DNA of 55,202 nt, taken from NCBI GenBank assembly GCA_025361485.1, contig JANYLA010000142.1, forward strand, positions 1 through 55,202, written 5' to 3'. The position numbers and the translations under genes were made by a program. Position 1 is the stretch's first letter. Every line of letters begins with the position of its first letter. This stretch comes from Bacteroidales bacterium (lineage in GTDB: Bacteria; Bacteroidota; Bacteroidia; Bacteroidales; Tenuifilaceae). Under the pieces are notes generated by a model. It was not told where the DNA came from and made no database searches. It saw nothing but the letters and a program-made list of their open reading frames with translations. Below, piece by piece: positions 1 through 55,202 of this stretch.

Positions 1-92
1 CCTCCTATATTTTGCAGGGCATACAAAATGATACAGCAAAACTGTTACATTATGACTTTTATGTAAATATTCACTCACATAACAAAAATATA

Positions 93-3000
93 TTATTTTT
101 CGAAGCAGAGCTTCGAGGAATTAAACCAACTGAGATTAAAAGAAGATGTTGATGTTTCTTGAATATTGTCTTTTGCTGTTATTGCTAGATAAACAGTTCC
201 TGCTGCTGATTGAGCAGGTATTGTACAGCTGTAACTTCCTGCTGAAAAATACAGACTAACCTTATTGGTTAAGCTGTTTGCTGCATTACCCCAATCAACC
301 CAAGCGTCAAGAATATTACCATCAGCATCAGTAAGCGTTGCAGAGACCGTTATTGCCTGTCCGGTTGTTGGACTCACCGGAGAGATTGTAAGGTTCGAAA
401 TTGAAGGCAGCTGGTTTTGAGCAATTGCAAAATTGAATAGCGATGTTGATTCAACATCTAGGTTATCCTTAGCATTTACACTCAAATAAATGGTTACTGC
501 CGATGATTGAGCAGGGATGGTTGCATTATACTTTCCATCGCTGTATGTCATATTCACATTGTTGCTCAAATCGTTAGCTGCTGTTCCCCACTTTATCCAT
601 GCCTGTTGGATTGAACCATCGTTATCTGTAATATTTGCCGACAGGGTTATGATTTGCCCTGTTATTGGGCTCTGCGGAGCCAATGCTATGGCCGATATTG
701 CAGGCGATTGGTTTTGAGTAACGCTAATGTTATTTGTAGCTGTTGTTATTCCATTAAGATTATCCTTAGCATTAATTGAGATATAAATTGTTCCGGCAAC
801 AGATTGAGAAGGAACTGTTGCTGAATATTTACCATCACTCAATGTCATTGCAATATTGTTGCTTAAATTCTCCGCTGTTGTTCCCCAAAGTAACCACACC
901 TCTTGAATTGCACCATCGCTGTCGGTAATGCTTGCAGATACGCTTATCGTTTGTCCTGTTAGCGGACTTTGTGGAGAATATATAATATTTGAAACAGTTG
1001 GAAGCTGGTTTTGCAATACGGCATAATTATATAGTTCAGTAGCTATTGCATCTCTATTATCTTTGGCATTAATACTCAGGAAGATTGTACATGCAGAAGA
1101 TTGCGCAGGAACAATTGCTTTATAGAATTCCCCATCTAGAGTCATTGTTAGCGCATTGTTCAGGTTATTGGCAGATGTGCCCCATTTTAGCAATGCCTCT
1201 TGGATGGTTCCATCAGAATCAACTATTGCCGCAGAAATGGTTACCTCATCACCAACGTAGGGATTTTGTGGCAACCGTGTAATATTGGTAATAGTAGGAA
1301 TGGCATTTTGTGCAACCACAAAATTATATGTGCTAGTGGTTTCGGCACCCATATCATCGCGAGTGCTAATCCTTAGATAAACGGTTCGAGCCTGATCTTG
1401 CGCAGGTATTGTTGCTTCATATTTCCCATCAAGAAAAACTAGATTAAGCTGATTAGTAAGAGCCGAAGATGACGTTCCCCAGTTTAACCAAGCATCTTCA
1501 ATTGAGCCATCGGCATCGGTAATTGTTGCAGTTATTCTAATAACTTGACCTGTAACGGGAGTTAATGGGTCATTGTTAATATTTGATATGGCAGGCATTT
1601 CATTCTGTACAACGTCATAGCTAAATAAAACCGATGACGCAGCGTCCAAATTATCCTTGGCATTAACACTTATATATACTGTTCCTTCTGCTTGTTTTGG
1701 AATAGTTGCCTTATAAACAGATCCATCAAGAGTCATCGGTAATATATTGTTCAGGGCCGATTCAGATAAACCCCATTTAACAATTGCTTCCTTAATGGTT
1801 CCATCGGAATCGGATATACTTGCAGAAATTACCACATTATCATTCGTTGTTGGGTTTACGGGTAAGGTGCTAATATTTGCAACGACAGGATAAACATTTG
1901 TTGCTGCTCCTACCCATGATAAATCATCGATAGCAATTCGAGAAGCACCATTGGAAACTAATTTTATTGTAAAATTTCCAGTAACATTAAAATTATTAAT
2001 CACGGCTGTTTGAACAGCGGTATTAACAGAAACGGGAGAGCCAATTTGTTGGTCGTTAATAAATAATGTAACGGAGCCTCCGCTTCCTGTAAACATCTGT
2101 TGGTGCTTGAATGATATCTGTGAACATCCTCCAGAAATAGTACCTGATAGAAGATCTGCTGTTGCGTCGGCCTTAAAACAAATTGCTTTTGTATTAATTG
2201 TTTGATCTGTTCGCGCCAGCGTTGCTGTCCAGCTAATACTATTATCACCTACCCATGACCTACTGGAATAGGATGAAGGAGAGGCGGTGGGCATATTCTC
2301 AAACGTTTCTATTTTGCCAACCCCTGCTACTCCAACAGTAATTGTAAAGGTTTGAGTTACGGTTGTGCTGCCATCAGTTGCAGATAGAGTAACAACGTTT
2401 GCACCAACATTAGCTGGCAGAGGGGTACCGCTTAGGGTTGCCGTTCCATTAATTACGCTAGAGATTGATAACCAATCGGGTTTTGCGGTTGTAGTAATGG
2501 TTATAGTCGCTGATGGATTAGCGTTATCGGATGTTGTAACATTATAGCTGTATAGACTTCCTGCCGTTGCGCTTAGCGTTGGAGAAGAGGTAAATTTTAA
2601 CCCTTCCAGTGCTGCCGCTTGAATAGTAAATGCTTGTGTTTTGATTGATGCTCCATCGGTAACATAAAGAACAACATCAAAAGAACCTGTTGATGTTGTT
2701 GTTCCGCTTAATGTTGCATTTCCGTTTGTACCCGTTGTTAAGGTAAGCCAAGCTGGTTTTGTTGGAGCGGAAATTGTAAATGTTGAGCCTACTGGTCCAG
2801 TTACCGAAACGGAATAGGTGTATAGCTGATTAATTGTTGCCGTTGTAATCGCAGAGCTGGTAAAGCTTAAAGCAACCGGACCACTACTCCAAACCGCTTC
2901 GGCATATTCAGGATGATCGATGTAAGGGTTGCGATTGTGCTGTAAGGCATAAATGGCATTATTCCTTGCTATTTCCTTTGGGCTTACGGGATCTTGTTCG

Positions 3001-3698
3001 TTCCATTTTAGTAGCAAGCTAACATACCACGATTTAAAAGCAGGATATGTAGTACCATTTAAAATTTCACCTGCAGAACCATTCAATACCCATCCGGCAA
3101 TTTTATCCTCGTAGCGTGTAGCCACATATAAGTACATGCGAGCAAAGTCTCCTTTGAACTCATCAATTGGTTCAAATACAACTCCGGAATAACCTGATGC
3201 TGGATCAGAATTTCCTAATTTACTACCGTTCGATGATGTCCACGATACCGTTTTAACTTCTCCATGAGGAAAACTACTTCTGCGGTTATTCACGTAGCCA
3301 TCGGTTGGAACGATATGATGTGCATCCGAGCGCTGTGGAGAGGCTTTGCCCAACCAGCTATCGCAAAAAGTGTGTTCACGATTATAGCAATCCGATTTGC
3401 TAGAGTATGAACCGCACCGATCGCTACTTGCGTGATTAAACCAATAGTTTGCTGTACCATCCGCTTTTATAGAGTACATATCCCAGACTTTTCCTGAGGG
3501 AAGATTATCTGAGGTGGTATAAACCGTATAGAGACCATCATATCCTAAATCAGTATGCCCCTTTATGATATTATACAAAGCCGTTTTCAATTCAGCACCT
3601 GTTTTCCCTACTGCGTTGTTGTAATAACCTGCAGGTTGTGCAAAAACGGCAAATGTTAAGCTTACCAGTAAAACAAAAGAGAGTAATCGTTTAATCAT
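93..3698 (-). CDS. Secreted endonuclease I family nuclease with putative-Ig domains and six tandem ~99-aa repeats
   Basis: This is a large (about 1201 aa) exported nuclease. A signal peptide (residues 1-20, ending AVFA before Q21) precedes an endonuclease I domain at about 22-270, with Cys-rich loops, the NREH motif (106-109, His109 the expected general base), the DAHHIVPTDGYVNNRR block (125-140) and NRNPYIDHPE near 255. The family cleaves RNA and DNA outside the cytoplasm. Two putative-Ig (He_PIG-like) domains follow at about 280-360 and 370-455, then a jelly-roll-like module at about 460-600, then six copies of a ~99-aa beta repeat from 603. I chose ATG 3698 because it opens a good signal peptide; an upstream in-frame GTG at 3734 would place residues before it. 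The protein ends soon after repeat 6 in FNSSKLCFEK with no recognisable T9SS sorting domain, which is odd for this architecture. Family assignment is confident; substrate and the role of the repeats are unknown. Confidence 0.9.
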   Translation of the reverse strand: MIKRLLSFVLLVSLTFAVFAQPAGYYNNAVGKTGAELKTALYNIIKGHTDLGYDGLYTVYTTSDNLPSGKVWDMYSIKADGTANYWFNHASSDRCGSYSSKSDCYNREHTFCDSWLGKASPQRSDAHHIVPTDGYVNNRRSSFPHGEVKTVSWTSSNGSKLGNSDPASGYSGVVFEPIDEFKGDFARMYLYVATRYEDKIAGWVLNGSAGEILNGTTYPAFKSWYVSLLLKWNEQDPVSPKEIARNNAIYALQHNRNPYIDHPEYAEAVWSSGPVALSFTSSAITTATINQLYTYSVSVTGPVGSTFTISAPTKPAWLTLTTGTNGNATLSGTTTSTGSFDVVLYVTDGASIKTQAFTIQAAALEGLKFTSSPTLSATAGSLYSYNVTTSDNANPSATITITTTAKPDWLSISSVINGTATLSGTPLPANVGANVVTLSATDGSTTVTQTFTITVGVAGVGKIETFENMPTASPSSYSSRSWVGDNSISWTATLARTDQTINTKAICFKADATADLLSGTISGGCSQISFKHQQMFTGSGGSVTLFINDQQIGSPVSVNTAVQTAVINNFNVTGNFTIKLVSNGASRIAIDDLSWVGAATNVYPVVANISTLPVNPTTNDNVVISASISDSDGTIKEAIVKWGLSESALNNILPMTLDGSVYKATIPKQAEGTVYISVNAKDNLDAASSVLFSYDVVQNEMPAISNINNDPLTPVTGQVIRITATITDADGSIEDAWLNWGTSSSALTNQLNLVFLDGKYEATIPAQDQARTVYLRISTRDDMGAETTSTYNFVVAQNAIPTITNITRLPQNPYVGDEVTISAAIVDSDGTIQEALLKWGTSANNLNNALTMTLDGEFYKAIVPAQSSACTIFLSINAKDNRDAIATELYNYAVLQNQLPTVSNIIYSPQSPLTGQTISVSASITDSDGAIQEVWLLWGTTAENLSNNIAMTLSDGKYSATVPSQSVAGTIYISINAKDNLNGITTATNNISVTQNQSPAISAIALAPQSPITGQIITLSANITDNDGSIQQAWIKWGTAANDLSNNVNMTYSDGKYNATIPAQSSAVTIYLSVNAKDNLDVESTSLFNFAIAQNQLPSISNLTISPVSPTTGQAITVSATLTDADGNILDAWVDWGNAANSLTNKVSLYFSAGSYSCTIPAQSAAGTVYLAITAKDNIQETSTSSFNLSWFNSSKLCFEK
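125..1890 (-). repeat. Six in-phase ~297-bp coding repeats in the nuclease gene
   Basis: The repeats encode about 99 residues each. Shared features are an opening PxISNI, then SPxTGQxIxxSAxITDxDG, an AWxxWG block, a DGKYxATIPAQ strand, TIYLSINAKDN and a closing QNQ. Repeat 6 starts at 410 (reading leftward) and repeat 1 starts near 1890. They resemble beta-sandwich stalk modules and probably arose by tandem duplication, which also makes this segment liable to copy-number change and assembly error. Confidence 0.85.
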
Positions 3699-3757
3699 AT
3701 AAAAAAGTTTTAATGCGTTTGTCAGCAACAACACCTAATCGAGAATACGCATTGACT

Positions 3758-3835
3758 CTTTCAGGTCTACCGACTCTGAAAGGTCATTTTCCGATGAAAT
3801 TTCCTGTCAGAGCTCGAAGAACCTATCAGAGTAAT
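3758..3835. repeat. Short degenerate CTGAAAG/CAGAG intergenic repeats with a hairpin
   Basis: Between the nuclease gene and the cyclo-ligase gene, CTTTCAG (3758-3764) pairs with CTGAAAG (3776-3782) around an 11-nt loop. It is followed by two near-identical direct copies, CCTGTCAGAG and CCTATCAGAG, near 3803-3832. They lie upstream of the nuclease start on its strand. They resemble small palindromic intergenic repeats common in this phylum, but I cannot count copies genome-wide. Confidence 0.4.
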
Positions 3836-3882
3836 TTCGATAAATTCGAAGGAAAAGGAACGATTGCTGATAATCATTTGGT

Positions 3883-4437
3883 TTAATTTGTTGAAATAAC
3901 AATATCAACCGGAACATCAAGGGATGATACCGGAACTTCGTCAATAATCTGAAAATCGTAGCCAACGGCTACTTTGTATGCGTTGGTTTGCTTAAGAAAG
4001 CGATCGTAAAACCCTTTGCCCCGGCCCAATCGGTTACCCTTTTTATCGAAAGCAATTCCTGGGATAATGGCAAAATCAACATCCTTTGGGTTTACCAACT
4101 CCTCGGTTTTGGGTTCATGAATACCAAAAGATTCATTGGCAACAAGGTTTTGCAGTCCGTTGAAGGCTCTCAATTCAAGCGTTTCGCCCACAACCATTGG
4201 TAAAACCATTTTCTTTTCGGCAGCCCATTTTTGTACAAAATGATGCGTGCTCACCTCATCGGGCATCGACCAGTATGCAAGAATAACCTTGGCTTGAATA
4301 AATTGAGGTAATGATTCAACGTGATTAAAAATAATCTCGGAATCAATAATTGCATTCTCAGGTGAAAAGGTCTTTTTTTTCTCCTTGATCAACTTTCTTA
4401 ATTCCTTTTTGCGACTATTTACATCTTCTTGATTCAT
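3883..4437 (-). CDS. 5-formyltetrahydrofolate cyclo-ligase
   Basis: A 184-aa cytoplasmic enzyme expected to convert 5-formyl-THF to 5,10-methenyl-THF using ATP, in folate one-carbon metabolism. Evidence is the N-terminal basic helix with RKKELRKLIKEKKK, the central AYWSMPDEVSTHHFVQKW region, and the C-terminal signature PGIAFDKKGNRLGRGKGFYDRFL-like segment (about residues 126-148), which holds the nucleotide/substrate loop. Length is normal for the family. It follows the large secreted protein gene after a 94-nt gap with no promoter motif visible, so it is probably the last gene of the operon that starts at the SUI1 gene. Confidence 0.93.
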   Translation of the reverse strand: MNQEDVNSRKKELRKLIKEKKKTFSPENAIIDSEIIFNHVESLPQFIQAKVILAYWSMPDEVSTHHFVQKWAAEKKMVLPMVVGETLELRAFNGLQNLVANESFGIHEPKTEELVNPKDVDFAIIPGIAFDKKGNRLGRGKGFYDRFLKQTNAYKVAVGYDFQIIDEVPVSSLDVPVDIVISTN

Positions 4438-4531
4438 TAACCGAAGAGTTTTAAAAGTTTAAAAATAACTTAGATCAATTACATATCCCATTGATGAATG
4501 GTAATCAGAAAAAAACACTAAAATTGATTGG

Positions 4532-7366
4532 TTATTGACCGTAAAAATCTACAAATATACTAAACGAGTTAAACGGTAAAAAGTTATCACCTGCCCATCC
4601 TTGCTGTAGTTTAAAGCGAATTGGGTACCTTGTTCGGAACATATTTACATCCGTAAAAATTTCAAAGCCAAACGATTTCATTACCCGGGAATATCTGCCT
4701 GAAGAGGTTTTAAATTCATTCGTTGCATAATCGAAGAATCCGTTCAACGAAATCCGTTTTAGATATGCAAGAGAACCGATTGCAAAGTCGGGGTATGCTA
4801 TTGGCAATAAATAATCGACAGAAATGGAGCTAAATCTCTCGGAGTAAAAATCAGAGTAACCACGAGGAAAGATAATCTTATTGGGTAAAAAATATCGCTG
4901 AATTTTTTGTTTCTGAAAGCTTTGCTTAATAAGCCAGCTGTGAGTTTTACCAATCCCTGGTAAATAGATTAAAAATGCGCCTGAAACCAATGATCCAAAA
5001 TTGTTTCGATTAAACGGAGCATCCTCGAAGTTGACATCTGCGGAGAAGCCCAATCGAGGTCGAACATTTTTTAAGGCTTGGTTCTGTAGTGATGAAAAGT
5101 AAATCTGGTAGTTGAATCGATGAAATCCCTTATGATACAAACTATCGCTGGTCGATAGAAAATAATCATTGGTGCTTTTTATCTGAAAAAATGGGTAAAG
5201 TATCGTTGAAAAACGATTCGCCGAAAGCGTTAAGGGAAGATAAACGCTAAGGGTCGATTCCTTTCGTTGCTTTACCGTGTTTAGTAAATCAGTGTTATTA
5301 ATATGATAAATCCACGGAGAAATGCCACTCAATTCAAATTGCAATGAAAACACAGGAAACAAGCCATAATACTGATAATTAACACGAGCTAAATGTGTTT
5401 TATCATATCCATACCCTGCTGTTAAAACGGATGTACCCGTAAGGTTTTGAGAATAAACGGTTGCCCCGGGTTTAATATTTACTTCACCTACTGCTAGCTG
5501 ATTTATATCAAAATAAAACGGTGTCCAGCTATGAATATTTGCTATCGTTTTTAAACCTCGATATTTATGAATATCATAGGTTTTATTGGGTATTTCGATT
5601 GAATCGATATTAAAATTCTCTGATGCCCTTAGCCCCGCAGTTATCTTATCATCGTCAATTGTGCTTAATGTAATTTGTGCATTTGTAGTATCAATATTTG
5701 CAGTTGAGATGCAATAACCCGTTGAGGAGTAACTTGAAAAAACTATCCTTTTTGAATTTGAATCATAAAAAGGATCTGTTGCCCCAAAAGCAGTATTGGT
5801 AAGTTGGCTTACTTTTTTTGTAGAAACATCAAAGGCAAATACATCCTCCTTATAATTATTAGATGTTGAGAAGAAAATCAAGTCGCCTGATGATGAAATG
5901 GAATGAATGTCGCGAAAAGTTGGGCCATAAATCACTTCGCAAACACCGGAATTATTAAGCCCAACAATCGATTTTCCATTATCACTTACAACGCCTATTA
6001 ATAATTGCTTTTTATCTTCATTCCATGAAATTTCAAATGGTTGATAGTAGTTTGGTAGATTTACGCTCTTCTGCTTTACCCCGTTTAAATTGAAAGCAAC
6101 AATCGCATTACTTCCATCGTCATTTCCGCATATTGCATAAACAAAGCCATCGCTAGGGTTATAAATCGGCGAAAAGTATCTTCCTCTATCTGAAATTGTT
6201 TTCACTTCGTCCGATATTGCATTATACCATTTTATTACGCTAAAACTCTTATACTCCCAACGAATATGGGGTGCATATTCAGTCCAAAAAATATTTTGTT
6301 TCTGATATGATGGAATGCTGGTTAAATAGCCGGGATGGAACACCGTTTTTTCCTTATTCGTTTTAAAATCAATAATTACAAATCGAGGTAAAGTTGAAAG
6401 ATCTTTTTTGTAGACAACCATTGAGCTGTCGCTCAAAAGATTTGGATATCGATATTCGGTATACTCTTTAACCTCATTGGTTAACGATTGATAATTTATG
6501 AAACCTAAATCATTTTGTTTTGATTTCCAAAGGATATCCAAATTGTTGAATGCTAATTTAAAAAGCTGTTTTCTCGATAGCCCAGTCTGAAATTTCAACC
6601 CAAAATAAAAGGGAGAAATTGGTAATGGAATCCACGAGACTGCACCTAGCGTTTTTGACCAAACTTTATTTCCATAAGTAAGTTTAGCATAACTTACTAA
6701 CTGGTAACCGAAACTATAGTGATTTGGAATATTATCACGATAGGAACCCAAAAGCCACTTATCGTACTTAAATCGATTCGTTTTGGTTAAAAAGTGTGCT
6801 CGGTAATACTGATAAAAATCGGCTTGTCTTCCTCTGCCTGAGTTTGATGTTGCTGTTTCGAAAGCTACGGCATCACCTTCAAGAAACCAACTTGGAACAA
6901 GTCCAGCAGAATAGCCAACTACTTGTTCTCCAAAAATAAATGATAATGGTTTAACAATTCCTCTGTTAAGTTTAAATAGCTGTGATGTATGTCGTGTTTC
7001 GTGCAACGCCAGCTGAGTAAGCCAAGGCTGTGCGCTTGTTGATGAAGGTGGCTGTGAAATAATCTCCATCCGCTTTGGAGCCCAAGCCACAAATCCATTT
7101 GAAAGGGTACTATGATTATGAATTACAATATCAAAGATTTTTTGTTTAGCACCCAATGATTTGGGTGTAACGCTATGGATAACGCTTAATAGATTTGCAT
7201 ACCGAAACGCCATTTTTTCCGCTTCAGATGGAAAAAGTATTCGGAAGTTTTCTGTTTTTATTTGTCTCCACTTTGTTCCGAATGGCTCAACTCCTGTTAT
7301 GTAGAACTGTGCCATTGATTGCGAAGCCAAAAAAAGAAAAAAGAAAAACAAAAAGCGTTTTATCAT
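4532..7366 (-). CDS. Secreted gluzincin-like metallopeptidase fused to a beta-propeller and probable outer-membrane barrel
   Basis: A 944-aa protein with a signal peptide (1-19, ending SMA before Q20). Residues about 30-250 look like a peptidase-MA/gluzincin domain: HETRH at 122-126 fits the zinc motif HExxH, and E163 in FLEGDA fits the third ligand downstream. A middle part (about 290-580) has repeated short beta segments with WD40-like/TolB-propeller character, such as the SGDLIFFSTSNN and DSNSKRIVFSS blades. The C-terminal part (about 640-944) is rich in alternating aromatic/polar beta strands and probably forms an outer-membrane barrel. The genomic context is translation/folate genes and says little about function. 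Proteolytic activity is inferred from motifs; the protein could instead be a structural or assembly factor at the cell surface. Confidence 0.7.
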   Translation of the reverse strand: MIKRFLFFFFLFLASQSMAQFYITGVEPFGTKWRQIKTENFRILFPSEAEKMAFRYANLLSVIHSVTPKSLGAKQKIFDIVIHNHSTLSNGFVAWAPKRMEIISQPPSSTSAQPWLTQLALHETRHTSQLFKLNRGIVKPLSFIFGEQVVGYSAGLVPSWFLEGDAVAFETATSNSGRGRQADFYQYYRAHFLTKTNRFKYDKWLLGSYRDNIPNHYSFGYQLVSYAKLTYGNKVWSKTLGAVSWIPLPISPFYFGLKFQTGLSRKQLFKLAFNNLDILWKSKQNDLGFINYQSLTNEVKEYTEYRYPNLLSDSSMVVYKKDLSTLPRFVIIDFKTNKEKTVFHPGYLTSIPSYQKQNIFWTEYAPHIRWEYKSFSVIKWYNAISDEVKTISDRGRYFSPIYNPSDGFVYAICGNDDGSNAIVAFNLNGVKQKSVNLPNYYQPFEISWNEDKKQLLIGVVSDNGKSIVGLNNSGVCEVIYGPTFRDIHSISSSGDLIFFSTSNNYKEDVFAFDVSTKKVSQLTNTAFGATDPFYDSNSKRIVFSSYSSTGYCISTANIDTTNAQITLSTIDDDKITAGLRASENFNIDSIEIPNKTYDIHKYRGLKTIANIHSWTPFYFDINQLAVGEVNIKPGATVYSQNLTGTSVLTAGYGYDKTHLARVNYQYYGLFPVFSLQFELSGISPWIYHINNTDLLNTVKQRKESTLSVYLPLTLSANRFSTILYPFFQIKSTNDYFLSTSDSLYHKGFHRFNYQIYFSSLQNQALKNVRPRLGFSADVNFEDAPFNRNNFGSLVSGAFLIYLPGIGKTHSWLIKQSFQKQKIQRYFLPNKIIFPRGYSDFYSERFSSISVDYLLPIAYPDFAIGSLAYLKRISLNGFFDYATNEFKTSSGRYSRVMKSFGFEIFTDVNMFRTRYPIRFKLQQGWAGDNFLPFNSFSIFVDFYGQ

Positions 7367-7388
7367 TGAATCCTCTTATGTTTTTATT

Positions 7389-7733
7389 TTACCCTGATAT
7401 TTTAACCCGATAGCCCCACTCCTTTAAAAGGTCGGCCATTCGAATTTTAAAATCACCTTGTATGATTATTTCACTATCCTTAACTGAACCACCAACACCG
7501 CATTTTGTTTTCAGTTTTTTTCCAAGGTCAGCCAAATCATCTTCCCTGCCAATAAAACCTTTAACAAGAGTGACGGTTTTTCCTCCACGATTTTTCTTTT
7601 CAATGGCAACAATCAAAGTTTGTTTTTGAGTCGGTAGAGTTTCCTTTTCTGCCTCCTCTTTCTGCTGATACTGATAATCGGGGTTGGTTGAGTAGACAAC
7701 GCTAAGCCTATCTTTCCAATTATTATCCTTCAT
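7389..7733 (-). CDS. SUI1/YciH-type translation initiation factor homologue
   Basis: A 114-aa cytoplasmic protein with a charged N-terminal tail (1-45) and an SUI1 (eIF1-like) domain at about 46-114. The recognisable core is EKKNRGGKTVTLVKGF, then DLGKKLKTKCGVGGSVKD, then IIIQGDFKIRMADLLKEWGY. Bacterial YciH proteins influence initiation fidelity. I chose the ATG at 7733, not the ATG at 7766, because a -7 type promoter motif lies at 7753-7760, inside the longer reading frame. The gene lies 22 nt upstream of the secreted peptidase-like gene and probably heads that operon. Confidence 0.88.
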   Translation of the reverse strand: MKDNNWKDRLSVVYSTNPDYQYQQKEEAEKETLPTQKQTLIVAIEKKNRGGKTVTLVKGFIGREDDLADLGKKLKTKCGVGGSVKDSEIIIQGDFKIRMADLLKEWGYRVKISG

Positions 7734-7752
7734 ATTAATAGTATTTTGACCG

Positions 7753-7760
7753 CAAAAGTA
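7753..7760 (-). promoter_or_regulatory. Bacteroidota -7 promoter element (TACTTTTG)
   Basis: On the minus strand this reads TACTTTTG, a perfect TAnnTTTG. It sits 20 nt upstream of the SUI1 gene start at 7733. The -33 TTTG element is not clearly conserved. Confidence 0.6.
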
Positions 7761-7834
7761 CGTCAAAAACAGATTAACATCGAATGAAATAAAGCTAAAG
7801 TTGCATTAACGAAAGGCTGTTTAGGAAATTTGGT

Positions 7835-7842
7835 TACTTTAG
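7835..7842 (+). promoter_or_regulatory. Possible -7 element (TACTTTAG) for the DUF2723 gene
   Basis: TACTTTAG differs from TAnnTTTG at one position and lies 21 nt before the ATG at 7864. The same variant occurs at a similar distance before the Crp/Fnr gene. Confidence 0.4.
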
Positions 7843-7863
7843 CTGATTATATTTTATCAAATT

Positions 7864-10800
7864 ATGAAAAAATACAACCTGATTAACAACATCACGGGAT
7901 GGGCTGCATTCCTTGTGGCAGCGATTGTCTACCTCAGCACAATTGAACCTACTGCAAGTTTTTGGGATTGCGGAGAATTTATTGCTTCGGCATACAAACT
8001 TGAAGTTGGTCACCCTCCTGGAAGTCCAATTTTCATGCTTATTGGTCGGTTCTTTACTATGTTCGCAAGCGATCCTTCTAAAATAGCGATAACTGTCAAT
8101 ATCATGTCAGCACTAGCCAGTGCTTTTACCATACTTTTCCTCTTTTGGACTATTACCCATTTAGCAAAGAAACTTATCGTAAAGAAAGATTCTGAAGCCA
8201 CAACCGCAGAGTTAATTGGAATAATGGGAAGTGGATTTATTGGTGCCTTAGCTTACACCTTCTCCGATTCATTCTGGTTCTCCGCTGTTGAAGGGGAGGT
8301 TTATGCGCTTTCCGCATTTTTTACGGCCATTGTATTTTGGGCAATTCTTAAATGGGAGAATGAAGCGGATAAACCATACGCCAATCGATGGTTAATTTTT
8401 ATTGCCTATATGATGGGATTATCAATTGGTGTTCACTTGCTTAACCTATTAACAATACCGGCCATCGTTTTTATCTACTACTTTAAAAATTACACACCTA
8501 CAAAAAAAGGGATAATTCTGGCAAGTATATCTGCCGTTGTAATTCTTGGACTTATGATGTATTTTATTATCCCCGGAACGGTTGTTTTTGCGTCATGGTT
8601 CGAATTTCTTTTTGTAAATGGTTTTGGATTACCCTTCAATAGCGGCTTAGTATTCTTTGTATTGCTTATCGCAAGTGTTTTCATTTGGGCAATTAGATAT
8701 ACTATAAAAACTCAAAAAGTATTAGCAAATACAATTTTATTAGCGGTTGGAGTAATTCTGATTGGTTATTCCGCCTATGCTTTGATAATTATAAGATCAT
8801 CTACCAATACTCCTCTAAACGAAAACTGTCCTTCGAATATTTTTGCAATGAAGAGCTATCTGAACCGTGAGCAGTATGGCGACCGACCATTACTTTATGG
8901 TCAATATTACAATGCACCGGTAACTAGCAGTAAAAACGAAACCACATATACCCCGAAGAATGGTAAGTACGTTAAGTACGTTAGCACCTATTTAAAAACC
9001 ACATACAGCTTTGATGATAGGTTTCAAACCATATTTCCAAGGATGTGGAGTCCAGGAGAGGGACATGAGGAGGAGTACAAAAAGTGGGCTAATATTGTTG
9101 GCTCTCCTGAACGTGTAACCACACAAAATGGTGAGCAAGAGATTAGAAACGTTCCAACATTTACCGAAAACCTTCGGTTTTTCGTTAGCTATCAGCTTGG
9201 GTTCATGTACTGGCGCTACTTTATGTGGAATTTTGTTGGTCGTCAGGACGATGTTCAAAGCAGTGGAGGGCTAACAAATGGCAACTGGATTAGCGGTATT
9301 AAACCCGTTGATGCTATGTTTCTTGGCAATCAAGATCACTTAACACCCGAGCAGCTAAACACGATTGGTCGAAATAAGTATTTTTTCCTTCCGCTAATTT
9401 TGGGCTTACTGGGTCTAGGTTATCAGTATATGCGCGATAAACGAAATCTAATCGTTGTTTCTCTTCTGTTTGTTTTAACAGGAATTGCAATTGTTGTTTA
9501 CCTCAACCAATACCCTCTTCAACCTCGCGAACGAGATTATGCTTTTGCAGGATCGTTTTATGCCTTTGCAATTTGGGTAGGATTAGGCGTTTTAGCTATT
9601 TCGGAAGGGTTAAAAAAAGTCCTTAACCCTGTTGGACGTAATTCTTTCGCTGTAATTGCTTGCCTTAGTGTTCCAATCATTATGGGAACACAGAATTGGA
9701 ATGATCATGATCGTTCCGGTAGATATACTGCACGAGATTATGCTTATAACTATTTGAATTCATGTGCTCCAAACGCAATCCTTTTCACCAATGGCGATAA
9801 CGATACTTTCCCGCTATGGTATGCTCAAGAGGTTGAAGGAATAAGAACCGATGTTCGGGTTTGTAACCTTAGCCTATTGGGAACCGATTGGTATGTTGAT
9901 CAGATGAAAAGAAAATCATATGATTCAGAACCTCTACCAATTAGCATGAGTAAAGATCAATATGTACAGGGAACACGCGATATTATTTATATCATCGATA
10001 GGTTTAACCAAGCCATTGAACTAAAACAGGTGATTGACTTTGTTGCTAGCGATAAGATTGAAACAAAATACAAGGTTCCAGATGAAGATCCTGTTGCTTA
10101 CATCCCAACCAAAAGTTTTAAACTCACTATCGATAAAAATGCTGTTCTCTCAAATAATACTGTTTGCAATGCCAATTCTTCTGAAATAGTTAACGAAATG
10201 CAGTGGAGCATCAAAAAGAGTTACATCCAAAAAAGCGATATGATTATTCTTGATGTTTTGGCAAACAATAATTGGAAACGTCCAATATACTTTGTTTCTC
10301 CCTACGGCGATTCAGATTTAGGAATGAGTGAGTACCTCCAGCTCGATGGTTTTGCTTATCGCTTAGTTCCTATCAAAACCAAGTCAAAAGGATACTTATC
10401 GGTTGGAAGAATTGATGCCAACATTCTTTACAACAATCTGATGAATAAGTTCCGTTGGGGTAGAATGGATCAACCCGATGTTAATATCGACCATAACAAT
10501 CAGCGAACAACAACAGTACTTCGGTTGAGAAACAATTTTAACCGTTTAGCCGAGGAGCTAATTGCTAAGAACAAGAAAGATTCTGCGTTAAATGTACTCG
10601 ATAGGATATCTGGGTTAATGCCACAGTATAAATACCCTTACGATTTGTTTACTATAGGAACAATTGAGCTTTACTACAAGCTAAATGAGACCGAAAAAGC
10701 GAACAAAATCTTGAAAGATTTTTTGAAAGCAACCAACGAGAACCTTAAATATCTTTTCAGCTTGAGCAAATATTATGAAAATTCTGTTGATTATGATAAA

Positions 10801-10935
10801 CAGGTAAACCTACAAACGCTGCAACAATTGGGCTCATTATCTGACACCTATGGACAGGTTGAACTCAAAAACGAGATCGATAAGAGTTTACAACAGTATA
10901 TGCAAGTTTACTATCAGGGTCGTTCTGAAAAATAA
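7864..10935 (+). CDS. DUF2723 polytopic membrane glycosyltransferase-like protein
   Basis: A 1023-aa inner-membrane protein of the DUF2723 family. The N-terminal half has about a dozen transmembrane helices; conserved motifs include SFWDCGEFI (33-40) and GHPPGSP (49-55) near the start, resembling the catalytic loop of GT-C glycosyltransferases, and the family block NQYPLQPRERDYAF near 550. The C-terminal part (about 630-1023) is soluble, with a TPR-like helical end. DUF2723 includes the eukaryotic protein O-mannosyltransferase TMEM260, so a protein O-glycosylation role in the periplasm is plausible here, but donor and acceptor are not shown by the sequence. It stands as a single transcription unit before atpD. 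Confidence 0.85.
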   Translation: MKKYNLINNITGWAAFLVAAIVYLSTIEPTASFWDCGEFIASAYKLEVGHPPGSPIFMLIGRFFTMFASDPSKIAITVNIMSALASAFTILFLFWTITHLAKKLIVKKDSEATTAELIGIMGSGFIGALAYTFSDSFWFSAVEGEVYALSAFFTAIVFWAILKWENEADKPYANRWLIFIAYMMGLSIGVHLLNLLTIPAIVFIYYFKNYTPTKKGIILASISAVVILGLMMYFIIPGTVVFASWFEFLFVNGFGLPFNSGLVFFVLLIASVFIWAIRYTIKTQKVLANTILLAVGVILIGYSAYALIIIRSSTNTPLNENCPSNIFAMKSYLNREQYGDRPLLYGQYYNAPVTSSKNETTYTPKNGKYVKYVSTYLKTTYSFDDRFQTIFPRMWSPGEGHEEEYKKWANIVGSPERVTTQNGEQEIRNVPTFTENLRFFVSYQLGFMYWRYFMWNFVGRQDDVQSSGGLTNGNWISGIKPVDAMFLGNQDHLTPEQLNTIGRNKYFFLPLILGLLGLGYQYMRDKRNLIVVSLLFVLTGIAIVVYLNQYPLQPRERDYAFAGSFYAFAIWVGLGVLAISEGLKKVLNPVGRNSFAVIACLSVPIIMGTQNWNDHDRSGRYTARDYAYNYLNSCAPNAILFTNGDNDTFPLWYAQEVEGIRTDVRVCNLSLLGTDWYVDQMKRKSYDSEPLPISMSKDQYVQGTRDIIYIIDRFNQAIELKQVIDFVASDKIETKYKVPDEDPVAYIPTKSFKLTIDKNAVLSNNTVCNANSSEIVNEMQWSIKKSYIQKSDMIILDVLANNNWKRPIYFVSPYGDSDLGMSEYLQLDGFAYRLVPIKTKSKGYLSVGRIDANILYNNLMNKFRWGRMDQPDVNIDHNNQRTTTVLRLRNNFNRLAEELIAKNKKDSALNVLDRISGLMPQYKYPYDLFTIGTIELYYKLNETEKANKILKDFLKATNENLKYLFSLSKYYENSVDYDKQVNLQTLQQLGSLSDTYGQVELKNEIDKSLQQYMQVYYQGRSEK

Positions 10936-10973
10936 AGATTTAACGTTTTAACATAATTAATTCATTTATTAGC

Positions 10974-10981
10974 TAATTTTG
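10974..10981 (+). promoter_or_regulatory. Bacteroidota -7 element (TAATTTTG) for atpDC
   Basis: A perfect TAnnTTTG lies 28 nt upstream of the atpD ATG. An A+T-rich TTTTA about 23 nt further upstream may act as a weak -33 element. Confidence 0.6.
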
Positions 10982-11003
10982 TCGCTATCATATTTTAACA
11001 TAA

Positions 11004-12521
<1,518 letters not shown>

Positions 12522-12538
12522 TCGATAAAACTGACAGT

Positions 12539-12796
12539 ATGTTACTGGAAATAGTAACTCCGAAAGCAACAATTTACAAAGGGGAAATTCTCCTAGTTAA
12601 AGTTCCTGGTTCAAAGGGATCGTTTGAAGTTATGCATAATCACGCTCCACTAACATCTACTTTAGAACCGGGTAGGATAAAAGTTGTTGAAAAGGATAAA
12701 TCAGAGTTCTTCTTCGATATTACTGAGGTTGGAATTATTGAGGTAAAGAAAAATCATGTTGTTGTTTTATCCGATTCTATTAATAAAGTAGAATAG
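12539..12796 (+). CDS. atpC: F1F0 ATP synthase subunit epsilon, short form
   Basis: An 85-aa protein covering only the N-terminal beta-sandwich of epsilon (MLLEIVTPKATIYKGE start, FEVMHNHAPLTSTLEPG loop). Typical epsilon is about 130-140 aa; the C-terminal two-helix inhibitory domain is absent. Short epsilon is usual in Bacteroidota, so this looks natural and not truncated by mutation. It follows atpD after 17 nt and links rotor subunit gamma to the c ring. Confidence 0.92.
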   Translation: MLLEIVTPKATIYKGEILLVKVPGSKGSFEVMHNHAPLTSTLEPGRIKVVEKDKSEFFFDITEVGIIEVKKNHVVVLSDSINKVE

Positions 12797-12801
12797 TATA
12801 A

Positions 12802-13533
12802 ATGCGTACCTGCAAGTTGATAATTAGTCTCATTTTCTCGGCAATGACTCTAAATTCTTTTGCTCAAGAAACGATTACTTTCAATTCGAAAGATGGTTTA
12901 CCTATTACAGCTGACTTGTACATCTCTTCTACTCAAAATCCTTACATCATCTTATTGCACCAGGCAGGGTATAGCCGTGGTGAGTATCGCGAAATTGCAC
13001 CAAAATTGGTAAACCTAGGTTACAATTGTCTTGCTATTGATCTGCGATCGGGCAATGAGGTTAATTACGTAAAAAACGAAACTGCAGCTAAAGCCAAGGA
13101 GAAGAATCTTCCGGGTAATTATCTCGATGCCCTTCCTGATATTCATGCAGCGATTGACTACGTTAGGCAAAAAAGCAATAAATCCGTAGTGCTTTGGGGA
13201 AGTTCATATTCAGCATCGCTAAGTTTAATGGTTGCACCTCAAGAGCTAAAGATTGGTGCCTTGGTCGTTTTTTCGCCAGGCGAATACTTTGAACCAAGCG
13301 ATTTTATTAAATCAAAAATTGGAAAGATTTCAGTTCCTGTTCTTGCGCTATCATCAAAATCAGAAAATCCTGAACTAGTCGATTTGCTTTCGGTTGTTCC
13401 AAAATCGTTAGTTACCATTTTCAAACCAACCGACGAAGGTAAACATGGTTCAAAAGCACTTTGGGAATCGAACAAATCAAACAAAGAGTACTGGATGGCT
13501 GTTACTCTATTTTTTAGTAAGCTGAAAAAATAG
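12802..13533 (+). CDS. Exported alpha/beta hydrolase
   Basis: A 243-aa protein with a signal peptide (1-21, ending SFA before Q22), so it is probably periplasmic or extracellular. The alpha/beta-hydrolase fold is shown by the IILLHQAGYSRGEYR oxyanion-loop region (about 49-63), a strand/turn with AIDLRSG, and the nucleophile elbow GSSYSA (133-138, Ser135). The late histidine is probably H214 in DEGKHGSKAL. It resembles dienelactone hydrolase/esterase-type enzymes. It starts 5 nt after atpC and is likely read through from the atpDC promoter, though no functional link to ATP synthase is evident. Confidence 0.75.
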   Translation: MRTCKLIISLIFSAMTLNSFAQETITFNSKDGLPITADLYISSTQNPYIILLHQAGYSRGEYREIAPKLVNLGYNCLAIDLRSGNEVNYVKNETAAKAKEKNLPGNYLDALPDIHAAIDYVRQKSNKSVVLWGSSYSASLSLMVAPQELKIGALVVFSPGEYFEPSDFIKSKIGKISVPVLALSSKSENPELVDLLSVVPKSLVTIFKPTDEGKHGSKALWESNKSNKEYWMAVTLFFSKLKK

Positions 13534-13684
13534 AGTTATTGGTTAATTGTTATTAGTATTTCTCGATTTCTCTCCATTGCTTAGTCTCCAATTCAAACCC
13601 ATTCTGTTTTCAGCGTTACAACACCCCCAAGAAATTGGATAATATTGGGTTATATTATTTATCGATATATTTTGTGTTTTTATC

Positions 13685-13850
13685 TTAACTTTTTCCTTGA
13701 TGAAAAAGTTAACAAAAAATCAAGGCAAAACTATGCTCCACCCGCTCTGCTGCATAGCTTGAATTACAGCAAAAGTAGGCAAGCCCCATTTGCGTAATTC
13801 TACGCAATGCTTCATTCACCCTACACTGGCTCGCAGTTTTGCCAGGCCCA
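13685..13850. repeat. Structured intergenic element with nested inverted repeats
   Basis: Several perfect inverted repeats overlap here. TTAACTTTTTC (13685-13695) pairs with GAAAAAGTTAA (13702-13712) around CTTGAT. CCTTGAT (13695-13701) can instead pair with ATCAAGG (13719-13725). GGCAAAACT (13724-13732) pairs with AGTTTTGCC (13835-13843), enclosing CTATGC/GCATAG (13731-13736, 13752-13757) and TTGCGTA/TACGCAA (13790-13796, 13801-13807). The block is G+C-richer than its flanks. I recall elements with the same CCTTGAT...AACAAAAAATCAAGG opening dispersed between genes in Bacteroidota genomes. Whether this is a structured RNA, a non-autonomous mobile repeat or a protein-binding site cannot be decided here. 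Confidence 0.6.
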
Positions 13851-13958
13851 CTCACAAGGCTTCTGGATAGTATTCAATAAAAGTGCAGAAAAGAAGTGGG
13901 TATCTCTCTACTGCTCAGTCTCCGTTTTAAACACTTCAAGCATCATTATATTTTGTTG

Positions 13959-13987
13959 ATGAGAAATTCTTATGGTTAATTTCTCAT
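13959..13987 (+). terminator. Hairpin, possible terminator
   Basis: A 10-bp perfect stem, ATGAGAAATT (13959-13968) with AATTTCTCAT (13978-13987) and a 9-nt loop, followed by a pyrimidine-rich but imperfect T tract. It may end transcripts from the upstream region before the U32 gene promoter. Confidence 0.4.
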
Positions 13988-14033
13988 TCTTTAACTTCAT
14001 ACTTCTCTAACTTCTATCTTCTTCATTATTTCA

Positions 14034-14041
14034 TACATTTG
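14034..14041 (+). promoter_or_regulatory. Bacteroidota -7 element (TACATTTG)
   Basis: A perfect TAnnTTTG lies 20 nt before the ATG of the U32 family gene. Confidence 0.6.
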
Positions 14042-14061
14042 TAAAATTTTAATTTTAAAGA

Positions 14062-15348
14062 ATGCTGAAACGTTCAGATATCGAGGTGATGTCGCCCGCT
14101 GGGAATTTTGAATCGCTAATGGCAGCAATTCAAGGAGGGACTAATGCTGTATACTTTGGTGTTGGACACCTCAACATGCGGGCAAACTCAAACGTAAATT
14201 TTACAGTTTCGGACTTAAAAGAGATTGTTAGAACTTGTAACGAAAATAATGTTCGCTCCTACTTAACCGTAAATACTGTTCTTTACGATAACGATTTACC
14301 TGCGGTAAAGGAATTGCTAAAAGAGGCAAAAGTTGCTGGAGTAAGCGCCATCATCGCCTCCGACCAAGCCGCTTTGATGGGTGCATTTGAACTAGGCCAC
14401 GAAATCCATCTATCGACTCAACTCAATATTAGTAACCTCGAATCGTTAAAATTTTATGCTCATTGGGCCGATGTAGTTGTTCTTGCGCGAGAGCTAACCC
14501 TTGAGCAGGTTTACGAGATATACCAAGGGATTGAACGTGAGAATATCACTGGTCCTTCTGGTAATAGAATCAAAATAGAGATGTTCGTTCATGGAGCTCT
14601 TTGCATGGCCATTTCGGGGAAATGCTATTTAAGCCTTCATCAGGAGAATATCTCTGCCAATCGTGGTGCATGCCTTCAGATTTGTAGAAGATCATATACC
14701 GTTCAAGAAACCGAAACCGGCAATGAGCTGGAAGTTGATAATGAGTATATCATGTCTCCCAAAGATTTATGTACCATCAACTTCTTGAATAAGCTAATTG
14801 ATGCTGGTGTTCGTGTTTTGAAAATTGAGGGTCGCGCCCGCTCAGCCGAATATGTTAAGACAACAACCCAATGTTACAGCGAAGCGGTTGAATCGCTTTG
14901 TAACAATACTTATTCCGATGAAAAGATTGAAGGTTGGATGAAACGACTTTCTACCGTTTTCAATCGTGGTTTTTGGGATGGTTACTATTTAGGTCGTAAG
15001 CTAGGTGAGTGGAGCCATGTTTATGGTAGCCTAGCAACAGAAAGAAAAATATATTGCGGAAAGATAACAAACTATTTTTCGAACCTAGGCGTCGCAGAGG
15101 TTGCCGTTGAAGCGCACGAGCTATACCTCAACGATAAGATCCTAATTATTGGCCCAACCACAGGTGTAATCGATGCGGTTGTAACGGAAATTAGGGTCGA
15201 TGAGAAAACGGCTGAATTTTGTCCTAAGGGTGTAAAATGCTCAATTCCAATATCCGCTCCGCTAAGACGATCGGATAAGTTATATCGTGTAATTTCAGAG
15301 GAGGAGTTGGTTAAAATACAGAAGAATAGCAACAAAAGGAGTTTTTAA
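14062..15348 (+). CDS. U32 family protein, TrhP (YegQ)-like
   Basis: A 428-aa cytoplasmic protein of the U32 'peptidase' family. It starts with the hallmark MSPAGNFESL (10-19), then VYFG, an IHLSTQLN segment near 115-122, FVHGALCMAISGKCYLS around 176-191, and GACLQICRRSY; Cys181, Cys188, Cys204 and Cys208 are the conserved cysteine set that can hold an Fe-S cluster. The later IMSPKDL and LKIEGRARSAEYV blocks match TrhP better than the collagenase-named members. TrhP acts in prephenate-dependent 5-hydroxyuridine formation in tRNA, so a tRNA modification role is more likely than proteolysis. Monocistronic by spacing. Confidence 0.82.
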   Translation: MLKRSDIEVMSPAGNFESLMAAIQGGTNAVYFGVGHLNMRANSNVNFTVSDLKEIVRTCNENNVRSYLTVNTVLYDNDLPAVKELLKEAKVAGVSAIIASDQAALMGAFELGHEIHLSTQLNISNLESLKFYAHWADVVVLARELTLEQVYEIYQGIERENITGPSGNRIKIEMFVHGALCMAISGKCYLSLHQENISANRGACLQICRRSYTVQETETGNELEVDNEYIMSPKDLCTINFLNKLIDAGVRVLKIEGRARSAEYVKTTTQCYSEAVESLCNNTYSDEKIEGWMKRLSTVFNRGFWDGYYLGRKLGEWSHVYGSLATERKIYCGKITNYFSNLGVAEVAVEAHELYLNDKILIIGPTTGVIDAVVTEIRVDEKTAEFCPKGVKCSIPISAPLRRSDKLYRVISEEELVKIQKNSNKRSF

Positions 15349-15407
15349 ACATCTTTGATAACATTCTTATGATTTATTAGAAACTAGGTTAATTAGAATA
15401 AATACGA

Positions 15408-15415
15408 TATTTTTG
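15408..15415 (+). promoter_or_regulatory. Bacteroidota -7 element (TATTTTTG) deciding the DUF4254 start
   Basis: A perfect TAnnTTTG lies 24 nt before ATG 15440. Because it overlaps the possible upstream in-frame start at 15413, it supports the shorter protein. Confidence 0.6.
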
Positions 15416-15439
15416 CCTACAACCATAAAATTAAACATT

Positions 15440-16048
15440 ATGACGTTTAGCGAACTTTCGAATAAAATTTTTGAGGATAGTACAAACTACTACCATACCA
15501 TGGATGACGTTAACGCAACCTTGGTAAACCCATATAGCGAAAATACTATTGAGGGATCGCTATTCAAAAAAAACTGGATTGATGCTGTTCAATGGCATCT
15601 TGAGGATATTATCCGCGATCCAAAGATTAATCCTGTCAATGCGCTCGAATTAAAACGTTGGATTGATCGTTCGAATCAGGAGAGAACCGATTTGGTTGAG
15701 CTAATCGATAGCTATTTTCTTACCAAATACAAAGAGGTTAAAATCATCGAAGGTGCAACCATCAACACCGAAAGTCCGGCTTGGGCAATCGATCGTTTAT
15801 CAATTCTTGCGTTAAAGATATACCACATGCAGCAAGAGGTTATAAGGAAAGATGCGGCTCCTGATCATCTTGCAAAATGTCATACAAAGCTCGATGTACT
15901 TTTAGATCAAAGAAAAGATCTTTCATTGGCCATCGATCAGCTAATCGCTGATATCGAGAACGGTCGTAAATACATGAAGGTTTATAAGCAGATGAAGATG
16001 TACAACGATCCATCGTTGAACCCTGTTCTTTACGCTAATAAGAAATAA
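15440..16048 (+). CDS. DUF4254 domain protein
   Basis: A roughly 202-aa, mostly alpha-helical soluble protein without signal peptide or membrane segment. It matches DUF4254 by its opening MTFSELSNKIFEDS, the W-H-LEDIIRDP segment (about 45-55) and the ELKRWIDRSNQERTDLVELID helix (about 70-90). The biochemical function is not established. It lies 6 nt upstream of a GT9 glycosyltransferase gene, an arrangement that suggests a role in the same envelope polysaccharide step. The start was set at 15440 because of the promoter motif immediately upstream. Confidence 0.8.
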   Translation: MTFSELSNKIFEDSTNYYHTMDDVNATLVNPYSENTIEGSLFKKNWIDAVQWHLEDIIRDPKINPVNALELKRWIDRSNQERTDLVELIDSYFLTKYKEVKIIEGATINTESPAWAIDRLSILALKIYHMQQEVIRKDAAPDHLAKCHTKLDVLLDQRKDLSLAIDQLIADIENGRKYMKVYKQMKMYNDPSLNPVLYANKK

Positions 16049-16054
16049 TATTAA

Positions 16055-17083
16055 ATGAAAAAGGTTTTAGTTATCCGCCTAAGCGCTATTGGCGATGTAG
16101 CCATGACAGTTCCTGTTATAAGCTCGTTATCCAAGGCTTATCCTGATACTGAAATCACCTTTGTTTCCCAAAAATTTGCCACGGGGTTTATGAAATACAT
16201 TCCCAGGGTAAAGATGTTTGAGGTTGACCTTAAGGGTCGACATAAAGGATTTTTGGGAATATTTCGCCTCTACTTCGATCTTAAAAAACTTGGTAAGTTC
16301 AACCTTGTTGCCGATTTACATGATGTTATACGCTCCAAAATTATCCGATTTTTATTCTCACTCTCATTTACCAAAATAAGCGTTATTGATAAAGGTCGTA
16401 AGGAGAAGCACAACCTTACCAAGATTGACGGTAAAGTTCTTCGTCAGCTCAACACATCGGTAAATCGTTACGCCAAAGTATTTTATGATGGCGGATATAC
16501 GTTTGATGTTGAGTTCGATTATCTCTTTACCAAATCGCCCTTAGCTGAGAATATTACAAGCATCACAGGACAAATAGATAATAAGTGGATTGGCATTGCA
16601 CCATTTGCAAAGCATAAAGGGAAAATTTACCCTCTTGAATCAATGGAAAAGGTAATTGATCTTTTATCCGCTAAAAAAAACATTAAAGTTTTCCTATTTG
16701 GTGGCGGAGCCTACGAGAAGGAGATATTGGAGGGTTGGGCAAAACGATTCCCAAATACAGTTTCTCTTGCAGGCAAACTAAGCATTGAAGATGAGCTTAA
16801 GGTAATTTCAAACCTCGAAGTGCTTGTTTCCATGGATTCGGCTAATATGCATTTGGCCTCATTAGTCAACACCTGCGTAGTCAGCATTTGGGGAGCAACC
16901 CATCCTTTTGCTGGGTTTTATGGTTGGAATCAAAATCCTCGACACGCTCTTCAGATTAACCTACCATGCCGTCCTTGTTCCATATATGGAAACAAGGACT
17001 GTTTTAGGAAGGATTATGCCTGTTTGAACCTAATTACCCCCAATGATGTCGTAAGTAAAATTAACGATGAAATTATAGCCTAA
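16055..17083 (+). CDS. Glycosyltransferase family 9 (heptosyltransferase-like)
   Basis: A 342-aa GT-B enzyme. The N-terminus KKVLVIRLSAIGDVAMTVP (2-20) is the classic GT9 opening. The C-terminal Rossmann half has the donor-site region with SMDSANMHLASLV and WGATHPFAGFYGW (about 255-290), and a Cys-rich tail CRPCSIYGNKDCFRKDYACL. GT9 enzymes transfer heptose or related sugars onto the lipopolysaccharide core at the cytoplasmic face of the inner membrane. It is cotranscribed with the DUF4254 gene and followed by an intrinsic terminator at 17111-17136. The actual donor sugar cannot be read from sequence. Confidence 0.88.
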   Translation: MKKVLVIRLSAIGDVAMTVPVISSLSKAYPDTEITFVSQKFATGFMKYIPRVKMFEVDLKGRHKGFLGIFRLYFDLKKLGKFNLVADLHDVIRSKIIRFLFSLSFTKISVIDKGRKEKHNLTKIDGKVLRQLNTSVNRYAKVFYDGGYTFDVEFDYLFTKSPLAENITSITGQIDNKWIGIAPFAKHKGKIYPLESMEKVIDLLSAKKNIKVFLFGGGAYEKEILEGWAKRFPNTVSLAGKLSIEDELKVISNLEVLVSMDSANMHLASLVNTCVVSIWGATHPFAGFYGWNQNPRHALQINLPCRPCSIYGNKDCFRKDYACLNLITPNDVVSKINDEIIA

Positions 17084-17110
17084 AAACGAATTTAATACTC
17101 TTTCCTAAAG

Positions 17111-17136
17111 CCTCGATATCTCATCGAGGTTTTTTT
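17111..17136 (+). terminator. Intrinsic terminator after the GT9 gene
   Basis: CCTCGAT (17111-17117) pairs with ATCGAGG (17123-17129) over a 5-nt loop and is followed directly by seven T. Confidence 0.85.
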
Positions 17137-17201
17137 ATCTTATTATGCTTGATGTTTTTTATGTTAAATGGCACAAATCAAATCTTTAAGGGATAAAAAA
17201 C

Positions 17202-17209
17202 TAATTTTG
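17202..17209 (+). promoter_or_regulatory. Bacteroidota -7 element (TAATTTTG)
   Basis: A perfect TAnnTTTG, 31 nt before the ATG of the YitT-family gene. Confidence 0.55.
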
Positions 17210-17240
17210 CCACAAAAATGAAAACTAAATAATTATCAAT

Positions 17241-18152
17241 ATGACCTACTTAACTAATGAAAAATTGTTCTCAAAAGAATGGTTTAAATCCTACGCTCTG
17301 ATAACAATTGGTGCATTTATTCTTGCCGGAGGATTTGTCCTATTTATCGATCCACATCGGATTGCACCGGGCGGTGTATATGGGATAGGAATTATTGTTC
17401 ACTACTTAACCCAGGGAATGTTTTCATGGGCCCCCAAAGGACTTCCCATTGGAACCGTTGGATTAATCCTAAACATCCCGTTAACCATTCTCGGAATCAA
17501 AATACTCGGACCACGATTTGGTGTAAAAACAGTTGTTGGTTTTCTTTTATCTTCAATCTTTATTGATCTTCTTCACGGAATACTTGGCTATGCTCCGCTT
17601 GTTGATGACATGCTTTTATCATCCGTTTTTGGTGGAGTGCTGATTGGTTTTGGGTTAGGCTTAATCTTTAAATCCAAAGCAACGAGCGGTGGTTCAGATA
17701 TTATCGCCATGATATTCGCTAAATACACCCGCTTACCTTTAGGTCAACTAATGATTTATGTTGACTCGGCTATTGTACTTTTAGCGCTACTCGCCTTTAA
17801 GGATTGGAAAATTCCGATGTACTCGTGGATTGTAATTTACATTACTGGCAAGGTTATCGATATGACCATGCAAGGGGTTAGCTACGATAAGACTCTTTTT
17901 ATTGTATCCGACAAATACGACGAAATTCGCGATAAAATTATTAACGACCTCGAAAGAGGCGGTACGATGATTAAAGCTGAGGGGATGTACAAAGGGCAGG
18001 AAAAGAAACTAATTTTTACCAACGTAAGTCGTCGCGAGGTTTATATTTTGCGTGATTTTATTCACTCCATCGATCCAGAAGCCTTCATTACAGTTATTGA
18101 TGCCAATGAGATATTAGGTCTAGGATTTAAGTCTCTGAAGAACGATAATTAA
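17241..18152 (+). CDS. YitT family membrane protein (DUF161/DUF2179)
   Basis: A 303-aa inner-membrane protein with about five to six transmembrane helices in residues 15-205, including the glycine-rich IAPGGVYGIGIIVHYLTQG and KATSGGSDIIAMIFAKYTRLPLG motifs typical of YitT proteins. A cytoplasmic DUF2179 domain occupies about 215-297, with the GGTMIKAEGMYKG and REVYILRDFIHSIDPEAFITV segments. Function of the family is uncertain; transport has been suggested. Single-gene unit, closed by a bidirectional terminator shared with the convergent SDR gene. Confidence 0.88.
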   Translation: MTYLTNEKLFSKEWFKSYALITIGAFILAGGFVLFIDPHRIAPGGVYGIGIIVHYLTQGMFSWAPKGLPIGTVGLILNIPLTILGIKILGPRFGVKTVVGFLLSSIFIDLLHGILGYAPLVDDMLLSSVFGGVLIGFGLGLIFKSKATSGGSDIIAMIFAKYTRLPLGQLMIYVDSAIVLLALLAFKDWKIPMYSWIVIYITGKVIDMTMQGVSYDKTLFIVSDKYDEIRDKIINDLERGGTMIKAEGMYKGQEKKLIFTNVSRREVYILRDFIHSIDPEAFITVIDANEILGLGFKSLKNDN

Positions 18153-18171
18153 CAATTCAATATATTGCCAC

Positions 18172-18203
18172 AAAAGCCTGATAGAAAAATCTATCAGGCT
18201 TTT
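18172..18203. terminator. Bidirectional intrinsic terminator
   Basis: A 13-bp perfect stem, AAAAGCCTGATAG (18172-18184) with CTATCAGGCTTTT (18191-18203) and a 6-nt loop. A-tract and T-tract flanks let it serve both the YitT gene (+) and the SDR gene (-). Confidence 0.85.
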
Positions 18204-18266
18204 AAATTTTTGTAATGATATAACTATAACTCAAGTGGTGATCAAAAAATAATAGGAAATATATTT

Positions 18267-19820
18267 CTACCAACTTATTGGGAAATAATCTTTTAAAAAC
18301 CTCCCGCTCCAATGCTTGCCGGTGTTTATTCCATCAATAAATGGATCACAAACGCGTGCAGCACCATCAACAATATCAAGCGGAGGTTGAAAATCGTGCA
18401 CCTGCTGCTTGTGCTTGGCCAATTCGGCAGGATCCTCATCGGTAACCCATCCGGTATCAACAGCATTCATAAATATGCCATCCTTGGCAAGGTCGCTGGC
18501 AGATGTGTGGGTTAGCATATTAAGCGCAGCCTTTGCCATGTTAGTATGCGGATGGCGATCGGCTTTATTAAAGCTATGAAACTTTCCCTCCATTGCCGAA
18601 ACGTTTACCACATGCTTCTTACCGGTATAATCCTTCCGCATCAATGGAGTAAGCAGATTACAGAGTACAAATGGAGCAATGGAGTTTACGAGCTGCACCT
18701 CCACCATTTCGAGGGTTTCAATCTGCCCAAGCTTTAAACGCCAGCTATTGGTGGTTCGCAAATCGACCTGCTGAAGGTCAGCATCAAGTTTTCCTTCGGG
18801 GAATACCTCTCGGGCCTCAATGGAATTATCGAATTTATATGGCACTTGCGAAAGTTGTGCCGATGCCCGAATGCCAATACCGGGTACCTGCCCATTCCAG
18901 TTAACAGCTAAAGTCTTTTTCGATTCTGATCCTTCGTTTCTAGCACCTTCAATTTCTCTTAAACACTGCTGATGATGCGAAAGTAACTGCTGCACATCTT
19001 TAGAATGCTGATGAAACGGAAGCAACTCGTTAGCCATCAAATGAGAGTAAAACCCCGCTGGCCTACGAACGGTTTGTGCAGCATTATTTATCAGGATATC
19101 GAGCCTTTCATACTTCTGCTCAACATACGTGGCAAACAGCTCTACGCTAGGAATGTGTCTTAGGTCCAGCCCATAAATATGTAAGCGGTGGCTCCAATCA
19201 TTATAATCCTTCTCCTTGGCAAACCGTATTGCGGAATCAGCAGGAAAGCGTGTTGTAGCAATAACTGTTGCACCTGAGCGGAGCATCATTAAGGTTGCAT
19301 GGTATCCAATCTTAAGTCGCGATCCTGTTATTAGAGCAATCTGACCGGTCATGTCACACCGCTGAAACCGCTTTCTATAGTTTAAATCACCACACTCCGT
19401 GCACATCGAGTCGTAAAAATGGTGAATCTCTGTGTATGTTTTCTTACACACATAGCAGTTTTGCTCCGAGGTAAGAGAGTGTTTCTCGCTTATGTTAACT
19501 GATGCTGATATGGCAACTTGGGTTGGTGCTTCAAAAACGTGCGCTATACGTGCGCTTCTAATACTTGTTGCTGCACGAGCTTTGCGATTGTTTGTATTTT
19601 CAACTTGTTTGCGGGCAACCTTAACGCTTTTATTTCTTTTTTGTATTTCGGCTTTATCGGGTCGGGTGATTTGCCCAGCAGCTTTCATCAACTTTAGCAA
19701 CTGCTCCTCCGACAAATGAATAAGTTGATCTCCATTTTGAAGCAAGTGTTCTAAAACTGTTATACAGTTATTGATTTCTGTATTAGTTAATTTTCCTTGT
19801 TGTTCTGCTTTTTTTTCCAT
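18267..19820 (-). CDS. SDR-fold protein with N-terminal zinc ribbon and substituted catalytic tyrosine
   Basis: A 517-aa protein, about twice the usual SDR length. Residues 1-115 are helical and charged. A CxxC...CxxC zinc-ribbon-like motif follows (C122, C125, C140, C143). The Rossmann core starts with [14 protein letters not shown] (162-175; a TGxxxGxG-like cofactor loop) and NNAAQ (245-249). A long insertion (about 255-375) separates this from the active-site segment. Ser409 in VNVSA is present, but the YxxxK position reads TNMAK (426-430), so the tyrosine is Thr and only the lysine remains; the usual PG after strand 6 reads DTGW. It may bind NAD(P) without classical dehydrogenase chemistry, or use another residue. 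Nothing nearby indicates a pathway. Fold confident, function unknown. Confidence 0.75.
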
Positions 19821-19845
19821 TAGCGATCCCCTCTTTCTTCGAGCG

Positions 19846-19853
19846 CAAAGATA
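19846..19853 (-). promoter_or_regulatory. Bacteroidota -7 element (TATCTTTG) for the SDR-like gene
   Basis: On the minus strand this reads TATCTTTG, a perfect TAnnTTTG, 26 nt upstream of the start codon at 19820. Confidence 0.6.
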
Positions 19854-20067
19854 ATGTTGTTTTGGACTTAATAATACAAGCTCCAGAAATGTGAAAATTG
19901 AGTTCTTTTGATACCTAGAAATAAAACATAAATATTAACTGCATTATGGGTATTCATTAGTTAGCCTATTTCCTACACTTACTCTTAAACAATTCATTTC
20001 TACTTTAGCAAAATATTTATAGGGTTATAATTTTCGAGTATATGATATAAATCGATTTTCAAATCAG

Positions 20068-20075
20068 TATTTTTG
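20068..20075 (+). promoter_or_regulatory. Bacteroidota -7 element (TATTTTTG) for rsgA
   Basis: A perfect TAnnTTTG, 20 nt before ATG 20095; it probably drives the rsgA-TIGR00266-mnmH operon. Confidence 0.6.
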
Positions 20076-20094
20076 CTTCTCATATTTGCGAATA

Positions 20095-21018
20095 ATGAAA
20101 AGCGGATTAGTATTAAAAACTACAGGTAGTCGGTATACGGTAAAAGATGATAATGGAGCGATTTTTTATTGCTCCATCAGGGGAAAACTCCGCCTAAAAG
20201 GTGTTAAAACAACAAATCCAATAACCGTGGGAGATATTGTTGATTTTGATGTAGAAAACCACGACACTGGTTCGATTAGCAGAGTTCACAATAGAAAAAA
20301 TTACATAATCCGTCGATCAACCAATCTTTCTCGCGAATCACATATTATCGCAGCAAATCTCGATCAAACCTTACTAATTATAACTATTGATTTTCCTGAG
20401 ACTCAGCTCGCTTTTATCGATAGATATTTAGTTACTTCAGAAGCTTATAGTATAAAAACAATTTTAATATTCAATAAAATAGACCTTTATAGCGATGAGT
20501 TAAACAATAAACTTAATTACTATATTTCAATTTATGAGAAAATAGGCTACCAATGTATAAAGGTTTCTGCACAATCGGGTGAAAATCTATCTATACTTAA
20601 GGATATTCTGACCAATAGAACTAGTCTCATTTCTGGTAATTCTGGAGTTGGCAAATCAACTCTAATTAATAAGATAGAGCCATCACTAAATCTTAAAACC
20701 GAGCTCATTTCATCCTACCACCTTATGGGCAAACACACTACAACTTTTAGTGAAATGTTTGAGCTAAGTTTTGGCGGTTACTTAATTGATACTCCTGGTA
20801 TTAAAGGTTTTGGTTTGGTTGAAATAGATAACAGTGAGCTTTACCACTATTTCCCCGAAATATTTAAAATTGCATCGGATTGTAAGTTTTATAATTGTAC
20901 ACATATTCATGAACCTGGTTGTGCGGTAATTCGAGCTGTTGACGAAGGGTCGATTAGTCCATCACGCTATATGAGCTATTTGAGCATTCATGATGATGAT
21001 AATGATAAATACCGTTAA
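20095..21018 (+). CDS. rsgA: Ribosome small subunit-dependent GTPase A
   Basis: A 307-aa circularly permuted GTPase that assists 30S subunit maturation. An OB fold occupies about 1-70. The G motifs come in permuted order: G4 NKID (127-130), then G1 GNSGVGKS (181-188), then G3 DTPG (232-235). The C-terminal zinc site uses C263, C268, H270 and C276. I prefer ATG 20095 over a TTG three codons upstream, because ATG gives the usual KSGLVLKTTGSRYTV opening. It heads an operon with the TIGR00266 gene (20-nt gap) and mnmH. Confidence 0.95.
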   Translation: MKSGLVLKTTGSRYTVKDDNGAIFYCSIRGKLRLKGVKTTNPITVGDIVDFDVENHDTGSISRVHNRKNYIIRRSTNLSRESHIIAANLDQTLLIITIDFPETQLAFIDRYLVTSEAYSIKTILIFNKIDLYSDELNNKLNYYISIYEKIGYQCIKVSAQSGENLSILKDILTNRTSLISGNSGVGKSTLINKIEPSLNLKTELISSYHLMGKHTTTFSEMFELSFGGYLIDTPGIKGFGLVEIDNSELYHYFPEIFKIASDCKFYNCTHIHEPGCAVIRAVDEGSISPSRYMSYLSIHDDDNDKYR

Positions 21019-21038
21019 TTCACTAATATATAACGACT

Positions 21039-21806
21039 ATGAAATCACACGAAATTGACTATAAAATTATGGGTGAATCGATTCAACTCGTAGAGGTTGA
21101 ACTCGACCCAATGGAAACTGTAATTGCTGAAGCGGGTGCAATGGTTTACATGGAGGATGGCATTCAGTTCGAGGCTAAAATGGGCGATGGAACAGCTCCA
21201 AACCAAGGGTTTTTCGACAAAATTTTATCGGCTGGTTCAAGAGTTTTAGCAGGTGAATCACTATTCATTACCCATTTTACCAATCGAGGGTTAGGTAAGA
21301 AAAGGGTTGCCTTTTCAGCGCCTTACCCAGGAACCGTTATTCCAATTGATCTAACTCAATTGGGTGGCAGGCTTATTGTTCAAAAAGATGGTTTTTTATG
21401 TGCAGCAATGGGAACAAAAATTACCATGCATTTTAATCGTAAGATTGGTGCTGGATTAGTTGGTGGAGAGGGCTTTATTCTTCAAAAACTTGAAGGGGAT
21501 GGCAGAGCTTTCGTTCACGCTGGAGGTACTGTGATTGAGAGACAACTTAATAATGAAGTTTTAAGAATTGACACCGGCTGTATCGTTGCCTTTGAATCGC
21601 AAATTGATTTTGATGTTGAATCAACCGGAAGTCTAAAAAGCATGGTATTTGGTGGCGAAGGTCTATTTCTTGCAACTCTTCGCGGAACAGGAAAGGTTTG
21701 GCTACAATCAATGCCAATCCGAAAGCTAATTCAAGCACTTGCACCTTATGGCAGAAATTCAGGGAAGGAAACCAGTGGAATTCTTGGTAGCTTTTTACAA
21801 GACTAG
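21039..21806 (+). CDS. TIGR00266/AIM24 family protein
   Basis: A 255-aa all-beta protein of the TIGR00266 (AIM24-like) family, seen from the opening [21 protein letters not shown], the AEAGAMVYM segment (about 30-37), the [11 protein letters not shown] strand, and the late [22 protein letters not shown] (about 207-228). No signal peptide or membrane segment is visible. The molecular function is not established. It sits between rsgA and mnmH with short gaps (20 and 15 nt), so it is cotranscribed with RNA-related genes, but no mechanism can be inferred. Confidence 0.9.
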
Positions 21807-21821
21807 TTTTTAAAAAAGAGA

Positions 21822-22844
21822 ATGAAGAATATTAATATCGAAGATTTTTTAAAGGAGAGAGATGTAACGCCTGTTATCGACGTTCGTTCTCCCGCTGAGT
21901 ATAAGAAAAGCCATATACCTGGCGCATACAATATTCCTTTATTCTCCGATGAGGAAAGGGCAATAGTTGGTACTAAATATGTTCAAGAGTCTCGTTATTC
22001 GTCCGTCATTGCAGGTCTTGATATGGTTGGTCCAAAACTCAGCCGTTTTGTTGATGCAGCAACAAAGATTGCACCGAATGGAAAACTATTGGTTTATTGT
22101 TGGCGAGGAGGAATGCGCAGCTCAAGCATGTCGTGGTTACTGAATCTTGCCGGAATTAATTCGAAAACCCTGATTGGAGGTTACAAATCATACCGAAGAT
22201 ATTCTAAAGAATATCTATCAAAACCTTTTAAACTAGTTATTCTTGGAGGAATGACCGGTAGCGGAAAAACTGAAATCATCTTACAGCTCCCTAAATTCGG
22301 ACAACAAATTGTTGATTTAGAAGGATTAGCAAATCATAAAGGTTCTGCCTTTGGTGCAATCGGACAAAAACCTCAACCATCAACAGAGTTTTTTGAAAAT
22401 TTACTTTTCGAAAATCTAATTAAACTTGACATCAACAAACCTATTTGGGTTGAAGATGAAAGCAAGGCTATAGGTTCGGTTTTTATTCCTCAAGAGTTAT
22501 TCAATCAGATGTTAAATAGCCCTGTAATTGCCATTGAACGCTCAACCGAAACTCGGATTAAAAGGTTAACTTCAGAATATACTAATTGTAACCCTCAACT
22601 ACTTATTGATTCGGTTAATAAAATAGCAAAACGATTGGGTGGTGATAATGTAATCAAGGCGATTAAAGGTATTGAGGAGGGTAATTTTGAAGAGGCAGTT
22701 GGGATATCGCTTTATTATTACGATAAGGCATACCAATTTGGGCTAAGCAATAAAAAAGTTAAGCCCATTATTTGTCCCTTATACGATGAAGATATAGATG
22801 GGAATTGTAATTTACTTATTGAGACCTTAAAAAAAACGATATAA
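21822..22844 (+). CDS. mnmH: tRNA 2-selenouridine synthase
   Basis: A 340-aa enzyme that replaces sulfur of 2-thiouridine with selenium at the wobble base of certain tRNAs, via a geranylated intermediate, using selenophosphate. The N-terminal rhodanese domain (about 5-125) carries the catalytic Cys93 in CWRGGMRSSSMSWLL; the C-terminal P-loop domain has GMTGSGKT (143-150). Both are intact. Activity on selenium requires SelD, which is not in this window. Last gene of the rsgA operon, with a strong bidirectional terminator immediately after. Confidence 0.93.
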   Translation: MKNINIEDFLKERDVTPVIDVRSPAEYKKSHIPGAYNIPLFSDEERAIVGTKYVQESRYSSVIAGLDMVGPKLSRFVDAATKIAPNGKLLVYCWRGGMRSSSMSWLLNLAGINSKTLIGGYKSYRRYSKEYLSKPFKLVILGGMTGSGKTEIILQLPKFGQQIVDLEGLANHKGSAFGAIGQKPQPSTEFFENLLFENLIKLDINKPIWVEDESKAIGSVFIPQELFNQMLNSPVIAIERSTETRIKRLTSEYTNCNPQLLIDSVNKIAKRLGGDNVIKAIKGIEEGNFEEAVGISLYYYDKAYQFGLSNKKVKPIICPLYDEDIDGNCNLLIETLKKTI

Positions 22845-22846
22845 AA

Positions 22847-22866
22847 AAAGCCCCAAAAGGGGCTTT
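22847..22866. terminator. Bidirectional intrinsic terminator
   Basis: AAAGCCCC (22847-22854) pairs with GGGGCTTT (22859-22866) around AAAA, between the convergent mnmH (+) and universal stress protein (-) genes, with an A tract on the left side. Confidence 0.85.
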
Positions 22867-22885
22867 CTAATTGTTTATAGTACTA

Positions 22886-23713
22886 TTACATAGACTGATT
22901 AATACACATCACGGGTATTTTCGCTTCATTTGCAATAACATATTGCTCCTGTGCGCCGAATACATAGTCGGTAAAATCAAGGCTTCCCGAAGTCATAATA
23001 AGTATAAGATCTGACTCAATATCTTGTGCTAGCTTAACTACTTCTTCTTGAAATTTACTTCCCTTTCCTGCACTATGAATTTCATAGGGGATATTATAGC
23101 TCTCAAGATGTTTCTTGGCAAAAGCAAGGTTATAATTTACCTTTTTTTGGACTCCTGCATCAAATGCATTTGGAATGATGATATGAATTTGAGATTTATA
23201 TTGCACAGAAACTTTTATAGCCCAATTAAGCTTTGATTTCTCGTCGAAACTAAAATCTAGAGGCATTACAACATGTTGGAAAACTCGATTTTCTTTTGGA
23301 AAATCTTGAACTACGAGGAAAGGAACGCTTGAACCGGCGATTACCTTAAGCGCCCAGCTGCCAGTTAACTTCTGAACTCCTTTAATTCCGTGAGTTCCCA
23401 TAATTACAAGGTCGGCATTTATATCCGCTGCATGCTCACTAATGGTATTAAAGATATTACCCTCCATAACGGTTGTTTTTACTTCAACACCATAGCTTTC
23501 TTTTATTCTGCTATAATCTGCTTTTAGATTTTCAGTTGCTTCTTTTTCTGATAATTTACCCTTTGTAAATAAGCCGCCACTTTCGGTTACATAAATTAGT
23601 TCAATTTGCGAACTCGTAGCGAGCGAACCTATTTTTACTGCATACTTTAGGGCATTTTCAGCAACAGGAGTAAAATCCCAGGGTATTAATAAACGAAGAG
23701 TATTGTTTTCCAT
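22886..23713 (-). CDS. Universal stress protein, tandem UspA domains
   Basis: A 275-aa cytoplasmic protein with two UspA folds. Domain 1 (about 5-145) begins LRLLIPWDFTPVAENALKYAV and ends with VIMGTHGIKGVQKLTGSWALKVIAGSSVPFLVV-type strands, holding the GTHG and G-S nucleotide-loop pattern. Domain 2 (about 150-275) begins QHVVMPLDFSFDEKSKLNWAI and ends LILIMTSGSLDFTDYVFGAQEQYVI; its ATP loop looks degenerate. USPs are induced by growth arrest and stress; the client is unknown. Monocistronic; a TAACTTTA sequence at about 23745-23752 on the minus strand is a near-consensus -7 element. Confidence 0.9.
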   Translation of the reverse strand: MENNTLRLLIPWDFTPVAENALKYAVKIGSLATSSQIELIYVTESGGLFTKGKLSEKEATENLKADYSRIKESYGVEVKTTVMEGNIFNTISEHAADINADLVIMGTHGIKGVQKLTGSWALKVIAGSSVPFLVVQDFPKENRVFQHVVMPLDFSFDEKSKLNWAIKVSVQYKSQIHIIIPNAFDAGVQKKVNYNLAFAKKHLESYNIPYEIHSAGKGSKFQEEVVKLAQDIESDLILIMTSGSLDFTDYVFGAQEQYVIANEAKIPVMCINQSM

Positions 23714-23825
23714 AGTCTTATCTTATTATATGGATTTCGGACATATAAAGTTAAGAAACTTTGCTCATCTATACCTATAAAAAAATGAAAAACGTTGATT
23801 AATGGTTTAAACTTATTTCAAAATA

Positions 23826-24800
23826 TCAGCTGTTTCGAATCATAATTTTTTGAGCAAGAGAAGATAATGCTTCTTTCCGAGCAGGGCTAATATCTATTTT
23901 TTCTACTGACTCCATTGCCTTTAAGTAGTAATTTGAAATCAATAATTCTGTTTCCTCTTTTACGTTGGTATCATCAAATATTTTGATGGTTTCAGAAACT
24001 TTTAGTTCAGTATCAATCGTTGTTGATTGGTACAAATTTGTTAGCTTTTCGAGAGTTGATCCTTTGGCATTATTAAAAGCCTTTATTGTAAGTATTGTCT
24101 TTTTATTTGCAACAATATCACCGCCTTTCTTCTTTCCAAACACTTTTGAATCTCCGTAAACATCAAGTAAATCATCCTGAAGCTGAAATGCTATTCCTAT
24201 ATTTATTCCAAATAGACCTATTTCATTGATATCATTTTCTTTCGCTTCTCCAATGATAGCCCCAATTTGTAGTGCTCCTTTAAGTAAAACCGCCGTTTTA
24301 AGTTCGATCATTCTTGTATACTCATCTTGAGTAACATACTTCATACTTTCATAGTCCATATCATACTGTTGCCCTTCGCAAACACCCATTGAAAACTCGT
24401 TAAAAACTTCTAAAATTGGAGCTATAAATTGCTTATCGGTTTTAACTAACAGTTTATATGCAAGGATGGTCATCGCATCTCCTGAAAGAATCGCCACATT
24501 ATTATTCCATTTCTTATGAACAGTTTCTTTCCCTCTCCTTATATCGGCATTGTCCATAATATCATCGTGAACAAGAGTGAAGTTATGGAAAACCTCAACA
24601 GCTAAAGCAGGATAAATAGCCTGATCTATCGTTTCTTTAAACATGTTACAGGCCGCAAGGGTCAGAACTGGTCGAATTCTCTTGCCTCCTGCTGATAAAA
24701 TGTACTGTATAGGTTTATATAAATTTTTAGGATCTTCAGGAAGATTCAGATTTGCAAGCGCCTTTTCTAATACTCCTGAAAGTTCATCTAAACTATACAT
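23826..24800 (-). CDS. Polyprenyl (trans-isoprenyl) diphosphate synthase
   Basis: A 324-aa trans-prenyltransferase that condenses allylic diphosphates with IPP. The first aspartate-rich motif is DDIMD (79-83) within FHNFTLVHDDIMDNADIRRG-like sequence; the second is FQLQDDLLDVYGD (about 205-217), followed by a KKGGDIVANKKT lysine region. GGKRIRP (38-44) binds the substrate phosphate. The first motif is DDxxD without the two-residue insertion of bacterial FPP synthases, and an aromatic Phe74 lies five residues before it, which hints at a short to medium product; the chain length cannot be fixed from sequence. It lies 10 nt downstream of the MMPL transporter gene and is cotranscribed with it. 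Confidence 0.9.
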   Translation of the reverse strand: MYSLDELSGVLEKALANLNLPEDPKNLYKPIQYILSAGGKRIRPVLTLAACNMFKETIDQAIYPALAVEVFHNFTLVHDDIMDNADIRRGKETVHKKWNNNVAILSGDAMTILAYKLLVKTDKQFIAPILEVFNEFSMGVCEGQQYDMDYESMKYVTQDEYTRMIELKTAVLLKGALQIGAIIGEAKENDINEIGLFGINIGIAFQLQDDLLDVYGDSKVFGKKKGGDIVANKKTILTIKAFNNAKGSTLEKLTNLYQSTTIDTELKVSETIKIFDDTNVKEETELLISNYYLKAMESVEKIDISPARKEALSSLAQKIMIRNS

Positions 24801-24810
24801 CTTATGGTAT

Positions 24811-27225
24811 TTATTGTTTTGAATTGTCTAGAAAAAGTGTCTCCTCGGATAGTACTTCTCCATTTTCTAAATCATCCTCATCGTCAAAGCCTGTTGATAA
24901 ATCTAAAGCAGGCTCATAGTCAGGGTCGATAGCCGATTTACGTTCAAATGCAAGTAGAATCGAAGGAAGAATAAACAGATTACTAAAAAGTGCTATAAGT
25001 AAAGTCAGCGCCACTAATACTCCTAGCGAAACGGTACCACCAAATTTAGAAAGTGCAAAAACGCCAAATCCAAAGAAAAGAACAACCGAGGTATATATTA
25101 TGCTAATGCCTGTTTCCCTAATCGCATAGATAACAGAGGCTTTTATATTGTGTGATGTTCTTTTCAACTCCTGCCTATATTTAGCTAAGAGCTGAATAGA
25201 ATTATCTATTGCAATACCAAATGCAATACTGAATACAATAACGGTGCTTGGCTTAAGAGCAATTCCAATATAACCCATTGCGGCTGAAGTAAGAAGTAAT
25301 GGAATCATGTTTGTTAAAACAGAGAATAATACTATTCTCCAACGTCTGAACATCCATCCCATAAAAATCATGATAACTCCAATTGCCAATGGTAAACTAA
25401 CAAACAAACTATCAACAAGATAATCGAATCCTCTTGATACGACAATGCTTGACCCGGAAATATAAACATGTTTCGATTTTTCTTTGAAAATTGTATCAAT
25501 TTCCGACCTAACCTGTTTTCTTAATTGATTCATCCTGTACGTTCCAATATCATCAGCGTTATATATTATTCTAACAAATCTTCCTGTAGAATCGACTACG
25601 CGGGCAAACCTATCACTTATGCCAATGCTTTTGGGTACATATGAAAGAATAAAACCCAATTCAAAACTACTTGGAAGTCTATATCTATCGGGGTTTCCGT
25701 TATAGTAAGCTTGTGACGCAAATTTTGCTACCTCAACAATTGAAACAGGCTTTGAGAGTTCGGTATATCCTGAAAGTTTTCTTTGTAGATGATCTACTTT
25801 TACAAGTACTCCTGAAGATAAGTATCCGTTGGGTTTTTCAGTATCGTAAACTATTTCGAAGGGCATAACTCCGTTGAAATTCTTTTCGAAAAATTTTAGA
25901 TTTTTTAATACCGGATGATTTCTTGGTATATCGTCAACCATATATCCATTGTTCTTAAGCAAAGTAACTCCGACTAGACCGGTGCAGATAAGAGCAATAG
26001 CAACGGCGAATACAATTTTTCGTCGATACAAAACCGTTAGCACTATTCTATAAATATTCTTTTTAATCCCTTTTCTCGAAAGGTGTTTAAGATGTTTTTT
26101 CTTTGGTGGTGCCGAAAAACTAAATATAATAGGAATGAGCATCAGCGAGATGGAGTAAACACCCATAACGTTCAACGATGCAACAACACCAAACTCTTTT
26201 AATACCTGTGTATTTGTTATAACAAAGGCACCAAATCCGATGGCAGTGGTAAGGTTTGATAAAAAAGTTGCACTTCCTACTTTTGTAATAACTCTATATA
26301 AAGCTTTTATTTGGTTTCCATGGTGTCTATACTCATGGTGATATTTGTTTATTAAAAAAATGCAGCTCGGAACTCCAATGATTACAAGCAATGACGGAAT
26401 TATGGCTGTCAGTAAAGTTAAATCGTAGCCAAATAGCGTTATTGTCCCAAGTGCCCATATCACGCCAATACTTACAACTAAAAGTGAAATAAAAACAACC
26501 CTGAATGAGTGGAAAAGAATATAAAGTATTACCGAAGTTAATAAAACTGCCAAAAATACAAAAAGGTACATCTCACCTTTTATCATCTCACCAACCGTAA
26601 CCCTTATATACGGAAGACCAGAGTAGTAGAGTTTGTTTTTGGTATCTTCCTCATATAGTTTACAAACACTTACGATATTTTTAACCAATCCTATTCTTTC
26701 TTTTTTTGTGATCATTTCCCTATTTAGGGTAACAATCATTAAGAAAGTTTTGGTTGAATCGTTATAAAGAAGGTTTTTATAGAAACCTAAGGATAATGTA
26801 ACCGCTGATAATGAATCTAATTTGTTTGAGGAGTAATTTTTTTCTTTAAATATTTTTTCGGGTATAAACTTCTTGCTTATAGTATCTTTAACAAGGTTAA
26901 TTGCATCAACAATAGAAAAAACTTGCTCTACACCATTAATTTTCTTGAGTTCATCTTCAAGTTTTCTCCAATTATTGAATTGATTTAAAGAAAAAAACAT
27001 GGTGTCTTGAACTCCAATAACCATAATATTTTCACCTTTTCCAAATTTTTTCGAAAACTCAATACTTCGAATAAGCACAGAATCTTCTTTCGGAAGTAAA
27101 GGTATTGGTTTGTAAGATAGTTCGACAAACGTGGCTTTGTAAGCCATAAAACAAGTAAAAACGCCTATGGCGCTAAGAATAAAGAACCTATATCTTAAGA
27201 TACTTCTAGCAAAAAACTGAAACAT
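24811..27225 (-). CDS. MMPL/RND-family inner-membrane transporter
   Basis: An 804-aa membrane protein with two homologous halves, each having one N-terminal helix (near 14-32 and 395-412), a large extracytoplasmic loop (about 50-215 and 425-610) and a five-helix bundle (about 220-375 and 615-770), giving about 12 helices. The bundle motifs IPSLLVIIGVPSCIF and VFSIAFGIAIDNSIQLLAKYRQEL match the sterol-sensing/RND core. The cytoplasmic tail is acidic. Such proteins export lipids or hydrophobic molecules using ion gradients; pairing with a prenyl diphosphate synthase suggests an isoprenoid or membrane-lipid cargo, but this is inference. First gene of a two-gene operon. Confidence 0.85.
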   Translation of the reverse strand: MFQFFARSILRYRFFILSAIGVFTCFMAYKATFVELSYKPIPLLPKEDSVLIRSIEFSKKFGKGENIMVIGVQDTMFFSLNQFNNWRKLEDELKKINGVEQVFSIVDAINLVKDTISKKFIPEKIFKEKNYSSNKLDSLSAVTLSLGFYKNLLYNDSTKTFLMIVTLNREMITKKERIGLVKNIVSVCKLYEEDTKNKLYYSGLPYIRVTVGEMIKGEMYLFVFLAVLLTSVILYILFHSFRVVFISLLVVSIGVIWALGTITLFGYDLTLLTAIIPSLLVIIGVPSCIFLINKYHHEYRHHGNQIKALYRVITKVGSATFLSNLTTAIGFGAFVITNTQVLKEFGVVASLNVMGVYSISLMLIPIIFSFSAPPKKKHLKHLSRKGIKKNIYRIVLTVLYRRKIVFAVAIALICTGLVGVTLLKNNGYMVDDIPRNHPVLKNLKFFEKNFNGVMPFEIVYDTEKPNGYLSSGVLVKVDHLQRKLSGYTELSKPVSIVEVAKFASQAYYNGNPDRYRLPSSFELGFILSYVPKSIGISDRFARVVDSTGRFVRIIYNADDIGTYRMNQLRKQVRSEIDTIFKEKSKHVYISGSSIVVSRGFDYLVDSLFVSLPLAIGVIMIFMGWMFRRWRIVLFSVLTNMIPLLLTSAAMGYIGIALKPSTVIVFSIAFGIAIDNSIQLLAKYRQELKRTSHNIKASVIYAIRETGISIIYTSVVLFFGFGVFALSKFGGTVSLGVLVALTLLIALFSNLFILPSILLAFERKSAIDPDYEPALDLSTGFDDEDDLENGEVLSEETLFLDNSKQ

Positions 27226-27269
27226 TTGTTAGTTATTAGGTGTGCGAGATTACGATTTTTATTAAAACG

Positions 27270-27277
27270 CTAAGATA
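27270..27277 (-). promoter_or_regulatory. Possible variant -7 element (TATCTTAG) for the MMPL gene
   Basis: On the minus strand this reads TATCTTAG, one mismatch from TAnnTTTG, 45 nt before the start codon at 27225. Confidence 0.3.
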
Positions 27278-27373
27278 ACGCTTTTACTCTCTTTATCAAA
27301 CAATAGTAGTTTCATGATTAAATATAATAGCCTAAATATCTGTAGTATATAAACATCTAAGTGCTTAAAAAAG

Positions 27374-27411
27374 AAATAAGCCAGAGACTGTAAACAATCA
27401 CTGGCTTATTT
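27374..27411 (-). terminator. Intrinsic terminator of the ATP synthase operon
   Basis: AAATAAGCCAG (27374-27384) pairs with CTGGCTTATTT (27401-27411). Read on the minus strand, the hairpin lies 19 nt past the atpG stop and is followed by a T-rich tract (TTTCTTTTTT). Confidence 0.8.
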
Positions 27412-27430
27412 TAAATGATTTAAAAAGAAT

Positions 27431-28303
27431 TTATCCTTTTAGCGCATTTGCGCCTGAAACAATTTCAAGAATTTCTTTTGTAATTGCTGCTTGGCGCTCC
27501 TTGTTATACTGAAGTGTAAGGGCGCGTAGAAATTCAGATGCGTTATCAGTTGCTTGATGCATTGCTGTCATTCGAGCACCGTGTTCTGCTGTTGTACTAT
27601 CTAAAATTGCTCCGTGAATTTTGTAAAGCAAGAGTTTTGGTAACGTTTTTTGGATAAAAACCTCAGGGGTTGGCTCAATGATAATATCAGCATTAACAAA
27701 ACTCTCTGTTTTCTCAATGGTGTAAGGAAGAAAGGTGGTTACAATTTGATTCTGTACGGCCGCATTTTTAAAAGAGTTGTAGACTAATTGAATCGTATCC
27801 AGTTCACTCTTTATAAACAACTGTTGAAGCTCATCGAATATGTTCTTTGTCAATAACATATTTGGTTTATCAACCGCTGCATGGCTAAAATGCTTAACAT
27901 CTAAGCCCTTCTTTTGCATTATATCAAGCGCCTTTTTCCCTATACAAAAAACATGAATTTTTGCTTTTGGATATTTAACAGATAGATGATAGTGTGTTTC
28001 AATAGTTTTTTTAATAATATTCTGATTGAAAGAACCGCACATACTGCTATTCGAAGATATAACGACTAACCCTATATTAGAGATTTCTTTTCGAACCTCA
28101 CAGAATTTATTATCATTTAAACTGCTGTTTCCAATAACAAATTCCAAGGATGATTGATAGTGCTCGTAGAATGGCCTATACTTAATAAGTACATCCTGCG
28201 CTTTTTTGAACTTTGACGCAGACACCATCTTCATCGCACTAGTAATTTTTTTAGTGGATGTTACAGATGAAATCCTTGTTCTTATCTCCTTTAGGTTGCC
28301 CAT
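27431..28303 (-). CDS. atpG: F1F0 ATP synthase subunit gamma
   Basis: The 290-aa central rotor subunit. N- and C-terminal coiled-coil helices are diagnostic: the start NLKEIRTRISSVTSTKKITSAMKMVSASK and the end SEFLRALTLQYNKERQAAITKEILEIVSGANAL (described by ends). The globular middle holds GSFNQN. Last gene of the operon, 10 nt after atpA and followed by an intrinsic terminator. Confidence 0.97.
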   Translation of the reverse strand: MGNLKEIRTRISSVTSTKKITSAMKMVSASKFKKAQDVLIKYRPFYEHYQSSLEFVIGNSSLNDNKFCEVRKEISNIGLVVISSNSSMCGSFNQNIIKKTIETHYHLSVKYPKAKIHVFCIGKKALDIMQKKGLDVKHFSHAAVDKPNMLLTKNIFDELQQLFIKSELDTIQLVYNSFKNAAVQNQIVTTFLPYTIEKTESFVNADIIIEPTPEVFIQKTLPKLLLYKIHGAILDSTTAEHGARMTAMHQATDNASEFLRALTLQYNKERQAAITKEILEIVSGANALKG

Positions 28304-28313
28304 TTGGGTATTG

Positions 28314-29894
28314 TTAGCTTACATACTTCTTTGCAACTTCTTCAGCAACGGCAGTAAATGCTGATGCTATATCATCGCCAAAATCACCTTTTGCAATTCT
28401 TGCTAAGAAATCCTTATGTTTCAATTGAACAAGTTCAAGATAATCTTTCTCAAAATCTCTAACCTTTTCTCTTTTAACATTTTTCAGAAGTCCTTTTGAA
28501 CCACAGAAAAGTATAGCAATTTGCAGTTCAACCGATAGCGGTTTGTGCTGGCCTTGCTTAAGGATTTCAACATTTTTAGAACCTTTATCTAAAACAGCAA
28601 GGGTTGCAGGATCGAGGTCTGAACCAAATTTTGCAAACGCTTCAAGTTCACGGTACTGAGCCTGATCGAGTTTTAACGTTCCAGCAACTTTCTTCATCGA
28701 CTTAATCTGTGCCTTTCCACCTACTCTCGATACTGAGATACCTACGTTAATAGCTGGTCTTACTCCGTTATTGAACAGGTTGGTTTCCAAGAAAATCTGA
28801 CCGTCGGTAATCGAAATTACGTTGGTTGGGATATATGCTGATACGTCACCGGCTTGTGTTTCGATAATAGGAAGCGCAGTTAAAGAACCGCCTCCTTTTA
28901 CAAGATGCCTAATTGATTCTGGCAAATCGTTCATTTGCTTCGCAATCTCATCTGACCCAATGATTTTTGCGGCTCTTTCTAGTAACCTGGAGTGAAGATA
29001 GAATACATCGCCAGGAAAAGCTTCACGGCCTGGTGGACGACGAAGAAGCAAAGAAACTTCACGGTACGATACAGCTTGCTTAGATAAATCGTCGTAGATA
29101 ATAAGGGCAGCTCGACCTGTATCGCGGAAAAACTCTCCGATTGATGCACCTGCAAAAGGTGCATAGAACTGCTGGGCAGCAGGGTCGGAGGCTGTTGCAG
29201 CAACAATTACAGTATAATCCATTGCACCGTGCTCCTCTAGGTTCTTAACAATTGAAGCAATGGTTGAGCCTTTTTGACCTATTGCCACATAAATACAATA
29301 AACAGGTTCCCCTTTTTCAAAAAAAGACTTTTGATTAATGATTGTATCTATAGCAATTGCGGTTTTTCCCGTTTGTCTATCACCAATAATAAGTTCTCGT
29401 TGACCTCTTCCAATTGGAATCATCGCATCAATTGCTTTTATTCCCGTCTGAAGTGGCTCGGCAACAGGTTGCCTGAAGATTACACCAGGCGCTTTTCTTT
29501 CCAATGGCATTTCAAACGTTTCGCCTTTTATAGGACCTTTACCATCTATAGGCTCGCCAAGAGTATTGATTACCCGACCACACAATCCTTCACCAACTCT
29601 GATTGAGGCTATTCTTCCTGTTCGTTTAACACGTTGTCCTTCCTTAATCTGCTCAGAATTTCCAAGAAGAACTGCTCCAACATTGTCTTCTTCGAGGTTT
29701 AGCACAATACCCATAACACCTGATTCAAACTCTATCAGCTCGTTTGAGCAAACATGATCAAGTCCAAAAATACGTGCAATACCATCGCCAACCTGAAGAA
29801 CGCTGCCAGTTTCTTCGAAATCTACTTGCTGCTTTACGCCAGATAGTTCTTTCCTGAGTAAGTCAGATATTTCAGAGGCCTTAATTTCTGCCAT
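28314..29894 (-). CDS. atpA: F1F0 ATP synthase subunit alpha
   Basis: The 526-aa non-catalytic nucleotide-binding subunit of F1. Barrel domain 1-95, Walker A GDRQTGKT (171-178), the conserved [26 protein letters not shown] region (ends quoted only as family landmarks), [11 protein letters not shown] and the arginine-finger segment [14 protein letters not shown] (about 375-390). Length is in the family range. It is separated from atpH by 12 nt and from atpG by 10 nt, and forms the hexamer with AtpD encoded about 16 kb away. Confidence 0.98.
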
Positions 29895-29906
29895 AATAAA
29901 TATTTT

Positions 29907-30458
29907 TTAAAGTACTCTTTGATTTTGGACTAAGGCTTTTCTCACTCGCGCCAATTGTCCTGAAACGCTCAAATCAATAAGTAAACCTTCTACTTCAACA
30001 ATAAAACCACCTATAAGCTCAGGCACAAGCCTAACTTCAAGTTCAGGGGTTTTGTTGAATTTATTTTTTACAAATTCTAGAATGCGGTTCTTAGTATCGT
30101 CACCTAACTCCTCAGGAGTTTCAATAACAACATTTACTAAACCCGCATGTTCTCTATATATTTTTTGAAAAACCAATAATGCATTTACTATATAAGACTC
30201 CCTCCGCTTTCGAACCATAAGGGCGATAAAAGAATTAAGCATTGGATGTACTTTATCACCTAATACTTTTGTTAAGATTTTTTCCTTTTCGCTAGGTAAA
30301 ATAACGGGATTATGAAGAACATAGTAAAAATCTGAATTGGGATCAATTGTTTTGGACACGGCATACGAATGCTCGTAAACCTCTTTCGCTACTTTTGATT
30401 CGATAGCGAGGTCGAACAATGCCTTGGCATACCTTACAGAAATTCGCCCTGTGTTCAT
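29907..30458 (-). CDS. atpH: F1F0 ATP synthase subunit delta
   Basis: A 183-aa peripheral-stalk protein (OSCP/delta family). The N-terminal helical bundle starts TGRISVRYAKALFDLAIE; the C-terminal part includes NVVIETPEEL and the family signature ELVPELIGGFIVEVEGLLIDLSVSGQL (described by its ends, about 145-170). It couples F1 alpha to the b subunit. Position between atpF and atpA is the usual order. Confidence 0.95.
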   Translation of the reverse strand: MNTGRISVRYAKALFDLAIESKVAKEVYEHSYAVSKTIDPNSDFYYVLHNPVILPSEKEKILTKVLGDKVHPMLNSFIALMVRKRRESYIVNALLVFQKIYREHAGLVNVVIETPEELGDDTKNRILEFVKNKFNKTPELEVRLVPELIGGFIVEVEGLLIDLSVSGQLARVRKALVQNQRVL

Positions 30459-30467
30459 TGCAATTGA

Positions 30468-30965
30468 TTAGTTTTTACTTGAAACTTCCTTAAGGAGATC
30501 CTTGAAGTATTCAATCTGTTTATCCTTATCGGCAAATTGTTTACGTAGAACTTTCTCTGTTATTTCGAGGGCAAGTGTTGAAGCCATTTGTGCAAGCTCC
30601 TTCTGAGCATTTTCCTTTTCTTGAATAATCATCAACCTTGACTTGTCAATGATTTTTTGTGCTTCAGCTTGTGCTTGATTTTTGGCTTCTTCAACAATTT
30701 TATCCCTAAGAGATTTAGCCTCTTTAAGCGCTAACTCCCGTTCTGCTCTTGCCTTTTCAGCAAGCTCTTCATTATAGACCTGAAGTTTCTTAATTTCATT
30801 TCGTGCCTCTTCAGCCATTTTCAATGACTTAGATATTGATTCCTCTCTACTCTTCAAGCCTTGCATGATAGGTTTCCATGCAAATTTTTTAAGAACAAAC
30901 AGAACCAATCCGAATGAAATCAACATCCAGACCAATAGCCCGTAATCAGGAGTAATTAGTCCCAT
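30468..30965 (-). CDS. atpF: F1F0 ATP synthase subunit b
   Basis: A 165-aa protein with one N-terminal transmembrane helix (about 5-27, LITPDYGLLVWMLISFGLVL) followed by a long charged helix (about 35-165) that dimerises as the peripheral stalk. Composition (repeated Glu, Lys, Ala) and length are normal. It lies between atpE and atpH, with 9-12 nt gaps. Confidence 0.95.
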   Translation of the reverse strand: MGLITPDYGLLVWMLISFGLVLFVLKKFAWKPIMQGLKSREESISKSLKMAEEARNEIKKLQVYNEELAEKARAERELALKEAKSLRDKIVEEAKNQAQAEAQKIIDKSRLMIIQEKENAQKELAQMASTLALEITEKVLRKQFADKDKQIEYFKDLLKEVSSKN

Positions 30966-30977
30966 GGGAATAATTTT

Positions 30978-31235
30978 TTATAAGAAAATTACTAGCGCAC
31001 AGATGATGATTGCGAAGAAAGCAACACCCTCGATAAGAGCGGCGGCTACAATCATGTTTGAACGAATATCGCCTACAGCTTCTGGTTGACGAGCAATTGA
31101 TTCAAGTGCTGATGCACCAATTTTACCAATTCCAATACCTGCAGCTAAAGCAGCAATACCTGCACCTAAAGCTGCACCAAGTTTTGCTATAGAAGCATTT
31201 GCAGCAACCTGAAGAATAATAAGTAAAGTTGTCAT
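30978..31235 (-). CDS. atpE: F1F0 ATP synthase subunit c
   Basis: An 85-aa hairpin of two membrane helices joined by the ARQPEA loop (48-53). Helix 2 carries the ion-binding Glu69 in ALIEGVAFF. Helix 1 has no Gln at the sodium-ligand position and Glu69 is followed by Gly, not Ser/Thr, so the ring looks proton-translocating and not sodium-translocating; this is inference from motif comparison. Confidence 0.96.
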   Translation of the reverse strand: MTTLLIILQVAANASIAKLGAALGAGIAALAAGIGIGKIGASALESIARQPEAVGDIRSNMIVAAALIEGVAFFAIIICALVIFL

Positions 31236-31259
31236 ATTCCTAATTTTTATGTTAATATA

Positions 31260-32390
31260 TTAATGATGATGCTCTTCTGTGGCCATTCCAATATAAATAG
31301 CAGATAGCAAAGTGAAAACATATGCCTGAATTAACGCAACTAACAACTCAAGAAGCGTCATGAAAAATGAAAAAGATACGCTTATAATCGAAATTGTATA
31401 TCCTGCCCAAACAGCGATTGCTCCAAAAATAAAGATGAGGCTAAAGAATACAATTGCTACCATATGACCAGCAAGGATGTTAGCAAAAAGTCGAACCATT
31501 AACACGATTGGCTTTGTTAGTATACCTGCAAACTCAACGATAAACATAATGGGTATTGGCAGCTTTAAAAACCAAGGTACCCCTGGAGTATTCACGATGT
31601 GGCTCCAATAGTTTTTATTCCCATTGATAGTTACGATAACGAATGTGAATAATGCCAAAACCATAGTAACAGCAATATTTCCGGTAACATTTGCACCACC
31701 AGGAAATATTGGAATTAATCCTAACATGTTGTTAAACCAAATAAAAAAGAAAACGGTAAGTAGGAAGGGTAAAAATTTCTGATATTTCTTTTGGCCTATC
31801 GATGGTATTGCTATATCGTTAACGACAAAGAGAATAATCGGTTCAAAAAAGTTTTGAATGCCTGTGGGCGCTTTGTCAATATTCGTTTTGTATTTTCGGG
31901 CAATGCCGATAAAAATAAAGCAAAGCAATAATGACGAGATAAGTATCGATAGTACAAGTTTTGTAATTGAAAAATTCCAAGGAAGTGGATTCTCTTCTAG
32001 TATCTCTCCTCTTTCATTCAGTTCAACAATTTTTCCTTTGTATTTTCCTTCGCGCTCCCACTTAAAACCTTTGAAAGATTCAGCACCATGATGAAACTTA
32101 CTTGAAAGAAAAATATTAAGTCCTTTCTGTTCACTATAAAGTATTATCGGTAGTGGAATGGAGATATGATTATGCCCAATAGTAACTACGTGCCATTCGT
32201 AAGAATCGCCGATATGTTCAAAGATAAAATCTACAGTATTGAATTTCTCCTTCGCTACTTCTTGATGTGTACTATCTTTTTTCTCCTCTTGAGTTGACGC
32301 AAACACTTTCTGATAACTACCAAGATTGATAGCGGCTAAAAGAAAAAGGCCTATGAATATACTTCGTCTCACCTTCAAAAAATTTCGCAT
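31260..32390 (-). CDS. atpB: F1F0 ATP synthase subunit a, with exported N-terminal extension
   Basis: A 376-aa subunit a. The N-terminus (MRNFLKVRRSIFIGLFLLAA) looks like a signal peptide and is followed by about 110 residues of soluble sequence before the membrane domain; this extension is common in Bacteroidota. Five to six helices follow, with the essential arginine in LMVRLFANILAGHMV. It forms the half-channels against the c ring. I chose ATG 32390, which lies 7 nt after the upstream stop, over an in-frame upstream codon at 32423 that would overlap the preceding gene. A His-rich tail (EEHHH) ends the protein. Confidence 0.93.
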   Translation of the reverse strand: MRNFLKVRRSIFIGLFLLAAINLGSYQKVFASTQEEKKDSTHQEVAKEKFNTVDFIFEHIGDSYEWHVVTIGHNHISIPLPIILYSEQKGLNIFLSSKFHHGAESFKGFKWEREGKYKGKIVELNERGEILEENPLPWNFSITKLVLSILISSLLLCFIFIGIARKYKTNIDKAPTGIQNFFEPIILFVVNDIAIPSIGQKKYQKFLPFLLTVFFFIWFNNMLGLIPIFPGGANVTGNIAVTMVLALFTFVIVTINGNKNYWSHIVNTPGVPWFLKLPIPIMFIVEFAGILTKPIVLMVRLFANILAGHMVAIVFFSLIFIFGAIAVWAGYTISIISVSFSFFMTLLELLVALIQAYVFTLLSAIYIGMATEEHHH

Positions 32391-32397
32391 AAAGTTA

Positions 32398-32805
32398 TTA
32401 AGTTTTGGCGTGCGTGGTTTCACTTTTTTCTTTTTTCTTGAAAAAATTGAGAATACTAACTATTTCATGAAAAAGAAAGATAAAGTAAACACTTAAGAAC
32501 GCAGCCAAAAATAGTATTACTTCTTCTTTTTTAACCAGAAGAAAAACAATTATAAAAGTTAAACTACTTAATAATTTAATCGTTGTACAAAGCAAATACC
32601 GAGTTGAGAACTTAGATAAGGAAGAGTCCTTAACTAAGGATAGGGAGTAAAAGATTAGAATATTTACAATTCCAAAAACAACAGGTAATAGCGGATATAG
32701 AACAATTAACCGTTGAGGGTAAAAAAAATGAAAAACCACAAAACATATTGCGCTAGTAATTAATACTAATAAACTTGTTTTGAATATGAATTGTTTATAT
32801 AACAT
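32398..32805 (-). CDS. AtpI-position small membrane protein
   Basis: A 135-aa hydrophobic protein with four predicted transmembrane helices (about 8-28, 35-55, 70-90, 95-115) and a basic C-terminal tail. It lies directly upstream of atpB, the place usually held by atpI, whose product assists c-ring assembly or Mg2+ handling. Sequence resemblance to AtpI is weak by eye, so the role is inferred from position only. Confidence 0.65.
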   Translation of the reverse strand: MLYKQFIFKTSLLVLITSAICFVVFHFFYPQRLIVLYPLLPVVFGIVNILIFYSLSLVKDSSLSKFSTRYLLCTTIKLLSSLTFIIVFLLVKKEEVILFLAAFLSVYFIFLFHEIVSILNFFKKKEKSETTHAKT

Positions 32806-32832
32806 TCGGTTTATTGTCTTTTAACAAGAAGA

Positions 32833-33204
32833 TTACTGTTCTAATTCCTTTTCTGTTTCGGCAGACATGTTGCAATATCCAGTAAAACGAGACCCCGGTT
32901 CTATAGCAAGTTTACTTGTAGTAATATCTCCATGAATTTTTGCTGTTGCCTTTAATGCTAAAAGTTCGGCAACGCTAATTTTTCCTTCTATAACTCCTGA
33001 AATATCAGAATTCTTACAGGTAATTTCACCTTTTATCTTTCCTGTTTCTCCGATTACAACTTTTCCTTTAGATGAAATATTTCCAGTTAGAATACCATCA
33101 ATCCTTAGATCGCCGCTACAGCTTATATCGCCAGTGATTTCGGTACCTTGTCCAATAAGATTTATATTATTGGAGGTTAGTTCATTTTCATTATACTTTG
33201 CCAT
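32833..33204 (-). CDS. Bactofilin (polymer-forming cytoskeletal protein)
   Basis: A 123-aa protein with the bactofilin (DUF583) right-handed beta-helix at about 18-110. The repeating pattern is visible as GDISCSGDLRIDGILTGNI, GKVVIGETGKIKGEI, DISGVIEGKISVAELL and ATAKIHGDITTSKLAIEPG. Bactofilins self-assemble into filaments used for cell shape or envelope organisation. It is the first gene of the ATP synthase operon by spacing (27 nt to the AtpI-like gene), with a promoter element 43 nt upstream. Confidence 0.92.
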   Translation of the reverse strand: MAKYNENELTSNNINLIGQGTEITGDISCSGDLRIDGILTGNISSKGKVVIGETGKIKGEITCKNSDISGVIEGKISVAELLALKATAKIHGDITTSKLAIEPGSRFTGYCNMSAETEKELEQ

Positions 33205-33246
33205 TTCAAATATTTTAAGTTGTTAATAAATCTCCGATGGTGGGAG

Positions 33247-33254
33247 CAAATATA
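33247..33254 (-). promoter_or_regulatory. Bacteroidota -7 element (TATATTTG) for the bactofilin-ATP synthase operon
   Basis: On the minus strand this reads TATATTTG, a perfect TAnnTTTG, 43 nt upstream of the bactofilin start, in the 63-nt gap after the rhomboid gene. It probably drives all genes down to atpG. Confidence 0.6.
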
Positions 33255-33267
33255 AAAAAAGGATTTT

Positions 33268-33918
33268 TTATTCTATCGTTTTCTCGTTTAATTCATCTTC
33301 AATATCTTCTTCTATCGTGTCATTCTCGTTCTCCCACGACCAAATAATCCTTTCAGGCCCTCTGTTTCGATACTTTACGGCAGCAATAAAACCGCTTATT
33401 CCACCAAACAAATGGTATTCCCACGAAATATGAGGAAAAATAGGGAGTACTCCCCAAACCAATCCACCATAAAGAAAAACAACCAGGAGAGAGATTGATG
33501 CTAATCGAACATCTTTTCTAATTAAACCGCTGAGAAAAAGGAAAGAGGCTAATCCATAAATCAAGCCACTGGCACCAATATGGTAGCTATCTCTTGCGCA
33601 CAACCATACACAAATACCGCTGAGCAGCCAGACAAAACCAATAACTCGATATGCAAGTTCACGATAGAAATAGATTATTCCTGTTCCAAGAACGACTATT
33701 GGAAAACTATTTGAAATAAGATGTGTAAAATCAGAGTGGATTAATGGTGAAAGTAAAATACCCAACAAACCTTTTATTTCGCGTGGAAAAACTCCATAAT
33801 AGAATAGGTGAAGCTGCTCACTTACATCAATAATTTTAACTATCCACAACAAAAACACGAAGAAAAGAGGCAATATGATGCTATACTTTAGTTTCTTGAT
33901 TTCTTCGGAATTCTGCAT
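33268..33918 (-). CDS. Rhomboid family intramembrane serine protease
   Basis: A 216-aa inner-membrane protein with about six helices. The catalytic dyad is present: Ser117 in GASGLIYG and His169 in WEYHLFGGISG. The supporting HxxxxHxxxN motif of helix 2 is HSDFTHLISN (61-70). The acidic C-terminal tail is cytoplasmic. Rhomboids cleave membrane-anchored substrates; the substrate is not known. It lies 43 nt after the TPR-phosphatase gene and is likely cotranscribed with it. Confidence 0.92.
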   Translation of the reverse strand: MQNSEEIKKLKYSIILPLFFVFLLWIVKIIDVSEQLHLFYYGVFPREIKGLLGILLSPLIHSDFTHLISNSFPIVVLGTGIIYFYRELAYRVIGFVWLLSGICVWLCARDSYHIGASGLIYGLASFLFLSGLIRKDVRLASISLLVVFLYGGLVWGVLPIFPHISWEYHLFGGISGFIAAVKYRNRGPERIIWSWENENDTIEEDIEDELNEKTIE

Positions 33919-33961
33919 TATTTGTTTTCTGGCTATATCTTTAATTAATTGCTAATGCCCA

Positions 33962-36148
33962 TTATACTTTTATACCCCAAACTAAAACATCGTCAAGCTG
34001 TTCGTGTTCTCCCATCCATATATTGAGTTGGTTTTCCATCTCATCGCATTGAGCGCTTGCTGATAGTTGATTGATCTTTAATAGAAATTCCACAAAACGA
34101 GTTCTCATAAACTTTTTATTAAACTCACCTCCAAACTGATCGAAATAACCATCGGTTGATAGATAAAGCCAGCTATCGGGATTAAGAGTAAAATTATGAA
34201 TCCGGAACTCTTTATTAAAAATGCGATTAGATGCTCCCAATGAAGTATAGTTCGGTTTAATTTCGGATACTTCACCATTACTAACAATAAATAACGGGAT
34301 TAAAGCTCCGGAATAACTAATCTCTCGAGTATTTCTATCGATAATACAAAGTGCAATATCCATGCTATCCTTCAGAATCAGCTCCTCCTTCCCTTTTCTC
34401 AACTTTTCTCGTAACTCCTTATTCAGGAATGAAAGTATTTTATCGGGTTCCTCACAGCCTTGATGTATAACAATTTGATTAAGTAGATCGATACCAATAA
34501 TACTCATGAATGCTCCGGGTACTCCATGACCAGTACAATCAGCAAGTGCTATAAAAACTTTATCACCCCGAACAGAATACCAATAAAAATCTCCGCTAAC
34601 GATATCTTTAGGCTTATAGAATGTGAAAGTATCGGTCAGAATGGTTTTAAGCGCATTTATATCGGGCAATATTGATTTTTGAATCTGCTCTGCGTAACGA
34701 ATACTGTCAGTAATTTTTCCGATGTAACTTTCAATAATTTGATAGGCTTCTTCAATATTTCTATTTTTCACCTCGATATTGTGCTTCTGCTGCTCTATCT
34801 TATGGTTTTGATCTTCAATTTCTTCATTCTTTATAAAGAGAAGTTTGTTTGCTCGACGTTTTGAGAGCAGAGCAAGGTATACAACGACTATTAAGACAAG
34901 GCTAAAAAAAAGACCAAGCAGTAATGTGTAGATAAAATATTTTTGGCGTTTACTCTCTTTATCATTAATTTCTTGTTTTTGTTTTAGAATTTGATTTTCT
35001 TTTTCTTTCTTCTCTGTTTCAAAAAGCATTTGTAGGGTTGCAATCTGCTTTGTTGACTTTTCGTTAAGAACGCTATCCTTATAAAGCATTGATTTTTTAT
35101 AGTATTCCAAGGCGCGATCAAAATCCTTGTAATCAGAATATATTTTACTTAGCTCAGCATTAGCAATTTGTAAATAATATTTATACTTTATTTCCTCTGC
35201 AATTTTTATGGCTTGATTTAAACACTCTTTAGCCTCATCGTAGCTTTTTAGCAATACTAATGCTCTTCCGAGATTAACATAACTTTCGGTTATAAAATGT
35301 TTGTCACCAATTTTCTTATCAATAATTGATGCTTCGGTAAAATACTTATATGCAGTTTTTGGAAAGCCGGTAAAAAGAAGTGTTTTCCCAATAGAATTTA
35401 AGCCTATCGCTATTCCTTTTTCGTTATTTAACTTCCTATTAATATCTAAAGATTTTGTATAATACTCCTTGGCCTTTTCATAGTTTTCAGAAAACTCGTA
35501 TACCTCACCAATATTGTTATAATTAATAGCAATTCCAAGCAAGTTGTTTTGCCCCTTTGATAACTCAAGTGCTTTAAAAAAATACGATAGTGCCTGCTCA
35601 AAATTACCGTTTACTAAAAAAATATTTCCAAGACTATTAAGGGCAACGGAGTTGCTGTATGTGTCTTTTGCTTCCTCTGAAAATTTTAGCGCTTTTAAAT
35701 GGTACTCTATTGCCCTAGATGGATCGTCTAATCGACGATATACAACTCCAATGTTATTAGAAGAGATAGCAATAGATTTTATATCACCTATTTGAGTTGC
35801 AAAAGCAAGTGATTCATTATGTAAAACCAAGGATTCGGAATACCGTGATTGGTTACGATAAAAAACTCCGAGTTCGTTTCTCGCTTTTATTTTGAGAGAT
35901 ACTTTGGATTGAATATCGGCAAGTTTTTTTGCTTCAAGAAAATATTTTTCTGCTTCTTTGTTGTTTCGTTCTTTGTTTAAATAGACATTAGCAACTTTGG
36001 TATAAAGTTCTATCTTTTGAACAGTATCTTTTTCGTAATCAAGTTTAATATTTAAAGAGTCGATATTCTGACCATTACTTATATTGCTTAAACAAGAAAC
36101 CAAAAAGAAAATAAGTATCGATATCTTTGTTTTTTTATTCATTATCAT
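33962..36148 (-). CDS. TPR sensor with SpoIIE-type PP2C phosphatase domain
   Basis: A 728-aa signalling protein. An export signal or lipobox-like LVSC (16-19) precedes an extracytoplasmic array of about seven tetratricopeptide repeats (40-360). A coiled coil, one transmembrane helix (404-428) and a second coiled coil (440-475) lead to the SpoIIE phosphatase (about 485-728). Metal-binding aspartates are seen in VSGDFYW (D520) and ADCTGHGVPGAF (D537), with a late DGYFDQFGG. Such phosphatases dephosphorylate anti-anti-sigma (STAS) proteins. No STAS protein or sigma factor is adjacent. ATG 36142 is an equally good start (two codons later). Confidence 0.88.
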   Translation of the reverse strand: MIMNKKTKISILIFFLVSCLSNISNGQNIDSLNIKLDYEKDTVQKIELYTKVANVYLNKERNNKEAEKYFLEAKKLADIQSKVSLKIKARNELGVFYRNQSRYSESLVLHNESLAFATQIGDIKSIAISSNNIGVVYRRLDDPSRAIEYHLKALKFSEEAKDTYSNSVALNSLGNIFLVNGNFEQALSYFFKALELSKGQNNLLGIAINYNNIGEVYEFSENYEKAKEYYTKSLDINRKLNNEKGIAIGLNSIGKTLLFTGFPKTAYKYFTEASIIDKKIGDKHFITESYVNLGRALVLLKSYDEAKECLNQAIKIAEEIKYKYYLQIANAELSKIYSDYKDFDRALEYYKKSMLYKDSVLNEKSTKQIATLQMLFETEKKEKENQILKQKQEINDKESKRQKYFIYTLLLGLFFSLVLIVVVYLALLSKRRANKLLFIKNEEIEDQNHKIEQQKHNIEVKNRNIEEAYQIIESYIGKITDSIRYAEQIQKSILPDINALKTILTDTFTFYKPKDIVSGDFYWYSVRGDKVFIALADCTGHGVPGAFMSIIGIDLLNQIVIHQGCEEPDKILSFLNKELREKLRKGKEELILKDSMDIALCIIDRNTREISYSGALIPLFIVSNGEVSEIKPNYTSLGASNRIFNKEFRIHNFTLNPDSWLYLSTDGYFDQFGGEFNKKFMRTRFVEFLLKINQLSASAQCDEMENQLNIWMGEHEQLDDVLVWGIKV

Positions 36149-36240
36149 TTCGTTTGAAACTACGTAAAAGTAAAAAGATTTGATTAAAAAGTGGTTTCAA
36201 AACACCTTTGTATTCAATATCTCTATTAAAGATTGTTAAT

Positions 36241-38697
36241 ATGAAAAAGTTCATTTTTGTGTTTTCATCAATAATTTTAGCTCTTTTCTTAACAATTCTT
36301 CTATTCTTTAAAGTTTATGAAGACCGTTTGGTTCGTGCATTCAAAATTAAAATTATAGATAAAACCAACATTAATATTGATTTTGAAGAAATTCATTTCT
36401 CAATTCTTAAATACTTTCCTTATGGTTCGTTTAATCTAGATGATGCGAAAATTTTTTATTCAATGCATAATAAGAAAGATACCCTTTTACATTCGAAGAA
36501 TTTATGTTTCAAAATTAACACCATTAACCTTTTTAGAAGCATTTATGAATTTCCCGAAATTATCATATCGGATGGTTCAATCAGCATAAAAAGTGAATTG
36601 CTCGACACCCTTTTCAAAAGCAGTAATATTGAAAGTCAGAATACAAGTTACCTCGTTGAAACAAAAAATATTAAAATTAATAGATGCAAAATATCATATT
36701 GCTATGAAAACTCTATTAACCTTAATATTTACACCAAAGAATCTTCCCTCTCAGGTTCATTTCTTCCGAATTCTCTTTCGGTTGAACTAAATCTAAATGT
36801 CAATCATCTTGTTGGACGTTTAAACGAATTACGTTTTAAAACCAACGACTTTATTAAAATTTCCTCAACAATAAAAGAACTGAACCACACCTACTTTTCG
36901 GACAACGGAAAATTAAGTAAAGGAACGATTGGTATTGGGTTTTCTTTTCTCTACAATACAAACAATGATTATTTACAAATAAAAACAACTGTCGAAAAAA
37001 TTTCAGCTAAATCCTTTTGTAAAGAACTACTTAAAGGCATAAACATACCTCTAAACAAAGGCAGTATATCATTTGAGTCCTTTTATAGCATCAATTTTGG
37101 AGTTTCAAAATCTCAAAAACTAACTCTAAAGTACAACCTTGATAATATAAACATTGAGGGATATAAGAACCTTTCTATTTTAGGGCTTAAAGGCATAACA
37201 ACTATTACGAATGATTTTAAACAAAACCACTCCGATATTGAGCGCTTTTTGATTCATTATAATGGTTTTGAATTGATTGGATCGTTGAAAATTAAAAATT
37301 TTCCTCACCCCTCAGTTCTTATTGATACTAAAATTACAAACCTTGGAGAAATGTTTTTAGATGATGAACTCAATATTAACGGAAAAATAAACGGAAAAAT
37401 TAAAGCCTTAGTTAAAATAGATAATATTAATAAACTTGATTACAGAACTTTAAAAATAAATAAATTAGAGTCAGAACTCACTTTATCAAATATTGCAATT
37501 AAAAGCATCGATTATCTTAACTCTATTTCCGGGACTTTAAAACTAAATGATGATGTTTTAAACTTCGATGGAAAAGGTTTCCTATTCAATAAGGAATTTA
37601 AAGGAAATCTTGTGCTTCCCGGATTTTGGAATATCGCTTTTCAAGGAGCCAAGCCAACACCTAAAATATTTATTGAAATGGATAGGCTAAACCTGGATTC
37701 CGTTCTTATGATTAAAAGTAATGACTCAAAAAACTCAATTAACTTTGAATTAAACGCCAGAATCAATTCTCTGAAGTACAAAGGCTTAGATGTTGATAAT
37801 TTAGAAATTAAGCTTATCAATAAAGATGGAAAGTATAATTCAGACTATTTTAAACTTAGGGCATTTAAGGGACAAATTACAGGAACCTTTTCATATTCGA
37901 ATCATCATCCTAATAGTTTATCCATAATCGGTCAGGGTCTTGATATACAAAAGCTATTTAACGATTTCAAAAACTTTGGACAAACGACTATTACAGCAAA
38001 AAATATCAGCGGTTCTCTTTCTGGAAAGGTTGATATATCGTATAGAATCCTAATTGACAGTAAAATTGACGCCTCCTCCATTAAAATGGTATCTAATATT
38101 ATTATTGAAAACGGAAAACTTTCAGGTCTAAGTCAGTTGAAAAAATTGTCCGGGTTTCTCAACATCAGCGAAATAGATTCTTTCCGTTTTAAGACTATTC
38201 AGAACAAAATTGACATTGAAAATGGAGTTATTAGGATACCTTCTATGGATATTGCCTCGAATGCGTTAAACTTTCAAATTTCGGGTAAACATGGTTTTGA
38301 TGGTGAGTTCAAGTATTGGGTAAAATTAAACTTAAAAGAAATATTAGCTAAAAAATTTCTGTCAAATAAGTCATATAATTCAGAATATGAGAATGATAAT
38401 AAAAATGGATTGAACCTATTCTTAAATATATACGGAAACAATGAATCCTATAAAGTTGGTTTTGATAAAAAAAGTTCGATTGACCAATTTAAAAGCAATC
38501 TAAACAGAGAGGGCTTTTTAATAAAAAGTATAATCAAAGAGGAGTTCTCCCGCACAAAGAAAAAAGGCTTGGTTCTAAAAGACTCAGCATCAATGAAAGA
38601 ACTAAATAAAATTGATTCTTCTCACAATAAAAATCAAAAAAAACCATTTAAGATTCAATGGGATGAGTTAGATTCTACAAAAGTTCATAATCAATAA
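36241..38697 (+). CDS. AsmA-like inner-membrane/periplasmic protein
   Basis: An 818-aa protein with one N-terminal membrane anchor (about 5-25), then an AsmA-type start (FEEIHFSILKYFPYGSFNLDD) and a long beta-rich periplasmic part. The C-terminal region includes ISGSLSGKVDISYRILIDSKI and the FKTIQNKIDIENGVIRIPSMDIASNAL segment (quoted by ends), typical of the AsmA_2 domain. AsmA-like proteins form grooves that carry phospholipid between membranes. Start at 36241 because it opens the anchor; CACCTTTG at 36203-36210 is a near -7 element. It precedes the histidine kinase gene by 10 nt. Confidence 0.85.
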   Translation: MKKFIFVFSSIILALFLTILLFFKVYEDRLVRAFKIKIIDKTNINIDFEEIHFSILKYFPYGSFNLDDAKIFYSMHNKKDTLLHSKNLCFKINTINLFRSIYEFPEIIISDGSISIKSELLDTLFKSSNIESQNTSYLVETKNIKINRCKISYCYENSINLNIYTKESSLSGSFLPNSLSVELNLNVNHLVGRLNELRFKTNDFIKISSTIKELNHTYFSDNGKLSKGTIGIGFSFLYNTNNDYLQIKTTVEKISAKSFCKELLKGINIPLNKGSISFESFYSINFGVSKSQKLTLKYNLDNINIEGYKNLSILGLKGITTITNDFKQNHSDIERFLIHYNGFELIGSLKIKNFPHPSVLIDTKITNLGEMFLDDELNINGKINGKIKALVKIDNINKLDYRTLKINKLESELTLSNIAIKSIDYLNSISGTLKLNDDVLNFDGKGFLFNKEFKGNLVLPGFWNIAFQGAKPTPKIFIEMDRLNLDSVLMIKSNDSKNSINFELNARINSLKYKGLDVDNLEIKLINKDGKYNSDYFKLRAFKGQITGTFSYSNHHPNSLSIIGQGLDIQKLFNDFKNFGQTTITAKNISGSLSGKVDISYRILIDSKIDASSIKMVSNIIIENGKLSGLSQLKKLSGFLNISEIDSFRFKTIQNKIDIENGVIRIPSMDIASNALNFQISGKHGFDGEFKYWVKLNLKEILAKKFLSNKSYNSEYENDNKNGLNLFLNIYGNNESYKVGFDKKSSIDQFKSNLNREGFLIKSIIKEEFSRTKKKGLVLKDSASMKELNKIDSSHNKNQKKPFKIQWDELDSTKVHNQ

Positions 38698-38707
38698 GTG
38701 TATAGTT

Positions 38708-39859
38708 GTGAAAATAAAATATAATAAACTTCGATGGAATGTGATAATAATCCTAATAGCGGGATTGATTTTCTCATCTTTATTATTTACCAATAAGCTT
38801 GTAAAAGAACTTTCCGTTGAAGAACGAAAAAAAATTGAACTTTGGGCTGAGGGAATGAAACAACTCTCGGATCTTGAGAATACAAACAAAGACATCTCTT
38901 TTGTATTTGAAGTTATCCAAAATAATACGACGGTTCCGGTAATCCTAACCGATGAAAAGGACAGCATCCTTTCCTACCGTAATGTACCTTTCTCTATTAT
39001 CGATACCCCAAAAAAAGCGGCTAAAGTTCTTGAAAAAATGAAAAGTTCACATGAGCCAATTTTAGTAACCCTCCTCGACGGTAAAAAAAATTACATCTAT
39101 TTTAAAGACAGCATAACGCTTATTCGATTAACATACTATCCATACTTTTTAATTGCAATAATCATTATTTTCCTCATTATCACCTATTTTGCTTTTAGCC
39201 AGGCGCGAAGAGCTGAACAGAACAGAATTTGGATTGGACTTGCAAAAGAGACTGCTCATCAACTTGGAACACCTACATCTTCGCTACTTGCCTGCCTTGA
39301 GATTCTTAAGGAGGGTGGTGATGGCTCCACGGTTGCCATTGAACTTGAAAAAGATATTTTGCGACTTGAAAAAATAGCTGATCGATTCTCTAAAATCGGC
39401 TCCACCCCTGCCCTTGAACAACTAAATATCGTTGATATAATCAATAAATCAAGCGATTACCTAAAAAGCAGGGTGTCAAGTAAAATTGTTTTCTCAAAGC
39501 GTTACGATGAAACACAAACTATTTTCATTTCAATAAATCCAATACTTATTGAGTGGGTAATTGAAAATATTGTTAGAAATGCTGTGGATGCAATACAGGG
39601 CGAAGGTGAAATTCTGTTCAATATTGAGGATAATATTCAGGTTGTATATATTGATATAACCGATAACGGAAAGGGAATACATAAATCGAAGCACAAAAAA
39701 GTATTTGAAGCAGGATATTCAACAAAATCAAGAGGTTGGGGATTAGGATTAACACTTTCTAGGAGAATTATTCAGGAATATCATAATGGTAAGATCTTCA
39801 TTAACTTCTCCGAATTAAACAAAGGAACTTCTTTCAGGATTGTTTTACCAAAAACTTAG
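38708..39859 (+). CDS. Two-TM sensor histidine kinase
   Basis: A 383-aa membrane kinase. Two transmembrane helices (about 10-28 and 143-163) flank a 115-residue periplasmic sensor with no recognised fold. A short linker without HAMP leads to the H-box AKETAHQLGTPTSS (His184 expected phosphoacceptor). N-box ENIVRNAVDAI (286-296), G1 DNGKG (319-323) and G2 GWGLGL (343-348) complete the ATPase. No response regulator is adjacent, so it is an orphan kinase. Coupling to the AsmA gene suggests an envelope signal. It converges on yidD with 11 nt between stops. Confidence 0.92.
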   Translation: MKIKYNKLRWNVIIILIAGLIFSSLLFTNKLVKELSVEERKKIELWAEGMKQLSDLENTNKDISFVFEVIQNNTTVPVILTDEKDSILSYRNVPFSIIDTPKKAAKVLEKMKSSHEPILVTLLDGKKNYIYFKDSITLIRLTYYPYFLIAIIIIFLIITYFAFSQARRAEQNRIWIGLAKETAHQLGTPTSSLLACLEILKEGGDGSTVAIELEKDILRLEKIADRFSKIGSTPALEQLNIVDIINKSSDYLKSRVSSKIVFSKRYDETQTIFISINPILIEWVIENIVRNAVDAIQGEGEILFNIEDNIQVVYIDITDNGKGIHKSKHKKVFEAGYSTKSRGWGLGLTLSRRIIQEYHNGKIFINFSELNKGTSFRIVLPKT

Positions 39860-39870
39860 TCCTTCATGCT

Positions 39871-40134
39871 CTAAGGAACAGGATCTATTCCATGTCCTCC
39901 CCAAGGATGACATCTTCTTAACCTATTTATGGTTAGCCAAAACCCTTTAAAGAAGCCATACTTTTTGAAGGCCTGCAAAGAGTATTCAGAACATGAGGGA
40001 TAAAATCTACAGCTGCTTGGAAAAAAAGGGGATATGGTATATTGGTAAATCTTAACTAGTACTATAGGAATAATAATAGCTGCTTTTTTTAAAACGATAA
40101 AAACATGTTCAACTATCTTTTTCACTCTTTTCAA
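39871..40134 (-). CDS. yidD: Membrane protein insertion efficiency factor YidD
   Basis: An 87-aa protein with an N-terminal amphipathic/hydrophobic segment (about 14-30) and the family signature YQYTISPFFPSSCRFYPSCSEYS (quoted by ends), then the LTINRLRRCHPWGGHGIDPVP tail. YidD works with YidC in membrane protein insertion. It overlaps the rnpA 3' end by 26 nt, implying coupled translation. Confidence 0.95.
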   Translation of the reverse strand: MKRVKKIVEHVFIVLKKAAIIIPIVLVKIYQYTISPFFPSSCRFYPSCSEYSLQAFKKYGFFKGFWLTINRLRRCHPWGGHGIDPVP

Positions 40135-40504
40135 TTATATTTTCAATATTCATAAGATGCTTAATCATTATTGCCTCAATTTTTTCATAGGCAATAATTT
40201 TACTAGAAGTATAAACAAATGCAACACTTGCACTTAAGTTTTTTTCCACTAACAATTTTTTTATGTTAATAGAATTTAATCTATAAGCCTCTCGGAGTCT
40301 TCTCTTTACAATATTTCTATCTACTGCATTCTTTAAATAACGCTTTGATGCAGTTACCAAAACTTTACATTCTATTGGTTGACAGGTATTTGAAACGAAT
40401 AATAACTTAATAGGATAAATAAAACTACTTTTTCCGCTTTTAAAAAGTCGTTCGATCTCATTTTCAGAGGTAAGTTTTTCGTTTTTTTTAAAAAAGAATC
40501 TCAT
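40109..40504 (-). CDS. rnpA: Ribonuclease P protein component
   Basis: A 131-aa basic protein that binds the RNase P RNA in 5' tRNA maturation. The N-terminal KKNEKLTSENEIERLFKSG opening and the central RNR-type motif AVDRNIVKRRLREAYRLN (about 72-89) are diagnostic. The start is fixed by the lack of another Met before the core. Upstream it has hemD, not rpmH. A hairpin with a seven-T tract ends 3 nt before the start codon, so transcription into rnpA may be attenuated or the gene may use another promoter. Confidence 0.94.
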   Translation of the reverse strand: MRFFFKKNEKLTSENEIERLFKSGKSSFIYPIKLLFVSNTCQPIECKVLVTASKRYLKNAVDRNIVKRRLREAYRLNSINIKKLLVEKNLSASVAFVYTSSKIIAYEKIEAIMIKHLMNIENIIEKSEKDS

Positions 40505-40507
40505 GAT

Positions 40508-40533
40508 AAAAAAAGGGGGTTTAAACCCCCTTT
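40508..40533 (-). terminator. Terminator-like hairpin abutting the rnpA start
   Basis: On the minus strand AAAGGGGG, TTTAAA and CCCCCTTT form a stem-loop directly followed by T (seven in all, including three in the stem), then ATC and the rnpA ATG. It starts 4 nt after the hemD stop. It could be a terminator for hemD or an attenuator for rnpA-yidD. Confidence 0.7.
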
Positions 40534-40536
40534 CAC

Positions 40537-41289
40537 TTATTTATTGTCCTTATTGTGTTTCTTTATAAACTCCTCTATTGCTTGAGTCATGCTTGGGCAA
40601 GTGGTTGTTGGAGCTTGAATATCTAACCTTAATCCGCCATCCTTAACAGCTTTTGCTGTTGTTGGTCCAAAAGCGGCTACTTTAATTTCTCCCTGTTCGA
40701 AAGTTGGAAAATTATCGAATAAAGATTTTATTTCATTGGGACTATAAAAAACTAGCATATCATAAGTCATCTGACCAAGATCGGTCAAATTACTACTAAT
40801 TGTCTTATATAGAATAACTTTGTTATACTTTAGTTTTGCTTTGTCGAGTGTTTTGGGAATTTCGGGTTTGTGAACATCAGAAAGAGGAACTAAAAACTTC
40901 TCCTCCTTGTGTTTATTGATTACCTCCATCAAATCCTGAAATGTATTATTTCCGTAAAATATCTTACGCTTACGATAAACTATATATTTCTGAAGATATA
41001 GTGCAACCGATTCGGTTATACAGAAATATTTAAGCGCTTCGGGTACAGTAACTCTCATCTCCTCGCAAATTCGAAAGAAATGATCTATCGCTGTTTTACT
41101 CGTAAACACAACAGCTGTGTGTTCCAATATATCTACCTTCTGCTGCCTAAAATCCTTAGAAGCGACCCCTTCGATTATAATAAATGGCCTAAAATCAAAT
41201 TTGAGGTTGTGCTTTTGAGCCAACTCCAAATATGGTGATTTTTCGCTCTGAGGTTCTGGCTGAGAAACTAAGATTTTTTTTATTTTCAA
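40537..41289 (-). CDS. hemD: Uroporphyrinogen-III synthase
   Basis: A 250-aa cytoplasmic two-domain protein (HemD fold), expected to close hydroxymethylbilane to uroporphyrinogen III in heme synthesis. Recognised from its N-terminal ILVSQPEPQSEKSPYLELAQK, the TAVVFTSKTAIDHFF segment (about 58-72), YDMLVFYSPNEIKSLF near 180 and VAAFGPTTAKAVKDGGLRLDI (about 205-225). The family has low overall conservation, so the call rests on these segments and on the DUF4271-hemD-rnpA order, which is common in Bacteroidota. Confidence 0.88.
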   Translation of the reverse strand: MKIKKILVSQPEPQSEKSPYLELAQKHNLKFDFRPFIIIEGVASKDFRQQKVDILEHTAVVFTSKTAIDHFFRICEEMRVTVPEALKYFCITESVALYLQKYIVYRKRKIFYGNNTFQDLMEVINKHKEEKFLVPLSDVHKPEIPKTLDKAKLKYNKVILYKTISSNLTDLGQMTYDMLVFYSPNEIKSLFDNFPTFEQGEIKVAAFGPTTAKAVKDGGLRLDIQAPTTTCPSMTQAIEEFIKKHNKDNK

Positions 41290-41319
41290 GACCCTGTTTT
41301 TTAATTCAACACCCTTAGT

Positions 41320-42366
41320 TTATCTTGATTTCACCTCTTTCCATATAATCAAAAGAGGTACTATTTCAAGGGCACAAAGGTACAAAATGAAATAGAAAAT
41401 AGAAAATCCCTTAACAATAAAAGCTTTAAATATACTTACTGTCCTTAATATCAGCATAATAAGCATGATAAAAATTGATAAATATATAATGATTGTGTTA
41501 AATGATCCTGTTGAGTATGTAATCAAAAACACCATTGGTAGGAGAAAAACACCTAACGTTCTTGAATAAATAGAGGCGCTATTTATTAAATCATTAAAGA
41601 AAACTTTATGGTTCGAAAATAAAGCCGAAAGCTTGAAAACAATTAAACGGAATAACCAAAGTGATATTACAATAAAACTTATAGCGGCAAACACAATGAA
41701 TTGAAAATTATCAGGCGGAGTATATATACCTAATCCTTTAACTATCTGATCAACTGCAAGAGAAAATGATATTACAAAAAGAATATCCAATAATAGTGTT
41801 AGCCTTTTAAATTGACTGTTTTTTTCATTCTGAATCTTATTGGTCGAATAACGATAAATTACGTTTTCTAATAAAATGCCTAAGTATTTACTATACCTTA
41901 CAATAATACTAGCAAGTAAAAACAAACCTAATACAATTGGAATGATAGTCCAATCACTATTTGTTGCTTGTTTTTCTTTAATAACATAATCTCTCTCTAC
42001 ATGCTTGTTATTTTCTTTTTTTTCTACAAAAATATTTGAAATGTTAACTTTATAATTCTTTTTATAAACTAAATAACAATTACTATCATTTATTGAATTA
42101 CGAATTGAATAGTCTTTATAATTATTTATCAGTGTCTTTTCGTTATAGTCAATACTAATAAATTCTGGTCTTTTAATTATTGAATCGATAATTTGATTTG
42201 TGCCTTTGTTCTCTTTGGCTGTCTTTAGTTTAAACTCCGTTAGAAAAGGTTGATGTTTAATTACAGGAGTTATATTTGTGGAGTAACCTGATGTATCAGT
42301 ATTATTCTTGGTAAACACAAGAGTATCTTGATAATAATATTTTGAAAACTTAAATTCTTTGCTCAT
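41320..42366 (-). CDS. DUF4271 membrane protein
   Basis: A 348-aa protein with a soluble, Asn/Lys-rich N-terminal half (1-150) that may be cytoplasmic, then about seven transmembrane helices (about 155-345). It matches DUF4271 by size, topology and its place directly before hemD. Function is unknown. I chose ATG 42366, 31 nt past the uvrC stop; a longer frame starting at 42420 would overlap uvrC by 23 nt and lacks an obvious reason. Confidence 0.8.
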   Translation of the reverse strand: MSKEFKFSKYYYQDTLVFTKNNTDTSGYSTNITPVIKHQPFLTEFKLKTAKENKGTNQIIDSIIKRPEFISIDYNEKTLINNYKDYSIRNSINDSNCYLVYKKNYKVNISNIFVEKKENNKHVERDYVIKEKQATNSDWTIIPIVLGLFLLASIIVRYSKYLGILLENVIYRYSTNKIQNEKNSQFKRLTLLLDILFVISFSLAVDQIVKGLGIYTPPDNFQFIVFAAISFIVISLWLFRLIVFKLSALFSNHKVFFNDLINSASIYSRTLGVFLLPMVFLITYSTGSFNTIIIYLSIFIMLIMLILRTVSIFKAFIVKGFSIFYFILYLCALEIVPLLIIWKEVKSR

Positions 42367-42397
42367 TATGATTAGTTTGAAACCATAAAAATATTGA

Positions 42398-44200
42398 TTA
42401 TTTCTTTTTAAAATAGCCAAGGAGTGAATCTGTTTTGGCTTTACCTATTAATTTTTCTAATTCCTCCTGTTTTGCCTGAGTTATTTTTTCTAACGACTTA
42501 TACTCAGAAAAAAGTATTTGCTTAGTGATATCTCCAATTCCTACAATTTTGTCTAGTTCTGATTTAATACTTATTTTACTTCTTTTTAACTTATGATGCT
42601 TAATACCAAATCGATGAGCTTCGTTTCTAATATTTTGAATAACTTTTAAAGTCGTCGAGTTTTTATCAAGGTATAATGGAACAGGATCACCAACGCTAAA
42701 TATCTCCTCCAGACGTTTAGCAATACCAATTAACTTAATCTTGTTAATAATTCCCAATTTTGCTAAACTCACTGCTGCTGAATTGAGCTGACCCTTACCA
42801 CCATCAATAACTACAAGTTGTGGAAGTGATTGGTTTTCATCAAGAAGTCTTTTATATCTTCGGTAAACAACCTCTTCCATCGTGGCAAAATCATCAGATC
42901 CTATTACTGTTTTAACGTTAAAATGCCTATAATCGCGCTTTGATGGTTTTGCATTCCTGAAAACAACACACGACGAAACTGGATTGGTTCCTTGTAAATT
43001 TGAATTGTCGAAGCATTCAATATGAGTAGGTAGTTCGCTCATATTTAAATCATCCTTAATGGTCAAAAGTACTCGATTGGCTTTATCCATCGGGTTTTGG
43101 GCTTCTATTCTTTTTTCAATTTCATAAGAATGCGCCATACAATTTCTATAACTCAACTCTAACAATTTAGCCTTATCGCCCTGTTTGGGAATGGTATAAC
43201 TACATCCTTCTATTAAAAAATCAGGTTTAATTGGAACCACAATATTCTTCTCTTTGCTATTAACTCTTTCTCTAATTTCAGTAATTGCTATTCCTAATAG
43301 CTCCTCCGTTGTTTCCATAAGATTTTTCTTGAGTTCGAGTGTATACGTTTGGATAATTGAACCACGAATAACCTTTAAAAAATTAACAACAGCATAACTA
43401 GACTTGTCAATGATGTTAAATATATCTATATTAGTTACTTTGTTACTAACAATTGTAGATTTACTTTGATATTTTTTCAGTATTTCAAGCTTAGATTTAT
43501 AAAATTGTGCTTGCTCAAATTTATATTCTCGGGCAGCTTTCTTCATACTAACATTAAGCCAAGCTTGAGCAGTAGATAAATTACCCTTTAATATATTCTG
43601 AATTTCTAAAATATTCTTGTCGTAATCAACTTTGTCTTGATTCCCAATGCAAGGAGCCAAACAATTTCCGATTTGATACTCTAGACACGGTTTATACTTA
43701 TTTAGAGCAATGTTCTTTTGATCAAGATTCAGATTACAACTCCTTAATGGGTATAACTTTTTTACGAGATCGAGAATTGTTTTTACTAACAAACCAGAGG
43801 TATATGGTCCAAAATAAACACTACCATCATTTTCATGCTTCCTCGTTGAAACGACACGAGGAAACGTCTCGTTCTTAATACAAATCCAAGGGTAGGTTTT
43901 GTCGTCTTTTAAAAGAATATTGTAGCGCGGTTGATACTTCTTTATGAGGTTGTTTTCAAGCAGTAATGCATCTGATTCTGTTTCAACAAGAATATATTTA
44001 ATATCGTAAATCTTGCTTACTAAGACCTTAACCTTTCGGCTGTGGGTATCGTTTTGAAAAAAGTATGACTGAACCCTTTTTTTTAACTTTTTTGCTTTTC
44101 CAACATAAAGCAATTCGTTCTCCTTATTATAGAACTGATAAACACCATATTTATCAGGTATTAACTCAATTTTATCTTTCAATCTTTCCCTCGATTCCAT
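42398..44200 (-). CDS. uvrC: Excinuclease ABC subunit C
   Basis: A 600-aa nucleotide-excision-repair nuclease. GIY-YIG domain at the N-terminus (GVYQFYNKENELLYVGKAKKL, about 19-39), the Cys-containing KPCLEYQIGNCLAPC region, a UVR helix pair near 205-235, the RNase H-like C-terminal nuclease with ECFDNSNLQGTNPVSSCVVF and VIDGGKGQLNSA, and a helix-hairpin-helix end. It makes both incisions with UvrB. Its start codon overlaps the stop of the adenine deaminase gene by one base, so the two are translationally coupled. Confidence 0.97.
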   Translation of the reverse strand: MESRERLKDKIELIPDKYGVYQFYNKENELLYVGKAKKLKKRVQSYFFQNDTHSRKVKVLVSKIYDIKYILVETESDALLLENNLIKKYQPRYNILLKDDKTYPWICIKNETFPRVVSTRKHENDGSVYFGPYTSGLLVKTILDLVKKLYPLRSCNLNLDQKNIALNKYKPCLEYQIGNCLAPCIGNQDKVDYDKNILEIQNILKGNLSTAQAWLNVSMKKAAREYKFEQAQFYKSKLEILKKYQSKSTIVSNKVTNIDIFNIIDKSSYAVVNFLKVIRGSIIQTYTLELKKNLMETTEELLGIAITEIRERVNSKEKNIVVPIKPDFLIEGCSYTIPKQGDKAKLLELSYRNCMAHSYEIEKRIEAQNPMDKANRVLLTIKDDLNMSELPTHIECFDNSNLQGTNPVSSCVVFRNAKPSKRDYRHFNVKTVIGSDDFATMEEVVYRRYKRLLDENQSLPQLVVIDGGKGQLNSAAVSLAKLGIINKIKLIGIAKRLEEIFSVGDPVPLYLDKNSTTLKVIQNIRNEAHRFGIKHHKLKRSKISIKSELDKIVGIGDITKQILFSEYKSLEKITQAKQEELEKLIGKAKTDSLLGYFKKK

Positions 44201-45831
44201 TATATGAACTGATCGATGAAACTAAACTTAATTACATCAAAAATACCTCTTGGTGTTATTTTTAATTTAGGAATAACAGATAATGCCATAAACGATAAAG
44301 TCATAAATGGTGCTTTAAGCAAACATCCATCTTCTTTAACAATAGAATTAATAGTAGTATATTTTTCAGCAACCGTTTCGGCTGGTTCATTGGACATTAA
44401 TCCATAAATAGGTAACGATAAACCATTAATAATTTTGCCGTCGTAGTAAACTAATCCGCCTTTTATATTGATAATATATTCGATTGCTTTATAAATACTC
44501 TCATCGTCAACTCCTACTGCAATGATATGATGGCTATCGTGCGCAATACTTTCTGCAATTGCTCCTTTTTTCAATCCAAATCCTTTTATAAAACCCACGG
44601 ATACTTGATTATCTTTATATCTATTTACAACAACTATTTTTAAAAAATCATTCTCAGTATCTGAAATAACAGTTTTATTATCGGTTTTAACCTTATATTC
44701 TACCATTTCGGTTACCAGTTCTCCTTCGATAACCTGGATCGCCATAATTGAATTAGTCTTCGAGACTAGTTTTAAATCTGAAAAATTAATGCCCTTGGTA
44801 AATGTATAATCTAAACTAATCTTTTCATTACATACTGCTACAGTATTACTATTTACTAAAACATCTACCCCTTGAATATAATTATTTAAAACCTTCAGGT
44901 TAACAATATTGTCAACAACAATAAAGTCTGCCGAATCGCCAATTTGGAGAAGGCCTAAATCTAAATTATAATGCTTTATTGGGTTTACAGAAACAACATC
45001 TAGTACATCAAAAATATTATGCCCATTCGCTAAAGATCGTTTCACTAAACTATTTATATGGCTAACAATAAGATCCTCTGGATGACAATCATCAGTACAA
45101 ACCATTGTATCTTTTGTTTTCGTACTAATCAATGAATTAAGTGAGGTGAAATTTTTGGCTGCACTACCCTCGCGGATTAAAACTCTCATGCCATATGATA
45201 TTTTTTCAATAGCCTCATTCAGTGTAAAACATTCATGATCGGTACTGATTCCTGCGTTAACGTATTTTTTTATCTCTTCTCCTGTCAACCCTGGTGCGTG
45301 TCCGTCAACTCTTTTTCTGTATTGTTTTGCTATCTCTATCTTTCTAATAATATCCTTATCGTAGTTAATTACTCCGGGAAAATTCATCATCTCACCGAGA
45401 AAATAAATATCATCACGTTTTAATAACTTTTCTATCTCTAATGAATCCAATACTTTATGACAATCGTCAAAGGGAGAAGCTGGTACACAAGATGGGGCAC
45501 CAAAGAAAAATCTTATATCTGCATCTTTGGAATTATCGATCATAAAATCAATACCAACTACTCCTGCGACATTCGCTATCTCATGCGGATCTGCAACAAC
45601 AGCAATTGTTCCATGCCTTTTCGCCACTCTTGAAAACTCAACCGGTGTAAGCATTGAACTTTCAATATGAATATGGGAATCAACAAAGCCGGGTAAAATT
45701 AATGGCCCAAGAACGCTTTCATCATGCTCAATCTCTTTAATTCGTCCTTTTTCAATTAGTAATCTTCCAGAAATTGTTATCTTTTTAATCGGATCGTAAA
45801 TAATTCCTTCAATAATATTTTTTTCGCTCAT
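44200..45831 (-). CDS. ade: Adenine deaminase
   Basis: A 543-aa amidohydrolase that converts adenine to hypoxanthine in purine salvage. Metal ligands appear in PGFVDSHIHIESSM (His53, His55), the DGHAPGLTG segment and TDDCHPEDL. The VADPHEIANVAG signature and the C-terminal domain with ESIAHDSHHIIAVG are specific for the Ade branch. Length is normal. It heads the ade-uvrC-DUF4271-hemD run; no clear -7 element is seen in the 116-nt gap above, which instead contains two parS-like palindromes. Confidence 0.95.
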   Translation of the reverse strand: MSEKNIIEGIIYDPIKKITISGRLLIEKGRIKEIEHDESVLGPLILPGFVDSHIHIESSMLTPVEFSRVAKRHGTIAVVADPHEIANVAGVVGIDFMIDNSKDADIRFFFGAPSCVPASPFDDCHKVLDSLEIEKLLKRDDIYFLGEMMNFPGVINYDKDIIRKIEIAKQYRKRVDGHAPGLTGEEIKKYVNAGISTDHECFTLNEAIEKISYGMRVLIREGSAAKNFTSLNSLISTKTKDTMVCTDDCHPEDLIVSHINSLVKRSLANGHNIFDVLDVVSVNPIKHYNLDLGLLQIGDSADFIVVDNIVNLKVLNNYIQGVDVLVNSNTVAVCNEKISLDYTFTKGINFSDLKLVSKTNSIMAIQVIEGELVTEMVEYKVKTDNKTVISDTENDFLKIVVVNRYKDNQVSVGFIKGFGLKKGAIAESIAHDSHHIIAVGVDDESIYKAIEYIINIKGGLVYYDGKIINGLSLPIYGLMSNEPAETVAEKYTTINSIVKEDGCLLKAPFMTLSFMALSVIPKLKITPRGIFDVIKFSFIDQFI

Positions 45832-45903
45832 CGTGTAATTATTTAAACATTCTTAAAAAACAACAATATTTATTAATATGATAAATAGAGATTTATAGAA
45901 TCT

Positions 45904-45919
45904 CGCTCCACGTGGAACA
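45904..45919. other. parS-like palindrome 1
   Basis: CGCTCCACGTGGAACA; on the minus strand it reads TGTTCCACGTGGAGCG, which matches the widely conserved ParB site TGTTNCACGTGAAACA in the left half and core. It lies in the ade-mnmG gap. Confidence 0.55.
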
Positions 45920-45933
45920 AACAATTATTCAAT

Positions 45934-45949
45934 CGCTCCACGTGGAGCT
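45934..45949. other. parS-like palindrome 2, overlapping the mnmG stop
   Basis: CGCTCCACGTGGAGCT contains a perfect 14-bp palindrome GCTCCACGTGGAGC (45935-45948). It is exactly 30 bp from copy 1 (about three helical turns) and its last bases form part of the mnmG stop codon. Confidence 0.55.
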
Positions 45950-47813
45950 ATCTACCAAAATATACTAATAGTACATTTATATCGCTAGGTGAAACTCCAG
46001 GAATCCTCTGAGCCTCACCTATTGTTCTCGGTTTTATTTTTGAGAGTTTTTGTCGTGCCTCTGTACTCAAAGACTCGAAACGAGAATAATCAAATTCGGG
46101 GTTTATGGTTATATGTTCAAACTTATCGTATTTGGTTGCAAATATTTTTTCTTTTTCAATATACCCCTGATATTTAATTTTGATTTCGGCATTTTCTATT
46201 ATCTCGTCTTCGTCAATATAAATTAATTTACTCTCTAGTGACGCATTAAAAACAATCATGTGTTTGAGTGATATTTCTGGTCTTAACAATATATCCTTAA
46301 GTTTTTTTCTTTGAGTTATCATAGAACTATTAATGCTTTTTAAATAAGGATTTATGTCATTGGGCTCAACGCTTAACGTTGTAAGAAGAGTAGTTAGCTC
46401 AACAATTTTTCTGTATTTATGATTAAAACGAGAAAATTCTTCTTCTGAAACTAACCCAATACTATATCCCAAAGGAGTAAACCTTTCATCTGCATTATCC
46501 TGTCTTATTAAGATCCTGAATTCTGCACGACTAGTAAATACACGATAAGGTTCATCTACACCTTTGGTAACTAAATCATCTATCATTACGCCAATATATC
46601 CAACATCTCTCTTAATTACTAACTCTTGCTTTCCATGAACCTTAAGATGAGCATTAATTCCAGCAATAATTCCTTGTCCTGCAGCCTCCTCGTATCCTGT
46701 TGTTCCATTTATCTGACCAGCAAAATATAAATAAGGTACAATCTTCGATTCTAGGGTATGTGTTAACTGTGTGGGTTGAAAATAGTCGTACTCTATGGCA
46801 TATCCTGGTCGTAAAATTCTAACATTCTCGAAACCCTCAATAAGTTTTAGAGCATTGGTTTGAATATCGATTGGTAGGGATGAACTAAATCCGTTCAGAT
46901 ACATCTCGTATGTAGAATCTCCATCGGGCTCAAGAAAGAGTTGGTGCGACTCCTTTTGCCAAAAAGTATGAACTTTATCCTCAATACTTGGGCAATATCT
47001 TGGGCCAACTCCTTTAATTGTTCCTGAAAAAAGTGGCGAATCTGAAAAACCCTTTTTCAACTCCTCGTGAACATATTTATTTGTATGAGCTATAAAACAA
47101 CTTTTTTGGTTTAATAATGTTTTCACCTCTTTATTAAAAGAGAATTTTCCTTTTTGATCCGTTTTCTGCTCGATTAGTTTAGAAAAATCTACAGAGCGTC
47201 CATCAATACGTGCAGGAGTTCCTGTTTTCATTCTTCCAACCTCAAAACCGATCTCTCTAAGCTGATCAGATAACCCTTTTGATGGTAATTCTCCAATCCT
47301 TCCACCCTCAAAACTTGTTTTACCAATATGTATTAATCCATTTAAAAATGTTCCATTGGTTAAAACTATTGCTTGGGTTTCAAAATAATTTCCGCTTTTT
47401 GTAAATACGCCTTTAACTTTATTTCTGGAAATATCGAGTTTAATCACCTCATCCTGTAAAAGAAATAAATTATCAATTTTCTCAAGTTGTTTTCTCCACT
47501 CTACAGAAAACATCATTCTATCACACTGTGCTCTCGGACTCCACATTGCGGCACCTTTTGAGGTGTTAAGCATTCGAAAATGGATTGTGGTCAAATCAGT
47601 TACCTTGCCAGTATAACCACCGATCGCGTCAATCTCTCTAACAATTTGACCCTTCCCAACTCCTCCTATTGCAGGGTTACAGCTCATTTGTGCAAGCTTT
47701 GTTAAATCCATGCTAATTAACAAAACCTGGGAACCTAAATTAGCAGCGGCGGCGGCGGCCTCGCAACCAGCATGTCCTCCTCCTACAACAACTATATCGT
47801 ATCTATTTATCAT
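45948..47813 (-). CDS. mnmG: tRNA U34 carboxymethylaminomethyl-modification enzyme subunit
   Basis: A 621-aa FAD protein that with MnmE forms cmnm5U at the tRNA wobble position. FAD motif VVVGGGHAGCEAAAAAANLG (8-27), CNPAIGGVGKGQIVREIDA, the signature GMKTGTPAR-type segment (here GRMKTGTPARIDG), the RPGYAIEYDY region and the C-terminal helical domain binding tRNA/MnmE. Normal length. It overlaps ybeY by 11 nt, so is translated from the dut-to-mnmG operon. Its wobble-uridine modification connects it functionally with MnmH encoded elsewhere in the window. Confidence 0.97.
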   Translation of the reverse strand: MINRYDIVVVGGGHAGCEAAAAAANLGSQVLLISMDLTKLAQMSCNPAIGGVGKGQIVREIDAIGGYTGKVTDLTTIHFRMLNTSKGAAMWSPRAQCDRMMFSVEWRKQLEKIDNLFLLQDEVIKLDISRNKVKGVFTKSGNYFETQAIVLTNGTFLNGLIHIGKTSFEGGRIGELPSKGLSDQLREIGFEVGRMKTGTPARIDGRSVDFSKLIEQKTDQKGKFSFNKEVKTLLNQKSCFIAHTNKYVHEELKKGFSDSPLFSGTIKGVGPRYCPSIEDKVHTFWQKESHQLFLEPDGDSTYEMYLNGFSSSLPIDIQTNALKLIEGFENVRILRPGYAIEYDYFQPTQLTHTLESKIVPYLYFAGQINGTTGYEEAAGQGIIAGINAHLKVHGKQELVIKRDVGYIGVMIDDLVTKGVDEPYRVFTSRAEFRILIRQDNADERFTPLGYSIGLVSEEEFSRFNHKYRKIVELTTLLTTLSVEPNDINPYLKSINSSMITQRKKLKDILLRPEISLKHMIVFNASLESKLIYIDEDEIIENAEIKIKYQGYIEKEKIFATKYDKFEHITINPEFDYSRFESLSTEARQKLSKIKPRTIGEAQRIPGVSPSDINVLLVYFGR

Positions 47814-48234
47814 TTCTTTTGTGAAATACTTCGAGTGCTAAATCCTCGTTCATTCTCATGGATTTTTGTTCTTTGTCACTCTTATCCTTAAATCCTATTA
47901 AATGCAAAACTCCATGAATAATAACTCTTAAAATCTCTTCATTGAAAGTTGATTTAAATATAACCGAATTAGTGTTTACGGTATCCACTGAAATAAAAAT
48001 ATCACCTTCGATTGTTCTCTTGCTAGAATAATCGAAGGTGATAATATCTGTAAAATAATTATGGTTAAGATATTGCTTATTAATTTCTAGGATATCGCTA
48101 TCGCTAACAAAAATTATAGATATTTCTCCTGTGGTTATATTATGGCTCTCTGCAATCTCCTTTATCCAATTAACAATTTTTCTTTTATTCTTAAGATTGA
48201 ATTTTACATTTTGCTTGCTAAATCGAATTGCCAT
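47803..48234 (-). CDS. ybeY: Endoribonuclease/rRNA maturation factor YbeY
   Basis: A 143-aa metalloprotein acting in 16S rRNA 3' maturation and ribosome quality control. The motif is HGVLHLIGFKD (107-117); the first two zinc-binding histidines (His107, His111) are present but the third family position is Asp117 in place of His, a form I believe is usual in Bacteroidota YbeY. The preceding DIITFDYS and GDIFISVDTV segments match. It overlaps mnmG and follows the anti-sigma kinase-like gene after 6 nt. Confidence 0.92.
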   Translation of the reverse strand: MAIRFSKQNVKFNLKNKRKIVNWIKEIAESHNITTGEISIIFVSDSDILEINKQYLNHNYFTDIITFDYSSKRTIEGDIFISVDTVNTNSVIFKSTFNEEILRVIIHGVLHLIGFKDKSDKEQKSMRMNEDLALEVFHKRNDK

Positions 48235-48240
48235 CTGTTT

Positions 48241-48636
48241 TTAAATCTTAAATATCAATTCAACCTGTGTTCCGGTATCGTTAAAAATTAAATTATCAGC
48301 TAATTTCTTCATTAGAAATACGCCTCTTCCTGAGACATTTTCGATGTTATCGGGTGTGGTTGGATCGGGAACTCTTGTAAAATCGAAACCTTTTCCCTCA
48401 TCAGTTACATAAATATGAAGATTTGGTTTTTCGTAGAATATTTCAATATAAACTTTTTTGCTAGGATTTAACTCATTTCCATGAACAATAGAATTATTTA
48501 CCGCTTCGATGGTTGCAATTAATATTTTTCCATAAATATCTGACGATATCTTAATTTCATCTGAAATTTCATCAATCATTTTTTCAATAGCGCAAATGTT
48601 CTCGACTTTGCTTTCTATTGTGATTTTCCTTTTCAT
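48241..48636 (-). CDS. RsbW/SpoIIAB-like ATP-binding anti-sigma kinase
   Basis: A 131-aa GHKL (HATPase_c) protein without a phosphoacceptor or sensor domain. The N-box is EAVNNSIVHGNELNPSKKV (about 44-62), G1 is DEGKGFDF (about 98-105), and the ATP lid end is SGRGVFLMKKLAD (about 118-130). Such proteins bind and inhibit sigma factors or phosphorylate STAS partners. No sigma factor or STAS gene is next to it; the SpoIIE-type phosphatase at 33962-36148 is a candidate counterpart. It lies between an EnvC-like gene (77-nt gap) and ybeY. Confidence 0.85.
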   Translation of the reverse strand: MKRKITIESKVENICAIEKMIDEISDEIKISSDIYGKILIATIEAVNNSIVHGNELNPSKKVYIEIFYEKPNLHIYVTDEGKGFDFTRVPDPTTPDNIENVSGRGVFLMKKLADNLIFNDTGTQVELIFKI

Positions 48637-48713
48637 TTATCTGTTATAAATTTTCATTATTTATACTTAATTATCAACAGAATAGTTTCGCTTTATAAAA
48701 TTAATTTTAAGTT

Positions 48714-49928
48714 TCACTTTTGGAACCATTTAAGAGGATCTTCCGTTTTATTTTCGTTCCAAAGTTCAAAATGTAAAATTGCTGTTTCTTCTCCTTTTTG
48801 CAAATTAATTTCACCTAATTTTTGGTATGAATTTATTTCTTGTCCAACAGCAACGTTTACAACGCTCAAATTAGAATAAACACTCAAATAATTTCCATGA
48901 CGAACCAAAATTGCTAGGTTAGAACCAGGAATTCTAATAATTTTTCTAACCTCTCCTTTAAAAATAGAATTAACTTGACAATTTGATGAAATTGTAATGT
49001 CAATACCATTGTTCTTAATCTTAACCTCCTTTAGAATTGGATGAAAAGATTCTCCATAAACACCTGTAATTATCCCATTTTGAACAGGCAGGTTGAATTT
49101 GCCAATATTGTCTTTAAAATTATTACTTAAAGATAGTATACTAACGCTATTTCCCTTTGATTTTTTTTGATTTTCTAACTCCTTTCGAGCTTCTTCGGCA
49201 ATAAGCTTTCTAATTTCTTCATTTAATTTCGTAGTAACTCTTTTTTGATCTTCCAAATCTGATAATAGTTGTTTCTTCTTTTGTGATAAAACTTCTATTT
49301 TTCTCTTATAATTTATCTCATCCTTTTTAAGCTCATTTACTTCCTTTTCTTTTTCTATTTGCTTTCTTGTTAACTGATTAACATTGTCATTCAATAAAAC
49401 CGTTTCATTCTTTATTTGCTTAATATTTTTTTTATACTGCTCAACTATTTGTTGTTTATAACTTAATACTTGCTGATAGAATTTTAAACGTTTATAAGCT
49501 TGGTTAAAATCTTTGGCTGAAAATATTTGTAATAAAAGATTATTTTTAAAACTGCTATGCTGTGAATAAATAATTATTCTTTTATACTCTTCTTTTATAA
49601 AGTTAATTCTAGTTACTAAACTGTCAATAGTATTTTTTCTAATTTGAATTTTACTTTTAACTTCGTCTGTCTCGTTATCGATTTGTTTCAAAAGACTATT
49701 CTTTAAATCAATTCTTTTTTTAGTCAACTTAATATTAGTTAATGAGGTTGTTGACTCCTTTTCTGTCTTTGTAATTAAACCTGTAATATTATCGATATCC
49801 TTCTCTATCTGTTTTTTCTTTTCTTTTAACTCGTTTAATTGTTGGGCTAGCAGAGAAAAATTAACAAATAACACAAAGAAAGAAATCACAAGGAATTTAA
49901 AAATTAAATTATTTGAATTATATCTCAT
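48714..49928 (-). CDS. EnvC-like murein hydrolase activator with degenerate M23 domain
   Basis: A roughly 404-aa exported protein. A signal peptide (about 1-29, ending LLAQ) is followed by long coiled coils (about 30-265) rich in Lys/Glu, then an M23/LytM fold (about 289-400). Active-site positions are altered: the HxxxD zinc ligand His is Asn306 (with Asp310 kept), the YxH histidine is Asn353, and HxH reads I384-L-H386. It is therefore likely catalytically inactive and, like EnvC, activates amidases during septum splitting. ATG 49928 gives the signal peptide and lies 7 nt after the dut stop. Confidence 0.87.
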   Translation of the reverse strand: MRYNSNNLIFKFLVISFFVLFVNFSLLAQQLNELKEKKKQIEKDIDNITGLITKTEKESTTSLTNIKLTKKRIDLKNSLLKQIDNETDEVKSKIQIRKNTIDSLVTRINFIKEEYKRIIIYSQHSSFKNNLLLQIFSAKDFNQAYKRLKFYQQVLSYKQQIVEQYKKNIKQIKNETVLLNDNVNQLTRKQIEKEKEVNELKKDEINYKRKIEVLSQKKKQLLSDLEDQKRVTTKLNEEIRKLIAEEARKELENQKKSKGNSVSILSLSNNFKDNIGKFNLPVQNGIITGVYGESFHPILKEVKIKNNGIDITISSNCQVNSIFKGEVRKIIRIPGSNLAILVRHGNYLSVYSNLSVVNVAVGQEINSYQKLGEINLQKGEETAILHFELWNENKTEDPLKWFQK

Positions 49929-49935
49929 AAAACTA

Positions 49936-50370
49936 TTACTTAACTCCTGTGTGCCCAAAACCTCCATCACCTCGTTTGGTTTCAGAAATTGAATCAGAAT
50001 TTATAAGTGAAACTTGCTCATGCTTTGCAAACACCATTTGGCAAATTCTCTCTCCATCGTCAACAATTACATCAATGTTACTTAAGTTAACTAAAATAAC
50101 TCCTATCTCTCCTCTATAATCAGAATCAATTGTTCCGGGGCTATTTAAAATGGTTAATCCTTTTTTAAGAGCCAAGCCACTTCGAGGACGAATTTGCGCT
50201 TCGAATCCTTCAGGAATTTCTAAATAAATACCAGTACTAATAAGTTTTCTTTCTAACGGTTTTAATACAATACTACTTTGTAGATTGGCTCTTATATCTA
50301 AACCAGCGCTAAACTTTGTTGCATACTCAGGAATAGCATGTTTAGATTTATTAACAATTTTAACTTTCAT
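49936..50370 (-). CDS. dut: dUTP diphosphatase
   Basis: A 144-aa trimeric dUTPase that hydrolyses dUTP to dUMP and PPi, preventing uracil incorporation and feeding thymidylate synthesis. The five family motifs are present: SAGLDIRA (motif 1), [11 protein letters not shown] (motif 2), [17 protein letters not shown] (motif 3), [10 protein letters not shown] (motif 4) and [10 protein letters not shown] (motif 5, the C-terminal flexible arm). It heads the dut-EnvC-like-HATPase-ybeY-mnmG run and is divergent from the cyclophilin gene. Confidence 0.97.
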
Positions 50371-50503
50371 ACAACCATTCTTAAAATATTATTCTTTAGA
50401 AAAGTCCTACATAAGTCAATATAAACTTCATTTGGTTTCTCAATAATATGAATGATTTACTAAAAGAAGTGTTAATATTGTACTTAGATTATTCTTTGAT
50501 GTT

Positions 50504-50511
50504 TATTTTTG
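50504..50511 (+). promoter_or_regulatory. Bacteroidota -7 element (TATTTTTG)
   Basis: A perfect TAnnTTTG, 52 nt before the cyclophilin ATG, so the 5' leader would be about 45 nt. Confidence 0.5.
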
Positions 50512-50563
50512 CGAAAATAAAGAATTTTAGAATGAGGTATTAATTTCTAATGATTAATTTACC

Positions 50564-51358
50564 ATGAGAAAACTATTATTATTAACATCTTCATTTTTTC
50601 TCCTCTTTTCCTGTAGCCAATATAAGGAGGATTCTCAAGACATTAAGATTTTAACAGATAAAGGTGTTATTGTAATTCGTCTTTACAATGAAACACCTAA
50701 ACATCGCGATAACTTTATTAAACTAAGCGAAGCGGGGTATTTTGATGGTCAAATTTTTCATCGTATAATTAACCATTTCGTAGTTCAAGGAGGCGATCCT
50801 ACCACAAAAAACGCTAAACCAGATTCGCTTTATGGAAATGGTGGCCCTTCTTATTTAATAGATGCCGAAATCGTTGATACTCTAATTCATAAACGGGGTG
50901 CTGTTGGTATGGCAAGAGAGAGCGATGATGTAAATCCTGAAAAAAAATCGTCCGGATCTCAGTTTTATATTGTTACTGGAAAGGTTTATACAAATCAACA
51001 ACTTGATGCCTTGGAGATAAAAATAGAATCAAAAAACAAATCTAAACTCTACAAAAAATTATTTGAGGAAAAAATGTCTTTACAAAAAAATAAAATTGAT
51101 ACTATTTCTCTTGCATTAGAGCTAAGTATAGCATTCGATTCTATATATGCTAACCAACCAAAATTTAAACTTTCGGAAAAACAACGAAAATTTTACACCA
51201 CCGTTGGAGGTATTCCTCATCTAGATGGGAACTACACTGTATTTGGAGAAGTAATTCAAGGGATGGATATCGTTGATGTTTTATCTGCAGTAAATACCGG
51301 CCAAAATGATAGACCACTTAAAGATGTTAAATTTAGTATTTCTGTTTTAAAAAAATAA
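50564..51358 (+). CDS. Cyclophilin-type peptidyl-prolyl isomerase, probable lipoprotein
   Basis: A 264-aa protein with a lipoprotein signal (FFLLFSC, Cys17), so likely anchored on the periplasmic side. The cyclophilin core has FHRIINHFVVQGGDP (about 66-80), GAVGMARES and SSGSQFYIVTG (about 137-147). A roughly 75-residue lysine-rich insertion (about 155-225) precedes the last strands GGIPHLDGNYTVFGEVIQGMDIVD. The insertion is common in this phylum. It assists proline isomerisation in exported proteins. It lies 4 nt upstream of pheS, so the two are cotranscribed. Confidence 0.93.
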   Translation: MRKLLLLTSSFFLLFSCSQYKEDSQDIKILTDKGVIVIRLYNETPKHRDNFIKLSEAGYFDGQIFHRIINHFVVQGGDPTTKNAKPDSLYGNGGPSYLIDAEIVDTLIHKRGAVGMARESDDVNPEKKSSGSQFYIVTGKVYTNQQLDALEIKIESKNKSKLYKKLFEEKMSLQKNKIDTISLALELSIAFDSIYANQPKFKLSEKQRKFYTTVGGIPHLDGNYTVFGEVIQGMDIVDVLSAVNTGQNDRPLKDVKFSISVLKK

Positions 51359-51362
51359 TTCA

Positions 51363-52382
51363 ATGAAGAAAAGGATAGAAGCGGTAAATAAAGAATTAGA
51401 TTGCTTTTCACCATCAAACAATGATGAGATTGAACAATTTAGAATCAGTATGCTTGGTAAAAAAGGGCAAATTACAGCATTATTAAATGATTTTAGAGAC
51501 GTTCCTCCTTCAGATAAAAAGGAAATAGGTCAACTTATTAATATTCTTAAGAATAGAACTATTGAACTTATCGAAAACTCGAAGATAAGTTATAAAAATA
51601 TTTCGCCCAAAAGTGAATCAATAGATTTATCGCTACAGCAAGAATTCATTGAATTGGGATCGCGCCATCCTATATCATTAGTTAAGAATGAACTATTTAC
51701 AATATTTCAAAAATTAGGCTTTTCATTATCAGAGGGTCCTGAAATTGAAGATGACTGGCATGTATTCTCTGCGCTAAACTTTCCGAAAGAACATCCTGCT
51801 CGCGACATGCAGGATACCTTTTTTATTGAGAAAAATCCCGATATTCTTTTAAGAACACATACTTCATCGGTTCAGGTGCGAACAATGGAAACTCAAAAAC
51901 TACCTATCAGAGTAATCTGCCCTGGTAGAGTTTTCCGCAACGAGGCAATTTCAGCAAGAGCACATTGTATTTTCCATCAAGTCGAGGGTTTATATATTGA
52001 TAAAGGGGTTTCGTTTGCTGATCTCAAACAAACTTTACTATTCTTTTCGAGGGAGCTCTTCGGCCCCGATACAAACATACGCCTACGTCCTTCATTCTTT
52101 CCATTTACTGAACCTTCGGCCGAAATGGATGTAAGCTGTAAACTATGTGGCGGAAAGGGTTGCTCAGTTTGTAAACATACGGGTTGGTTGGAAATATTAG
52201 GTTGTGGAATGGTTGATCCAACTGTTCTTGAACTTAATGGTATTGACAGCAAAGTATATTCTGGATATGCTTTTGGTATGGGACTTGAACGTATCGCAAT
52301 GCTAAAATATGGTGTTAAAGACTTAAGACTTTATTTTGAGAATGATATTCGCTTTTTGAATATATTTAAAAATTATCTTTAA
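51363..52382 (+). CDS. pheS: Phenylalanyl-tRNA synthetase alpha chain
   Basis: A 339-aa class II aminoacyl-tRNA synthetase subunit working as an alpha2-beta2 with PheT (not in the window). The N-terminal coiled coil (1-80) is followed by the catalytic core: HPISLVKNELFTIFQKLGFS, FPKEHPARDMQDTFFI, LLRTHTSSVQVRTM, GRVFRNEAISARAH and FFPFTEPSAEMDV. The family segment CKLCGGKGCSVCKHTGWLEILGCGMV (quoted by its landmarks) and the motif 3 end GYAFGMGLERIAMLKYG are intact. Confidence 0.97.
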   Translation: MKKRIEAVNKELDCFSPSNNDEIEQFRISMLGKKGQITALLNDFRDVPPSDKKEIGQLINILKNRTIELIENSKISYKNISPKSESIDLSLQQEFIELGSRHPISLVKNELFTIFQKLGFSLSEGPEIEDDWHVFSALNFPKEHPARDMQDTFFIEKNPDILLRTHTSSVQVRTMETQKLPIRVICPGRVFRNEAISARAHCIFHQVEGLYIDKGVSFADLKQTLLFFSRELFGPDTNIRLRPSFFPFTEPSAEMDVSCKLCGGKGCSVCKHTGWLEILGCGMVDPTVLELNGIDSKVYSGYAFGMGLERIAMLKYGVKDLRLYFENDIRFLNIFKNYL

Positions 52383-52426
52383 ACCTCCGTAACATAAATA
52401 TAAACTTCTGTAAGAAATTTTTGTTT

Positions 52427-52434
52427 TACTTTAG
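52427..52434 (+). promoter_or_regulatory. Possible -7 element (TACTTTAG) for the Crp/Fnr gene
   Basis: One mismatch from TAnnTTTG, 20 nt before the ATG at 52455; the same octamer precedes the DUF2723 gene at equal distance. Confidence 0.4.
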
Positions 52435-52454
52435 CAAATAAATAGCGTTAAGCA

Positions 52455-53153
52455 ATGGATGAACCTATACATTTCTGCAAAGGTTGCTCTAGCACAAAAT
52501 CTTCAATTTTCAACACTTTGAAACCAGATGATTTAGAGTATATTGACCAGAATAAATCAATCAATGTTTATAAAAAGGGTGATGTTCTTTACCGTGAAGG
52601 GAATAGAATACTAGGTTGTTATTGCGTAAATTCAGGTATTCTAAAAATTTATAAAACAGGGTTAGATGGTAAGGAACAAATCATAGCATTTGCACAAAAA
52701 GGAGATATTACTGGTTATAGATCTGTTTTAAGTAACGAACCTGCTTGCACTACTGCCGAAGTTTTAGAAGATGCCTCAATTTGTTTCATCCCTTCGAACA
52801 TCATGTTTTCGTTTGTTAAGAAAAATTCCGATTTTGCTCTTTCTCTAATGCAACTTACATGCAAAGAATTAAACCAGGCCAATAGTTATATAAAAGATAT
52901 TGCTCAAAAAACTGTAAGAGAGCGATTGGCCGAGGTTCTTTTAATGCTTGAAGATAATTTTGGAAAAGATGCAGATGGTTTCCTAACAATTTCTCTAACT
53001 AGGTCCGAATTATCGAATATAGTCGGTACTGCAACTGAATCAGTTATAAGACTATTATCTGATTTAAAAAATGAAAATATTATTTTAATGGCAAGTAAAA
53101 AAATTAAGATACTAAATAAGAATGAGTTAAAGAAAATATCAAATCCCTTTTAA
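52455..53153 (+). CDS. Crp/Fnr family transcription regulator with N-terminal cysteine pair
   Basis: A 232-aa DNA-binding regulator. Cyclic-nucleotide-binding-like beta roll at about 28-125, dimerisation helix about 125-150, and a C-terminal winged helix with [24 protein letters not shown] (about 185-207, recognition helix). It carries CKGC (Cys8, Cys11) before the roll, plus GCYC (Cys55, Cys57) and Cys98. FNR uses a cysteine cluster near the N-terminus plus one central cysteine for a 4Fe-4S cluster; here the layout is different, so an Fe-S or redox role is only a suggestion. Typical cAMP-contact residues are not obvious. Its stop overlaps the convergent ruvB stop. Confidence 0.88.
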
Positions 53154-54169
53154 AATAGTTTTCCTTGCTCTTCTCTTTTATCTAATCCTAAATGCTTGTA
53201 GGCTAAGGCTGTAACTTCTCTTCCACGTGGAGTTCTATTGATAAATCCCTCTTTTATTAAAAAAGGTTCATAAACCTCTTCGATAGTTCCACCATCCTCA
53301 CTAACCGCAGTTGAAATAGTGTTTATTCCAACAGGCCCTCCATTAAATTTATGAATGATAGTTTTAAGTATTCTATTATCCATTTCATCTAGTCCCCTCT
53401 TATCAATCTTTAATGCGTCTAAAGCATATTTAGAGATTTCGATATCAACTGTATTGTTTCCCTTTACTTGAGCAAAATCTCTAACCCTTCTTAAAAGCGC
53501 ATTAGCTATTCGAGGTGTGCCTCTACTTCTTAAAGAAATTTCAGTAGCAGCCTCTTCGGTAATTTTAATATTTAGAATACTTGCCGATCGTTTTAAAATT
53601 CTCTTTATTGTATCTGAATCGTAATATTCCAAAAGCATCTTAATTCCGAAACGCGCTCGAAGAGGACTTGTTAATAATCCACTTCGTGTTGTTGCTCCAA
53701 TTAATGTAAATGGATTCAATTCTATTTGAATTGATCGTGAACTTGGCCCTTTATCAATTAATATATCGATTTTATAATCCTCCATTGCAGAGTATAAATA
53801 CTCTTCAACAATAGGGCTAAGTCGGTGAATTTCATCGATAAACAGAACATCAGATGTCTCCAAATTAGTGAGAATTCCGGCTAAATCGCCAGGTTTTTCA
53901 AGCACAGGGCCAGAGGTAGTCTTAATCGATACTCCTAATTCGTTCGCAATTATGTTAGCTAGAGTGGTTTTTCCCAAACCGGGAGGTCCATGTAATAACA
54001 CATGATCTAAAGCCTCTTTTCTGATTTTAGCTGCTTTTACAAAAATCTTTAAATTTTCAACAATATCTTTTTGACCACTGAACTCTTCAAACTCTATCGG
54101 TCTTATTTTTTGTTCGAGTTCTTTATCAGAATCAATTTTATCTTTTTCTAAAAAATTATCGTCAAGCAT
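53150..54169 (-). CDS. ruvB: Holliday junction branch migration ATPase
   Basis: A 339-aa hexameric AAA+ motor of RuvABC. Walker A GPPGLGKT (61-68), Walker B DEIHRL (about 117-122), sensor 1 GATTRSG, and the C-terminal winged-helix with [17 protein letters not shown] and [20 protein letters not shown]. Its 3' end overlaps the Crp/Fnr stop codon by four bases tail-to-tail. It follows nadA after 1 nt. Confidence 0.97.
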
Positions 54170-54170
54170 A

Positions 54171-55160
54171 CTATTTTGAAATTTCGAGCATTTTTTGAAT
54201 TGGCAATCTGGCTCTATCCATTAATTCTTTAGCGAGCACTATTTCAGGTAACTCATATTTTAATGTTAAATATATTTTCTTTAAAGTTATCATTTTCATG
54301 AACACACATTCACTACATCCACAATTTGATGCCTTAGGTGCAGGAGAAATAAATACCTTATTAGGGTTCTCCTTTTTCATTTGATGAATAATACCCGATT
54401 CAGTAGCAACAATATAGGTATTACAGTCATCTTTAATTGAAAAATTCAAAAGTTCTGCAGTTGAACCAATAAAATCAGAAATCAATAGTATTGGTTTTTT
54501 ACACTCCGGATGAGCAATTAGTTTTGCCTTTGGATTATCTCTTTTAAGTTTTAAAATGGCTTCTAACGAAAACTCTTCATGAACATGGCAGGCACCATCC
54601 CAAATTACCATATTTTTGCGACCTGTAATACACTTAATATAATTTCCTAAGTTCTTATCTGGCGCAAACACTATACCTTGATTAATTGGTAAGCTATTTA
54701 CAATCTTAATAGCATTGGATGACGTACAACAAATATCGGATAAACTCTTTATCTCGGCAGTAGTATTCACATAAGTTATAACCTGATGATTAGGATACTT
54801 AGCTATAAAAAGTTTAAAATCTTCGAATTTACATGAATCTGCTAAGCTACAACCAGCATTAATATCAGGTAGTAAAACCTTTTTACTTGGCGATAATATT
54901 TTTGCCGTTTCAGCCATAAATTTGACTCCAGCAAATACTATAATATCAGCATTGATATCAACAGTTTTTTGAGATAAAGCTAAACTATCACCAACAAAAT
55001 CGGCGATATCTTGTATTTCGGGGTTTTGATAGTAATGTGCTAAAATAATTGCATTTTTCTCAACCTTTAGTTTTTTTATCACTTGGGTTAAGTCTAATTT
55101 AGGATCTATTTCCAGATCAATAAAACCTAGTTTATTAACATTATTAACACTTATTATCAT
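54171..55160 (-). CDS. nadA: Quinolinate synthase
   Basis: A 329-aa 4Fe-4S enzyme that condenses iminoaspartate with dihydroxyacetone phosphate in NAD synthesis. Recognised from [22 protein letters not shown] (40-61, quoted as landmark), [13 protein letters not shown] (Cys104 first cluster ligand), [11 protein letters not shown] (Cys191 second) and the CGCSECVFM end (Cys280/282/285, one of them the third ligand). Length is normal. Start at 55160 lies 42 nt from the window edge, so upstream regulatory sequence is mostly outside. It is likely cotranscribed with ruvB. Confidence 0.95.
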
Positions 55161-55202
55161 ATATATTTTTTAAAATAAATTTATAAAAATGATGATGTTA
55201 GT

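Follow-up and report, generated by a model that had tools for sequence, protein, structure and literature searches.

The window, as we call the whole 55,202-nucleotide stretch of Bacteroidales DNA analysed here, contains on its minus strand, at 18267..19820, an open reading frame of 517 amino acids (ATG at 19820, stop at 18267-18269); stops are abundant on the plus strand of the same interval. An earlier note, made from the sequence alone, had placed a 517-residue protein here, which we confirm, the reading strand being minus. The frame and its near full-length homologues, 62-87% identical, define the gene of a predicted zinc-finger SDR protein, in which an acidic start, a basic helical arm and a Cys4 finger stand, in that order, ahead of the SDR fold.

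The homologues were collected in two steps. Named genomes were searched first and yielded 181 confirmed relatives; the best 80 of these, near full length and 62-87% identical, were kept. The HPHTNM stretch described below was not among the search patterns, one of which contained Cys140. The wider set drew on these 80, on whole-genome searches in three phyla, on further stretches and on four plasmid homologues, and its 190 matches at blastp E <= 1e-25 reduced to 161 non-identical sequences, none being removed as short.

Domain organization and fold

The arm (residues 38-100; 19521..19709, minus strand) was recognized from its charge over the 161 homologues (mean net charge +11.1, range 0 to +18; +9 in the window protein) and from a model of the N-terminal part alone (pLDDT 78, pTM 0.36). 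In this model, helices are followed by a beta-hairpin bearing the first CxxC and by a helix beginning at the second CxxC. The earlier note had seen a CxxC...CxxC motif ahead of the fold, and the family bears this out as CYxC-x14-CxxC (residues 122-143; 19392..19457, minus strand), with C122, C125, C140 and C143, and the x14 spacing between the two pairs, in 161/161 sequences. The motif is probably a zinc finger, as predicted from its four cysteines, and its modelled form, a hairpin with one CxxC and then a helix that begins at the other, is an arrangement known from treble-clef fingers. Comparison of the finger with solved folds gave no convincing match, either by Foldseek (best E 5.5) or, for residues 117-153, by VIA (best Z 2.4, rmsd 2.3, 34 residues aligned), a result that is no evidence for a new fold.

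Pfam finds the SDR domain in two stretches, residues 160-255 and 371-472 (adh_short, E 2.6e-18). The fold is indeed split, as had been noticed, although the insertion, given before as 120 residues, is about 115 residues long by the Pfam stretches (residues 256-370; 18711..19055, minus strand; seen in Pfam, model and alignment). The distance from N246 to N379, which spans it, varies from 90 to 157 across the 161 homologues, with a median of 132. An AlphaFold2 model built from a 50-row alignment has a mean pLDDT of 71.7; it falls below 50 in the insertion (296-316 and 326-362) and in the loop 411-417, and averages 65 over the active-site stretch 421-430, so that the model is weak right at His423. 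Residues 154-517 of the model superimpose on tropinone reductase I (1AE1 chain B) with Z 21.1 and rmsd 3.2 over 235 residues, and 50 structures among the matches listed give Z 19.8-21.1 and rmsd 2.4-3.5 over 205-245 aligned residues, the best being plain ketoreductases and dehydrogenases. Sequence and model together confirm the predicted SDR Rossmann-type fold.

An active-site helix without the YxxxK tyrosine

The position of the SDR YxxxK Tyr is occupied by Thr426 (HPH-T426-NMA-K430), in the altered helix HPHTNMAK that carries His423, Thr426 and Lys430 (residues 423-430; 18531..18554, minus strand). That Thr replaces the Tyr had been proposed from the window alone and is borne out by the family: Thr stands at 426 in 81/81 rows when the window protein is aligned with the best 80 of the 181 relatives, and in 161/161 rows of the wider set, where residues 423-428 read HPHTNM and residue 430 is Lys without exception, and Tyr is found in 0/161. 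Helix 424-438 is unbroken in the model, in keeping with Thr426 as the residue at the Tyr position. The four HMMER alignments listed are divided, two setting T426 opposite the Tyr and two setting H425 there with a one-residue gap.

The NNAA, Ser and Lys remarked on earlier are retained across the family. The catalytic Asn and Lys, N379 and K430, are present in 161/161, and the catalytic Ser position 408 is Ser in 133 sequences and Thr in 28. The NNA motif after strand 4 has N245 in 153/161 and N246 and A247 in 161/161, followed at position 248 by Ala (142), Cys (17) or Ser (2). Of the TGxxxGxG-like cofactor loop (here TGSRLKIG, residues 165-172; 19305..19328, minus strand), the TG and the final Gly remain, but the middle Gly is replaced by Lys170 in 161/161, as alignment shows; Arg168 is equally invariant, and the loop reads TGxRxKIG family-wide. 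The residues without variation in the 161 rows further include Q249, T250, D353 and W360, besides N246, A247 and N379. Outside the finger region, tyrosines are conserved at Tyr173 (145/161), Tyr258 (155/161) and Tyr512 (160/161), and the last two are, by their conservation, candidates for an active-site Tyr at a different position. By contrast, of six further SDR loci in the window's genome (L118-L123), five have ORFs with the ordinary Y-x-x-x-K, and the sixth (L122) is without an ORF that passed the filter.

Compared with six near relatives, the window protein is 80-87% identical with dN of 0.085-0.14, and synonymous change, for which the program gave no rate (value -1), we read as saturated. 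At such divergence the conservation is not due to chance. The invariance of His423, His425, Thr426, Lys430 and the four finger cysteines, each 161/161, further indicates a site that is constrained and not decaying.

Distribution of the family

Searches for the family covered bacterial genomes and plasmids. At E <= 1e-30 it is present in 24/395 Bacteroidota genomes (the window's own included), in 49/240 genomes of Bdellovibrionota, the phylum of a Halobacteriovorax genome (G434) from which one of the loci (L059) derives, and in 38/246 genomes of Planctomycetota, the phylum of a Scalindua genome (G435). Four homologues lie on Deinococcus and Actinomycetota plasmids. Within a set of 40 genomes only the window's own has the family, the best match elsewhere being an ordinary SDR stretch (E 1.6e-7). 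In a tree made by a quick method and containing several long branches, the window protein groups with Prolixibacteraceae and other Bacteroidota rows. Some Bacteroidota (L112-L116) have a second subfamily of 453-457 amino acids that is 33-38% identical and also carries HPHTNM-x-K; one genome (G241) carries both the main family and this subfamily. Another genome (G439) has two full-length copies (L193 and L194), which share 63% and 64% identity with the query and both have HPHTNM-x-K intact.

The two plasmid homologues for which gene tables exist are annotated 'SDR family NAD(P)-dependent oxidoreductase', a label that conceals these departures. A search of the open PMC literature returned no paper that we recognized as describing the family, which does not exclude publication, and this conserved bacterial protein is apparently uncharacterised and overlooked.

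A phage connection was considered and rejected: PHROG 3142 matches the 517-residue protein at 4.8e-88, but as a generic SDR profile, since it also matches 14/14 control genomes and a further ten sites in the window's own genome. No viral relatives were found in a phage collection or, by pattern scan, in viral contigs, and a defence role was dismissed as PADLOC gave no match.

Gene neighbourhood

In the window (17241-21018) yitT and rsgA are separated by the SDR gene, which runs on the opposite strand and has a GC content of 0.42-0.45 against 0.33-0.40 in the surrounding 11 kb. An rsgA match was obtained in 11 same-family relatives, and in 8 of them (L210, L211, L213, L214 and L216-L219) yitT adjoins rsgA without the SDR gene, across a gap of about 20 to 150 bp; yitT is absent from the flank examined in the other three (L212, L215 and L221), and likewise in three genomes of the same genus (L207-L209). 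Because of this adjacency, the reversed strand and the higher GC, the SDR gene was likely gained here as a single gene, as judged from sequence comparison, and its neighbours in the window therefore tell little about its function. For the same reason, rsgA was rejected as a functional clue. A scan for promoters and terminators gave, for promoters, no excess over shuffled sequences. About 3 kb away (14062-15348) lies a protein that by eye resembles peptidase U32, a family that includes RNA-hydroxylation members.

Neighbours elsewhere were taken from the loci of the wider set, which comprise the best matches and chosen others rather than every positive genome. Within 120 bp of the SDR gene on the same strand, a crude ORF caller gave 129 genes in 67 families. 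One of these families, PF09905, which Pfam names 'DNA-binding protein VF530', is found at this distance in 7 loci of three phyla: four from Scalindua/Brocadiaceae (L034, L058, L065 and L072), one from the Bdellovibrionota draw (L196) and two from Bacteroidota (L032 and L060). In a further locus (L042) VF530 lies 218 bp from the SDR gene, in a row of SWIB, DUF6172, VF530 and SDR genes on one strand (3617-6527; families assigned by Pfam in this locus) that recurs in L058, L065 and L072, all from Scalindua/Brocadiaceae.

The two genes also co-occur. Of 240 Bdellovibrionota genomes, 49 have the family, 58 have VF530 and 26 have both (odds ratio 5.6, two-sided p 8e-7, kinship ignored); the genes lie within 10 kb of each other in 8 of these 26 and farther apart in 18, and several of the loci have one common gene order. 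VF530 is present in 20/24 family-positive Bacteroidota genomes versus 127/395 overall (one-sided p 1.4e-7, kinship ignored), with 19/20 for close orthologues and 2/5, which is no link, for genomes with the second subfamily. The corresponding figures for Planctomycetota are 11/38 versus 29/246 (one-sided p 0.0013, kinship ignored). The window's genome has one VF530 gene, on a different contig from the SDR gene. On that contig (C149; L205, 224-3170) it occupies 1474-1704 between two DEAD-box genes identified by eye, just upstream of one helicase gene and divergent from the other, and VF530 might in its own right partner a helicase. The recurrent association offers a concrete pair of proteins for joint testing.

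SF2 helicases were found in the representatives' flanks in 12/65 distinct contexts, against 2.8 expected from the density of PF00270 in 12 genomes (237 matches, 4.75 per Mb); the nominal p of 4e-5 belongs to a test picked after the data had been seen, 53/65 contexts are without such a gene, and the 12 include some of RecQ type. Genes resembling DEAD-box helicases are direct same-strand neighbours in L024, L080 and L164 (gaps of 4-90 bp) and in some Winogradskyella loci, and one (98-1453 of L068) lies upstream of the SDR gene at a distance of about 20 bp. Observed once, or in a single lineage, were an RNA pseudouridine synthase (L189-L192), an HRDC-bearing RNase D-like exonuclease (L198), a radical SAM protein (L203), a peptidase U32 (L019) and the leucine-rich-repeat protein of L181/L182; for many of the remaining families next to the gene, no role with nucleic acids is evident.

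Some further neighbours were observed. Two genomes of the Planctomycetota draw encode, 15 bp after the SDR gene, a leucine-rich-repeat protein (L182, 4549-5724; L181, 4305-5480), and on a Deinococcus plasmid (L089, 7086-7499) the SDR gene is followed after 14 bp by one for a short protein without a Pfam match, whose start by eye resembles the leucine-rich-repeat protein. In Winogradskyella (L028, 4476-4925) a DnaJ + KTSC protein is encoded directly upstream, and its homologues are so placed in 16 loci.

Discussion

Interpretation starts from the observed architecture, the invariance of the site and the lack of the Tyr throughout the family. Our tentative preference, held with limited confidence, is for an active NADP(H)-dependent SDR that uses chemistry of His423, Thr426 or both and is brought to RNA, DNA or an RNP by its arm and finger. 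Binding of NADP(H) would be retained through the loop, Arg191 after strand 2, Asp219, NNA and Lys430; the Arg191 of TTRFP, Asp219, NNA and Lys430 are, judged by other SDRs, presumably NADP(H)-binding residues. Hydride transfer would likewise be retained, the proton being handled by His423, at K-7 as in the Tyr spacing of FabI/FabL, by Thr426, or by both. That His423 lies in the active site is proposed from this Yx6K-type spacing. Arg168, Lys170, Arg252 and Arg253 would form a basic pocket. We infer more weakly that arm and finger carry the protein to RNA, DNA or an RNP, and that it shares a process with VF530 and DEAD-box helicases. The suggestion in the earlier note of a non-dehydrogenase was not established by the alignment, the cofactor site, Asn, Ser/Thr and Lys being kept and a His standing at the FabI/FabL Tyr spacing. 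Its alternative, a nucleic-acid-associated use, gained indirect support: the basic arm, the Cys4 finger, the adjacency and co-occurrence of VF530 and the excess of helicases together suggest, as features of sequence and gene order, a role linked to nucleic acids.

It is also possible, and only slightly less likely in our view, that by analogy with SDR5C1 the protein is a pseudoenzyme, its SDR domain binding NADP(H) as a structural or sensing module of a scaffold or nucleic-acid-binding factor. The absence of the Tyr from 161/161 sequences and the presence of arm and finger would suit this, as would SDR5C1 mutants with reduced or absent dehydrogenase activity that still support tRNA methylation and cleavage (PMC3526285). 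A site of purely structural use should drift, however, whereas the rebuilt HPHTNM-x-K helix is invariant across phyla and in both subfamilies sampled, as are N246, A247, Q249, T250, D353 and W360 among the 161 rows, and this argues against a pseudoenzyme. Nor does loss of the Tyr prove inactivity, as E. coli FabG keeps activity when Ser, Tyr or Lys is removed, one at a time or in combination (PMC7973133).

We give similarly guarded credence to an ordinary reductase of small molecules or acyl carriers whose proton donor has been displaced to Tyr258, Tyr512 or His423, with a finger that serves only oligomerisation or folding and with incidental gene neighbours. The near-universal Tyr258 and Tyr512 speak for this, as do the plain ketoreductases and dehydrogenases among the best fold matches, the spread of close neighbours over 67 families and the likely gain of the window gene singly between unrelated genes; adjacency to VF530 in three phyla, with co-occurrence in each, stands against it.

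An unlikely elaboration is that a nucleic-acid-borne NADP(H) enzyme with the His/Thr site, together with VF530 and DEAD-box helicases, acts by reduction or some other editing on a base, a sugar or a damage product of RNA or DNA, which, if true, would be a nucleic-acid modification or repair activity, so far unrecognised, built on the SDR scaffold. A private mutation of an ordinary SDR, which the earlier note had thought homologues with a normal YxxxK might reveal, or a sequencing or ORF artefact, is ruled out with hardly any residual doubt, since all 161 homologues carry the change, none having Tyr426, and near full-length relatives are 62-87% identical elsewhere.

A family of several phyla in which every aligned homologue lacks the Tyr and the site around it is frozen gives a clean natural case in which to ask what substitutes for the Tyr, or what becomes of an SDR after its enzymatic role ends. 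SDRs are among the largest enzyme superfamilies, and the Tyr is their textbook acid. The family shares with classical SDRs such as FabG, tropinone reductase and RhlG (PF00106/PF13561) the Rossmann-type fold, Asn, Ser/Thr, Lys and NNA, and also the Arg after strand 2 found in NADP(H)-using members. In contrast to them it has no YxxxK Tyr, has Lys170 for the middle Gly of the loop, carries the Cys4 finger and basic arm in front and is split by an insertion of about 115 residues. With neither the Tyr nor the classical loop it is not filed as a classical SDR, and by sequence it is a distinct variant within the superfamily.

The closest parallel for the position of His423 is in FabI and FabL, which a review gives as Yx6K and as Asn-Ser-Tyr-X6-Lys with Tyr151 and Lys158, respectively (PMC9260719). 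By comparison of motifs with this literature, Asn379, Ser/Thr408 and an invariant residue at K-7 are in common, but that residue is here His423 (His423-x6-Lys430 in 161/161) and not Tyr. Sequence comparison revealed no nearer kinship to FabI/FabL than to other SDRs, and no connection with fatty-acid genes was apparent among the same-strand neighbours up to 120 bp away. SDR5C1 (HSD17B10, HSD10) has a working dehydrogenase site, acts with TRMT10C and is not known to have a zinc finger. As a component of mitochondrial RNase P it offers an analogy, drawn from the literature only, for an SDR that does RNA work independently of dehydrogenation, its dehydrogenase activity being dispensable for the RNA role (PMC3526285).
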